The notes beneath the pieces are model-generated. The model was not told the origin of the DNA, ran no database searches, and was given only the letters and a program-made list of their open reading frames with translations. The position numbers and the translations under genes are program-made. Source: Promethearchaeia archaeon (GTDB lineage: Archaea; Asgardarchaeota; Lokiarchaeia; Sigyniarchaeales; SOKP01). From it: a DNA stretch of 45,284 nt. The stretch is taken from positions 1 through 45,284 of the forward strand of contig JAHQWI010000069.1 of assembly GCA_029856085.1 (NCBI GenBank), written 5' to 3'. This document shows positions 1-45,284 of this stretch, piece by piece (within the stretch, counting starts at the first letter, position 1; each line of letters opens with the position of its first letter).

Positions 1-1
1 A

Positions 2-403
2 CGTTCTACATGTGTAAAAAGGATGGTTGGTGCCGTATTAGTTAAGGACTCTCACATTATTTCCACAGGTTATAATGGAGCCCCGTCAGGATTCAAACAC
101 TGTACTCCTGAATCCTGTGTTAGAAAAAATCTTAAACCTGGTCAAAATCCCGAATTTTGTCGCGGTATCCATGCAGAGGTCAATTGCATCATTCAAGCAG
201 CTATTCATGGCACTTCTATTAAAGGAGAAACGACTTTGTATACAACGACGTTTCCATGCATGAGCTGTTTGAAGTTAATAATAAATGCCGGAATCAAAAA
301 AGTTGTTTATAAAGAAGGATATAATATGGAAAATAAAGTTAAAGAAGAATTATTAAGAGAATCAAATCTAATTATTAAAAAATTTGATAAAAACACTTTT
401 TGA
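2..403 (+). CDS. dCMP/cytidine deaminase family protein, 5' end cut by window edge
   Basis: Likely deoxycytidylate deaminase, a zinc enzyme converting dCMP to dUMP for dTTP synthesis in the cytoplasm. The frame is open to base 2 and reads RSTCVKR before the first Met (base 23). RSTC.KR.VGAVLV is normal interior sequence of this family, so the true start lies before the window and the Met at 23 is internal. Visible motifs are the YNGAPSG loop, a Cys-rich insert (CTPESC, then FC), the HAEVN motif with the zinc-binding His and catalytic Glu, and FPCMSC with the two zinc Cys. The Cys-rich insert before HAE is typical of dCMP deaminases (ComEB-like) rather than cytidine deaminases. Stop is TGA at 401-403. 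Family assignment is strong; substrate is inferred. Confidence 0.9.
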   Translation, partial: RSTCVKRMVGAVLVKDSHIISTGYNGAPSGFKHCTPESCVRKNLKPGQNPEFCRGIHAEVNCIIQAAIHGTSIKGETTLYTTTFPCMSCLKLIINAGIKKVVYKEGYNMENKVKEELLRESNLIIKKFDKNTF

Positions 404-516
404 TGAGACTTAAATCACTTTTTATTGGAACTGGAATATAATTTTTCAAATCATAGGATCTATGGATCATTATTTTAATTAAACAAAAGTTATTATCAAT
501 ATATGGGTATGAATTT

Positions 517-1446
517 ATGAAAGCGATTGTATACACAAAATACGGACCACCGAGTGTCCTTCGGCTCAAAGAGGTAGAAAAACCAACTCCTAAGGACAAC
601 GAAATACTAGTAAAAGTATATGCGTCAACAGTAACATCGGGGGTGGTGATAATTCGAAGTGGTTTGAAAAACATATCTCCCATGACGCGTTTCTTCGCGC
701 GTTTATTTATGTTTGGTCTCAGAAAACCAAAAAAAGCTATACTAGGGTACGAGCTATCAGGGGAAATTGAATCAGTAGGCAAAGACATAAAACGATTTAA
801 GAAAGGCGACCAAGTTTTTGGAACTACCACCGGGTTGAAATTTGGTGCTTACGCCGAGTACGTATGTCTGCCCGAAGAATGGAGGGCAGGGGTGGTGGCA
901 ATAAAACCTGCCAATATTACTCATGAAGAAGCCGCCGTCGTACCTATTGGGGGAATTACTGCGTTACATTATCTTAGAAAAGGAAATATCCAGAGTGGAC
1001 AAAAAGTTCTTATCTATGGCGCTTCTGGAAGGGTAGGTACTTTTGCGGTACAGCTTGCCAAGCACTTTGGGGCAGAAGTTACCTGAGTATGCAGTACCAC
1101 GAATTTAGAATTGGTGAAATCTCTGGGAGCCGATAAGATAATTGATTACACTAAAGAGGATTTTACCAAAAACGACCAGACCTATGACGTTATTTTTGAT
1201 GCCGTTGGAAAAAACTCTTTTTCAAATTGCAGGAAAGCACTAACTCCGAACGGAACATACATGACAGTTAATAAGGGGATAATGAAAAAAAGTATTGAAG
1301 ATCTAATCTTCCTCAAAGAGCTTATTGAAGCGGGAAAGATAAAATCGGTCATAGATAGACGCTATCCGTTGGACCAAATTGCCGAGGCTCATAGTTATGT
1401 CGAAAAAGGGCACAAAAAGGGAAATGTAGTAATAACTTTAATTTAA
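517..1446 (+). pseudogene. NADPH:quinone oxidoreductase (zinc-free MDR family), interrupted by in-frame TGA
   Basis: MDR-superfamily reductase resembling quinone oxidoreductase/enoyl reductase. The N-terminal GroES-like domain starts [12 protein letters not shown]. The Rossmann fold carries the nucleotide-binding stretch IYGASGRVG and ends near [12 protein letters not shown]. No structural or catalytic zinc Cys are seen, as expected for the quinone-reductase branch. The frame is broken by TGA at 1084-1086, and the next codons continue the same domain (VCST...[18 protein letters not shown]). The paralogue at 2514-3470 reads DVTAVCST in the same place. A single change of GGA to TGA would explain it. 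All else is intact, so this is a fresh pseudogene, a sequence error or readthrough. Selenocysteine is unlikely because this is not a catalytic position. Confidence 0.82.
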
Positions 1447-1475
1447 AACCAATTATTAAATAAGGAAGTATTATT

Positions 1476-1778
1476 ATGGCAAAATGTAAAATTACTGTGC
1501 TTAAACGGTCGATAAATGAAGATTTTGCAAGAGAATATACTAAAGAGAAGGTAGATTTGTGTCCTAGAAATACTGAAGGTCAAGAATACATATCTATTGA
1601 TGGAGCAAAGCCTGAAAATTTTTGTGAATTTGCTTGGATTGATATCTACAAATATGGTTTTGCTCTAATATTCAATGGGAATTTTGGTATGTGGATGAAA
1701 GACTCAAAAACTGTTATAGCTAGCTGTACAGATGGTATCAGACCTGTTATTTATAAAGTTGAAAGAATTGAAGATTAG
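1476..1778 (+). CDS. TIGR04076 family protein
   Basis: Small soluble protein of 100 residues matching the TIGR04076 family by pattern: an N-terminal KITVLKR strand, a central FCEFAWIDIYK segment and the C-terminal signature ASCTDGIRPVIYKVER. The family is widespread in anaerobic bacteria and archaea and has no established function. It has four Cys (in AKCK, DLCP, NFCE and ASCT), some of which are conserved in the family as I recall it. The ATG is preceded by AAGGAAG at 1462-1468 with about 7 nt spacing, which supports this start. It follows the interrupted MDR gene by 29 nt on the same strand and may be cotranscribed. Family call fairly sure, role unknown. Confidence 0.8.
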   Translation: MAKCKITVLKRSINEDFAREYTKEKVDLCPRNTEGQEYISIDGAKPENFCEFAWIDIYKYGFALIFNGNFGMWMKDSKTVIASCTDGIRPVIYKVERIED

Positions 1779-1787
1779 GGAATTATT

Positions 1788-1901
1788 ATGATTATTGGGG
1801 AGATCAATAGATCAGATTATGTTCCCAATTCTCAACCATATAGAAAAAAATTGGGCAGTTTTTGTTTAAATTCATATCCATTTCAGTGCAAAATAATGTA
1901 A
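1788..1901 (+). CDS. possible 37-residue small protein
   Basis: A short ATG-to-TAA frame starts 9 nt after the stop of the TIGR04076 gene. The product is mostly polar with PNSQPYRKK in the middle and two Cys near the end. No ribosome binding site is clear and I recognise no family. The rest of the gap to 2098 is very AT-rich, with A-runs near 2067-2090, and shows no other coding signal. It may be chance or a remnant. Confidence 0.2.
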   Translation: MIIGEINRSDYVPNSQPYRKKLGSFCLNSYPFQCKIM

Positions 1902-2097
1902 ATAAAGATATTTCTTAGTATTTTTTCATTGTTCGCTTGTAAAATTTCGAGACTAAATTATCATTTTTTCTATTTAATGATTATATACTCCCATTATTTT
2001 TTTTTTCTGAATTAGTAAACATGCTCTTATTAGAAAACCATTCTGTATAATAAATAACAAATAAAATTAAAAATAAAAAAAAAATAAAAAAATCATA

Positions 2098-2481
2098 TTG
2101 AAGGTGAAAGATTTGTATAATTATAAACAATTAATTAGCGAACTCTTAGGTGCAGCTATAGCAGTTGCTTGGATAGCTTGGGCATTAATTTGGCCAGGAA
2201 ATATGGTTGGTCTCGTTATTGCACTTGCTCTTACTATATTGTTGGGTACGTTGTCTGGAGGACTTTTTGCGCTAAGTAAAGAGAAAATTAATTATAAAGA
2301 AGCTCTTGGCTGGCTATTAGGCGCCACTATAGCAGTTGCTTGGATAACTTGGGCATTACTCTGTCCGGGGAATATGGTTGGTCTCGTTATTGCCATCGCC
2401 GTTAGTATAATTTTCGGTACATTATCTGGAGGATTCATGGAACTAAGCAAAAAAGAAAGCTCTAAAACTAAAGAAAGCTAG
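2098..2481 (+). CDS. membrane protein made of a tandem duplicated two-helix hairpin
   Basis: Unrecognised protein of about 127 residues with four predicted membrane helices. It consists of two copies of a 57-residue unit (about 8-62 and 65-119). Each unit has LLGA(A/T)IAVAWI.WAL, a tight PGNMVGLVIA turn, a second helix and GTLSGG at its end. The units are similar in DNA too, so the duplication is fairly recent or sequence is under tight constraint. The start is uncertain. The longest frame begins at TTG 2098, but GAAGGTGA at 2100-2107 would also suit a TTG start at 2113. A T-run at 2495-2502 follows. Function unknown; the GxxxG-like turns suggest helix packing or oligomerisation. Confidence 0.7.
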   Translation: MKVKDLYNYKQLISELLGAAIAVAWIAWALIWPGNMVGLVIALALTILLGTLSGGLFALSKEKINYKEALGWLLGATIAVAWITWALLCPGNMVGLVIAIAVSIIFGTLSGGFMELSKKESSKTKES

Positions 2482-2494
2482 GAAACTTCTAATC

Positions 2495-2502
2495 TTTTTT
2501 TT
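2495..2502 (+). terminator. poly-T transcript end
   Basis: Eight T residues lie 13 nt after the stop of the duplicated hairpin protein. Archaeal transcription commonly ends at such U-tracts without a hairpin. The minus-strand MDR gene ends just beyond, so this also separates convergent genes. Confidence 0.45.
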
Positions 2503-2513
2503 AATTCATTTCT

Positions 2514-3470
2514 CTATTCTAGTACGTTTATCACTACTTTTCCTTTCAAGTGGCCTTTTTCATAATATCTATGAGCATCGGCAAGTTGTTCTAATGGAAA
2601 CACTTTTTCAACAATAGACTTGATTTTTCCTGCTTCAATCTGTTCTTTCAGAAAATCAAGGCTTTCTGTGGAAACATTACCCAAATATGACTTAATATGT
2701 TTATTTCTTATTTGTTTAAACAATACAGTTTCTAAATCAACGGTAACAAAAATTCCATTCTCGGTTAAGTAGTTTTTACATATAGAATATGAAATTTTCC
2801 TTCGGCCCACGGCATCAAAAATGATATCATATAATTGACCGTTTTGAGTAAAATCTTCTTTAGTATAATCTATCACCGTCTTAGCCCCAAGAGCTTGTGC
2901 ATTATTTATTTTGTCTGTACTGCACACAGCAGTTACATCAGAGGTAAATAACCTTGCAATTTGTACAGCATAAGTACCTACTCCTCCAGAAGCGCCATAA
3001 ATAAGCACACTTTGCCCCTCTTTAATATTAACTTTTTCTTTAAGACCAGTTAATGCTGTGCATGCTGTATCGGGTACTGCCGCAGCTTCTTCATGTGTCA
3101 TATTAGAGGGTTTTATTGCGGCATGTTCCTCAGAAATGCAACAGTATTCTGCATTTGCTCCAGGCTTTGGTCCTTTAGCACCATAAATAAGATCACCTTT
3201 TTTAAATTTAGTCACCTTCTTTCCTACAGACTCAACTTCACCTGATACATCAAAACCAAGAATGTTTGCTTTAGGTTTTTTAAATCCTGTCATTAATTTG
3301 GTCAAACCAAATAACTTCTTTTCACCAGTCCGAAAAATCATATCAAGAGCATTTACTGAAGTTGCATGTACCTTAACGAGTAATTCATTGCTTTCAGGTA
3401 TAGGTTTTTCCACTTCCTTTAGTTCAAGCACATCCGGAGAACCAAATTCTTCATATACAATAGCTTTCAT
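2514..3470 (-). CDS. NADPH:quinone oxidoreductase, zinc-free MDR family
   Basis: Intact MDR-superfamily reductase of about 318 residues. It has the N-terminal GroES-like domain (MKAIVYEEFGSP, PIPESNELLVKV), the IYGASGGVGTYAVQ nucleotide-binding motif typical of NADPH-dependent quinone/enone reductases, and a C-terminal end RYYEKGHLKGKVVI. It lacks the zinc-ligand Cys of alcohol dehydrogenases. The open frame reaches a TTG at 3479, but the family start MKAIVY lies at the ATG at 3468-3470, which I prefer. It is a clear paralogue of the interrupted gene at 517-1446 (shared [14 protein letters not shown] and LGFDVSGEVESVGK type segments) and may supply the activity that gene has lost. Substrate not deducible. 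Confidence 0.88.
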   Translation of the reverse strand: MKAIVYEEFGSPDVLELKEVEKPIPESNELLVKVHATSVNALDMIFRTGEKKLFGLTKLMTGFKKPKANILGFDVSGEVESVGKKVTKFKKGDLIYGAKGPKPGANAEYCCISEEHAAIKPSNMTHEEAAAVPDTACTALTGLKEKVNIKEGQSVLIYGASGGVGTYAVQIARLFTSDVTAVCSTDKINNAQALGAKTVIDYTKEDFTQNGQLYDIIFDAVGRRKISYSICKNYLTENGIFVTVDLETVLFKQIRNKHIKSYLGNVSTESLDFLKEQIEAGKIKSIVEKVFPLEQLADAHRYYEKGHLKGKVVINVLE

Positions 3471-3635
3471 AATATACAATTTTGAAAATTATATTACTTA
3501 TATAATTTGATTATTGATAGTCATAAAATATTTATTGCGTTTCCCTTACCAAGCCATAAAATTGCATGTACAATAAACACCTTAAATTTCAACAATCTAT
3601 ATATAATCTGGTAATAATCTTATGAAACATGAGTC

Positions 3636-4022
3636 TTAACCTAAAATTGCTAAGATAAAACAACACACTGCTATTACGAGTGATATCGGAGTCATGATTC
3701 GTTTTTCCCATTGACTTTTAGAAACTGCATTCATCAAGGTATTTAGGGTTGAATAAACCGCATATATCCAAATGACAATCGTAGTCAACAAATCATTATT
3801 GAAAACGGTCATTATTGCAGCTCGTTCTAAGACTGTAATTATCCCAAAAACGAATATTCCAACCGCAATTAAGCTCATTATTCTCAGCTTCTTGGGGAGG
3901 GTTTCATACTTCCCACCATAGGCCGCGCGTCCTAATGGCAAACCTATTGCCAGTAATACTTGGAAAATACTCATCAAAAAAAATAAAACACTTGCTATAA
4001 TTGCTACTATTATCAAAATCAT
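3636..4022 (-). CDS. four-helix integral membrane protein, unknown function
   Basis: Hydrophobic protein of 128 residues with four predicted membrane helices (about 2-28, 48-68, 82-104, 108-127). A conserved-looking loop LPLGRAAYGGKYETLPKKLR follows helix 1. The GLPLG..AYGG....LP..LR pattern is one I associate with a widespread small family of unannotated bacterial and archaeal membrane proteins. No catalytic residues stand out. It sits alone on the minus strand, divergent from the surface protein at 4198, with 175 nt of AT-rich DNA between them. Function unknown. Confidence 0.72.
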   Translation of the reverse strand: MILIIVAIIASVLFFLMSIFQVLLAIGLPLGRAAYGGKYETLPKKLRIMSLIAVGIFVFGIITVLERAAIMTVFNNDLLTTIVIWIYAVYSTLNTLMNAVSKSQWEKRIMTPISLVIAVCCFILAILG

Positions 4023-4197
4023 TATTCTCTGCCTTCCTAAGTATTAATATTTATAATTTTTCTTATCTTAAAATTCTAATTAAATTATCTGTAGTATGTA
4101 TAATTTTAATAAACTATTAGATTATCTCCAGAAGATATAAAAATGAGATTGCTAATAATTATGTTAACAAATTTTTTTATTATAAAGATTAGATAAA

Positions 4198-5520
4198 ATG
4201 AGACAAAATAAATTAAAAAGCCTAGTTTTTCCGATAATAATACTTAACCTTATGCTTTTCAGCATTTATACTATGGGTAATCCCCCAATGAAAAACGTTC
4301 TTATTGATGGGGATATAAATGTGGATGAATGGGCAGATGCAGATTGGAAAATTCCCTTCTATTTAAATGTAGATAACACACCAGATTTCAGTGGAAAAAT
4401 TAACGTAGATGGATACAACTTTTTTTACATAGGAGAAGATTTAAACAATCTATATTTAGCACTTGATCTTTGTGGCGACCGGTCTGACAATGAAACCAGT
4501 GAATGGATTGGAGTATGGTTAAATACTGCGAATAGAACATACGATAATTATTTTGATTGGGTAGATTTTTTTGATAATGGTGTAGAAACATTGCTGCATG
4601 ATGTTGAAGAAGATCAACCTTGGGATTATTTTTCGAAAAATGCTGGAATGTATACTCGATTTGTAAACGATGATACGGAAATTAATACTACTTATGGAAC
4701 AGTAGACGGGGGTGCCGATTTCTTACAATATTGGTGGACCGGGGATGTTAACATTACCTCAGAAACACTTGGAGCTGATGAACTCTATTGGATAAATTTC
4801 TAAGTAGATTTATCTAAATGGTTTCCATTACTGGATGAAGTTAACGCAATTCAAGATATAGAAATAAGGGTGGGAACTGAGCATGATGTAGTTATAGATG
4901 ACCATAAACTTATTTTATGGAATAGTGATGGAACATTACCGCCGTTAAATGATCCTGAACAGGTAATTTCTCTTAACAATTTAAATTCCTATCTGTTAGA
5001 ATATGTTGATTATGGTTTAGCTAATTTAACAGTTGATAAGAAACTCCAATTCAGCTTATTTGGTAATAATTCTGCTCCTTTTAATACGATTTTAGATAGA
5101 CTCGATTTTAATGTATTAATAAATTACACTAACTGGGCTGGACACGTTGTAGTTCCATATTCCACGATTAAAACATACCAATTAGAATGGAGTTTTGGAG
5201 CTAGCCCTAATAATGCGACTGATCATAGGATGTTTGAATTTTCTATACCAAAGACAGAACTAGAACTCTATGACACAAATCAAGAGTTGGGAATCATAGT
5301 TGGAGGGTATGGGACATTAGGATACATAAATGGCTCGAATTTTTGGGTTTTTTCAGTAATTGATTACCATCAATATGTAGAAGACAGTTCATATTACAAT
5401 TATTATGACATGAAGGGTCTTGCTGAATCCTCGGGAGTAATTTCTGGATACCCACTAATTCTATTAGTTGGAATAACTAGCATTTGTTCTGTGGTAGTAA
5501 TAAAAAAGAAATTTAAATAA
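4198..5520 (+). pseudogene. cell-surface protein with CBM9/DOMON-like domain and C-terminal anchor, interrupted by in-frame TAA
   Basis: Predicted exported protein of about 440 codons. It has a Lys-rich start and hydrophobic signal segment (about 4-27), an extracellular beta-rich region with many Asp and N-glycosylation sequons, a C-terminal membrane helix (about 415-433) and a KKKFK tail inside the cell. IDGDINVDEWADADW near residue 37 matches the start of carbohydrate-binding family 9-like/DOMON-like sandwich domains. An in-frame TAA at 4801-4803 breaks the gene after WINF. The same frame continues with VDLSKWFPLLDEV and stays open to 5520. A single GAA or CAA to TAA change would explain it. 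It ends just before a 10-T run. Single-pass surface proteins with a short cytoplasmic tail are common in Asgard archaea. Confidence 0.72.
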
Positions 5521-5531
5521 TATATTTCAAC

Positions 5532-5541
5532 TTTTTTTTTT
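5532..5541 (+). terminator. poly-T transcript end
   Basis: Ten T residues lie 11 nt after the stop of the surface protein gene, between convergent genes. This is a typical archaeal intrinsic termination tract. Confidence 0.5.
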
Positions 5542-5554
5542 CAATTTAACATCG

Positions 5555-6400
5555 TCACTTTTTTCCGAATTTAATAGCATCTTGAGGGCAAATATCTACA
5601 CATCTTCCACATAAATAGCATTCGCTTTTAGAACTATCTTCATATGCTTCATCTGTAGGACATATTTGCTCACACAGCTCACATTGTGTACAATCATCAG
5701 TCCTTCTATACTTATATCGACTAAATCTGCTCAAAATGCTAGCTGTAGCACCAAATGGGCAAAATAATTGACACCAAGGTCGATATATGAAAAAACTTAG
5801 AATTATTGTAAGGATTAGTGATATTATTGGAAATAAAATGACTGTTAGGGAAGCAGCTTTGAAAAGATTTAATCCTAAAAACGGATTAATATATTGTAAT
5901 AACGCAAAATTCACGAAAATTGTAGTAACAATTATCAAGGCAAAAAATGCCCATCTTACTATTTTGCTATATTTCTGTGGGATTTTGAAGTAATACTTAA
6001 CCTCTTTCTGCTTTTTTATGCTAGATTTAATTCTGAGATTCGAGATAAACTCCTGAAGGGCACCTAGGGGACACGCAAATCCGCAAAACATTCTTCCGAT
6101 AAGGAGGGTTGAGGCTAATAACAAAGTTACAATGACTATCATTGGAATTATTTGAGCTATTGGACCCGCATTGCTAATGGTCATAAGTATCTGCTGAATT
6201 GGTAAAACAGCATTTGGAATAGCACCTAAAACTAATCCTCCAATAATTATTGAAATCGTATAAAGGAGATACTTGTATTTTTTAGCAAGCTTACTCTTAT
6301 AGATTAAATATGTGCAAACTAAAACAATAAAAATCCACAAAACAAACATTGGAAAAGCAGTTACTAAATCAAAACTGGTTTTTTTAGCTTGGAAAATCAT
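5555..6400 (-). CDS. NapH/YccM-type polyferredoxin-linked membrane protein
   Basis: Membrane-bound Fe-S electron carrier of 281 residues with four to six membrane helices. Two CxxxCP motifs (Cys106/Cys110 in FCGFACP and Cys210/Cys214 in WCQLFCP) lie at helix ends, as in NapH, NosR and RdxA/CcoG relatives. Two classic [4Fe-4S] ferredoxin motifs follow at the cytoplasmic C-terminus (Cys237, 240, 243, 247 and Cys261, 264, 267, 271). Such proteins pass electrons between a membrane quinol or redox pool and a partner reductase. No partner subunit is adjacent, so the acceptor is unknown. It could also work in iron-sulfur or metal-centre assembly. Convergent with the surface protein. Confidence 0.88.
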   Translation of the reverse strand: MIFQAKKTSFDLVTAFPMFVLWIFIVLVCTYLIYKSKLAKKYKYLLYTISIIIGGLVLGAIPNAVLPIQQILMTISNAGPIAQIIPMIVIVTLLLASTLLIGRMFCGFACPLGALQEFISNLRIKSSIKKQKEVKYYFKIPQKYSKIVRWAFFALIIVTTIFVNFALLQYINPFLGLNLFKAASLTVILFPIISLILTIILSFFIYRPWCQLFCPFGATASILSRFSRYKYRRTDDCTQCELCEQICPTDEAYEDSSKSECYLCGRCVDICPQDAIKFGKK

Positions 6401-6510
6401 TTTTTATTGAAATTATTTTTAATTTATTATATGTTAGATATTAATGATATGCTAAATTCATAATCCTTTACCCATAAAGTATATTTTTAAATAGAAGTTA
6501 ATGATTAAAT

Positions 6511-7149
6511 ATGGTCGAAGATGTTGTCTATGTAAAATTAGAAATATCAATTCCAAAAAGTAAATGGCTTGCACAGATAAATAGAAATTACCCTGATTTA
6601 GTTTTTAAAATTCTTTCAAATAATCTTTTAGATAGAAATACGGGGATTTTATTGCTCCAAATAGAAGGGCTAAATATTAAAGATTTTAATTCTGATTTAA
6701 AGAACAATAAATTAGCTCTTTCCCAGCAAATTCTTTTTTCAGGAAATGATTTTATTATAGTAAATGTTAAAGAAGATGACCCTTGGGTTTTGAATACTTT
6801 AATAAAAACAGAATTACTATTAACTTAACCGATTATTGTAAAGGATGCTAAACTGAATGTAGATATAATTGCTGAGCGAAAAAAAATTGATCATTTTTTA
6901 AATGAACTAGAAAAAAGAGAAATTCAAGTAGATATTCGGAGTATTGGTTATTATCAAAAAAAAGTCATATTGACTAAGAAACAGAAAGAAATTCTCAAGA
7001 AAGCATATAAATTTGGTTATTTTGAAATACCAAGAAAGATCTCCCTAACCCATTTCGCTAAAAAACTTCAAATATCTCCATCTGCACTTTCAGAAACCAT
7101 AAGGAGAATAAATAAAAAACTTACTCAAAACTTTCTTGATAATTTATGA
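6511..7149 (+). pseudogene. HTH_10 (bacterio-opsin activator type) transcription regulator, interrupted by in-frame TAA
   Basis: Archaeal regulator of about 212 codons. The N-terminal half is an alpha/beta sensor-like region. The C-terminal half (about 154-204) is a clear HTH_10 domain: LTKKQKEILKKAYKFGYF, EIPRKISLTHFAKKL, then QISPSALSETIRR. The frame contains TAA at 6826-6828, after which coding resumes in the same frame (PIIVKDAKLNVD) and runs to TGA at 7147-7149. A C-to-T change in CAA would cause this. Without readthrough the product is a 105-residue fragment lacking the DNA-binding domain. The DNA-binding half has no good start of its own. The gene is divergent from the NapH-like gene, a possible target. 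Confidence 0.8.
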
Positions 7150-7231
7150 GATTAATCTGTTTTTAAGTTGTAGAACACGATTTATTTCTGAAATTAAAGT
7201 TTATATGTGATACTATTTTTATTAACAAGGC

Positions 7232-8251
7232 ATGCTTTTATATGCAATTCTTCTTCTAATAGTTGGGTTTATAGGGTTATTTTTTGGTGCTAAATTTGTG
7301 GTAATTGGACTTGAAAATATTGCTGATCGCTTACATATTAGTCATCTAATGGTGGGGCTGACGATTTTATCGATTGGGACTAGCTTACCAGAAATAGCTG
7401 TAAGTGTAATGGGTGCCTTTGATAAGATTTTAGGTATTGATCCTAACATTGATGGAATAGTAATTGGAAATAAAGTTGGATCATTTCTGACTCAAATTAC
7501 GTTAATCATTGGTATTTTAGCAGCTACCCAACCGATTTTTGTTAGTAAGTGGGAATTAAGAAGAGAGGGACCTATGCTCTTTTTTTCCGTATTTATTTTT
7601 CTTTTATTCTCCTTGGATAAAAAAATTACTCAATTTGAAGCACTATTGATGATAATTATATATTTCATTTATCTATCATTAGTAATTTGGAGTGAGAGAC
7701 GTTTACAAAAAATTAGCCTAAAACATAATTTAATGGAAAAACAACGCTTAGATACTGTAAGTTTTGAACCAATTGAGAGTCCTCATAAAGTAACATCAAC
7801 ATCTAAAGATATTGGTTATCTCTTAATAGGTCTTTTTATATTATTATTCGCAGCAGAAATAACATTACTATCAGCCCATGATATATCAAAAGAATTTAAT
7901 ATTCCAGAAAATGTAGTTGGAATCTTAATAGTTGGGTTTGGTACAAGTTTACCTGAACTAGTTGCTGATTTAACTGCTATAAGGAGAGGATCTTATGGAA
8001 TCGCTGTAGGGGATATCTTAGGCTCCAATATATGTGATATTTTATTAGCCACAGGATCAGGAGCAATATTGATTAGTTTTAATGTTCCGATGATAATTCT
8101 GTTGTTTGATATTCCAGTTCTATTCTTAGCGTTAACTATCGCGTTCTATTTCCTATGGACTGAAAAAAACCTAAAAAGATGGGAAGGAATACTTTTAATT
8201 AGTTTTTATAGTGTTTATGTAATTTTGAAACTATCTATGTTTCAAATTTAA
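7232..8251 (+). CDS. Na+/Ca2+ exchanger family antiporter (YrbG-like)
   Basis: Cation/Ca2+ exchanger of 339 residues with about ten membrane helices in two inverted halves. The alpha repeats carry the signature GTSLPE at 49-54 and 237-242, whose Glu residues bind the ion in NCX proteins. The second repeat has the usual GD.LGSN (260-265). The first reads GNKVGSFLTQ, without the Asn usually found after GS, so ion selectivity might differ. The central loop (about 155-192) is hydrophilic. It likely exports Ca2+ or another cation using Na+ or H+. Start ATG 7232 follows an AAGG. A T-run at 8261-8268 follows the stop. Confidence 0.9.
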   Translation: MLLYAILLLIVGFIGLFFGAKFVVIGLENIADRLHISHLMVGLTILSIGTSLPEIAVSVMGAFDKILGIDPNIDGIVIGNKVGSFLTQITLIIGILAATQPIFVSKWELRREGPMLFFSVFIFLLFSLDKKITQFEALLMIIIYFIYLSLVIWSERRLQKISLKHNLMEKQRLDTVSFEPIESPHKVTSTSKDIGYLLIGLFILLFAAEITLLSAHDISKEFNIPENVVGILIVGFGTSLPELVADLTAIRRGSYGIAVGDILGSNICDILLATGSGAILISFNVPMIILLFDIPVLFLALTIAFYFLWTEKNLKRWEGILLISFYSVYVILKLSMFQI

Positions 8252-8260
8252 GAAAACTCA

Positions 8261-8268
8261 TTTTTTTT
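8261..8268 (+). terminator. poly-T transcript end
   Basis: Eight T residues lie 9 nt after the antiporter stop codon, consistent with archaeal U-tract termination. Confidence 0.45.
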
Positions 8269-8439
8269 CAATATTATAAGAAAAAAAATTACTTATGAAA
8301 AGTCAATCTCTTTTTTACCATGCGATTAATATCGTCAAAATATCAGTAATAGATTTTAACAGAAACCAGATAATCCAGAAATTTTTGGTCGCAATTTGAT
8401 GACCTTATTTGTTTTGATTAAAAGAATTGATTGAAAGTA

Positions 8440-8462
8440 GTTTTGGTCTTGATGACCAAAAC
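8440..8462. repeat. perfect inverted repeat, 9-bp arms
   Basis: GTTTTGGTC and GACCAAAAC flank the 5-nt spacer TTGAT. It lies in the gap of about 450 nt between the antiporter and the MntA/HepT pair. It could be an operator or an RNA hairpin. No T-run follows, so it is not a standard terminator. The rest of 8252-8698 is AT-rich, with one startless coding-like stretch at 8456-8605. Confidence 0.45.
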
Positions 8463-8605
8463 AAGTAAAAGAAAATAATGATATATTCAAATACTTTCCA
8501 CATTTGGATTACAATATTATTTTAACTCACCTTAAGATAGGGAATGATACAAGTGAAAACCTTATAATTGTGGATATCGATGAGATTATAAATAGAGAAG
8601 GTTAA
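8456..8605 (+). pseudogene. startless coding-like stretch, probable gene remnant
   Basis: An open frame of 49 codons ends at TAA 8603-8605 and reads like real protein (FKYFPHLDYN, later ENLIIVDIDEIINREG). It has no ATG or GTG; only a TTG at 8504 could start a 33-residue product. It overlaps the inverted repeat at its 5' end. I recognise no family. It may be the 3' end of a lost gene or a mis-started small protein upstream of the toxin-antitoxin pair. Confidence 0.25.
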
Positions 8606-8698
8606 TTCATAAAATTTCAAATGCTTTTTCTACATAAACTGAACTTAATTTAATCTCTTATCGATGATTATATATTTTAATTAAGATATTATCTTTAT

Positions 8699-9082
8699 AT
8701 GAATAGAGAGATTGAACAACTAACTAGACAATTTTTAGAGCATTTAGAAAATACAAAATTCTTTTCAAAAGTAGAATTTGTTATTTTATATGGCTCTTCT
8801 CTCAGTTCATATTATTTAGATGACAGTGATATTGATCTTTGTTTATATATCGATGAAGAGAAAAAAGTACTTTCAAGAATTCGTTTAGAATTATTAAAAA
8901 AGTCCATTGAGAAATTTGATATTCAGATGTTCCAATTACTTCCTTTATATGTTCAGATTGAGGTATTAAAAGGCGAAGTTCTTTATGTGAAAGAAGAAGA
9001 TAGGTTATATGAAATTGCTGATGAGACTATTGATGAATATGAAGAATTTTATCCTCTATATTTAGATTATATTGATCGGTGA
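8699..9082 (+). CDS. mntA: MntA-like minimal nucleotidyltransferase antitoxin
   Basis: Minimal nucleotidyltransferase of 127 residues. The signature is visible: YGSS at 31-34 and the metal-binding pair DSDIDL at 42-47 (Asp44, Asp46). In characterised type VII toxin-antitoxin systems MntA adds AMP groups to a Tyr of the HEPN toxin and so blocks it. The gene overlaps the next by GTGA: its TGA stop is 9080-9082 and the HepT GTG start is 9079. That is strong evidence of translational coupling and a true two-gene operon. Family and pairing are well supported; AMPylation is inferred from the family. Confidence 0.88.
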   Translation: MNREIEQLTRQFLEHLENTKFFSKVEFVILYGSSLSSYYLDDSDIDLCLYIDEEKKVLSRIRLELLKKSIEKFDIQMFQLLPLYVQIEVLKGEVLYVKEEDRLYEIADETIDEYEEFYPLYLDYIDR

Positions 9083-9540
9083 TTGTTTTGAGAATAGATA
9101 TTATTAAAAACAAACTAAAAGTTATAGAAGAAAATATAGAGTTAGTAAAAGAATATCTTCCCAAAAATATCCAAGAATTTAAAGCTTTAGGGTTAGTTAA
9201 GGATGGGATTTATAAAAGAATTGAAGCATCAATTCAAGAAGTTATCAATATTTGTTCAATAATTAATTCGGATTTAAAATTAGGTATCCCTTCAAATAGA
9301 GACGATATCATCGTTGCTTTAATGGATACTAATATTATATCAAAAAAAATGACTGAGAAAATTAAGCAATTAAAAGGATTTCGGAATTTTCTTGTCCATC
9401 GTTACGGAAATATTAATGATGAAATTGCATTTGAAGATATTAAGAACGGACTTTCTGATTTTGCATTATTTAGAGAAGAGATATTTAAATTTCTGAAAAC
9501 TTCAATTACAAATAGAAATCCATCTGATTCTCTACTATAA
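9079..9540 (+). CDS. hepT: HepT-like HEPN-domain toxin (DUF86)
   Basis: All-helical HEPN protein of 153 residues. The catalytic motif RX4HXY is present as RNFLVHRY (Arg102, His107, Tyr109); Tyr109 is the AMPylation target expected from characterised HepT. The family acts as an RNase toxin on RNA, with tRNA trimming shown for some members. GTG 9079 overlaps the mntA stop. An in-frame TTG at 9088 is another possible start giving MRIDIIKNK. With MntA this forms a type VII toxin-antitoxin or abortive-defence cassette. No phage or plasmid genes are adjacent. Confidence 0.87.
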   Translation: MIVLRIDIIKNKLKVIEENIELVKEYLPKNIQEFKALGLVKDGIYKRIEASIQEVINICSIINSDLKLGIPSNRDDIIVALMDTNIISKKMTEKIKQLKGFRNFLVHRYGNINDEIAFEDIKNGLSDFALFREEIFKFLKTSITNRNPSDSLL

Positions 9541-9578
9541 CTGATATTATAAAAATACTCTATTTAGTTTAATTAGTA

Positions 9579-9818
9579 TTGAAAAAATACAGATTTGGTA
9601 GATATGGGAAAAAAGATCTAATTCAAAATGATTATATAAACAGAAAAACCTTTGTGTTAAAAGGGGGGTTAAGGAGTGTGGAATGGGCTTTGGTAATCTT
9701 TTTTTTCGCAATGGGATTAATAATGTTTTTAATTCTCAGTATTAATTCCGGAATCTTCCTCGATAATATCCGGTTTGTCTTCAATTGGTTCTATAACGTG
9801 AATCTGAATTTTTTTTGA
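9579..9818 (+). CDS. possible small single-pass membrane protein
   Basis: A frame of 79 codons from TTG 9579 has a basic N-terminal part (KKYRFGRYGKKD), the segment KGGLRSVEWALV and one clear membrane helix (about 36-56). Composition looks like a real protein up to about residue 60. The last 30 codons overlap the 3' end of the convergent membrane protein gene at 9729-11093 and look less convincing, so the true 3' end may be shorter or frameshifted. No ribosome binding site is visible, so it could be leaderless. Function unknown. Confidence 0.35.
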   Translation: MKKYRFGRYGKKDLIQNDYINRKTFVLKGGLRSVEWALVIFFFAMGLIMFLILSINSGIFLDNIRFVFNWFYNVNLNFF

Positions 9819-11093
9819 ATCTATAAAATCTTGAACTTCAGTATCTCCAATTTTATTTGTATCTAAAGCATCTCTAGTTTCTAAGAAATCCTTAAAATCG
9901 TTTATTATTGATACGACATCTTCTGGATAAAACCGTTTTCTAATAATATATCCTTTTCTTTCTAGGGCATGCTCAGAATACCACCAATAAAAGCTAACGG
10001 TTAAAATAATTATTAAAAAGTTATTTATGAGATTTATTTGATTTCTATCTGCAAAGACTCCTGTGAGTGAACCTACGCCGGTAATCATGATAATCTGTCC
10101 CTCGATATATAATAGCGTAAACGAGAATAGGAAGAATGCAATATTATTTGGTTTAAAAATTATGGAGTCATAAATTTTATCACCTAAACTTTTTAAGACT
10201 AAGAATGCTGTGAGAACCATAAGTAATATATCGATAAGTCTTGTTAGTATTTCCAATTCTGTTGTTGTTTGAACTACACCTTGCAAAGCGCTAAAGAAAC
10301 TAAAAGTTCTAAACCAGATTATTAGCCATAAAAGAATATAAAACATTGAAGAATATGAATTGGATGAACCAAATTTTCTACTTCTATGAAATAGTGTAAT
10401 TAGACGCCAAGAAGTAATAATGATTATCAAAACTATGATTATATTAGATGCAGCATACCAAATTAAGGGCTCTTTAGGGTCTCCTGGTTGTGGTGTGAAT
10501 TCCGGGTGAAATCCAAAAAAGGTTCCTAATTGGATTAAAACTGGGATAATCAGTGCTACTATAAGGATGACAATATCAATTAATTCTTTTTTTTTAGAGA
10601 CACCAAATTTATCGTTTATTTTCTCATTAACTTTAACCGAGACATCCTCAAAACCAATTCTAAGATAAAAAATTTGAACTAGATTCCACCCGAAATAAAT
10701 AGTAATGAAAATAATAGGTAGCGCTATATCCCATCCGAGGAATTGTACAGTTAATTGATTAGATGCGCCAGCTAAGAAGTATGGGAGAATAATAAAAAAC
10801 GCGATGAAATAGTTAATTAAAAAGCAAATTAACTTTTTTCGATCAAATTTTTTTTCTGGAGAAAAGAGATACTTCTCCAATTGTGGAATAAGGCCTTCAA
10901 ACATTAAAAAAATAAATGTCATCGAAAATGTTGCTGCTAAAAATAGAATCGCATTTCCTACGTTTGAACTTGGAATAAAGCTTAATAATGCAATTATTAA
11001 AGCTGATAGAAGAAATGTTACTGTATAGAAAAAATGATTGTTACTAAAGATCTGATGGAAATGTTTATCTAAAAAATCTTGAATTTTACTCAT
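9729..11093 (-). CDS. large polytopic membrane protein, unknown function
   Basis: Membrane protein of 454 residues with about ten helices, a Lys-rich cytoplasmic loop near 150-170 and a long acidic C-terminal tail (about 390-454). The tail begins IIRKRFYPEDVVSIINDFKD and includes DKPDIIEEDSG, presumably cytoplasmic. I do not recognise a transporter or enzyme signature. Only short aromatic motifs such as FGWNLVQIFYLR stand out. It stands alone on the minus strand and its 3' end overlaps a doubtful plus-strand frame. It could be an archaeal lineage-specific receptor or transporter. Confidence 0.75.
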   Translation of the reverse strand: MSKIQDFLDKHFHQIFSNNHFFYTVTFLLSALIIALLSFIPSSNVGNAILFLAATFSMTFIFLMFEGLIPQLEKYLFSPEKKFDRKKLICFLINYFIAFFIILPYFLAGASNQLTVQFLGWDIALPIIFITIYFGWNLVQIFYLRIGFEDVSVKVNEKINDKFGVSKKKELIDIVILIVALIIPVLIQLGTFFGFHPEFTPQPGDPKEPLIWYAASNIIIVLIIIITSWRLITLFHRSRKFGSSNSYSSMFYILLWLIIWFRTFSFFSALQGVVQTTTELEILTRLIDILLMVLTAFLVLKSLGDKIYDSIIFKPNNIAFFLFSFTLLYIEGQIIMITGVGSLTGVFADRNQINLINNFLIIILTVSFYWWYSEHALERKGYIIRKRFYPEDVVSIINDFKDFLETRDALDTNKIGDTEVQDFIDSKKIQIHVIEPIEDKPDIIEEDSGINTEN

Positions 11094-11171
11094 ATCAGTG
11101 TTTTTACTCCTTTCATTTCATAATATAAAATTTAAAAAAAATATTGAATCTAAATTTGAAAAAAAATCGAA

Positions 11172-12221
11172 TTAATTTATATAAGCAGAGACAGTTTTTA
11201 TACGTTTTTCTGCGGTTTTAATAATATCATCAATAATATCTGGTACTCGTTCTATGCTGTTGATGATTCCAATACTTTGTCCTAAAAGAACAGCACCATC
11301 ATTGATATTCCCTCGGTAAGCAAGTTCGTATTTTTTCGATTGTTCAACAAACTCTTCAGGACTTGTTTGAGCTTCTTGAGCCATTTTATCTTCCTTCGAA
11401 GCAACAAGGTCACGGGTTAAAGAATATTTGTTCTTCCAGAGTCTTATTGGTCCAAATCCACCTGTTACCAAAACTGTATCTTGTGCTCTAGCAGGAGGGA
11501 TTACACTCTTTATTGCATCATGGAATTCGCTCTCTTTTGATCCGATAAACCTTGAACCCATTACAATAGCTCCAGCACCCATAGATAAAGCAGCTGCGAG
11601 CGCTTGACCAGTTGCATAACCCCCACAGGCAGCGATAGGCATATCTGGATATTTTTGTGTAACCTGTTGGAGTAAAATTAATGACGTGACTCTCTCATAG
11701 GATTGATGACCTCCACCTTCATTTCCAGTTATTACCATACCATCTACATTTGAAGCAACACATTTATCAGCAAGCCATAGAGCAGGAGCTACATGAAAAT
11801 GTTTAATGTTTGAGGTTTCCCTTAATTTTTGGAAAGATTTTGATGATGGGAGCAATTTTGAAGATCCCGCACTGGTCAAAGCATACATACATTGTTCCTT
11901 GATTTTTGGATTTTCCATAATGAATTGAGGAATATCTTTAGCAAGAGCAGAAGCAGAGGGAGCTATTCGTGAAGCTAAGATGTTAAAACCAAAAGGCTTA
12001 TCAGTGTGTTCAACTACGTATTTCATATTTTCTTTCATTATTTCAACAGGACTTTTTCCTGCTTCATATTCGCTAATCAAACCAGTATTGCTCAATACAT
12101 CAAGACCGCCTGCCTCAGAAACTGCCACTGTTAATTCAGTCGTATAAAATGGACCCATTGGTGCAGATATTATGGGATGTTTTATCCCAAACATTTCAGT
12201 AATATTTGTCTTAATTACCAT
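11172..12221 (-). CDS. nitronate monooxygenase / FabK-like flavoprotein
   Basis: FMN-dependent TIM-barrel enzyme of 349 residues. The start MFGIKHPIISAPMGP matches the N-terminal strand of the family. ITGNEGGGHQS carries the conserved GGGH with the active-site His. AACGGYATG and AGAIVMGSRF form the phosphate-binding part for FMN. The family oxidises nitronates such as propionate-3-nitronate, or in the FabK branch reduces enoyl-ACP. The second is less likely because archaea lack bacterial type II fatty acid synthesis. It might act with the acyl-metabolism genes elsewhere in the window, but that is speculation. Divergent from the RCK protein gene across 127 nt. Confidence 0.88.
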   Translation of the reverse strand: MVIKTNITEMFGIKHPIISAPMGPFYTTELTVAVSEAGGLDVLSNTGLISEYEAGKSPVEIMKENMKYVVEHTDKPFGFNILASRIAPSASALAKDIPQFIMENPKIKEQCMYALTSAGSSKLLPSSKSFQKLRETSNIKHFHVAPALWLADKCVASNVDGMVITGNEGGGHQSYERVTSLILLQQVTQKYPDMPIAACGGYATGQALAAALSMGAGAIVMGSRFIGSKESEFHDAIKSVIPPARAQDTVLVTGGFGPIRLWKNKYSLTRDLVASKEDKMAQEAQTSPEEFVEQSKKYELAYRGNINDGAVLLGQSIGIINSIERVPDIIDDIIKTAEKRIKTVSAYIN

Positions 12222-12348
12222 ACAATATCACTTTGGATTTTAATTAAATTTCTTTAAGTAAGGTTAAAAAAACTTTTTGAATTACTCACCTTGCTTAAAT
12301 AGATAGAATTTCAAATCTTTTTTATACTGAAATGGCTTATTTTCTTTT

Positions 12349-13500
12349 ATGAGTTTAATAAATTTTTTTATTGAAATCCATTTGAAACTTAAGCAATACA
12401 GATTGCAGTTTTTATTTTTCTTCTTATTTTGGTTCGCAGGTTTTCTATTTTTCTTTTTTACAGAACCCGGTGATAGTTTAGGAAAAATATTCTTATATTC
12501 CTTAACGGTACGTTCTCCCATTGGTGCAGATGATTTAGCCAAGTTTTATGTCTTAATATGGCCTATTTTACTGGAAGTGATTTTTTTTGGGTTTATCATG
12601 GGTGAATTGTTGCAAAAGTATAACCCTCTTATTACGAGTAGAATTCTCGCTCGACACCAACGAAATCATATAGTTGTAATAGGTTATCAACATCTTTCTG
12701 AGAGAATAGTAGAATACTGCATTGCAAATAAAGAACGTTTTAGTCTTATAGAGGATCACCATGAATTAGTAGAAGATTTAATTAGTATTGGAAAACCAGT
12801 AGTTGTTGGAGATCCTACTGAAACAACTAACCTAGAATTTGCAAATGTAAAAAGCGCGAAAGAGGTATTTATTACTATAGATGACGTTAGGATAGCGATA
12901 ATTTGTACAGAAAAAGTTCGTAAAATGAATGATGAATGCTCGATATATGTCCGTGCATTTGAAGATCATGTGCAAGAGTATCTTAGACAACCCTCATTAA
13001 ACGCATTTTCATTTTCTACATCAAAATGGGCGATGGATGGCATCCAAGAATGGACGAGGGATAAAACTGGTAATGCGATTGTGATAGGCCGGGATATTTT
13101 AACCCATCGAATTGCTTATAACCTCTCTCTGCAACCAGAGCGCGAAGTTTTTCTTTTTGACGATGAACATGATGGTATTGAATTTGTGGTCAATAAACGA
13201 TTACATATAATCAATGAATTAGCTTATTTTTTAAGTGATCTACGTACCCATGTAAATTTAGATGAAATTACCCAAGCATTTATTTGCTGGAAACGTGAAT
13301 CTGAATTCGATGAATCACTTTATCTAACATCAAAATTAAATTCTCGTTATCCTCATATTGAGGTATTTGTGCGAATTTTTGATGAAGAACTCATTGATTT
13401 GGTAGAAAAATACAATGCAAAAACCTTTTCAACATCTAGCAACGCGTTTAAAATGCTTCAGAAAGAAGTTGCACCTGATTCCGCAATTTGTCCTAAATAA
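12349..13500 (+). CDS. two-TM, double RCK (TrkA-N) channel-like protein with non-standard filter
   Basis: Protein of 383 residues with the plan of a prokaryotic ligand-gated ion channel: TM1 (about 20-38), a pore-like re-entrant segment (42-62), TM2 (66-88) and two cytoplasmic RCK/TrkA-N domains. The first RCK starts HIVVIGYQHLSERI near 107, the second NAIVIGRDILTHRI near 243. The potassium filter TVGYGD is not present; the equivalent position reads TVRSPIGADD. It is therefore probably not a simple K+ channel. It may resemble the CASTOR/POLLUX group, where the filter is also divergent, or be a redox/nucleotide sensor. A second copy of its last 39 codons lies at 17047-17172. Confidence 0.75.
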   Translation: MSLINFFIEIHLKLKQYRLQFLFFFLFWFAGFLFFFFTEPGDSLGKIFLYSLTVRSPIGADDLAKFYVLIWPILLEVIFFGFIMGELLQKYNPLITSRILARHQRNHIVVIGYQHLSERIVEYCIANKERFSLIEDHHELVEDLISIGKPVVVGDPTETTNLEFANVKSAKEVFITIDDVRIAIICTEKVRKMNDECSIYVRAFEDHVQEYLRQPSLNAFSFSTSKWAMDGIQEWTRDKTGNAIVIGRDILTHRIAYNLSLQPEREVFLFDDEHDGIEFVVNKRLHIINELAYFLSDLRTHVNLDEITQAFICWKRESEFDESLYLTSKLNSRYPHIEVFVRIFDEELIDLVEKYNAKTFSTSSNAFKMLQKEVAPDSAICPK

Positions 13501-13548
13501 GATTGAACTTTGTAAAACATCTTTTTTAGATATATGCGTGAAAGAATC

Positions 13549-13558
13549 AAAAAAAAAA
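13549..13558 (-). terminator. poly-T transcript end (minus strand)
   Basis: Ten A residues on the plus strand give a U-tract 39 nt past the stop of the longin-like gene at 13598, ending the minus-strand operon. A shorter T-run at 13522-13527 serves the convergent RCK gene. Confidence 0.45.
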
Positions 13559-13597
13559 TTTACTTTTTCATAATACCCTTTTTGACTTAACTCAATC

Positions 13598-13990
13598 TTA
13601 AATAATGTTTAGGATATGCTCTCTTAACGAGGCTACAAGCTCGATTTTCATTGATACTGGCAAATCTAATTTGCCCTCAAAACTTTCAATAAATTTTTGT
13701 TTAATTTTATTTAAGATGAGGGATATTTGGTCAAATGTGGTCTCATTGCCATATTCGATTATATATTTAAAATTAATTATTGAATCTTTTATAATAAAAT
13801 AATTTTCATTACCAATCTTTATTACTCGACCCTCATCGCTTTCCATTTTTGAAGCAATAGATTGTAAGGAATAAATAAAATGAGATAATAGGGTCTTATT
13901 AATTGCATTTGAACCTTGTTTATGTATCTCTAAAGTGAAAATAGGGGTTTCCTTATTATCTATTACATAAATACTGCTGATATTACTCAT
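13598..13990 (-). CDS. small longin/roadblock-like protein, putative GTPase partner
   Basis: Soluble protein of 130 residues. The first 50 residues follow the pattern of the other longin-like domains in this window: a first strand SIYVIDNKETPIF, then a helix LLSHFIYSLQSIASKM. Longin and roadblock domains are structurally related scaffolds that bind small GTPases (MglB with MglA, Ragulator/Gtr partners with Rag, SRX with SR-alpha). The gene lies 21 nt downstream of the Rag/Arf-like GTPase gene on the same strand, which fits a GTPase-binding or GAP role. Fold is inferred from pattern and context rather than a diagnostic motif. It lacks membrane helices. It is the third gene of a three-gene operon. 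Confidence 0.68.
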   Translation of the reverse strand: MSNISSIYVIDNKETPIFTLEIHKQGSNAINKTLLSHFIYSLQSIASKMESDEGRVIKIGNENYFIIKDSIINFKYIIEYGNETTFDQISLILNKIKQKFIESFEGKLDLPVSMKIELVASLREHILNII

Positions 13991-14011
13991 ATTTACCGTG
14001 ATAGTACTCCT

Positions 14012-14554
14012 TTAATTTGAAAATATTAAATTCTTCTCAAATAATGTATATACGCTGGATCTGTAAATTTTATACTTAAATTTAGCAGGGATTAAATTAA
14101 AAATTTGTTTATTTATCAAAACATTTATTTTTTCGTCAATATCTTTAAATTCAGCTTTATTTTTCAAGTTTGGATCATATTTGTGTAAGAATATAGACAA
14201 TTCAATAATTTTTTCTTCTTGTTCTATAGACTTTATGATATCTTCTAAGTATTTTAACGCTTGATTATATCTATTATAGTCTTGAACATCAATAATATAT
14301 AGAATCTCATCTACTTTTTTTATATACTTAGCAAAATTTGTAATGTGATCTGAGCGGTATTCTTTTTGACCTCCAAAATCCCACGCATATATATTAAAAT
14401 TGTTCTCTTGGAATTGTTCGATGTTTACGCACCTAGTTGGTTTTAAAGATAAATAAGATAATAGATTGGTATCTTCTTTTAAACTCAATAAAATAGTAGT
14501 TTTCCCACAGTTATCCAAGCCTAATATCAGAATTTTGCTATTCTTATCTCCCAA
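14012..14554 (-). CDS. Arf/Rag-like small GTPase
   Basis: Ras-superfamily GTPase of 180 residues. G1 is GLDNCGKT (12-19), G2 probably Thr40, G3 WDFGGQ (58-63) and G4 HKYD (124-127); G5 may be SSVY (166-169). HKxD in place of NKxD and the WDFGGQ box are features of the Rag/Gtr and Arf-related groups, abundant in Asgard archaea. The switch-II Gln63 is kept, so GTP hydrolysis is likely possible. There is no C-terminal Cys for prenylation and no N-terminal Gly-rich amphipathic helix, so membrane attachment would need a partner. No ATG is available; TTG at 14552-14554 follows AAAGG with suitable spacing. The longin-transmembrane protein gene lies 57 nt upstream and a small longin protein gene 21 nt downstream. 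Confidence 0.9.
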   Translation of the reverse strand: MGDKNSKILILGLDNCGKTTILLSLKEDTNLLSYLSLKPTRCVNIEQFQENNFNIYAWDFGGQKEYRSDHITNFAKYIKKVDEILYIIDVQDYNRYNQALKYLEDIIKSIEQEEKIIELSIFLHKYDPNLKNKAEFKDIDEKINVLINKQIFNLIPAKFKYKIYRSSVYTLFEKNLIFSN

Positions 14555-14611
14555 TTTTCAAACCTTTTTAATTTTTATTTATTTCATTAATCGCTTTTGG
14601 AATTTAACCTT

Positions 14612-16867
14612 TTAAATATTATAAAGCTGAAATATATTTTTTTCAATTAAATTAAATATAGCTCTTATCTTACTTGGTTCATACTCATGTTGATTTAACA
14701 AAAAACTCGTAAAAAAATAATCCAGGTAATTTTTCTTCATAAAATCCAATGCTCTATTATATTCATTTTTCTCTGTCGAATTTAATTTTATATTTTTATT
14801 CTCTACAATCCTTAAAGGTGCTAAAAATGAGGTGTTTAAATGCTTTTTTACAATAATTTTTATCCCTTTAAATGGCGTAACATCATTATTAAAATTTGAG
14901 AGGAGATGACCGTATTCTTCATCAATTTCATAAGATAAGTTAGTAATCGATTTTAAAAAATCACTAGAAGGATTCTCTTTCATTATAAGTACCACCCTAA
15001 AATTCTTAAACTCAACCATTAGTATTTTTGAATCTTTATATTCTAATTTAATTGTCTTAGATTGTTGATAAGAGCCTATTAGTTCGAATCCAAATGAACG
15101 TATGGCATCTAAGAATCCAGAAATCAATGCAGAATCGATATTTTTACCTGAAAAATTTTCTTCGTACACACATAGTCCAGATTCCTTATCTACAACCATA
15201 AAATAATTCATGCTAAGCACATCCGTACATTTATCTACTAACTTTTTCCTATTTCGCTGAATTTTATTTCTAACTCTTTTAATCGTTATATATGAACCTG
15301 TACTAACAGTTGAAACTATTCCAATAATTATTACAATTAAAATAATAAACTGAGGGTCTAAAGTAAATGGAACAGTTATTTTGATGTCTTGTGAAATTAC
15401 ACTTGCCTTATGATCGCTATACCAAAAAAATACAACCATATAATCTCCTTTGTGTGGATTTTCTGGAATTTGATAAGAAAAAGTCATTATTATCGAACTA
15501 ACCTCTTTTGTCTCATTAAATAATTCAAAATCCCAAGGGTCAATCAACTTCCAAGAAACATACCCGTTAACTTGAGGTAATTCTATTGAAAACCTTAAAT
15601 CTTGATTAGGTTCAAATTCTATAATAGGAAAGTTCATGTCTAATATTTCTTGAGAAGATAATGCTGTTATCAACCAAGTTGCTCCAGTTATGATACTATC
15701 GCTTTCTAAATAAATATATTTTTCATCTGTATTTATTACAACATTTAATTCTGAATTAACAACCAATCCATTCCTGTATATTTTTATGTCATTCCAATTG
15801 TCGGGATAATAGAATTCAATTGAGTAATTACCCTCTATTCTACTTATTAAGGGTTCAATTCTCCACCTAATTTCTTGATCTAATTCTAAAATCACAGAGC
15901 CATCTGCATCAAATTTATTTTTTATCCTTAAAGAATAGCTATAACTAAAATTAAGTGTTGTTGAAGTATTGCTTTTAATTGGAATTTGTAGAGGATTCGT
16001 ATCAGGTGAATAGTTTAATTTGGGTATTTTAACATAACCAGTTCCATTATTAATACCATTCAAGATGTTGTAATACGTATTTTCGATTTCTATTGTCATA
16101 TTTATTTCTTGGGGATTATATATTCGTTCAGTGCTTTGGACTAATTTGTATAATAGAGTGGAATTCTTTACTCCATCGCTCCACGTATTCCCATCATATC
16201 TTGAGACGTGTAGATTTGGAAATTGAGCATAAGCATTATATGCCCAATAGTATTTATCTTGTGCTGCAAATATAATTGAACCATCAACCACTAAGAAATA
16301 TTTTCCAATTGAAAGATTAATTGGATTTTCAAATTTTTGATAAAACCATCCCAAATTCTTAGTTATATTAAGGTCGGTTGGAGTACCATAAACTGTATCA
16401 TTAGGAGCATTTTTCACGGGATCGTATCCATTGATTTGAACTTTTAATACTTTATCAGTGTATTCATTTTTAAAACCATAAATATAAGTACCATAAACAA
16501 TTGAAGGTTCAGAGATATTGATTTGAACACCGTATCCATAATTATTACCAAATTTTTCAATTACTTTAAAACCACTATCATATACCTCAAATTCTTTTGT
16601 CTCTTTTCCTAATTTTATATCAGTAAAATTTAGTTCAAATTTCGTAACATTCCATGTGTCTGAAGGTAATGCAATTCCAATTGATTGGGTATTATTTACT
16701 TGATCAATTTTGTCCGCATATTCATACATCGGATATTTTAAGTCTGTTATTTCTAACTGTTCATTCTCCTGAGCATAAACTCTATTTCCAGTGTAATATG
16801 CGGTAACCAGTATGAATAAAGCGATCAATAAAAAAAATGTGGATTTTTTAAACATCTTCATAGGCAT
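14612..16867 (-). CDS. single-pass surface protein with cytoplasmic longin-like domain
   Basis: Protein of 751 residues that joins an outside and an inside domain. Residues 7-25 form a signal segment, with likely cleavage near YAQ (31-33). Residues about 35-500 are beta-rich, Asn- and Tyr-rich and full of sequons, so extracellular. One membrane helix spans about 505-528, followed by a basic stretch (KKRVRNKIQRNRKK-like). Residues 550-690 are a longin-like domain: FMVVDKESGLCVYEENF, then ALISGFLDAIRSFGFEL. This aligns by eye with the longin-like N-terminus at 35732 (WIVESDSGIKLLYKSF, DIVSGFLTAFNHF). A helical C-terminus follows (691-751). First gene of an operon with a Rag-like GTPase and a small longin protein. 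I infer a receptor or membrane anchor for the GTPase. Confidence 0.8.
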   Translation of the reverse strand: MPMKMFKKSTFFLLIALFILVTAYYTGNRVYAQENEQLEITDLKYPMYEYADKIDQVNNTQSIGIALPSDTWNVTKFELNFTDIKLGKETKEFEVYDSGFKVIEKFGNNYGYGVQINISEPSIVYGTYIYGFKNEYTDKVLKVQINGYDPVKNAPNDTVYGTPTDLNITKNLGWFYQKFENPINLSIGKYFLVVDGSIIFAAQDKYYWAYNAYAQFPNLHVSRYDGNTWSDGVKNSTLLYKLVQSTERIYNPQEINMTIEIENTYYNILNGINNGTGYVKIPKLNYSPDTNPLQIPIKSNTSTTLNFSYSYSLRIKNKFDADGSVILELDQEIRWRIEPLISRIEGNYSIEFYYPDNWNDIKIYRNGLVVNSELNVVINTDEKYIYLESDSIITGATWLITALSSQEILDMNFPIIEFEPNQDLRFSIELPQVNGYVSWKLIDPWDFELFNETKEVSSIIMTFSYQIPENPHKGDYMVVFFWYSDHKASVISQDIKITVPFTLDPQFIILIVIIIGIVSTVSTGSYITIKRVRNKIQRNRKKLVDKCTDVLSMNYFMVVDKESGLCVYEENFSGKNIDSALISGFLDAIRSFGFELIGSYQQSKTIKLEYKDSKILMVEFKNFRVVLIMKENPSSDFLKSITNLSYEIDEEYGHLLSNFNNDVTPFKGIKIIVKKHLNTSFLAPLRIVENKNIKLNSTEKNEYNRALDFMKKNYLDYFFTSFLLNQHEYEPSKIRAIFNLIEKNIFQLYNI

Positions 16868-17046
16868 ACATAATCCTGTTCAATTGGATAAATTGATTTT
16901 GCTTAACTAAACTAAATTATGAAAATTAAGAATTTAAATTTTAATCACATAAATTATTAGTTTTAACTTCTTAGCTTATAATTGAGAAAAATAAAATAAT
17001 TACTAATTCAAAAGATTAGAATATCTAATTAGTAAACTCTTATTAA

Positions 17047-17172
17047 GATGAAGAACTCATAGACTTGGTAGAAAAATACAATGCAAAAACCTTTTCAACA
17101 TCTGATAATCCGTTTAAAATGATTCAAAAAGAAGTTGCACCAGATTCAGCAATAGCACCAAAAAGAGATTAA
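17047..17172 (+). pseudogene. 3' relic of a second RCK channel-like gene
   Basis: The frame DEELIDLVEKYNAKTFSTS...QKEVAPDSAIAPKRD-stop repeats the last 39 codons of the RCK gene at 12349-13500. By my count 35 of 39 residues and about 101 of 117 bases agree, and half of the base differences are silent. No upstream part of the gene remains, and the region before it to 16868 is AT-rich without coding signal. The silent-change pattern points to a former full paralogue that diverged under selection and was then lost. The relic and the intact gene end flank the longin-GTPase operon as direct repeats. Confidence 0.75.
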
Positions 17173-17218
17173 AGTTTTATATCAATGAATATTTTTGTAT
17201 CAAAGGTGGATTGAAAAA

Positions 17219-17761
17219 ATGACAGATGAGATCATAAAGATAGTATATTTGCCTCCTATGCGAGTTGCATCATTTCATGCTATGGGAAAAAATTTTGGAG
17301 ATCCTGAGGTAAAGGTTTGGAAAAAGCTTAAAGATTGGGCAAAAACTAAAGGGTTACTAGATAATCCCTCAAAACATCAAATTTTTGGTTTCAATAATCC
17401 TGCACCTCTTCACATTAACGAAGGAAAACCATATGGATATGAATTATGGATAACAATAGGGAAAGATTTCAAAGTCGAAGATCATATAAGAACTAAATCT
17501 GTTGAGGGAGGCATGTACGCCGTAATTACATGCAAAATGGAAGAAGAAAATATTGGTACTACATGGCAAAAACTCTTTCAATGGATTCAAGAAAATGAAG
17601 GTTATGACTACCATCCAAATTGGAAGCCACTCCATGAACGTTATGATGAGGATCATGTTAATCATGGTGTATTTGGATTAGAATATATTCCAGATGCACC
17701 CTTAACTAATAAAGAGGAATTCTTTATAATGGATATCTATGGTCCAGTAATTAAAAAATAA
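17219..17761 (+). CDS. GyrI-like / AraC effector-binding domain protein
   Basis: Soluble protein of about 180 residues of the GyrI-like small-molecule binding group (SOUL/GyrI fold). Typical parts are the first strand IVYLPPMRVASFHAMG, GYELWITIGKDF in the centre, VEGGMYAVITCK and a C-terminal FFIMDIYGPVI strand. In AraC-like regulators this fold binds effectors; stand-alone members hydrolyse or sequester ligands in some species. The longest frame starts at TTG 17195, but AAAGGTGG at 17203-17210 sits about 8 nt before ATG 17219, giving MTDEIIK, which I choose. There is no DNA-binding domain. It is convergent with the polyproline protein; effector unknown. Confidence 0.8.
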   Translation: MTDEIIKIVYLPPMRVASFHAMGKNFGDPEVKVWKKLKDWAKTKGLLDNPSKHQIFGFNNPAPLHINEGKPYGYELWITIGKDFKVEDHIRTKSVEGGMYAVITCKMEEENIGTTWQKLFQWIQENEGYDYHPNWKPLHERYDEDHVNHGVFGLEYIPDAPLTNKEEFFIMDIYGPVIKK

Positions 17762-17785
17762 TATAACAATATAAGTAAATTTACT

Positions 17786-18373
17786 TTACCATTCATATCT
17801 GCACTTAGTACAGCTTTTCTTTTTTGCATAAATCCGTTGAGGAGAATAACTAAGTACTCTAGATCTATCATCAACTTCTTTTATTGCAAAACCCATCGCA
17901 CCACATTCAGGACAAACTCTCTTATTAATACGAGTATCCTCACTAGGGGTTAAAGAGGGTTCAGTATATTGAGGTTGCATGAGTGGGGCGTCTGGTTCTC
18001 GGTTTGGAGAAGAAGGGACATTTAAGTGTTGAGGTCGGGGAGGGGGTGGGACATATAATTTTCGACTTGGATAAGAAGGAGGATCTAAATGTTGAGGTCG
18101 GGGAGGGGGTGGTGTGAATGATTCTTGACTTGGGTAAGATGATGGACTTTTTTGTTGAGGTGGGGGAGGTGGGGGAGTTATTTTTTGCGGTAAATCTTGA
18201 ATTTGCGCTTTAAGGTACCTATTCTCTGTAGTTAATCGAATTATTGTATTTTCTTTTTCCGTAACAAGTGCTTGATAATAATGAATTTCAGAAAATAATT
18301 CTGTAATTTGGCTTTCCAATTTATCAAGCATCTCTTCATATTCAGGTGGAAGTCCAACTATATTATTCTTCAT
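17786..18373 (-). CDS. coiled-coil, polyproline-repeat, zinc-ribbon protein
   Basis: Protein of 195 residues in three parts. Residues 10-62 form a coiled coil. Residues 66-145 are a proline-rich linker with runs of six Pro (67-72) and four Pro (88-91, 109-112) inside a 21-residue repeat (PPPPRPQHL...YPS). Residues 154-191 form a zinc ribbon with CPEC and CTKC pairs and end in CRYEW, resembling TFIIS/RPB9-type or rubredoxin-like ribbons. The repeat is visible in the DNA as a 63-bp period. Runs of four to six Pro are ligands for profilin or EVH1-type domains in eukaryotes, and Asgard archaea have profilins. That link is speculative. Function unknown. Confidence 0.78.
   Translation of the reverse strand: MKNNIVGLPPEYEEMLDKLESQITELFSEIHYYQALVTEKENTIIRLTTENRYLKAQIQDLPQKITPPPPPPQQKSPSSYPSQESFTPPPPRPQHLDPPSYPSRKLYVPPPPRPQHLNVPSSPNREPDAPLMQPQYTEPSLTPSEDTRINKRVCPECGAMGFAIKEVDDRSRVLSYSPQRIYAKKKSCTKCRYEW
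18028..18176. repeat. tandem 63-bp repeat coding for the proline-rich linker
   Basis: GTTGAGGTCGGGGAGGGGGT starts at 18028 and again at 18091, and a diverged copy starts at 18154, giving a strict 63-bp (21-codon) spacing. It encodes the PPPPRPQHL units of the minus-strand protein. The G-rich tracts on the plus strand are striking in this AT-rich region and could form G-quadruplexes or slip during replication. Confidence 0.8.
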
Positions 18374-18571
18374 TTTACACTTTCACACCTCACTCTTAAC
18401 AATATTGTCATCTGTAAATATTGTTACTATTGTACTTAGTTTGATCGAGAATATAAATATTATTAGTAAGAAATTTGAAAATCAGATTTTCTAAATATTA
18501 TGCAATTGGTTCTAAATAATCATTTAACAATACTTTGAGGTTTTTTCTACTCCTTAAGTTATAAAAATGTT

Positions 18572-18580
18572 AAAAAAAAA
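18572..18580 (-). terminator. poly-T transcript end (minus strand)
   Basis: Nine A residues on the plus strand lie 15 nt beyond the stop end of the frameshifted carboxylesterase, giving a U-tract in its transcript. The remaining gap to 18373 is AT-rich with no visible gene. Confidence 0.4.
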
Positions 18581-18595
18581 GATTAAGTGGAAATA

Positions 18596-20100
18596 TTAAA
18601 TTTCGTTGAGTCCATCCCAAGGTTCTCTCTCTTTGTCGAAAGGAGCATTTACAACTTTGCATTCTCTTCCTAGGAACATTGTTGCTCGACTTTCCTTATC
18701 ATATGAAGACCATTCAGGAAGTCCATCGTGATTTGGATTTCCAGTATGAGCAAAAGAAATCCATGCATCCATCACTTTTTCACAAAGATTATCAATATCA
18801 GGACCTTTCCCGACGAATTCGGGAAAACCAGGGGCGTCAAATGTGTTAAATACAAATGGTACATCTATAAAGTGGGGGCACCCATAAGCACCATTGAATT
18901 TGGGAGATGGAAAGGTAAACATGTAATTAAACGTATTAGGTTGATGTTTAGATTGAGCCTCAAGCAATCGTATCGTGGGGACACGGAACATGGCACCAGT
19001 TACAACAGCATCCAATAAATCCATTGGTTCTATGGAAAACTTTCCTTTCCTTGCATTTTTATAAATGTCTATAATTTCTCTGCTTGTATTATTGTCTATT
19101 CCACTTGTACCCAACACAGCGATTATCGCATTTTCACCCCCTGATTTAACCATTGCATTGAATCCGGGATCCTGATAAGTAAACAATTTTACTTCATCTA
19201 AATTGGTCCCTATCATAAAATCAATGTTTTCTAATTCCCCATCTCGGAATGCTTTCAAGGGATGTTTAGGGATTGTATCGCCATCAATTATTGGTCTAAA
19301 AGCAAGGAGATTATTTAGATCTGATCCAATATATTCATTCTGTGCTTCAATAATCCTTTCAGGAGACGCTTTACGCAATGATTCTATATCCCCCTTTTTT
19401 ATTTTTAACTTTCGCATAAAGCCCTTAGTACTTCTCTCGCTTACCTCTGGGTCAATAGAAGGAGCACTTTGAGCAATTAAACGTCTAATAAGTCCTTTGG
19501 CTTGTGGCATAACTGGTAACGTTACCACAGAATATCCTCCAGCCGATTCGCCAAATATTGTGATATTGTCAGGATCTCCACCAAACGCTTCAATATTATC
19601 GTGCACCCAATTAAGCGCTAGAACTTGATCAAGTATTCCAGCATTTATAGTAATATCTGAAATGGTTAAAAACCTAATGCCCCTAACCTATAGTTAATGG
19701 TAACTACTACAACATTTCCTCGTTTAGCTAAAGCTAAGCCATCATAAAATTCATATGCACTGCCTCCCGAAATAAATGCCCCACCATGTATCCAAAACAT
19801 AACTGGACGTTTCTCATCATCTGCTGCGGGTGTCCATATGTTAAGAGTCAAGCAATCTTCACTTTCTGGCCCTAGCTTACCAAACATTTCTTCAAATATT
19901 ATATATCCTTGAAATGCACATGGACCGTATTTGGTTGCATCAAGTACTCCATCCCAAGGTTCTTTCACAACAGGTGGACGAAATCTTAAATCACCAATTG
20001 GAGGTTCAGCATAAGGGATTCCTTTATATACTTCTATGCCCTTTTCGCTATAACCCTTTATTTTTCCAGATTTTGTTTCAATTATTGCCATTACTTCCAT
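18596..20100 (-). pseudogene. type-B carboxylesterase, frameshifted in a homopolymer
   Basis: Alpha/beta hydrolase of the carboxylesterase/para-nitrobenzyl esterase family, about 501 codons if repaired. The N-terminal piece has YKGIPYAEPPIG, the oxyanion loop WIHGGAF and INYRLGALGF. The C-terminal piece has the nucleophile GESAGG and GCPHFIDVPFVF with the catalytic His. The two are in different frames. At 19668-19672 (plus-strand A5, coding-strand T5) one more T would restore FLTISDITINAGILDQVLALNWVHDN, which matches the intact paralogue at 22449. This is either a homopolymer sequencing error or a one-base deletion. It is separated by a DUF1326 gene from the divergent MFS gene. Substrate unknown. 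Confidence 0.85.
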
Positions 20101-20239
20101 ACTTTTTCACATTAATTAAATATATTTAGAATATTGGATTAAAAATTGAATTTTTTTGGTAAATCTTCATTTTTTAGATTTTATATAATCATTATTACAG
20201 AATTGTATGAATAATTTAACCTCAATTTGTAAATCAATT

Positions 20240-20249
20240 AAAAAAAAAA
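20240..20249 (-). terminator. poly-T transcript end (minus strand)
   Basis: Ten A residues on the plus strand lie 13 nt beyond the stop of the DUF1326 gene, giving a U-tract at the 3' end of its transcript. Confidence 0.45.
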
Positions 20250-20262
20250 TTAAATTTATTTT

Positions 20263-20880
20263 TTAGAAATCTCTTGATTTTCCTTTTAAATCGAAACTCG
20301 CGATGACTCCACTTCGATTCGTAAACTCCCAGTTTCTTCCAAAATCATTATATTTCCAGAAATGAGTATTACAGATCTTTAAGTCCGAAAGGAACACACC
20401 AAATATAGAATTTTCAAGTCTTTGAGGATTTTTACCATCGAGTCCAGGCGTGTAAGATAGTTTCATTTCACCATGAGGCATTGTTACATGGTAGGTATTT
20501 CCTTCTTGCTCTAAATTAATATCAACATATTTTATTCCTAATACTTTTCTTAGAAGTATACTACCTGGAATATTCTTTGAGAAATAAGTTTCTAAATATT
20601 TTCTCTGTTCCTCTGTAGTTTTATCACTAATATAAACTCCACCTTCTCCACCTTTAGTCATGACATCCATAGCTTTATTAGAATATAAATCGACCACATT
20701 AATTGCCAAAACTCCGCTGATATCCACGTCACCTATTTTCCCTTCATCAATCTGGAATAATTGAAAAGATTTACAAGATTCTTCTCTGTCTCTCCCAAAA
20801 TAAAATGAACAATGACCTTCTGACGCACATGCTTCGTACCATACACCTTTACTATTCCAACTAATTCTTTCTTTTGACAT
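20263..20880 (-). CDS. DUF1326 family protein
   Basis: Soluble protein of 205 residues matching DUF1326 by pattern. It has an N-terminal W..KGVWYEACASEGHCSFYFG with Cys spaced as in the family's CxC...CPC region, though the second Cys-Pro-Cys is reduced to HCSFYFG. FQIDEGKIGDVDISGVLAINVV and a YISDKTTEEQRKYLETYF segment follow. The function of the family is unknown; the Cys cluster hints at metal or redox binding. It is in the same direction as the frameshifted carboxylesterase, 162 nt upstream of it, and divergent from the MFS exporter. Confidence 0.72.
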   Translation of the reverse strand: MSKERISWNSKGVWYEACASEGHCSFYFGRDREESCKSFQLFQIDEGKIGDVDISGVLAINVVDLYSNKAMDVMTKGGEGGVYISDKTTEEQRKYLETYFSKNIPGSILLRKVLGIKYVDINLEQEGNTYHVTMPHGEMKLSYTPGLDGKNPQRLENSIFGVFLSDLKICNTHFWKYNDFGRNWEFTNRSGVIASFDLKGKSRDF

Positions 20881-21065
20881 TCATTCACCACTCTATTTGT
20901 AAAAAAATTAAATTTTTAACTTTGCTGTAAAAATAACAAATAAAAACAAGAATAGAATCTATTTAAAATTATACTAATTTGTGAGGATTATTGAATAAAT
21001 GAATTCTTAAATTAATTGGAAGATATATAAATCTATAATTCCTATTTTTGAGGTATATTGAATCT

Positions 21066-22400
21066 ATGTCTTTTCCAAAGTTTCCCAGTAAGGAAGAACA
21101 TAATGAATACTTAGAAAAATTTAAAATAAATCAAAGTCGTGCCATGTTTACGATTATACTAAGTATTCTAATTGACTCATTAGGCTATAGTCTGGTATTT
21201 CCCTTATTACCCGATATAGCAAGAGATTTTGGTGCATCAAACTTGATGATAGGGGTTTTAATTTCATCAAATGCTATATCAGCAATAATATGTGTTCCAA
21301 TATGGGGAAAGTTGAGCGATAAATATGGACGTAAACCTATATTATTAATATCTCAAATAGGTACAGGAATATCATTTCTAATTTTAGGACTTTCAAATTC
21401 TTATTATGTTATTCTATTTGCCCGAGTTTTCGATGGAGTCTTTAGTGGTCAAATCCCTGTAATTAGAGCTTACGTTACTGATATTACAACTCCACAAACA
21501 AGAGCTTCACATATGGGGAAATTTATGGTTGGATATACCGTAGGCATGATCGCAGGCCCATCAATTGGTGGTTTTTTGGGCGTAATAAACTGGCGATTTC
21601 CTCCATTTTTAACTAGTTCATTGTCGATTGTCTCAATAATTTTGACAGTAAAAGTGATTACTGAAAGTATGCCAAAAGAAAGAAGAGAAGAAATTAAGAC
21701 TCAACTTTTACTAGCTCAAACCAATCCTGGTAATAAAGGGAGTATATGGAATAAGGAAGTGAAAATGCGACTTGTTCAGACTTTTCTAACAACTCTCATA
21801 AGCTTCATGTTTACAACAAGTTTTCCCTTAGTACTTTATGATAGGTATGGCGCAGATGCTTCTATCATTGGTTCAGTTATGGCCGTAGCAGGGATTGGCC
21901 TTCTAATTTATGGAATGATTCTCATGAAACCATTAATAAGAAAAATTGGTGAAAAACACCTCTTGCTTACTACTTTTATAATGCTCATCATATTGTTTAT
22001 AATATATCCTTATCTCTCTCAACTTTGGATGGTTTACATATTTATTTTACCCTTTGCTTTCTGTATGGCGTTTATGAGGCCTCTAATCTCCGCTAATATC
22101 GCTAAAGCAGTTGATCCCCTTAAACAAGGAACTGTAAGTGGGTGGGCTGTTAACCTTCAATCATTTTCACAAATTATCGCACCTTTAATTTCAACAGGAT
22201 TTTTGGAATTAGGTAGCTTAACGATTGGTGCTACTGTATTAAATTCATATGAATTAATCGGGTTTACAAATGTAATATTTGCATTAACACTCTTTATAAT
22301 TGGTTATACAGATCTTAAGCTTCATCCCAGGCTTTATCTTTATGAAAAAATCAGAAGAAAAAAAGAAGAAGTGATAAGAAGGAAATCTAGAAAGAAATAA
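21066..22400 (+). CDS. MFS transporter, DHA1-type drug:H+ antiporter
   Basis: Twelve-helix major facilitator of about 444 residues. Motif A after TM2 reads GKLSDKYGRKP and motif C in TM5 reads GMIAGPSIGGFLG, which marks drug:H+ antiporters of the DHA1 group (TetA/Bmr-like). The central loop is Lys/Glu rich and the C-terminal tail very basic (KIRRKKEEVIRRK). The frame opens at TTG 21048, but ATG 21066 gives MSFPKFPSKEEH, which lines up with the start of the paralogue at 25254 (MNAQSYPSPEEH). GAGGT at 21050-21054 lies 11 nt before it. A carboxylesterase gene follows 48 nt downstream, so an efflux pump may be paired with ester hydrolysis. Confidence 0.9.
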   Translation: MSFPKFPSKEEHNEYLEKFKINQSRAMFTIILSILIDSLGYSLVFPLLPDIARDFGASNLMIGVLISSNAISAIICVPIWGKLSDKYGRKPILLISQIGTGISFLILGLSNSYYVILFARVFDGVFSGQIPVIRAYVTDITTPQTRASHMGKFMVGYTVGMIAGPSIGGFLGVINWRFPPFLTSSLSIVSIILTVKVITESMPKERREEIKTQLLLAQTNPGNKGSIWNKEVKMRLVQTFLTTLISFMFTTSFPLVLYDRYGADASIIGSVMAVAGIGLLIYGMILMKPLIRKIGEKHLLLTTFIMLIILFIIYPYLSQLWMVYIFILPFAFCMAFMRPLISANIAKAVDPLKQGTVSGWAVNLQSFSQIIAPLISTGFLELGSLTIGATVLNSYELIGFTNVIFALTLFIIGYTDLKLHPRLYLYEKIRRKKEEVIRRKSRKK

Positions 22401-22448
22401 GAGAACATTTATTATTTCATCTAACTTTCTAAGATAAAGGTATTAAAA

Positions 22449-23975
22449 TTGAAAAAAACTGAGATTATTGAAACGAAAGCGGGAAGACTTCAAGGGTATA
22501 TGGAAGATAAAATTTATATTTTTAAAGGTATACCTTATGCTGAACCTCCTATTGGAGAATTAAGACTAAATAATCCTATATTAAAAGAGTCTTGGGATGG
22601 TGTATTAGATGCTTTTGAATTTGGACCAGAAGTACCACAACCAATTTCACCTCTTACTCCTCAACCCCATCCAAAACAAGACGAAGCTAATTCTCTTGTA
22701 TTAAATGTATGGACACCTGGAGTAGATGATAAAAAACGTCCCGTGATGGTTTGGATTCATGGTGGTGGTTTTACTCAAGGATCTGGTTCTCGTACGAATG
22801 TAATAAACTTAGCTAAACGAGGAAATGTTGTATTAGTAACAATTAATTATCGTTTGGGTGCTTTAGCAAATTTAGTTTTATCTAATGCTCCTGGCAATAT
22901 TGATATGCTTGATCAAATTACCGCACTTAAATGGATTGGCAATAATATTGAATTTTTTGGTGGAGATCCGAACAATATCACTATTTTTGGTGAAAGTGCA
23001 GGGGGACAATCTGTATGTATATTAATGGCAATGCCCAAAGCCAAGGGATTATTTCAACGAGTTATCGCTCAAAGTGGAAGAGCAATGCCTCAAGGTTATA
23101 ACTTTTCAGATAGAAAAACAGTTACAGAATGGTTATTAGAAGAACTTAATTTGAAATCAGACGATCTAGATACGTTTCGAACACTCCCAACCGAAAAAAT
23201 TTTAAAAGCCTCCTCAAAAGTACAGCTAAATGCAAGATCAAAAGGAATGTACCTTGCTTTTGGGCCGTATATCGATAGTAACAATTTACCCGAGCATCCA
23301 TTAAAAGCTATTATTAAAGGATTTGCAAAAGACATCGAGTTGATTATTGGAACAAACCTAGAAGAGTGGAAATTCTTTAATTTATTCATTCCAAATTTCA
23401 AAGAGATGGATTTAGATAAATTACCAAGAGCAATAAGAAGTGCTTTAAAACGTATTGGAGAAGACGAAAATAAAACAGATTTTGTTATTGAAAATTACAA
23501 AAAATCGAGAGAAGAAAATAAATTGTCAGCAAAACCGCAAGATATTATTGATGCTTTTATTACAGACTCTATTTTTCATATTCCTGCAATAAAATTTGCA
23601 GAAGCTCAGAGCAGTTACCAGAAGAACACGTATATGTATCTTTTTTCATGGCAATCTACATTTCAAGATGGTAAACTTGGAGCCGGACATGGTCTAGATA
23701 TTCCTTTTGTATTTAATAATTTTTCAAAACAAGAAAAATGGTTTATTCCGAAAAGATCGGAAGAAACTGAACTTTTATCAGCGAAAATGATGGATGCGTG
23801 GACTTCTTTTGCTCGAACAGGAAATCCTAATCATGAAGGTATTCCAGAATGGCCTCAGTATGACATTAAAAAAAGAGCTACATTAGTTTTTGATAATGAA
23901 ATAAAGATATGGGAAGATCCACTAAAAAAAGAGCGCGAAATGTGGTATGAGATGAATATTTGGTCTCGATTTTAA
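22449..23975 (+). CDS. type-B carboxylesterase
   Basis: Intact carboxylesterase of 508 residues. It shows FKGIPYAEPPIG (about 27-38), the oxyanion hole WIHGGGF, the nucleophile elbow GESAGG and GAGHGLDIPFVFNNF with the catalytic His region. The C-terminal MMDAWTSFARTGNPN is typical of the family. No signal peptide is present, so it is cytoplasmic. The start is TTG at 22449-22451 preceded by AAAGGT about 7 nt upstream. It is probably cotranscribed with the MFS gene 48 nt upstream. It is the working relative of the frameshifted esterase at 18596. It likely hydrolyses carboxylic esters; the natural substrate cannot be told. Confidence 0.9.
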   Translation: MKKTEIIETKAGRLQGYMEDKIYIFKGIPYAEPPIGELRLNNPILKESWDGVLDAFEFGPEVPQPISPLTPQPHPKQDEANSLVLNVWTPGVDDKKRPVMVWIHGGGFTQGSGSRTNVINLAKRGNVVLVTINYRLGALANLVLSNAPGNIDMLDQITALKWIGNNIEFFGGDPNNITIFGESAGGQSVCILMAMPKAKGLFQRVIAQSGRAMPQGYNFSDRKTVTEWLLEELNLKSDDLDTFRTLPTEKILKASSKVQLNARSKGMYLAFGPYIDSNNLPEHPLKAIIKGFAKDIELIIGTNLEEWKFFNLFIPNFKEMDLDKLPRAIRSALKRIGEDENKTDFVIENYKKSREENKLSAKPQDIIDAFITDSIFHIPAIKFAEAQSSYQKNTYMYLFSWQSTFQDGKLGAGHGLDIPFVFNNFSKQEKWFIPKRSEETELLSAKMMDAWTSFARTGNPNHEGIPEWPQYDIKKRATLVFDNEIKIWEDPLKKEREMWYEMNIWSRF

Positions 23976-24143
23976 TTTTTACAGAAAAATTGTCCCAATT
24001 TACCAAAATACACCTATGGAAACAGACATCTTTTTCAATATATCTAAAGATATTTGAATTCATTTCTATTAACTCACTATATAAATATCGGCAAATTAAC
24101 AATAAAAAAGGAAAAGTATTTCTTTAAACTTATTTGTTTTAAC

Positions 24144-25025
24144 TCATGCTTTTGCAGCGTTTTTTGCAATAGCATCAGATATTTGCCCCCAAGTTTCTGG
24201 AGGTAAACTATGACCCATGCCATCTATAATTATTAATTCCGATCCAGGTATCGCTTCCGCAGTATCTTTCCCACTTTCAACAGGTACAAGAGGATCATCA
24301 CCTCCATGGATTACCAGTGTTGGAACTTTAACTGAAGAGAGTTTTTGCTTCCTATTCCCATTTGTGACTATTGCTAGTAGCTGGCGTCCAAAACCAGGAG
24401 GATAATAACATCTATCATATGCTCTTTCTACAAGGTTACGTCCCTTTTCTTCATTATAGGGAAATCCTGAACCATACAATAACCGACCTATTTTTAGTGA
24501 ATGATCTATATATGCATTCCGTTCTGTTGGTACAGGTGTGAGTAAAAATTGCATTGCTTCTGGCGTGGCTTGAGGAAGATCTGGATTCCCTGTTGTACTC
24601 ATGATGGAAGTAAGACTTAATACTCGTGATGGATACCTCAATGTAATAAGTTGTACAATCATACCTCCCATTGATCTTCCACAAATATGAGCCTTTTCAA
24701 TGTGTAGAAAATCTAGAAGACCAACTGCATCATCAGCCATATCTTCTAATGAATAAGGTGCTTCAATAGGTTCTCCCGCTTGAAAAGCCATCATTTCCTT
24801 CATTAAGTTTGGTGTACCTGCTTCTTCAAACTTGGTTGATAACCCAACATCTCTATTATCAAATCGAATAACATAAAAACCAAGGTTTTCTAAGAGTTGG
24901 ATAAATTCTTCATCCCAAACAATCATTTGGCCACCAAGTCCCGTTACTAAAAGTAAAGGCTTATCTGTTGGATTCCCAAAAGTTTCATACTCAATCTCAA
25001 TATTATTTGCTTTTGCTTTAGGCAT
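24144..25025 (-). CDS. alpha/beta-fold hydrolase (esterase/RdmC-like)
   Basis: Alpha/beta hydrolase of 293 residues. The oxyanion part is LLVTGLGGQM, the nucleophile elbow GRSMGG, the acid HGGDDPLVP and the His in GMGHSLPPE. The fold and FDNRDVGLSTKF resemble aclacinomycin methylesterase RdmC and related carboxylesterases. It has the same length as the protein at 28493-29374, is similar along its whole sequence and lies in the same orientation, so the two are recent paralogues. It is cytoplasmic with no signal segment. Divergent from the second MFS gene at 25254, with a short coding-like stretch between. Confidence 0.88.
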   Translation of the reverse strand: MPKAKANNIEIEYETFGNPTDKPLLLVTGLGGQMIVWDEEFIQLLENLGFYVIRFDNRDVGLSTKFEEAGTPNLMKEMMAFQAGEPIEAPYSLEDMADDAVGLLDFLHIEKAHICGRSMGGMIVQLITLRYPSRVLSLTSIMSTTGNPDLPQATPEAMQFLLTPVPTERNAYIDHSLKIGRLLYGSGFPYNEEKGRNLVERAYDRCYYPPGFGRQLLAIVTNGNRKQKLSSVKVPTLVIHGGDDPLVPVESGKDTAEAIPGSELIIIDGMGHSLPPETWGQISDAIAKNAAKA

Positions 25026-25124
25026 TTTTTTTTACCATAAAAAGTCATTTTGATTTATATTTTAAATATTTAAAAATTTTTAAATCTTAATTAATAAAGA
25101 AGTGAGAAGAATAAAAGAATTATT

Positions 25125-25187
25125 ATGTTAAAAGGAGACTGGCCACCAGACAATCTTGAGGAATTTAGAGCATCCAAAATTGTCTAA
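25125..25187 (+). pseudogene. 20-codon coding-like fragment
   Basis: ATG at 25125 opens a frame of 20 residues (MLKGDWPPDNLEEF then RASKIV) closed by TAA. Its composition is protein-like, unlike the surrounding AT-rich spacer. It is too short to classify and may be a gene remnant between the hydrolase and the MFS gene. Confidence 0.2.
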
Positions 25188-25253
25188 ACAATATTTTATA
25201 TGTGTTCCTTTATTTTCAAACCCATAATTTGCTATTTTTAGTAAGATATTATT

Positions 25254-26597
25254 ATGAATGCTCAAAGTTATCCAAGTCCTGAAGAACATAAAGAATATTT
25301 AAGGCAATTTCAAATAAACCCTACACGTGCTATGTTTACAATTATTCTTAGTATCCTTGTTGATGTGTTTGGATATAGTATGGTCATGCCATTATTACCT
25401 TTTATAGTAATAGAATCCCTTGGTGCAACTGCCATCATGTATGGCCTTATTATTTCTTCGAATGCTGTTGCTATATTAATCTTTGGACCCATTTGGGGCA
25501 AATTAAGTGATAAGTATGGTCGAAAACCGATTTTAATTATTTCTCAAGCTGGTACTGGGTTAGCATTTCTATTATTGGCATTTTCAAATTCGATTCCTAT
25601 AATTTTTGCAGGGCGTATTTTAGATGGAGTTTTTAGTGGTCAATTCCCCATTATACGAGCATATATTTCGGATGTGACCACCCCACAAACTCGAGCATCC
25701 CAAATGGGTAAAATTATGGTCGGATTCACAGGAGGTATGATAATAGGACCCTTATTAGGTGGATTTTTAGGTAATATTGAATGGTGGCTCCCAATGTTAT
25801 TTGCTTATTTTCTTACAATTCTCTCCATGATCCTTACTATATCAGTATTAGTTGAAAGTATGCCAAAAGAAAGAATTAATGATTTTAAAAAAAAAAGGCA
25901 GATGAGAAATTCCACTTCTGATATTAATCAAAAGATTTGGAACAAAGAAGTTGGTATTCGTTTTACCCAAATTTTCATACAATCTTTAATTTCAATCATA
26001 TTTGGGTCAAGTTTTGCACTTATTCTATTTCAAAGATTTAATGCCAATCCCTCCATTATAGGATCAATTATGTCAATAACAGGTATTGTTCTTCTGGTTT
26101 ATGGGCTATTTCTTATGAAACGAGTTATTCGAAAAGTAGGTGAGAAACGAATTTTCTTTTCAAGTATAATTGGATATATTATACTTTTTATGATTTATCC
26201 ATATTTAACTGAGCTTTGGATGTTGTATGTATTTATGGTTCCTTATGCTCTATGTATGTCGTCTGTATACCCACTAATATCAAGTAATATTACTAAAGCA
26301 GTAGGACCGGCTAAACAAGGAACAATAAGTGGATGGACTACAAACATTCAATCTATTTCTCAAACAATTAGTCCTTTAATAGCGGCAATGTTTTTACAGG
26401 TTGGTGGATTCACCATTGGCTTTATATTCTTAAATTCTTATCAATTAATTGGCCTTACAAATGTGTTTTTATCAATCACACTTTTTTTAATTGCGTATAT
26501 TGATGTTAAAAAACATCCTAGACTCTATGCATACGAGAAATTATTGAGAAAAAAAGAAGCTGAAAGGAAAGAAAGATCAAAGACTGAGAGTTCTTAA
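25254..26597 (+). CDS. MFS transporter, DHA1-type drug:H+ antiporter (paralogue)
   Basis: Twelve-helix MFS protein of 447 residues, closely related to the protein at 21066-22400. Shared features are RAMFTIILSIL at the start of TM1, motif A GKLSDKYGRKPIL, GVFSGQFPIIRAY in TM4, TTPQTRASQMGK and motif C GGMIIGPLLGGFLG in TM5. The basic C-terminal tail is also shared. It probably exports a hydrophobic or toxic compound using the proton gradient. The alpha/beta hydrolase at 24144 is divergent to it. Two copies of the exporter-plus-hydrolase arrangement suggest cassette duplication with possible specialisation. Confidence 0.9.
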   Translation: MNAQSYPSPEEHKEYLRQFQINPTRAMFTIILSILVDVFGYSMVMPLLPFIVIESLGATAIMYGLIISSNAVAILIFGPIWGKLSDKYGRKPILIISQAGTGLAFLLLAFSNSIPIIFAGRILDGVFSGQFPIIRAYISDVTTPQTRASQMGKIMVGFTGGMIIGPLLGGFLGNIEWWLPMLFAYFLTILSMILTISVLVESMPKERINDFKKKRQMRNSTSDINQKIWNKEVGIRFTQIFIQSLISIIFGSSFALILFQRFNANPSIIGSIMSITGIVLLVYGLFLMKRVIRKVGEKRIFFSSIIGYIILFMIYPYLTELWMLYVFMVPYALCMSSVYPLISSNITKAVGPAKQGTISGWTTNIQSISQTISPLIAAMFLQVGGFTIGFIFLNSYQLIGLTNVFLSITLFLIAYIDVKKHPRLYAYEKLLRKKEAERKERSKTESS

Positions 26598-26756
26598 TGG
26601 TTTTAAATAATTAAGAAAAGATAATTTATTTTAAAATCAAACAAATTAATAATTTCTCATTAAATTTTATGAATTTTCGATAAACCTAATATATGAAGAT
26701 TTCTTATCTAATTAATTAATTTTCTACCTACATAAAACTTAGTTGGGTAATACTTC

Positions 26757-27674
26757 ATGCCAAAGAATAAAGATAAAAAAATTAAGTGCCCTATTTGTAA
26801 TTATAAATTCATCCCAGAGGCATTTCATGTTGAAAAAACTAATTTTGATGCAATTGAATCTAAGGGTGAACTAATGCAATTTCAGAATGAAAAACACCAA
26901 GTTGTTGTGAAACCATATTCTTCAATTAAAGGATCATGGGTGACTTATTGTCCGGATTGTGGATTTATAATCAAATTTGCTGCTGAAGTTGGTAAAAAGG
27001 AGATATTGGAAGAAGCATCCCTTATAAAAAAATGGGGGGCTTTTAAGGAATTTGGCAAATCATATAAATACAGTTTTGCTCCTCAGGAAAAACCATTCAT
27101 GGATTATTTAGATTATTTTATTGAAAAGGTTGATAATATTAAAAATAAAATTAATACAGCTTTAGATGAAATAGATTTTACTAATTGGGGAAGCCCATAT
27201 CGAGAGTGGAAGCATAACAAAAACGTTGATGCTTTTAAATTCTTAATTAAATTTTATTCAAATTTAGAAGATTATTGCAACGCTCAAGTTGAGGATTATA
27301 AAAATAAAGATATGGCTGAAAAAATTTTAGAGTTAAAATTACCTGAGGATCTTGAAAGATTAATTCAAAATATAAGAGCATTAAGAAATACAATTGTTCA
27401 TGAAACTCATGAATTAACTGAAGAAGAAGAAAATAATATTGAAAGTTCATATACTCAGTTTATGTTTTATTTAGTCATGAAGCATTTGAAACCCTTAGAT
27501 TTAAATAAGATTGAAATTGAACCAGAGTATAATTTTATAGAAATCGACAAAATTAATCATGAGATCCAGAGTTTCTTACATTTATATTTGGGCAGTACTC
27601 TGGGAATTAAGGAATTCTACAATACGTTCTTAATCCCATTATTAAATGAGTTAGGTATTACTGTTAATTCCTAA
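26757..27674 (+). CDS. zinc-ribbon protein with HEPN-like C-terminal region
   Basis: Protein of 305 residues. An N-terminal zinc ribbon is formed by CPIC (11-14) and CPDC (65-68). The rest is helical. LRNTIVHETHEL contains Arg210 and His215 in the RX4H arrangement typical of HEPN RNase or RNA-binding domains, inside a helical setting with a following acidic stretch. This resembles the C-terminal HEPN parts of stand-alone prokaryotic proteins, but I cannot name the family. It is upstream of a histidine phosphatase gene by 83 nt on the same strand. It could be a defence or RNA-processing protein, or the RX4H could be coincidental. Confidence 0.65.
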   Translation: MPKNKDKKIKCPICNYKFIPEAFHVEKTNFDAIESKGELMQFQNEKHQVVVKPYSSIKGSWVTYCPDCGFIIKFAAEVGKKEILEEASLIKKWGAFKEFGKSYKYSFAPQEKPFMDYLDYFIEKVDNIKNKINTALDEIDFTNWGSPYREWKHNKNVDAFKFLIKFYSNLEDYCNAQVEDYKNKDMAEKILELKLPEDLERLIQNIRALRNTIVHETHELTEEEENNIESSYTQFMFYLVMKHLKPLDLNKIEIEPEYNFIEIDKINHEIQSFLHLYLGSTLGIKEFYNTFLIPLLNELGITVNS

Positions 27675-27757
27675 CATTCATTTAAAAATAATTAAAGAAT
27701 AAATAGATTCAAATCTTTTTCTTAATTTTTTAATTAAAATCATTTTCGAGAATAATA

Positions 27758-28480
27758 ATGGATGTTGAAAAAATCTGGAAAGAAGAAAATTGGACAGCTC
27801 ATGCTCGGACTATTATAGAGAACCTTAATAAATTTCCAGAAGATTCAAAGATAATTTTGGTTTTAAGGCATTCTCATAGGAATGAACCACAAATTATGGA
27901 AGAAGTTCATAAATTAAGATTAACACCTCAAGGTCATGCAATTGCAAAGAAGTTTGGTGAAAGCTTACCTAATAACAGACCAATTAGGATTTTTCATAGT
28001 ATTATATGGCGATGTGAGGAAACGGCAGAAAACATACATAATGGATTCAAAGAGGTTGGAGGTAAAAGCGAACTAATGGGCGAATTTTCACCTCTCTATA
28101 ATATTGGAATTGATAATCAATCTTTTTTAAAACAATTTAAAAATTATCATTTTAGTGAGATTTTGCTCCGTTGGGCAGCAGGTTTTTATCTTCCAGAAGA
28201 ATGGACACCGTTTACACAATATACTCAAAATGCTGCGCATCTAATTTGGAATCAACTTAAAGATGCTCCTGAAAATGGTATTGATATACATGTTACTCAT
28301 GATTGGCATTTAATGACATTAAGATTCGGATGGTTTGCTCTTCCGCCAGATAAGAGATGGGTATACTTTAATGGGGGCTTTGCATTTACATTTGAAAAAG
28401 ATCATATTCAGCTTTTAGATTATGGTGAATTAAAGCTTTTAGAAATTCCACATTGGTGGAAAAAAAGAAATAATTTTTAA
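27758..28480 (+). CDS. histidine phosphatase superfamily protein
   Basis: Protein of 240 residues with the phosphoglycerate-mutase/acid-phosphatase pattern. LVLRHSHR (34-41) holds the catalytic Arg37-His38, with Ser39 in place of the usual Gly of RHG. WRCEETAE (84-91) carries the second phosphate-binding Arg85. VTHDWHL (179-185) carries the second catalytic His181. The inserted middle region is rich in aromatics. The substrate may be a phosphorylated metabolite or phosphoprotein. It follows the zinc-ribbon/HEPN-like gene and is convergent with the second alpha/beta hydrolase. Confidence 0.82.
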   Translation: MDVEKIWKEENWTAHARTIIENLNKFPEDSKIILVLRHSHRNEPQIMEEVHKLRLTPQGHAIAKKFGESLPNNRPIRIFHSIIWRCEETAENIHNGFKEVGGKSELMGEFSPLYNIGIDNQSFLKQFKNYHFSEILLRWAAGFYLPEEWTPFTQYTQNAAHLIWNQLKDAPENGIDIHVTHDWHLMTLRFGWFALPPDKRWVYFNGGFAFTFEKDHIQLLDYGELKLLEIPHWWKKRNNF

Positions 28481-28492
28481 ATTTGTTTTATT

Positions 28493-29374
28493 CTAATTTA
28501 CCTTGGCAGTATTAGCAATTAGTGCTTCTATAATTTGAGGAGCAACTTCGGGGGGCATGCTATGTCCCATACGATCGATAATTAACAATTCTGCGCCGGA
28601 TATTGCTTCTGCAGTATCTATGCCCCCTTCAACACGAACAAGTGGGTCTTCTCTTCCATGAACGACAAGTGTGGGAACTTTAATTGATGCCAGTTTAGAT
28701 TTTCGATTACCATTTGCTGCAATTGCTGCTGCTTGTCGCATAATTCCCTGTGGATAAAAACAGCGATCATATGCTTTTGCTCGCAATTTGTAAGCTTGTT
28801 CCTCATTATAAGGAAAAGTTCCATAAGTAAGACGACCACGTCTTACACCCTCTTTAATATTTGCTTCACGATCCATTGGCAGTGGTGCAAATAATTCCTG
28901 CATTAATTCTTCCGAAGCTTGAGGTAGCTCAGGGTTTCCAGTAGTACTCATTATTGATGTAAGGCTTAATACCCTAGAAGGGTGTCTATATGCAATGACT
29001 TGCACTATCATTCCACCCATCGAAGCGCCGCAGATATGTGCCTTATCTATGTTTAGATCATCCAAAACACCAATTGCATCATCCGCCATATCTTCTAAGG
29101 TATATGGTACGTCAACACTTTCTCCTCTTACTATACTAGCATATATTTCCGGTAAATTTGGTAAACCAGCTTCTTCAAATTTAGTCGACAAACCCACATC
29201 CCGATTATCGAATCTAATAACAAAGAATCCTCGGTTTGCCAGATCTTCACACAATTCATCTAACCATGCTATCATCTGACCACCAAGCCCCATTACTAAT
29301 AATAACGGCTTTGATGAGGGATCCCCAAATGTATCATATTCAATCTCTATATTATTTACATTCACTTTTGGCAT
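28493..29374 (-). CDS. alpha/beta-fold hydrolase (paralogue)
   Basis: Alpha/beta hydrolase of 293 residues, paralogous to 24144-25025. The nucleophile elbow is GASMGG, the acid HGREDPLVR and the His RMGHSMPPE. FDNRDVGLSTKFEEAG and LSLTSIMSTTGNP are shared word for word with its relative. Differences cluster in the cap region (about 140-200), which commonly sets substrate choice in this fold. It ends 12 nt from the convergent histidine phosphatase stop. It probably hydrolyses an ester or lactone; substrate unknown. Confidence 0.88.
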   Translation of the reverse strand: MPKVNVNNIEIEYDTFGDPSSKPLLLVMGLGGQMIAWLDELCEDLANRGFFVIRFDNRDVGLSTKFEEAGLPNLPEIYASIVRGESVDVPYTLEDMADDAIGVLDDLNIDKAHICGASMGGMIVQVIAYRHPSRVLSLTSIMSTTGNPELPQASEELMQELFAPLPMDREANIKEGVRRGRLTYGTFPYNEEQAYKLRAKAYDRCFYPQGIMRQAAAIAANGNRKSKLASIKVPTLVVHGREDPLVRVEGGIDTAEAISGAELLIIDRMGHSMPPEVAPQIIEALIANTAKVN

Positions 29375-29511
29375 TATGTTAGCCTTTTGAATTATTTAAA
29401 ACCTAATTTATTGTTGAATAAATTAACCACTTTAAATTAATTTAATTAATTATTTATGATTATTATTCTAGACAGCTTCTAAAATTATTTTAAGCACTTT
29501 CTGATTTAAAG

Positions 29512-30459
29512 ATGAGAAATAAGTCTAAAAAAATCTTACGTTATAAAAATTTAATAATTTTATTTATTTTATATTGTGTCTTTTGGGCTGTTATAGTAGT
29601 AATCCTCCGTTTAATCCTTAAACCTAGTGATCGTATCTCATTAACTCATTTAATACCCTTGAATGATGTCCTTTTTGAACTCGCTTTTATATTCAGTTTT
29701 ATTCTTCCTCTTTCAAGTGTAATAGGCATATTTATTGGAGGTTATTTTATAGCACCTTTAATTTTATTTCTCCATAAGAAAATTTATGGGTCAAAAATGT
29801 ATTATGGGTTTCAAAAGGAGAAGTATATAAATAAGGTAAAATTGTTATCAAGGTCCTTCTTTCCTGTGTTAATGGCGATCAATCTATCTTCTATTTTCCT
29901 AACACCTAAGATTATAGAGTTCATTCTTGAAGCTGATATAATTGCAGAAATTGATACAGTATCAAGGGCACCTGTATTAACCCGATTTTTAGCCGAAGCT
30001 ATTTTGCTGACGATAACTTCTGGAATTGCTACACTGTTTTTTTCATCTGTTTGGTTTTTGAAAGATTCAGGAATTATATTTTCAAATAAGAAGAGATTAA
30101 TAAATTCAGATGAATCATTTATATTAAAATCAATTGGAGACTGGTTCCAAACTATTCTTCGAAGTTATGCAGGAATTGGCGCAATAATTACTTACATATT
30201 AGTAATTAATAATTTCATTACCAGTTTTATTGAAAACATTACAGTCCCCGGTAATATTCTAAATATTCCAGGTTTAATTTTATGGCTTGGATTACCACTT
30301 TATTTAGCAATATCTCTTATACCCGCTTTAATATTTAATGATATAATAATGAAGAAAAGGGTGTTATACATTAGAAATATTGGTAGAAAGTTAGGAATAG
30401 AGGATTCAGTGGAAATTACGTTTGAATTCAAAAAAAAAAGAGATTCAGTTGGTTTTTGA
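29512..30459 (+). CDS. polytopic membrane protein, unknown function
   Basis: Membrane protein of 315 residues with about six helices and basic, Lys-rich ends. I see no transporter, kinase or receptor signature. Its hydrophobic segments sit near 12-34, 55-85, 112-130, 158-182, 215-240 and 255-285. A cytoplasmic basic tail [11 protein letters not shown] closes the chain. Its last 15 nt overlap the 3' end of the convergent chemoreceptor gene. Such a helix layout might form a sensor input domain, but no output domain is attached. Confidence 0.68.
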
Positions 30460-31986
30460 TTTAAATTTACCTTGTGGTTTCTCGACATTATGATATTTGA
30501 TTAATTCATCTTTTAGATTTTCAGCTAACGATCCTAGCTTATTTGCTGTAGCAGATACTTCTTCCATTGATGCTGTTTGCTCTTCTGCGGATGAATTAAT
30601 TTCATGAATAGATAAATTAGATGATTTAATCTTGTTAATTATCCCTGTTAATGCAAACCCCGTGCTTAAAACAGCATTTTTTGACTCTTCAGCAAGCTTT
30701 CTTACCTCATCAGCAACCACAGCAAAACCACGACCAGCTTCACCCGCCCTACCAGCCTCGATACTAGCATTTAATGCTAATAAATTAGTCTGTTCTGAAA
30801 TATTTACAATTAGATTAATAATATTTTCGATTTCAGCTGAAGATTCCATTACATCTTGGCTTTCAGAAGCCACATGTCGAGTTGACGAAGAGATTTCTTC
30901 AGCAGCAGCATTTACTTCACTTGCACTCGCTGATAACTCTGTTGCCATGTTTGCTACATTTACACTTGCTTCAGAACCAGTTTTTATAATCTTTTCCATA
31001 TTTTCATTGATATTTGTTATGCCTCTTGTTGTAGGAATAGCGACAGCAATCCCAATAATAGTAGTTAAAATCATAATTGTAATTACAATCACATATGACG
31101 TTATTGAGGTTACCATTGCCTGATTAATACTACTAGCTACTTCAGCGTCAACATCAAGTTCTAAGCTTTCTAAATTCGTTTTAATTACATATTCTCGATT
31201 GCTTATATAACCCTTTTGAGTTAAAAATAAATCAAGTAATGAAATTAGTGAGTCCGTATCAGTAAGAACAATAGGTTCAAAAATGGTGGAATACCAATTA
31301 CTAATATTACTCGCAAGCGTTTTATTTATCCCATCTGGGCTGTTAATTATCTCCTGTAAGTTATTTAAAAAATTATTTCCTAAATTAATGATCTCTTGTC
31401 TTAACCAAAATCTTTCTATACTTGATTTTTCTTCATCATATTCATGTATAATCATATTCTGATCTTTTAGATAAGAATTTAATTGTGTTGCACTTAGTAG
31501 CATGCTTGTTTCATTCTGACTTGATATTAAGTTATTTATATCTATCTCAGTTTGACTAATTTCAGAATCTATTATGCTCGAAATATTCCAATAAGAATCT
31601 AATAAATAAAATATTCCTTCAGTACTATCCATGGTGACATTATAAATAGTGTTGACATATTCAATTATTAGTACTATATTATATTCTAAATGGGGATTTA
31701 ACCTTTGTAGATTCTCCAAATGATCTATTACATTAGCAAATCTTCCATCAAAATCATCAATTGCTCCAATTATCTCTCCATCCTCATATTGGTCAATAAT
31801 TCGCAACATATTTTCCAATTGAAACTTAGCTTCATCAGCACTATCAACAGTTTCCATTTTATGCTGAGTCAAATCATTTATTGATGAATTAAGACTATTT
31901 ATTTGGATTATACTTGCTATTCCAATAGCGATACATAACCCAATTATTAATGCAAACCCTCTAGACAATCTTTTTCTTATATTCAA
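30445..31986 (-). CDS. methyl-accepting chemotaxis-type receptor
   Basis: Transmembrane chemoreceptor of about 513 residues. TM1 lies near 10-30, then an outside four-helix-bundle ligand region (about 35-290), TM2 (about 293-320) and a cytoplasmic coiled coil. The signalling tip is textbook: [20 protein letters not shown], then [25 protein letters not shown] domain is not obvious and the cytoplasmic arm is short. The longest frame starts at TTG 31998, but GGGTG at 31992-31996 sits 5 nt from TTG 31986 ([11 protein letters not shown]), which I prefer. No che or archaellum genes are in the window, so it must signal to components elsewhere. Confidence 0.88.
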
Positions 31987-32365
31987 AATGACACCCAATT
32001 TATTTACAAATATTTATTATAGATTTTTTAACATGCTATGTTCTTGATATCGAAGATCTTCTGATTCATTAATTCAAAATAAAAGGGTAAAAATCACATT
32101 TTTACGAGCTTTTTCCTTTTTTTAAACTTTTTGCACACTTACATAATCAAATTACCATATTTAAAATCAATCTTATAAAATTCTTTTACGTGTTAAATAT
32201 ACAAAATAAAATCAGTATTTTGATTTACTTGCAATTTTAGATTTTACCTTAATTCGAGATTAATTTAGTAAAATTTAATTTACGTGTACATAAATTACCT
32301 ATTTAAAAAATAATAAATTTAAATACAAATAAGGTTCAAATTAAAATAAAATCTGAAGTGAATTC
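31987..32365. promoter_or_regulatory. divergent intergenic region, chemoreceptor / acyl-CoA ligase
   Basis: About 380 nt of AT-rich DNA without a gene. It holds a perfect 10-bp palindrome GAAGATCTTC at 32052-32061 and a direct repeat TTTACGTGT (32185-32193 and 32278-32286). A TATA-like AAATTTAAATAC lies about 40 nt before the ligase ATG. The repeated element could bind a regulator of the acyl metabolism genes; this is a guess from position only. Confidence 0.3.
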
Positions 32366-34027
32366 ATGAAAATTGTAGAAGGATTGCTGACCAACCCAAA
32401 GGGAAATTATCAATTAAACACTATTAATCTTATGAAACATGCAATAAGGAATTTCTCTAGACAAGAAATTGTTAGTAGGAAAATAGATGGGAGTTTGTTT
32501 CGCTATACATATAAAGATTCTTATGCAAGAATGCAACAATTAGCAAATGCTCTAGAATCAATTGGAGTAAAAGTAGGTGACAGAATAGGAGTTTTAGCAT
32601 GGAACCATTATCAACATTTTGAGATATATTTTGGGCTTCCTGGTACTGGAGCAGTAATGATCACGCTAAATCTACGTCTTTCTCTACAAGATTTATCTTA
32701 TGTAATTAATCATTCAAATACTTCACTTATTATTGTTGATGAAGATTTGATCCCCGTGGCTGAATCAATTTTATCCTCATGTAAGAAAGTTAAAGGATTT
32801 ATAATTATTACTGAGAAAGATCTAAGTGAAATAGAAACAAAATTGGATCCTATCTATAGTTATGAAGAACTTTTAAAAAATGCCTCTCCCCATTATGAAT
32901 GGCCATATCTTGATGAAAACTCTGCATATGCTGCCTGTTATACAACTGGAACGACTGGTAAACCAAAAGGAGTGTATTATTCACACCGATATGTTTATCT
33001 TCAATCTATTGTGTTTACAGCTCAATTTTCGATGACTGCAAATGATGTTGTTTTTCAATTGGTTCCGATGTTTCATGTTATTGGGTGGTCCAAGCCACAA
33101 GCTGCAGTTTATGCAGGCTCTAAAATAGTTTTTTCTGGAAGGTGGACCTTGGATGATCTTGAAGAGCTTACAAATATAATGGTTCAGGAAGAAGTTACTG
33201 TTTCTGGGGGTGTTCCTGCTGTGTTTATGGCTATGCTCGAAATTATACGAAAAATGGATCAAAAACCAGATCTTTCAAGTACTCGTCTGATTTGTGGTGG
33301 TTCAGAGCCTCCAATTGCATTGATGCGTGGCTTTTGGGATGAAACTGGTGGTGAGATAATTCATTCTTACGGTTCCACCGAAGCAATGGCAATAACTACA
33401 TTGAATTTCTTCAAACCTTGGCTTAAAAGGGAATTAACAGAAGAAGAATTATGGGATCTTAAGAAAAAACAAGGAACAATCGTTTCTGGGCTTGATATAA
33501 AAATTGTGGATAAAGAAGGTAATGAACTTCCACATGATGGAAAATCTTCTGGGGAGATACTCCTACGTGGACCTTGGATTTTAACAGGTTATCACAATGC
33601 TCCTACAACAAAAGACAGTTTTACTGAAGATGGGTATTTTAAAAGTGGTGATGCGGGCACTCTTGATCCGGAAGGATACCTAAAAATAACAGATAGGATA
33701 AAGGATGTGATAAAAAGCGGTGGTGAGTGGATTAGTTCAATCGATATGGAGAATGTATTGATTTCGCATCCAGGAGTCCTTGAAGCTGCTGTTATTGGAG
33801 TTCCACACCCAAAATGGGATGAGAGACCTATAGCATTAATTGTATTACGAGAAGATTATAAATCTGTGAACCAAAATGAGATTCATGAACATCTTTCTAA
33901 AGTATTTGCTAAATGGCAGCTTCCTGATGAAATTTTATTTATCAACTCACTCCCAAGGACCAGTGTAGGAAAACTTGATAAAAAAGTAATGAGAAATAAA
34001 TATAAAAATATCTATTCAAAGGATTAA
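32366..34027 (+). CDS. medium/long-chain fatty acid-CoA ligase (AMP-forming)
   Basis: ANL-superfamily acyl-CoA synthetase of 553 residues. Motifs in order: the phosphate loop TTGTTGKPKG (193-202), the adenine motif SYGSTEA (334-340), SGDAGTLD (427-434), the hinge DRIKDVIKSGGEW (443-455) and the catalytic Lys in SVGKLDKK (533-540). Spacing and SGGEWISS fit the medium/long-chain fatty-acid ligase branch (FadD/AlkK-like). It activates a carboxylic acid with ATP and CoA in the cytoplasm. An HSL-type hydrolase gene starts about 22 nt after it and a hotdog thioesterase lies convergent, so the block handles acyl esters and acyl-CoA. Confidence 0.92.
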   Translation: MKIVEGLLTNPKGNYQLNTINLMKHAIRNFSRQEIVSRKIDGSLFRYTYKDSYARMQQLANALESIGVKVGDRIGVLAWNHYQHFEIYFGLPGTGAVMITLNLRLSLQDLSYVINHSNTSLIIVDEDLIPVAESILSSCKKVKGFIIITEKDLSEIETKLDPIYSYEELLKNASPHYEWPYLDENSAYAACYTTGTTGKPKGVYYSHRYVYLQSIVFTAQFSMTANDVVFQLVPMFHVIGWSKPQAAVYAGSKIVFSGRWTLDDLEELTNIMVQEEVTVSGGVPAVFMAMLEIIRKMDQKPDLSSTRLICGGSEPPIALMRGFWDETGGEIIHSYGSTEAMAITTLNFFKPWLKRELTEEELWDLKKKQGTIVSGLDIKIVDKEGNELPHDGKSSGEILLRGPWILTGYHNAPTTKDSFTEDGYFKSGDAGTLDPEGYLKITDRIKDVIKSGGEWISSIDMENVLISHPGVLEAAVIGVPHPKWDERPIALIVLREDYKSVNQNEIHEHLSKVFAKWQLPDEILFINSLPRTSVGKLDKKVMRNKYKNIYSKD

Positions 34028-34038
34028 TACTAGAAAAT

Positions 34039-34044
34039 GGTGAT
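34039..34044 (+). promoter_or_regulatory. ribosome binding site GGTGAT before a non-AUG start
   Basis: GGTGAT is complementary to the usual archaeal 16S 3' end and lies 5 nt before ATA at 34050. The codons after this ATA (CCA ATA TTT GAC) read on without a stop into the hydrolase. An ATG would be expected at exactly this place. Confidence 0.5.
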
Positions 34045-34049
34045 GTAAT

Positions 34050-35102
34050 ATACCAATATTTGACATATCAAAAATCAAACGACCTGAGATTCTAAAAGTT
34101 CTTGAATTACGTGAAAAATTAAGACATCAAGCAGCTTCAGAATTTTTCAAAGACGAAGAAAATCAAGTGATTAATTTCCCAATCCTTTGGGAAAAAGTAA
34201 CTAAGGGCAATATTCGGTGGTTCAAAGATGAAGATACAGAAGGTTTGTTATCAATGGAAGAAATGCTCTTCATAGCAAAACAACACCGTTTTGTAGTAGA
34301 ATACCGATCCAATTACCATCAAGAACAGGCATCATTTATGAAAGAAGCAAAAATTGAACCCGTGGATGCTGATGGTGTTCCCGCTGAATGGGAATCAATT
34401 CCTGGAGCTGTTGAGGAAAAAGTTATTTTATACCTTCATGGTGGAGGCTATATAATGGGATCTCCAAATTTTACTCGGATGATTTCTGTTAGACTAGCTA
34501 TGACCACAAAAATGCGTGTTTTAAGTATAAATTATCGTCTAGCACCTGAACATCCATATCCTCAAGGTTTAGAAGATTGCATTATTTCTTATAAATGGCT
34601 GTTATCGATAGGTATGGATCCAAAAAATATTATTATATCTGGAGATTCTGCTGGAGGTTACTTCACATTACTTACTCTTGTGCATCTTCGAAATGAAGAT
34701 ATCCCTTTACCAGCAGGAGCTATTGTATTTTCCCCAGCCACTGATATGGCAATGACAAGTGAATCTTTTAATAAAAACGCACCTACCGATCCCATTCTTG
34801 CTGACATAGGAATTTATTGGTGGGTAGAATGTTATTTAGCAGGAACGGATCCTTTTAGTCCCGTCGTATCTCCTCTTTATGCTGATCTAACAGGTTTACC
34901 ACCAATTTTAATTCAAGTAAGTACAAGCGAAATGCTCTTTGATGACGCTGAAAAGTTTTTTGAACGAGCAAAAAAAGCAGGAGTCGATGCTACTTTGCAA
35001 ACATGGGATGCTACTTTGCATGAATTTCAAATTTATGATTTGCCCGAATCTATAGAAGCATTCTCTAAAGCAAGTGAATTCGTTGAAAAATTATTTAAAT
35101 AA
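34050..35102 (+). CDS. HSL-family alpha/beta hydrolase (esterase), apparent ATA start
   Basis: Hormone-sensitive-lipase type esterase. Counting from GTG 34167, it shows the oxyanion motif HGGGY (91-95), the nucleophile in GDSAGG (Ser161), an acid near SEMLFDDA and His285 in DATLHEF. INYRLAPEHPYP is a family hallmark. GTG 34167 gives 311 residues, but the same frame is open and protein-like for 39 more codons (IFDISKIKRPEILKVLELRE) back to ATA 34050, which follows GGTGAT with perfect spacing. I therefore place the start at 34050, as a non-AUG start or an ATG-to-ATA change. Cytoplasmic, in an operon with the acyl-CoA ligase; it may release the acid the ligase activates. Confidence 0.82.
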   Translation: MPIFDISKIKRPEILKVLELREKLRHQAASEFFKDEENQVINFPILWEKVTKGNIRWFKDEDTEGLLSMEEMLFIAKQHRFVVEYRSNYHQEQASFMKEAKIEPVDADGVPAEWESIPGAVEEKVILYLHGGGYIMGSPNFTRMISVRLAMTTKMRVLSINYRLAPEHPYPQGLEDCIISYKWLLSIGMDPKNIIISGDSAGGYFTLLTLVHLRNEDIPLPAGAIVFSPATDMAMTSESFNKNAPTDPILADIGIYWWVECYLAGTDPFSPVVSPLYADLTGLPPILIQVSTSEMLFDDAEKFFERAKKAGVDATLQTWDATLHEFQIYDLPESIEAFSKASEFVEKLFK

Positions 35103-35111
35103 TTTTTTTTT
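35103..35111 (+). terminator. poly-T transcript end
   Basis: Nine T residues begin at the stop codon of the HSL-type hydrolase, in the short gap before the convergent thioesterase gene. Confidence 0.45.
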
Positions 35112-35119
35112 CTGTTTAG

Positions 35120-35521
35120 TTATTTTATTTTAAAAATCGAAAAAGTTCCAATTGCTTTACTAATAAGATTTTCTTTATTCATAATTTCAGATTCAAGAAC
35201 ACTAATATTTTTACCTTTATGAATCACTTTTGTCTCACATCTTATAGTACCATCTTTTACGGGTTTAAAATAAGCAATTTTGACTTCAATTGTTGCACAT
35301 AGTTCATTTTCTTCCAGTAGAGAATATAATGCTGCACCCATACCCGTATCTGCCATTGAATACATAACACCCCCATGTAGAAATCCGTGTGGATTCATTA
35401 ATTTCTTCTCAACGTTTAAAGTGCATAGTGAATATCCCGTTTCAAGCTTTGTAAACATTAAACCAATTAAATCACCGAATGGATGAAAACCTTCAGTTTG
35501 TAGATGAAATTTTTTTGCCAT
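35120..35521 (-). CDS. hotdog-fold acyl-CoA thioesterase (PaaI-like)
   Basis: Single hotdog domain of 133 residues. NPHGFLHGGVMYSMADTGMG carries the family motif HGG plus the helix residue Asp that acts in PaaI-type thioesterases. ATIEVKIAYFKPVKDG and the paired strands to the end complete the fold. It likely forms a tetramer and hydrolyses aryl- or acyl-CoA to the free acid and CoA in the cytoplasm. Convergent with the ligase/hydrolase pair, it would oppose the ligase and could rescue trapped CoA. Substrate range cannot be read from sequence. Confidence 0.88.
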   Translation of the reverse strand: MAKKFHLQTEGFHPFGDLIGLMFTKLETGYSLCTLNVEKKLMNPHGFLHGGVMYSMADTGMGAALYSLLEENELCATIEVKIAYFKPVKDGTIRCETKVIHKGKNISVLESEIMNKENLISKAIGTFSIFKIK

Positions 35522-35731
35522 AATCTAAATGTGAATATTATTCTTCCTTAATAAAACCCATAAAACACGATATTTATTAAGGAAACTCTCTTACATGAAT
35601 AATATAATTTTATGGTAAACTCTCATATCTCATGAAAAGTTAAATTAAATTACTACCGATAAATTTATAATTTTTAAGAATAAAAAAAATTAAATCTCTC
35701 TAAGAAACTTAACATATCTCAAGATAGAACG

Positions 35732-36577
35732 ATGATTATTTGGATTGTAGAAAGCGATTCTGGTATAAAATTGTTATATAAGTCTTTTTTAAAAACAGAC
35801 GCAGACGAAGATATAGTTTCTGGTTTTTTAACGGCGTTTAACCACTTTTCTATGATGGAATTTAAACAATCTATTGACTCTATAGAAATGGGAGGCCTTA
35901 GATGGAGTTACATTGTAGAACCAAAATACAATCTACTTTTTGTCGCAGCTGGTACTAAAGAGATGAAGACAGAAATTCTAAAAACTAGATTAAATGTTAT
36001 AAAGAATGCCTTTATCAAAGAGTTCGATCCAGTTTGGGAAAAAAAAGGACATAATTGGGATGGCGATATTAATATTTTTTTACCATTTCTAAAATTAATA
36101 GAGGATTATTATAATCAATGGCAGGAGGTTGAAACTTTAACACAAACGGCAGATTTCTTTGATATTTTGGGAATATTCCAGAACATTTTTATTATGTTAA
36201 GAAATATTATTGAAAAGAAGATGTATACTAAATCAAAAAATGAGATATTAGTCCAAATAAATTTAGTTTACGAATCCTATCAAGATCAAGATGCCTGTAA
36301 AAATGAACCAGAATTGAAAAATATCTCCTTTTCAAAAGAATCTTGGTTCGATATTATCGATATTAATTTGATTAAATGTGATAAAGAATTAGTTATCAAC
36401 AGTTTAAAATACTTTCTGACCCAAGTAGTTAAAGTGATAAAAGAGGTAAAAGGGGATAATTTATGCCTAAAATATTTTCGAGAAGAAAAAGTATATCGCT
36501 ATATTTTTAATAATATGGTATTATTAAAAGATTTATATCTAGATATGTACTTGCTAGAACTATTTCTATTACTATAA
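35732..36577 (+). CDS. longin-like domain protein with helical C-terminus
   Basis: Soluble protein of 281 residues. Residues 1-120 look like a longin domain: strand IIWIVESDSGIKLLYKSF, helix DIVSGFLTAFNHFSMMEF, then strands GLRWSYIVEPKYNLLFVAAG and a helix. The first half aligns by eye with the cytoplasmic domain of the transmembrane protein at 14612 (ES.SG..., then SGFL.A...F). Residues 121-281 are helical with several Cys and no known motif. Longin domains bind small GTPases or SNAREs; no GTPase gene is adjacent here. A candidate structured RNA follows about 75 nt after its stop. Confidence 0.62.
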   Translation: MIIWIVESDSGIKLLYKSFLKTDADEDIVSGFLTAFNHFSMMEFKQSIDSIEMGGLRWSYIVEPKYNLLFVAAGTKEMKTEILKTRLNVIKNAFIKEFDPVWEKKGHNWDGDINIFLPFLKLIEDYYNQWQEVETLTQTADFFDILGIFQNIFIMLRNIIEKKMYTKSKNEILVQINLVYESYQDQDACKNEPELKNISFSKESWFDIIDINLIKCDKELVINSLKYFLTQVVKVIKEVKGDNLCLKYFREEKVYRYIFNNMVLLKDLYLDMYLLELFLLL

Positions 36578-36615
36578 TCTTATCTTTCACTTCATTAGTT
36601 CATTAATAAATTTTC

Positions 36616-36625
36616 AAATATTATA
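36616..36625 (+). promoter_or_regulatory. TATA-like element for the candidate ncRNA
   Basis: AAATATTATA lies 27-36 nt before position 36652, the expected distance from an archaeal TATA box to a start site. A second TATA-like stretch (TTTTTATAAT) is nearer, so the choice is uncertain. Confidence 0.3.
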
Positions 36626-36651
36626 CCTTGGATATTTTTATAATAATAAAA

Positions 36652-36778
36652 GGAGGCTCCTGCCAAAAACCTCAATACGAGGTCAAATCCATTATGTAGG
36701 AGGAGTAAATTTTTAAGTGTAACGAATTACACTACCAAAAGACAAAAATCCAGGGGATTGACAGGAGCCATTTTTTTT
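36652..36778 (+). ncRNA. candidate structured non-coding RNA, about 125 nt
   Basis: The gap 36578-36968 holds no gene on either strand but a compact set of perfect helices. The ends pair: GGCTCCTG (36655-36662) with CAGGAGCC (36762-36769), followed at once by eight T. Inside are ACCTC/GAGGT around a 5-nt loop (36669-36683), AGTGTAA/TTACACT around CGAA (36716-36733) and AATCC/GGATT around AGG (36747-36759). A second AATCC at 36686-36690 could compete for the same GGATT, giving a possible switch. A closed outer stem, inner branches and a U-tract end fit a stand-alone RNA. It does not match 5S rRNA, tRNA, SRP RNA or a riboswitch I know. Confidence 0.5.
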
Positions 36779-36968
36779 GTGGTTAGTTTTTTTGAATTTA
36801 TAATTACTTTTATTATACAACATTCTGTCTTATATAAATATTCTAATGTGTTTCATACATATAAATCTTTAGAGTCTGGATTTATCTTATTTATACTATT
36901 GAATTAATGATATACAACTATTTATTGACAGTAAAACCATAATAAACACTAATCCAATTCAATTTTTT

Positions 36969-37763
36969 TCAAATCTTTTTAGTTCCACAGAAAGGGCATG
37001 TCGCCTCGTTAGGATTAATTTTATTACCACAATATGGGCATTTCGCATCTTTTTCTTCTTCTGCAACTTTTATTAGTTTCTCAGATTCTTTATAGATTTT
37101 AGCGCCATTTAAAACATCATAGAATTTCTCTGTTTTAATTTTATCTTTTACAAATTTTCTTCGTTTTTCTTTTAACATTAGAAAAGAAAAAATCCTACCC
37201 TCTAATGTCTCAAGGGAAACATATCGAGTTGAATCTACGATTTCTATTATGACTAGTTTAATATCTACTACTTTGATATTACTAATATCTCCCATTTGAA
37301 ATGATTTGAATAAAATATAGTTTTCTGTCAAAAAAATATGCCCCTGAAAGGCCCTTTCCTTAAGATCAATACTTTGAAAAGAACCGGGATAAAGGACCCC
37401 TATTGCATCAAACAAAATTGTCTGGTCTTTATTACAAATTAACCTTGCTAATTGTCTAAATAATTCTTCTGTCATGAGAAGCGAACTACTATATGAATTT
37501 TTATGTTTTCTTAACGGATATAAGGTATAAGTGGACTTATTAATGGTGTTGAGCTCAATATATGGGATAAAAAGGCGAAATCTCATAAAAAAATCTTGTA
37601 TTTCTGATATTTTAACATGAAATACTATTTTATCTACTTCGGATTCAAAAGATAAGATTTTTTCATTTAGAGTAATATCTCCTCGCGATCTTCTCGAGAT
37701 TAATGACCTATATGATGATATACCTGTATTAAAACTACCTAAAGACTCATATAGAATTGTCAT
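36969..37763 (-). CDS. PH/GRAM-like domain protein with C-terminal zinc ribbon
   Basis: Soluble protein of 264 residues. Two beta-rich segments resemble GRAM/PH-like folds: one near 30-75 (ITLNEKILSFESEVDKIVFHVK) and one near 125-215. In the second, GSFQSIDLKERAFQGHIFLTENYILFKS has the order expected of a GRAM domain, the strand pair GxIFLTxxYILFxS being most telling. After a Lys-rich helix a zinc ribbon closes the chain (CPYCGNKI, then CPFCGTKK). GRAM and PH domains bind lipids or proteins at membranes in eukaryotes; a similar role here is inference. It is divergent from the DsrE gene across 131 nt. Confidence 0.68.
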   Translation of the reverse strand: MTILYESLGSFNTGISSYRSLISRRSRGDITLNEKILSFESEVDKIVFHVKISEIQDFFMRFRLFIPYIELNTINKSTYTLYPLRKHKNSYSSSLLMTEELFRQLARLICNKDQTILFDAIGVLYPGSFQSIDLKERAFQGHIFLTENYILFKSFQMGDISNIKVVDIKLVIIEIVDSTRYVSLETLEGRIFSFLMLKEKRRKFVKDKIKTEKFYDVLNGAKIYKESEKLIKVAEEEKDAKCPYCGNKINPNEATCPFCGTKKI

Positions 37764-37894
37764 AATAGTAGTATTGTTTTAAAGGCTGATTTTTATATAG
37801 TAACTTGATCAATATATTCTAAAAGATTAAACTATAAAAATATTAAAACTTGTCACCAATTTAATAATTTTTAAAAGGAGAGATCTATAAATCA

Positions 37895-38263
37895 ATGGTA
37901 TCTTTTGCGTTTGTCATATGTGCGGAACCCTATAAATATGAAGCTATTGATACTGCTATAAATTTAGGCGAAGCAATAATAAAAAAGGGACATGAAATTT
38001 CAGGTATATTTCTTTATGGAAGTGGAGTATATAATATTAAAAACAGAGCATTTACATATGATTCAGTAAGAAATATTTCAAAACGTCTTAGTCAATTTAG
38101 TAAAAAGTATAATACTAAACTGTCAGCATGTAGTACTTGGATTAGCTTCACAGGTATTCAACCCAATGAATTTATAGATGGTGGAAGTCAAGAAGGATTA
38201 GGAGGACTTTCGGATTTAATTTCACAATCAGATAAGGTGATATTCTTTGGACCAGGAGGGTGA
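37895..38263 (+). CDS. dsrE: DsrE/TusD-like sulfurtransferase subunit
   Basis: DsrE-family protein of 122 residues. The first strand is FAFVICAEPYKYEAIDTA and the active Cys lies in KLSACSTW (Cys79), matching Cys78 of E. coli TusD. The end VIFFGPGG is the family's last strand. In the DsrEFH or TusBCD complex this Cys carries persulfide sulfur, for tRNA thiolation or sulfur oxidation. The gene is followed directly by DsrF and DsrH, so a hexameric complex is expected. A GGAGGG at 38255-38260 overlaps its end and serves the next gene. Strong family call; physiological role open. Confidence 0.85.
   Translation: MVSFAFVICAEPYKYEAIDTAINLGEAIIKKGHEISGIFLYGSGVYNIKNRAFTYDSVRNISKRLSQFSKKYNTKLSACSTWISFTGIQPNEFIDGGSQEGLGGLSDLISQSDKVIFFGPGG
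38255..38260 (+). promoter_or_regulatory. ribosome binding site GGAGGG inside the dsrE end, before a non-AUG start
   Basis: A strong Shine-Dalgarno sequence sits 9 nt before ACG at 38270, the first plausible start of the DsrF frame. There is no ATG, GTG or TTG in that frame until 38342, which would cut off the first conserved strand. Confidence 0.5.
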
Positions 38264-38269
38264 AGAAAA

Positions 38270-38638
38270 ACGGTAGATTCTGTCGTAATAATATGTGAAG
38301 ATTCCCCCTTTGGAAAAAACTCTGCTGTTGAGTCAATTCGCATGGCTACCGGCCTATTAGCAGTTGGAGATATAGAAGACTGTAAAGTTGTTTTTATGGG
38401 GGATGCCATTTATTTTCTCAATAGGAACATCAATCCTAAGGCTTTAAACTTTGATCCTTTTACAAACATAATGAGATTGATAGAGCTTTCTGATTTAGAA
38501 ATCTATATCCATGATGAAGCACTTGAAGCAGCTGGAATGTCAATTTCAGATCTAATTCATAATGATAATCTACAGGTTGTCAATTCTGAAAAAATATCAG
38601 ATTTAATAATTAAAGCAGACATGAGTTTCAAATATTGA
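38270..38638 (+). CDS. dsrF: DsrF/TusC-like sulfurtransferase subunit with abnormal start
   Basis: DsrF-family subunit of about 122 residues. VDSVVIICEDSPFGKNSAVESIRMATGLLAVGD is the family's N-terminal strand and helix, with the usual P.G...A.E..R pattern. The in-frame region before ATG 38342 is therefore coding, yet it has no standard start. Three readings are possible. ACG 38270 may be used or be a mutated ATG, since GGAGGG lies 9 nt upstream. One extra A in AAAAA (38266-38270) may hide a GTG start at 38260. Or the dsrE TGA is read through, because the DsrF frame follows it directly. I favour the first. It forms a complex with DsrE and DsrH. Confidence 0.75.
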   Translation, partial: TVDSVVIICEDSPFGKNSAVESIRMATGLLAVGDIEDCKVVFMGDAIYFLNRNINPKALNFDPFTNIMRLIELSDLEIYIHDEALEAAGMSISDLIHNDNLQVVNSEKISDLIIKADMSFKY

Positions 38639-38655
38639 ATGGAAGGTGGAATTAT

Positions 38656-38997
38656 ATGGGTGAACAAATTAATTTGATATATTTATATGGGTTCAGTACT
38701 TTTTTAGAATCTAAGCTATTTAACTTTATGCAGATTTTAAAAAATCAACTTAACCAAGATGTTCATATAAGTATAGTATTTATCCACGATGGGGTTATCG
38801 GTACGTCCTATAAAAACAAAATTTCTCTTGCTATGATAGAATTATTGAAGTTACCAATATCCTTTTACACAATGATTCCCGACCTCAAAGCAAGGGGATT
38901 AGATTCAGAAAATCTCAAAAATAAGATTGAAGGTATTGAATATGAAGATCTAGTAGATCTGTTAGCAATTACATCTAAAATTGTATCATGGATGTAA
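38656..38997 (+). CDS. dsrH: DsrH/TusB-like subunit
   Basis: DsrH-family protein of about 113 residues. The C-terminal signature is clear: IPDLKARGLD, then IEYEDLVDLLAITSKIVSW. The Cys near the end that acts in some DsrH/TusB proteins is absent; the whole protein has none. Sulfur handling would then rest on the DsrE Cys. The longest frame begins at TTG 38635 overlapping the dsrF stop, but GGAAGGTGG at 38641-38649 lies 6 nt before ATG 38656, which I choose. Third gene of the dsrEFH operon. No DsrC or dissimilatory sulfite reductase gene is in the window. Confidence 0.82.
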   Translation: MGEQINLIYLYGFSTFLESKLFNFMQILKNQLNQDVHISIVFIHDGVIGTSYKNKISLAMIELLKLPISFYTMIPDLKARGLDSENLKNKIEGIEYEDLVDLLAITSKIVSWM

Positions 38998-39030
38998 AAA
39001 GAAAAAAGAATTTTAAAGAAAATAATTTTT

Positions 39031-41010
39031 TTATTTTAAACTTCGGGCAAATTTTTGAGCATCGGCCATAGCTTCTTTTATATCTCGTGGTCTTTTGCAA
39101 TCCCCAATTAGTACGATTTCAGGAGCAGTTCCCTCAAATTTCTCTTTTAGAGCCTTCCCATTCGCAATTCGAGAGCCACAATAAACTAAAGTATCTGCTT
39201 CAATGAATTGTTCTTCCTGGTTCTCATCGAGAAATTTAACGCCTTCCTCTGTTACGTCTAAAAGTTTTGCCTTAGTATAGACATGTATCTTTTTATCTCT
39301 TAAATATCGAAGTAAGTACATCCGTCTTCCAGCATTACCCATGAGCAATTGTCCTACAATAGTATTTGATCCCATGAGTGCCTTAATGTTATATCCTTGT
39401 TCTCCTAATGTTGTAACTGTTTCTAAACCCCCTTTCCAAAATGCATTTAGCCCCCAAATAACAACGTTTTTACCCATTGGTTTCGACTTCAGAATTGATT
39501 CATCTTGAGTTATAACATTTGGTTTATCTTTTAATTTTACGGGAATTGTCGCTTCTGAGCCCGCAGCAATAACTAGAATATCAGGATTTGATGCTTCTAC
39601 TTGCTCTCTTGATAAATCTCTATTTAGATATACTGGGACATTTAATTTCTTTAATTGAGTTTCTAACCAATCTACCATCAACATAAAGCGTTCCTTCTTA
39701 TATTCAGCAGCGAGAAGTGGCATTAAACCTCCAACTTTATTCGATTTTTCATATATATCTACAGCATGGCCTCTAAGTTTCAAAACTCTTGCAGCTTCCA
39801 TTCCCGCAATCCCTGCTCCTAATACGACTATCTTTTTTAATTCACCTGAAGGGGTAAGCTCTTTGTAATCCAACCCACTATAAATATCATAAACGCAGGT
39901 TCCGCAGCTTTGTAAACATCCAATACAACGTTTAATATCATCAATTTCGTCATTAAAATATTTATTAGGTGTATCAGGATCGCAAATTAATTGTCTTCCC
40001 ATATTGATTATATCTGCTTTTCCCTGCTGAATAAATTCATCTGCCATTCGTGGATCATTAATATTCCCAACACCCATAACAGGAATATTAACGGCTTTTT
40101 TAATTGCTTCAGGTAAATGTATATAGCATCCATACTCACAATATGTAGGAATTGTTATTCCAAAAGGACTTCTGAGTATAATTCCTTGGGATACATCTAT
40201 ACAATCGACTCCAGCTTTTTCAAGTTGCTTTGCTATTACTATTGAGTCTTCAATCCTATTTCCATCATGTACTAATTCATCAGCTGAAATTCGAACCATA
40301 ATAGGAGGAATATCACCTATGGCTTCCCTCATTTTAGCTACAGTTTCTTTTATAAATTGACACCTCTTCTCAATTGTACCGCCATACTTATCTGTTCTAT
40401 GGTTAAAATATGGTGATAAAAAAGAGCATGGTAATGTTCCATGAGCAGAATGAACCAATACATAATCAAATCCCGCTTGGATTACTCTTTTTGCTCCTGC
40501 AGCATATAAGTCTTGAATGCCACTAATTTCTTCAATTGTTAATTCTTTTACCTTAAGGTCTTTACTTCTTATAGTTTCACCCCAAGCTGGTATCATAAAT
40601 TCAAATGCTGAACTCGCATGTCCTACTCCTATACTTGATGGACCTATATTTGCGGGAGCAAATATACCCATCAATCCACCAAATGTATAACCGATCATCC
40701 CCATTTTATTAATTTGCATTCCAATTTTTGTTCCGTATTTATGAACGATATCAGTCAAGTTCTTATAAGCCGGAATGTTCTCATCGTTCCCAATATTTGC
40801 ACCCATCCCTCCTTTAGCCCACGGATCAACCTGAGCAGCCTCATATGTCATTATTCCTACACCTCCACGAGCCTTTACCTCATAACCATTAATGGTTCTC
40901 TGAGTAGGACGACCTTCTAGATCCGAAGAACTAGTTAAACAAGGTGGATAACCAAACCTGTTTTTTACTTCCATATCTCTAATAGTAATAGGATCTGATA
41001 TTTTTGGCAT
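39031..41010 (-). CDS. 2-enoate / 2,4-dienoyl-CoA reductase-like flavoprotein (OYE-FAD fusion)
   Basis: Protein of 659 residues built like FadH and clostridial 2-enoate reductase. Residues 1-350 form an FMN-binding TIM barrel (PITIRDMEVKNRF at the start, HSAHG 187-191, SPYFNHRTDKYGG 199-211, DVSQG, GVGNI). A [4Fe-4S] site follows at Cys362, 365, 369 and 372. Residues 393-659 bind FAD and NAD(P) (VVLGAGIAGMEAA; ends IGDCKRPRDIKEAMADA). The fourth cluster Cys lies only two residues after the third, whereas in FadH the gap is about eleven. It reduces activated C=C bonds of unsaturated acids or acyl-CoA. Divergent from its paralogue at 41242. Confidence 0.88.
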   Translation of the reverse strand: MPKISDPITIRDMEVKNRFGYPPCLTSSSDLEGRPTQRTINGYEVKARGGVGIMTYEAAQVDPWAKGGMGANIGNDENIPAYKNLTDIVHKYGTKIGMQINKMGMIGYTFGGLMGIFAPANIGPSSIGVGHASSAFEFMIPAWGETIRSKDLKVKELTIEEISGIQDLYAAGAKRVIQAGFDYVLVHSAHGTLPCSFLSPYFNHRTDKYGGTIEKRCQFIKETVAKMREAIGDIPPIMVRISADELVHDGNRIEDSIVIAKQLEKAGVDCIDVSQGIILRSPFGITIPTYCEYGCYIHLPEAIKKAVNIPVMGVGNINDPRMADEFIQQGKADIINMGRQLICDPDTPNKYFNDEIDDIKRCIGCLQSCGTCVYDIYSGLDYKELTPSGELKKIVVLGAGIAGMEAARVLKLRGHAVDIYEKSNKVGGLMPLLAAEYKKERFMLMVDWLETQLKKLNVPVYLNRDLSREQVEASNPDILVIAAGSEATIPVKLKDKPNVITQDESILKSKPMGKNVVIWGLNAFWKGGLETVTTLGEQGYNIKALMGSNTIVGQLLMGNAGRRMYLLRYLRDKKIHVYTKAKLLDVTEEGVKFLDENQEEQFIEADTLVYCGSRIANGKALKEKFEGTAPEIVLIGDCKRPRDIKEAMADAQKFARSLK

Positions 41011-41204
41011 TTTTAAAATTACACCTCTCTCAAATTTTTAATAATTTATAAAGATAAGAAAAATTAACTCTAAAAAAAAGTTATTGTTTTAATTTCTATG
41101 TAAAAGTCTAAGCTGATTAATTGTACTATAGGATATAATTTCAACTTAATTGACAGAACTGAATCATTCGACAATAAAATTTAAGTTAAATCAAGTAGAT
41201 AAAA

Positions 41205-41213
41205 TATTTAAAT
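41205..41213 (+). promoter_or_regulatory. TATA-like element before the second enoate reductase
   Basis: TATTTAAAT lies about 29-37 nt before ATG 41242, in the 231-nt divergent gap between the two flavoprotein genes. Transcription would start at or just before the ATG, suggesting a leaderless or short-leader mRNA. No strong ribosome binding site is present. Confidence 0.35.
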
Positions 41214-41241
41214 TATAAATTTTTGAAAAAGTGAGAAAAGT

Positions 41242-43218
41242 ATGCCAAGAGTAACAGATCCATTAAAAATTAGAAATATGGAAATTAAAAATAGACTTGG
41301 ATTTCCTCCCATGATGTCAGGTTCAATCACAAATGGTATCCCTGGAGATAATTTCTATCATGTTTATGAACCGATAGCAAAAGGGGGTGTTGGATTAATT
41401 ACGGTAGAAGCCAGTTCAACAGATCCTATGAATAATCCAATTCAGCCATGTTTGGGGTTGGATGGGAATATTCCCGCGTTTAAAAAATTTACTGATAGAA
41501 TTCATGAATATGGTGCCAAGATAGGTATTCAATTTGCACACGGAGGTATTCTTACGCTAATGATGATTGCCATAATGAAATTCCCCATGCCTGTATGGGC
41601 GCCCTCCAGTGTGGATCCTGTTGTCGCCAGTTCTGCTTATGAGTTGATAAACCCTAATTGGCGTCAAGATTTGGAGAAAACAGGATTTAAAGAAATCCAT
41701 GAAATTACTGTGGAAGAAATGAACGAAGTAGGTAATAGATTTGCTGCTGCTGCTAAAAGGGCTATTGATTCAGGATTTGATTACGTAGAGATCCATTCTT
41801 GCCATGGTACATTATACCACGACTTTTATTCACCTTACTACAATCAAAGAACAGATGAGTATGGTGGTTCATGGGAGAATAAAACCCGATTTATTAAAGA
41901 AACGGTTGAGAAAGTGAGAGATAAAATTGGAGATAATCCAATTTTTGTGCGGATTTCTGCCGAAGAACTCCTAGATGATGGCTTAAAAGTTGAAGATCAA
42001 AAAAAAGTTGCTGTACTTCTTGAAAAAGCTGGGGTTGATTGTATTGACGTCAGCCAAGGAATACAGGTAAGAACCCCTGAGGGAATAAACATCCCTACAT
42101 ACATTCCGCCTGGTGGTTTTATTCATTATCCTGAAGCTATTAAAAAAGTTGTTAATATTCCCGTAATTGGTGTTGGAAATATTATTGATGTTAAAATGGC
42201 AGATGATTTTATCCAGCAGGGAAAAGCAGATATAATCTATATGGGTAGACAATTAATTGTTGATCCTGAAACCCCTAATAAATATTTCAACGGTCAAACC
42301 GATGATATTAAATATTGTATCGGCTGCCAAGTCGGATGTGGTGGTGTATGCGTTCTTAACCCATTTGAAAGACATAACTATAAAGAACTTATTCCATCTG
42401 AAGAACCTAAAAAAATAGTTATTTTGGGAGCTGGTATTGCGGGGATGGAACTAGCACGGGTGGCAAAACTTCGAGGACATGATGTTGAGATATATGAAAA
42501 AACAGATAGAGTAGGCGGCTTGATGCATGTGTTGACAGCAGAATATAAAAAAGAGCAATTCATGAACATTGTTAATTACCAGAAGATTCAATTAAACAAA
42601 TTAAATATTCCTATTCATCTTAATAGAGAATTAACAACTAATGAAATTAAGGATCTAGATTGCGATGTTTTAGTATTTGCTGTAGGAACTGAAGCAGTCC
42701 TTCCTGTTAAATATAAAGATCACCCAAATGTTATAACTCAGGATGAAGCAATATTAAAGAGTAAACCAATCGGTAAAAATGTGGTTATATGGGGATTGGA
42801 TACCTATTGGAAGGGAGGAACAGAAACAACAATAACTTTAAGAGAGCAAGGTTATAACATCAAAGCAATTGCAGGAACAGAAAAAATGTTAGCAGGAATA
42901 CTTACCCAAGCAAGGCTTTCGGGCAGGGTTACTTGGATTCATCATTATTTCCAAGATAATAAAATACCGGTATTCAAAAAAGCAACCCTTATTGATGTTA
43001 CTGATAAATCAGTTATAATACATGATTCTGATGGCAAGGAACATATAATTGAGGCTGATACGCTTGTTTATTGCGGTGCCCGAACAACGCCTAAAAAGAC
43101 ATTAGAATCTGAATTTGAGAACGTAGGATTTAAAATCGAGTTTATTGGGGATTGTAAGAAACCAAGAGATATTCAAGCGGCAATAAGCGATGCCCAAACT
43201 CTAGCACGTAAACTATAG
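41242..43218 (+). CDS. 2-enoate / 2,4-dienoyl-CoA reductase-like flavoprotein (paralogue)
   Basis: Protein of 658 residues, a full-length paralogue of 39031-41010. The TIM barrel shows PLKIRNMEIKNRLGFPP, HSCHG, SPYYNQRTDEYGG and DVSQGI. The cluster motif is CIGCQVGCGGVC, with three residues between the third and fourth Cys, again a much shorter loop than in FadH. The FAD/NAD part has VILGAGIAGMELA and ends IGDCKKPRDIQAAISDA. Differences in the substrate-side loops near 20-60 and 100-145 suggest a different substrate from its neighbour. It may work with the acyl-CoA ligase block. Its stop codon lies inside a perfect 14-bp palindrome. Confidence 0.88.
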   Translation: MPRVTDPLKIRNMEIKNRLGFPPMMSGSITNGIPGDNFYHVYEPIAKGGVGLITVEASSTDPMNNPIQPCLGLDGNIPAFKKFTDRIHEYGAKIGIQFAHGGILTLMMIAIMKFPMPVWAPSSVDPVVASSAYELINPNWRQDLEKTGFKEIHEITVEEMNEVGNRFAAAAKRAIDSGFDYVEIHSCHGTLYHDFYSPYYNQRTDEYGGSWENKTRFIKETVEKVRDKIGDNPIFVRISAEELLDDGLKVEDQKKVAVLLEKAGVDCIDVSQGIQVRTPEGINIPTYIPPGGFIHYPEAIKKVVNIPVIGVGNIIDVKMADDFIQQGKADIIYMGRQLIVDPETPNKYFNGQTDDIKYCIGCQVGCGGVCVLNPFERHNYKELIPSEEPKKIVILGAGIAGMELARVAKLRGHDVEIYEKTDRVGGLMHVLTAEYKKEQFMNIVNYQKIQLNKLNIPIHLNRELTTNEIKDLDCDVLVFAVGTEAVLPVKYKDHPNVITQDEAILKSKPIGKNVVIWGLDTYWKGGTETTITLREQGYNIKAIAGTEKMLAGILTQARLSGRVTWIHHYFQDNKIPVFKKATLIDVTDKSVIIHDSDGKEHIIEADTLVYCGARTTPKKTLESEFENVGFKIEFIGDCKKPRDIQAAISDAQTLARKL

Positions 43219-43228
43219 CACGTGCTAT
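43215..43228. repeat. perfect 14-bp palindrome over a stop codon
   Basis: ATAGCACGTGCTAT contains the TAG stop of the flavoprotein gene (43216-43218). It could be a protein binding site or a small hairpin at the mRNA end. The T-run starts about 40 nt later, so it is not directly part of a hairpin terminator. Confidence 0.4.
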
Positions 43229-43267
43229 CTGATTCTTTCTATACAGTTTTTTAGTAAAAAAACTTTC

Positions 43268-43283
43268 TTTTTTTTTTTTTTTT
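43268..43283 (+). terminator. long poly-T tract
   Basis: Sixteen consecutive T lie 50 nt after the flavoprotein stop, in the gap between convergent genes. It is the longest T-run in the window and a strong candidate archaeal termination tract. The remainder of the gap to 43416 shows no gene. Confidence 0.55.
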
Positions 43284-43416
43284 CCTTTAAACTCGAATTA
43301 ATAAACTATACAATAGTGAATATTTCTTATATATCTTATGCAGTTACACTTAGAGGAATAACTGTGTATTTATAACCCACAATTCAAAGAATTAATAAAA
43401 AAAATAAAAATAAAAA

Positions 43417-44622
43417 TTAATCTAAAGCTTGGTTTATTAAATCTGTTAAATCAACCATTTTAATAGTAGAATTCCTTGCTTTTATTGCATCATCTAAGTT
43501 TCTATAGCAGAAAGGACATATGCTTACTAAGTTATCGGCACCTGTTTCCTCAGCTTCCTCTACTCTACTCTTAGCAATATCGAGAGCTAATTCAGGAAAA
43601 CCCTTTTTTAGGCCTCCACCAGCACCGCAACACTTCGCGGCTTGCTTAATTGTTTTCATTTCAGTTAAATTGGCGACTTTTTTCAAGATTTCTCTTGGTT
43701 CTTCATAAAGACCCACATGTCGTCCTGTATGGCATGGATCATGGTAAGTGGTATTAACTCCTAAATGTCTTAGTTGTATATTGTTTTCCTTAACATATTT
43801 ATTCAAGAATTCAATAGTGTGAAGTACCTCAATTCCTAATTCTTCCATGCGGTCGGCGTAATCTTTTTTTAAAGTTCGATAACAACCCGCACAACTTGTT
43901 ATTATGGTTTTAACACCACTTTTCTTAAAGAGTTCAAAATTTTTTGTAGCAACTGTATTGAATGCTTTACGATCTCCTGTCCTCATTGCTACACTTCCAC
44001 AACACACTTCATGTTCACCAAATACAGAAAAATCTATATTTAATTTCTTAAAAATCTGAGCTGTATTAATTGCAACATTTTCAATATCAGGGGTCAAAGC
44101 AGCAGTACATCCAACATAATAAAGAACTTCTGCTTGTTCCTTATTAGCATCCTTAACTTTAAAATCAATTTTTTCTAACCAGTTGTTTTTAAGCTTATTA
44201 TCCCTCTGATATGGATTTAAAAGTTCAACCATCGCTTGATTCATTGGTACATGGGCTTCTAAACCACACCCTGCTTCCACCAAATCTGCTCTTAGAGCCT
44301 CATACATGGCAACATTATCCATATCATAAGCACATGCTTCTGCGCAACTATTACATGTAGGGCATTGGTAAATAACTTCTGCCATTTCTTTGCTTAACTC
44401 TAATTTTCCCTGCCAAAGAGAACGAATAATTTGCATTTTTCCTCTCGCAAAGAAGGGTTCAAACCCAGAAGTATGATCTTTAGCAACGCATACACCCCAC
44501 CTTGGTGGGTCGCTAGTATAATCAGTCAGTTCTCTACAATCACCACAAGCTATACACTGCAATACATTTGGACCAATTTTCGCCAAATTCTTAAACTTTT
44601 CTTTTGGATCAAATACTGTCAT
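43417..44622 (-). CDS. CCG-domain Fe-S protein (HdrD/GlpC-like)
   Basis: Electron-transfer subunit of 401 residues. The N-terminal part has two [4Fe-4S] sites: Cys23, 26, 29 with Cys45, and the regular CPTCNSCAEAC at 87-97. Two CCG domains follow, each with an early Cys, a CCG and a CxxC (Cys172, Cys207-208, Cys244/247; Cys297, Cys331-332, Cys369/372). In HdrB/HdrD these bind the unusual non-cubane cluster. With the FAD-linked oxidase 10 nt upstream it forms a GlcD-GlcF-like or D-lactate-dehydrogenase-like pair that passes electrons from a 2-hydroxy acid. The first cluster spacing (fourth Cys 16 residues on) is not the ferredoxin type. No membrane segment. Confidence 0.88.
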   Translation of the reverse strand: MTVFDPKEKFKNLAKIGPNVLQCIACGDCRELTDYTSDPPRWGVCVAKDHTSGFEPFFARGKMQIIRSLWQGKLELSKEMAEVIYQCPTCNSCAEACAYDMDNVAMYEALRADLVEAGCGLEAHVPMNQAMVELLNPYQRDNKLKNNWLEKIDFKVKDANKEQAEVLYYVGCTAALTPDIENVAINTAQIFKKLNIDFSVFGEHEVCCGSVAMRTGDRKAFNTVATKNFELFKKSGVKTIITSCAGCYRTLKKDYADRMEELGIEVLHTIEFLNKYVKENNIQLRHLGVNTTYHDPCHTGRHVGLYEEPREILKKVANLTEMKTIKQAAKCCGAGGGLKKGFPELALDIAKSRVEEAEETGADNLVSICPFCYRNLDDAIKARNSTIKMVDLTDLINQALD

Positions 44623-44632
44623 TTTTTTTCAC

Positions 44633-45284
44633 CTAATCCTCCTCTTCTACATAATAATCTTTAAATTTCGAATCGTAAGTATGGAGATGAAATTTGTTAG
44701 GGCTTAAAAGAAAATTAGGATCAACTGTTTTCTTCATATCCCTGAAAAACTGTTCATATTCTGGAGTAAACGCTCCTGCTTCAGTAACAGACTGAGATAT
44801 AGATTCTCCTAACCAATAATGCGCCGCACCATACCGAACTTGGTGTCGTATTTTTTTATGCCAAATATCCATGTTTCTTTCTCGTTCTTTCTCAACATTA
44901 TCACCCGCAGCACCTCCTAATACCACATAATTACCATTTGGTAGATAGTATAGCATTGAAGCGAACATGCCAGGATATGCAAGACCTTGCATCTCATCTT
45001 TATGCTTTATAGTGAAGTCTATAACCTTTTGATGTACCTCTCCCATATGTGAAATAGGAATTTTATGGCATGTAGCCATTGAAATTTTTGGTGGCATAGG
45101 AGATATAGATGCTTGAAAAAAATGAAAAGTTCCTTCTAAATCATAACCAAATTTAGGTTCATCTTCAAAATCGGGGTTTAGTAATGAACCAGGTACTCGA
45201 ACTGCATCTTCTTCCATTATCTTAGCGAGTTTTTCTAAGTTTAGATTTAGTGTGCTTTCATCCATGGCTTCTAATGTTATATTC
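44633..45284 (-). CDS. FAD-linked oxidase (GlcD/D-LDH type), C-terminal part, cut by window edge
   Basis: C-terminal half of an FAD-binding oxidase of the glycolate oxidase/D-lactate dehydrogenase family. Residues resembling the substrate-binding C-terminal domain are seen (YLPNGNYVVLGG, MKKTVDPNFLLSPNKFHL). The end DPNFLLSPNKF is the usual closing motif of the family. ATG at 45263-45265 is probably internal: upstream codons to the window edge stay open (NITLEA) and the N-terminal FAD-binding domain is missing. It ends 10 nt before the CCG-domain subunit gene, so the two are cotranscribed. Probable substrate is a 2-hydroxy acid, not determinable here. Confidence 0.82.
   Translation of the reverse strand, partial: NITLEAMDESTLNLNLEKLAKIMEEDAVRVPGSLLNPDFEDEPKFGYDLEGTFHFFQASISPMPPKISMATCHKIPISHMGEVHQKVIDFTIKHKDEMQGLAYPGMFASMLYYLPNGNYVVLGGAAGDNVEKERERNMDIWHKKIRHQVRYGAAHYWLGESISQSVTEAGAFTPEYEQFFRDMKKTVDPNFLLSPNKFHLHTYDSKFKDYYVEEED

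Follow-up and report, generated by a model that had tools for sequence, protein, structure and literature searches.

What does a large, membrane-spanning surface protein have to do with a small GTPase and a free longin protein that are encoded directly behind it? The question is raised by three consecutive genes on a lokiarchaeal contig (by the window we mean the whole stretch of 45,284 nucleotides that was analysed). Lokiarchaea are akin to the archaeon from which eukaryotes descend, and to our knowledge the partners of their small GTPases and longins are largely unknown. For the first Lokiarchaeum genome, 109 small GTPases and 41 longins have been reported (PMC4917890), and the pairing of GTPases with GAPs or GEFs by genome layout is called difficult in the accessible text of Dey et al. 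(2024).

Layout of the locus

The open reading frames lie on the minus strand and encode proteins of 751 aa (14612..16867), 180 aa (14012..14554) and 130 aa (13598..13990), separated by intergenic gaps of 57 and 21 nt, as a first-pass annotation made from the letters alone had described them. The GTPase ORF starts with TTG and has in-frame stops a short way upstream; no fourth gene accompanies the trio on its strand in the window. Comparison of the window with its two near orthologues yields dN/dS values of 0.35-0.37 for the large protein, 0.21-0.22 for the GTPase and 0.18-0.26 for the small protein.

A surface protein and its cytoplasmic domain

The ORF, its family matches and an AlphaFold2 model (pLDDT 85.2) identify the 751-aa protein as a single-pass surface protein, a transmembrane longin, which we call the receptor after its proposed role; its family has matches in 57 of the 58 genomes searched, its own genome counted. 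The chain begins with a signal-peptide-like N-terminus (approximately residues 1-32, 16772..16867), a hydrophobic segment ending in ...VYA/QE, where the cleavage site was placed by eye, and continues with an ectodomain modelled as all-beta (residues 38-500, 15368..16756) and a membrane helix recognised by hydropathy and charge (approximately residues 508-529, 15281..15346), with a positive stretch behind it. The cytoplasmic longin domain (residues 553-677, 14837..15211) is followed by a helical tail (residues 690-751, 14615..14800) with modelled helices at 697-712 and 731-742 and a short strand, perhaps, on a reading by eye, a degenerate winged helix. The topology proposed earlier, with a large domain outside and one membrane helix, is borne out by the positive-inside charge pattern, seen in 60 of 60 receptor-family members, and by an excess of sequons in the ectodomains (1096 observed against 464 expected), with 96 observed against 97 expected on the cytoplasmic side; the sequon counts cover the 60 of 66 family members that are 700-900 aa long. 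The ectodomain of the window protein matches no Pfam family, and scattered weak matches are all that 49 family members yield. PDB profile matches to PCNA (E 0.0024 and above) were judged to be due to chance, and among the 50 Foldseek matches listed for the full model the query TM-score is at most 0.18.

Inside the cell, the predicted element order of residues 553-677, b-b-a-b-b-b-a-a, is the longin topology, so that the fold anticipated at 550-690 is indeed the one predicted, and the claimed resemblance to the soluble longin family represented at position 35732 of the window is recovered by hhalign (probability 97.2, E 4.7e-11). The 130-aa protein, modelled at pLDDT 77.7, shows longin topology across the whole chain and matches a TRAPPII longin chain (8.9e-6), VAMP7 (8.2e-5) and Ykt6 (1.6e-4) in Foldseek; of its former description as longin/roadblock-like, the longin half stands and the roadblock topology does not. 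It is likewise related to the soluble family at 35732 (probability 95.8, E 7.5e-9), and the direct comparison of the receptor's cytoplasmic part with the small longin gives a probability of 50.6 and E 1.6e-4. No curated longin family reaches its Pfam cut-off with either protein (Sybindin scores 15.9 bits against a cut-off of 25 with the small one; the large one has no match), probably because both are too diverged for the curated models. Among the helices of the receptor longin, a1 is the most conserved (3.32 bits, against 2.45 for a2 and 2.60 for a3), and in the accessible text of one report this helix of MON1-CCZ1 and TRAPP contributes to the surface that jointly binds the GTPase (PMC5216073); the signal is not specific to a1, because other longin elements are equally conserved, namely strands b3-b5 in the receptor and, about equally with a1, strands b1 and b2 in the small longin.

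The GTPase

Pfam, PDB sequence matches and a tree place the 180-aa protein among Arf/Rag-like small GTPases of the HKYD type. The G1 motif GLDNCGKT (14498..14521), the G4 motif HKYD (14174..14185) and WDFGGQ are all present, and HKxD occurs in 43 of the 43 rows of the tree, the window GTPase among them (the tree holds 23 fused GTPase domains with E below 1e-30, L190 being set apart and two weaker ones dropped). The best Pfam matches are Arf (87 bits, 1.4e-24, cut-off 22.3) and Gtr1_RagA (67.9 bits, 1.1e-18, cut-off 22, over model positions 1-169 of 232), and the best PDB sequence matches are 8yl2 and 8zla, then Arl3.

So is it a Rag GTPase? Rag/Gtr GTPases carry HKxD in G4 and work as a pair of two GTPases. 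The protein shares the motif but lacks the C-terminal roadblock domain: the six complete operon GTPases are 180-185 aa long and stop after the G domain. Each trio, moreover, has one GTPase gene, and a partner may be encoded elsewhere. Judged by sequence, the Rag label, which the first-pass annotation had applied, overstates this GTPase. A Rag cut in two, with the GTPase and the small longin as its halves, is not supported either: when parts taken from 26 GTPase relatives (20 loci) were compared at the sequence level, neither the 16 N-terminal nor the C-terminal ones (15 and 9) matched the small or the receptor longin (HMM at E 10; hhalign probability at most 2.1). Apparent longin-GTPase fusions do occur elsewhere, as at L162 2463-3359 (GTPase profile 3.5e-12, longin profile 6.8e-11).

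As claimed, the GTPase has no lipid-anchor site of its own; no cysteine is found in the last ten residues of any of the six complete operon GTPases. Members of the Arf family have an N-terminal amphipathic helix and a myristoylated Gly2; here the N-terminus is short, no Arf-type helix with such a glycine was recognised, and Gly2 is found in one of the six, the window protein.

Recurrence of the gene order and GTPase linkage beyond the trio

The three-gene order recurs in seven lokiarchaeal genomes from three or more genera, but these are a minority, with 5 of the 46 sampled genomes of the window's family. Complete trios are found in the window and at L138, L139, L167, L177 and L184, whereas that of AMARA_1S (G022) is split across two contig ends (L169, L120), the join of which we infer. 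Between genera, identity to the window trio is 47% for the GTPase, 30-31% for the small protein and 35-37% for the receptor, the last compared with 39-40% for partner-less receptor paralogues. The flanks of L055 (LW60_4) and L118 (YT6_002) share only weak paralogues (24-32% identity) with the window's genus and nothing with the window itself, in a test in which L184 has no flanking genes and L169 was not included. Most receptor homologues adjoin neither of the other genes, and this includes the pair of paralogues that stand in tandem at L038, in the same genome as the window. The trio GTPases fall into two groups, and none of 200 bootstrap trees joins them in a single clade. The receptor tree was built from rows that have no X and are shorter than 1000 aa. 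Because the trees do not unite the trios, a single origin is unproven: the trios may go back to one ancestral set that was later lost in places, or they may have been assembled more than once. The receptor and the small longin occur without the trio GTPase at four loci (L175, L179, L186 and L128), three of which have a Ras-like GTPase nearby; the one of L179 and the adjacent one of L186 were read without a P-loop. For the near orthologue G004/CP070831.1 we do not claim that the other two genes have been lost, since its receptor gene has an assembly gap of 100 N at its end.

Linkage to GTPases extends beyond the trio. With GTPase-only profiles, 13 of 46 receptor genes have a small-GTPase-like neighbour on the same strand, compared with 9 of 333 other ORFs (at least 100 aa), a count of related loci rather than of independent events. 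These 13 neighbours represent three or more GTPase subfamilies, and a P-loop is present in the ORF as read in 10. An earlier neighbour count (120 proteins, both strands; 13/89 adjacent against 12/290, p 0.002) was discarded because longin-GTPase fusions had drawn longins and receptors into the set. The subfamily of the trio GTPase is found elsewhere beside soluble longins or beside genes for an ArsR-type HTH protein and a histidine kinase; a neighbour matching a MASE3-histidine-kinase profile was counted in 25 of 56 cases (unfused GTPases plus G001; the partial G020:C36, G021:C3 and G022:C9 not counted). At receptor-less loci (L121-L126, L231, L241) the same GTPase is accompanied by one or two soluble longins, in the order longin-GTPase-longin at L123, and these loci look as if the transmembrane longin had replaced one of two soluble longins.

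A proposed signalling module and its rivals

We propose, with confidence about evenly divided between yes and no, that the trio is a membrane-receptor/GTPase signalling module in which a hetero-longin platform recruits and switches the GTPase. The sequon-rich beta ectodomain of the single-pass protein would meet something outside the cell; the receptor's cytoplasmic longin would pair with the free longin into a hetero-longin platform, which would bind the Arf/Rag-like GTPase and hold this anchor-less protein at the membrane; and the platform would change the nucleotide state of the GTPase, the most likely route being exchange in the GEF-like manner of the longin heterodimers of MON1-CCZ1 and TRAPP. 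The proposal is based on the genes, the predicted folds, the topology, the recurrent gene order and the recurrent GTPase linkage, and from these we infer complex formation, the direction of regulation, exchange activity and an external ligand. The receptor-less loci with soluble longins, the apparent fusions and the conservation of helix a1 also speak for it; against it count the many receptor homologues without partner genes, the trees that do not unite the trios, the four loci without the trio GTPase and the lack of specificity of the a1 signal. The previous suggestion that a surface receptor may control a small GTPase directly is supported in part: the recurrent linkage of receptors to several GTPase subfamilies, and of the GTPase subfamily to membrane sensors, favours it, short of proving that the receptor works directly on the GTPase.

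A different arrangement, to which we give perhaps half that credence, is that the GTPase is loaded elsewhere and docks in its GTP state on the receptor longin as on an effector or cargo receptor, so that the module would serve to position the surface protein or gather it into clusters, for instance in protrusions or in vesicles that bud off. The parallels would be the Arf-like SR-beta on the longin-fold SRX domain, through which, according to the part of the source available, SR-alpha binds it at the membrane (PMC4686813), and Arf1 on adaptor longins. The Arf-like core of the GTPase, with its SRPRB Pfam match (7.6e-11), fits this arrangement, as do the AP-2 sigma (chain 6owo_S, with the full receptor model), zeta-COP and AP-3/Arf1 longins among the Foldseek matches; against it, the trio's neighbours, viewed only as ORFs and with a few Pfam scans, include no recognised gene for a coat or adaptor, and signalling is indicated by the histidine-kinase and HTH genes to which the GTPase subfamily is linked.

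It is improbable, in our view, that the receptor is an adhesin or S-layer anchor whose longin serves as a structural foot, while the GTPase and the free longin would merely be co-expressed with it in a few lineages. The receptor family has many members, tandem duplicates among them, most of which lack the other two genes beside them, and the ectodomain matches, at low TM-scores, generic beta-sandwich proteins including one S-layer protein; however, the trio occurs in different genera with diverged proteins and other flanks, receptor genes are repeatedly linked to GTPases, and the longin domain is better conserved than the ectodomain (2.88 against 2.26 bits). Quite as improbable, if not slightly more so, is a GAP-like platform that speeds GTP hydrolysis so that an external cue turns the GTPase off, for which the MglB chains among the small protein's Foldseek matches would speak, the roadblock protein MglB being described as the GAP of MglA in the text available (PMC9481161), since the small protein ranks closer to longin than to roadblock chains and the GTPase matches Arf and Gtr1_RagA best.

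The signalling module might be one case of something broader. As a tentative generalisation, on balance rather doubtful, transmembrane longins may make up a large share of the lokiarchaeal surface receptors and signal through cognate small GTPases, with each ectodomain feeding a cytoplasmic longin that serves together with a partner longin as exchange platform, GTPase subfamilies (Arf/Rag-like, Ras/Rab-like) swapped between receptor lineages, and the receptor longin a replacement of one of two soluble longins.

Comparison with known systems

Among prokaryotic systems, the closest in kind is the actinobacterial conservon (AGPS, CvnA-D), an operon of a membrane sensor, a small roadblock protein and a small GTPase that is present in 13 copies in Streptomyces coelicolor, as far as the accessible text of two reports goes (PMC13343842, PMC4316618). 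Both operons join a membrane sensor (a proposed one in the trio), a small protein of roadblock or longin fold, which are related folds, and a small GTPase, but the parts differ. In the available descriptions CvnA is histidine-kinase-like, CvnB is an MglB-type roadblock protein, Cvn9 is assigned to the MglA systems and a CvnC protein is also present; the trio has a kinase-free receptor with its own longin (49 family members, searched with Pfam up to E 0.1, match neither HATPase nor HisKA), an Arf/Rag-like GTPase, a longin as third gene and no fourth gene. Like the Rab GEFs MON1-CCZ1 and TRAPP, the trio combines two longins with one small GTPase, as known in its case from the genes; a longin adjoining a GTPase relative (L125 2733-3044) reaches 25.9 bits, against a cut-off of 26.1, with the Fuz_longin_1 model (FUZ, MON1, HPS1). 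Those GEFs have no receptor ectodomain, and their partner is a Rab rather than an Arf/Rag-like GTPase.

The likeness to Ragulator-Rag that had been suggested does not hold in the strict sense. There, an HKxD GTPase is held at the membrane by proteins of the roadblock/longin superfamily, Ragulator consisting of a membrane-anchored p18 scaffold with roadblock heterodimers. The trio has no Rag C-terminal domain, Rag pair or p18-like scaffold; its small protein is of longin, not roadblock, topology, and its scaffold is transmembrane and reaches outside. By analogy, MON1-CCZ1/TRAPP and the SRP receptor would be the nearer mechanistic models. In the SRP receptor the membrane anchor sits on the GTPase and the longin protein is soluble; the trio has the reverse, plus a second longin and a large ectodomain.

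The lokiarchaeal longin-GTPase and roadblock-GTPase fusions of Tran et al. (2024, PMC10933270), as described in the text available, draw on the same domain repertoire within one chain, whereas the trio has separate genes and a transmembrane receptor. The archaeal vesiculating operon arvABC also joins a small GTPase to two conserved partners, a DUF2073 protein and a DUF2072 zinc-ribbon protein; longin, roadblock and transmembrane are absent as terms from the accessible part of that report (PMC10927574). In the literature searched (titles and abstract openings, with subscription papers largely outside its scope), neither a transmembrane longin bearing an ectodomain nor the trio operon is described. 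The earlier statement that no system of this make-up has been described needs the qualification that conservons are of comparable design, built from other parts.

Implications

The trio offers three proteins, soluble or excisable, as a matched set in which binding and exchange can be tested. If the receptor reading is true, the eukaryotic control of small GTPases by membrane longin platforms could have begun as sensing at the surface of a cell that lacked internal compartments; and if transmembrane longins do form a receptor class, direct coupling of receptors to small GTPases would predate eukaryotes.

A transmembrane longin, a GTPase and a free longin in one gene set

Three open reading frames on the minus strand, separated by gaps of 57 and 21 nt as the first-pass annotation had them, encode in order of transcription a 751-aa surface protein (14612-16867), a 180-aa GTPase (14012-14554) and a 130-aa free longin (13598-13990). 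Their contig (C69) forms part of a draft genome (G000, 3.26 Mb) whose closest named homologues are Candidatus Lokiarchaeota MAGs. Because the nearest genes on either side (12349-13500 and 17195-17761) run in the opposite direction, this layout can be read as a single transcription unit. The first of these neighbours, a convergent plus-strand gene for a TrkA-N protein with two membrane helices, adjoins the operon in both sister genomes too (73-75% identical). Farther away, a minus-strand carboxylesterase-like gene (18596-20100; named by eye) is split into ORFs 19666-20100 and 18596-19606 and looks broken or misassembled.

The surface protein, hereinafter the putative receptor, matches no Pfam family; it has an N-terminal signal-peptide-like segment and a single further membrane helix (~508-529) with a strongly positive stretch behind it. 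Counted over 60 family members, the outer part is enriched in N-glycosylation sequons (1096 observed vs 464 expected from shuffles) and the inner part is not (96 vs 97); the charge bias is positive-inside in all 60. The AlphaFold2 model (alignment of 49 sequences; mean pLDDT 85.2, pTM 0.52) places strands at 38-500 and then a long transmembrane helix, and these lines of evidence agree with the proposed layout of an outside domain, one membrane helix and an inside domain. The modeled cytoplasmic part consists of strands 553-560 and 566-571, helix 579-591, strands 604-610, 613-620 and 623-629, helices 635-657 and 664-677, and a helical tail. The predicted order over 553-677 is that of a longin, as had been anticipated for 550-690, and the suspected resemblance to the soluble longin family of the gene at 35732 is borne out by profile comparison (97.2, E 4.7e-11). 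Foldseek with the whole model returned one longin chain, AP-2 sigma, among the matches listed, along with weak ectodomain matches to a phage baseplate protein, complement C3, and Ig domains of Siglec and PECAM.

The cytoplasmic part is also found joined to other outer parts, in many cases giant ones (contigs C160, C18, C178 and C175 of the same genome, and relatives); in relatives the open frames reach ~2,450 aa. At least one match to the surface protein is present in 57 of the 58 genomes searched, its own included. At three loci (L038 1953-6628, L153 1138-8271 and L151 1143-8268), full-length transmembrane longin genes stand in tandem, two or three in a row, and come without GTPase or small longin.

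For the 130-aa protein, AlphaFold2 (nine-sequence alignment; pLDDT 77.7) predicts strands 4-10 and 16-21, helix 32-47, strands 54-59, 62-69 and 74-80, and helices 86-104 and 112-129. According to Tran et al. (2024, PMC10933270), longins lack the N-terminal helix of roadblocks and possess a second C-terminal helix; since the model matches this distinction, the protein fits a longin. Foldseek ranks TRAPPII longin subunits best (8.9e-6), then VAMP7, Tca17, Ykt6, zeta-COP and AP-2 sigma, with a Ragulator chain ninth and MglB chains from rank 20 on, so that of the original longin/roadblock-like assignment only the first half is retained. Profile comparison relates it to the family of 35732 (95.8, E 7.5e-9); set directly against the receptor cytoplasmic domain, it scores 50.6 (E 1.6e-4).

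The GTPase exceeds the Pfam cut-offs for both Arf and Gtr1_RagA, with an SRPRB match as well; HKxD is present in all 43 rows of the GTPase tree, and the chain ends directly after the G domain. Given these features and the lack of a C-terminal cysteine, its sequence identifies it as a single-domain Arf/Rag-like GTPase, not a Rag, which narrows the initial Rag/Arf-like label. The absence of a lipid anchor of its own holds as regards a C-terminal cysteine; Gly2 occurs in the window protein alone among the six complete operon members. In the tree it groups with 18 others in a supported set (100/98), and 23 fused, longer relatives are set apart (94/85, under the tool's star).

Conservation and history

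The gene order is conserved, in a minority of relatives: the trio is complete in the window genome, Loki_b32 (L138), Hel_238_bin13 (L139), YT6_002 (L167), LW60_4 (L177) and TEKIR_6S (L184). A seventh genome, AMARA_1S, has it divided between the ends of two contigs (L169; remainder on L120). In a contig scan, the receptor is followed by this GTPase in 6 of 49 loci, five of which also have the small longin, the sixth reaching a contig end; receptor and small longin only are found in L175, L179 and L186, and in L128 from another search. Within a 195-genome sample of the phylum, the GTPase model reaches E 1e-30 in 51 genomes, all of the window's class; five of the 46 sampled genomes that belong to the window's family carry the trio. 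Between genera the proteins are diverged (GTPases 47% identical in LW60_4, small longins 30-31%) and the flanking genes, where tested, give weak paralogue matches only; within the genus several are shared. The gene set is real, recurrent and uncommon.

The trio receptors of other genera speak against a simple history: at 35-37% identity they are no closer to the window receptor than partner-less paralogues are (39-40%). In a tree of 66 receptors (midpoint root, long branches), trio and small-only copies fall outside three partner-less clades (51 rows) and two changes would be enough to account for partner presence and absence; the trio GTPases form two groups, and none of 200 bootstrap trees unites them in a single clade. 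The trio may go back to one old operon that was lost in places, or it may have been assembled repeatedly. Locus L175 (4198-8836) shares neighbours, a 4Fe-4S gene among others, with L044/L045 of the same genus; its receptor is a different one (37% identical), accompanied by its own small longin and by a Ras-like GTPase in convergent orientation.

Could the association of receptor and GTPase be due to chance? Small-GTPase-like proteins account for 13 of 46 immediate same-strand receptor neighbours versus 9 of 333 other ORFs of at least 100 aa in 49 loci (Fisher p 5e-8; the events counted are not independent), in several receptor lineages and with different GTPases. The Arf/Rag-like GTPase lies downstream in six loci. 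In L152, L158, L162 and L178, a GPAxSGKT-type Arf/Ras-like GTPase stands just upstream, preceded in three of the four by a Rab-like GTPase; this is a second receptor-GTPase arrangement. Ras-like proteins lie upstream in L179 and L186, where the adjoining ORFs read without a P-loop and so may be broken or mis-started; L181 has a Ras-matching 314-aa protein without P-loop beside the receptor.

The wider GTPase subfamily

Among 56 unfused subfamily members, same-strand neighbours match an ArsR-type HTH profile in 35, a profile built from MASE3 histidine kinases in 25, and a longin or transmembrane longin in 15; five have none of these, and one further member has a kinase at a contig end without HTH. 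Pfam confirmed HTH_5 in two example neighbours and MASE3-HisKA-HATPase in two. In compact HTH-GTPase-kinase sets (L132 6038-9278, L133, L135, L207, L208 and others), a small GTPase lies between a transcription factor and a sensor kinase, which looks like a signalling system in its own right and recalls conservons; in L190 (2334-3218), HTH_5 and an Arf/Rag-like GTPase are fused in one 294-aa protein. In four of the seven receptor-less longin loci (L121-L126, L134), a second soluble longin lies within ~3 kb (in L121 on the opposite strand, in L122 at a distance of three ORFs, and in L123 and L125), and we therefore read the basic unit as one GTPase plus two longins, for one of which a transmembrane longin may substitute. 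The C terminus of a soluble longin in L043 (5752-6477) matches the winged-helix family HTH_47 at 22.0 bits, under the cut-off of 27.1, and this longin is perhaps tied to DNA binding.

Possible mechanism and relation to known systems

The longins of MON1 and CCZ1 pair as a heterodimer that suffices for Ypt7 binding, the binding surface being built from helix a1 of both, as it is in TRAPP (PMC5216073), and the longin-fold domain of SR-alpha binds the Arf-like SR-beta (PMC4686813). By analogy, the receptor longin, the free longin and the anchorless GTPase fit a comparable platform. Among the helices of the receptor longin, a1 is the best conserved; this lends weak support, since strands b3-b5 are equally conserved. 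The platform may act on GTP hydrolysis or by plain docking; in our judgement, nucleotide exchange on the GTPase would be its most likely action. The original observation is confirmed, and its reading as a surface receptor that controls a small GTPase is partly supported: gene set and linkage recur, and longin folds and membrane topology are predicted as proposed, but the GTPase is not a Rag.

Of published designs, the actinobacterial conservon comes nearest: it combines a sensor kinase with an MglB-type roadblock, CvnC and a Ras-like GTPase (PMC13343842, PMC4316618); the parts of the trio differ in each place. Tran et al. (PMC10933270) reported longin-GTPase and roadblock-GTPase fusions from MK-D1 but stated that GTPase genes do not as a rule share operons with longin or roadblock genes. 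Whether the targets of GTPases could be read from operons was a question raised by Dey et al. (PMC4917890). A search of listed titles and abstract beginnings found no paper on this operon make-up. The gene set is a variant, not previously described in that literature, of the membrane-sensor, roadblock/longin and GTPase kind. It yields a directly testable prediction, and each of the two histories considered would suggest a common function.
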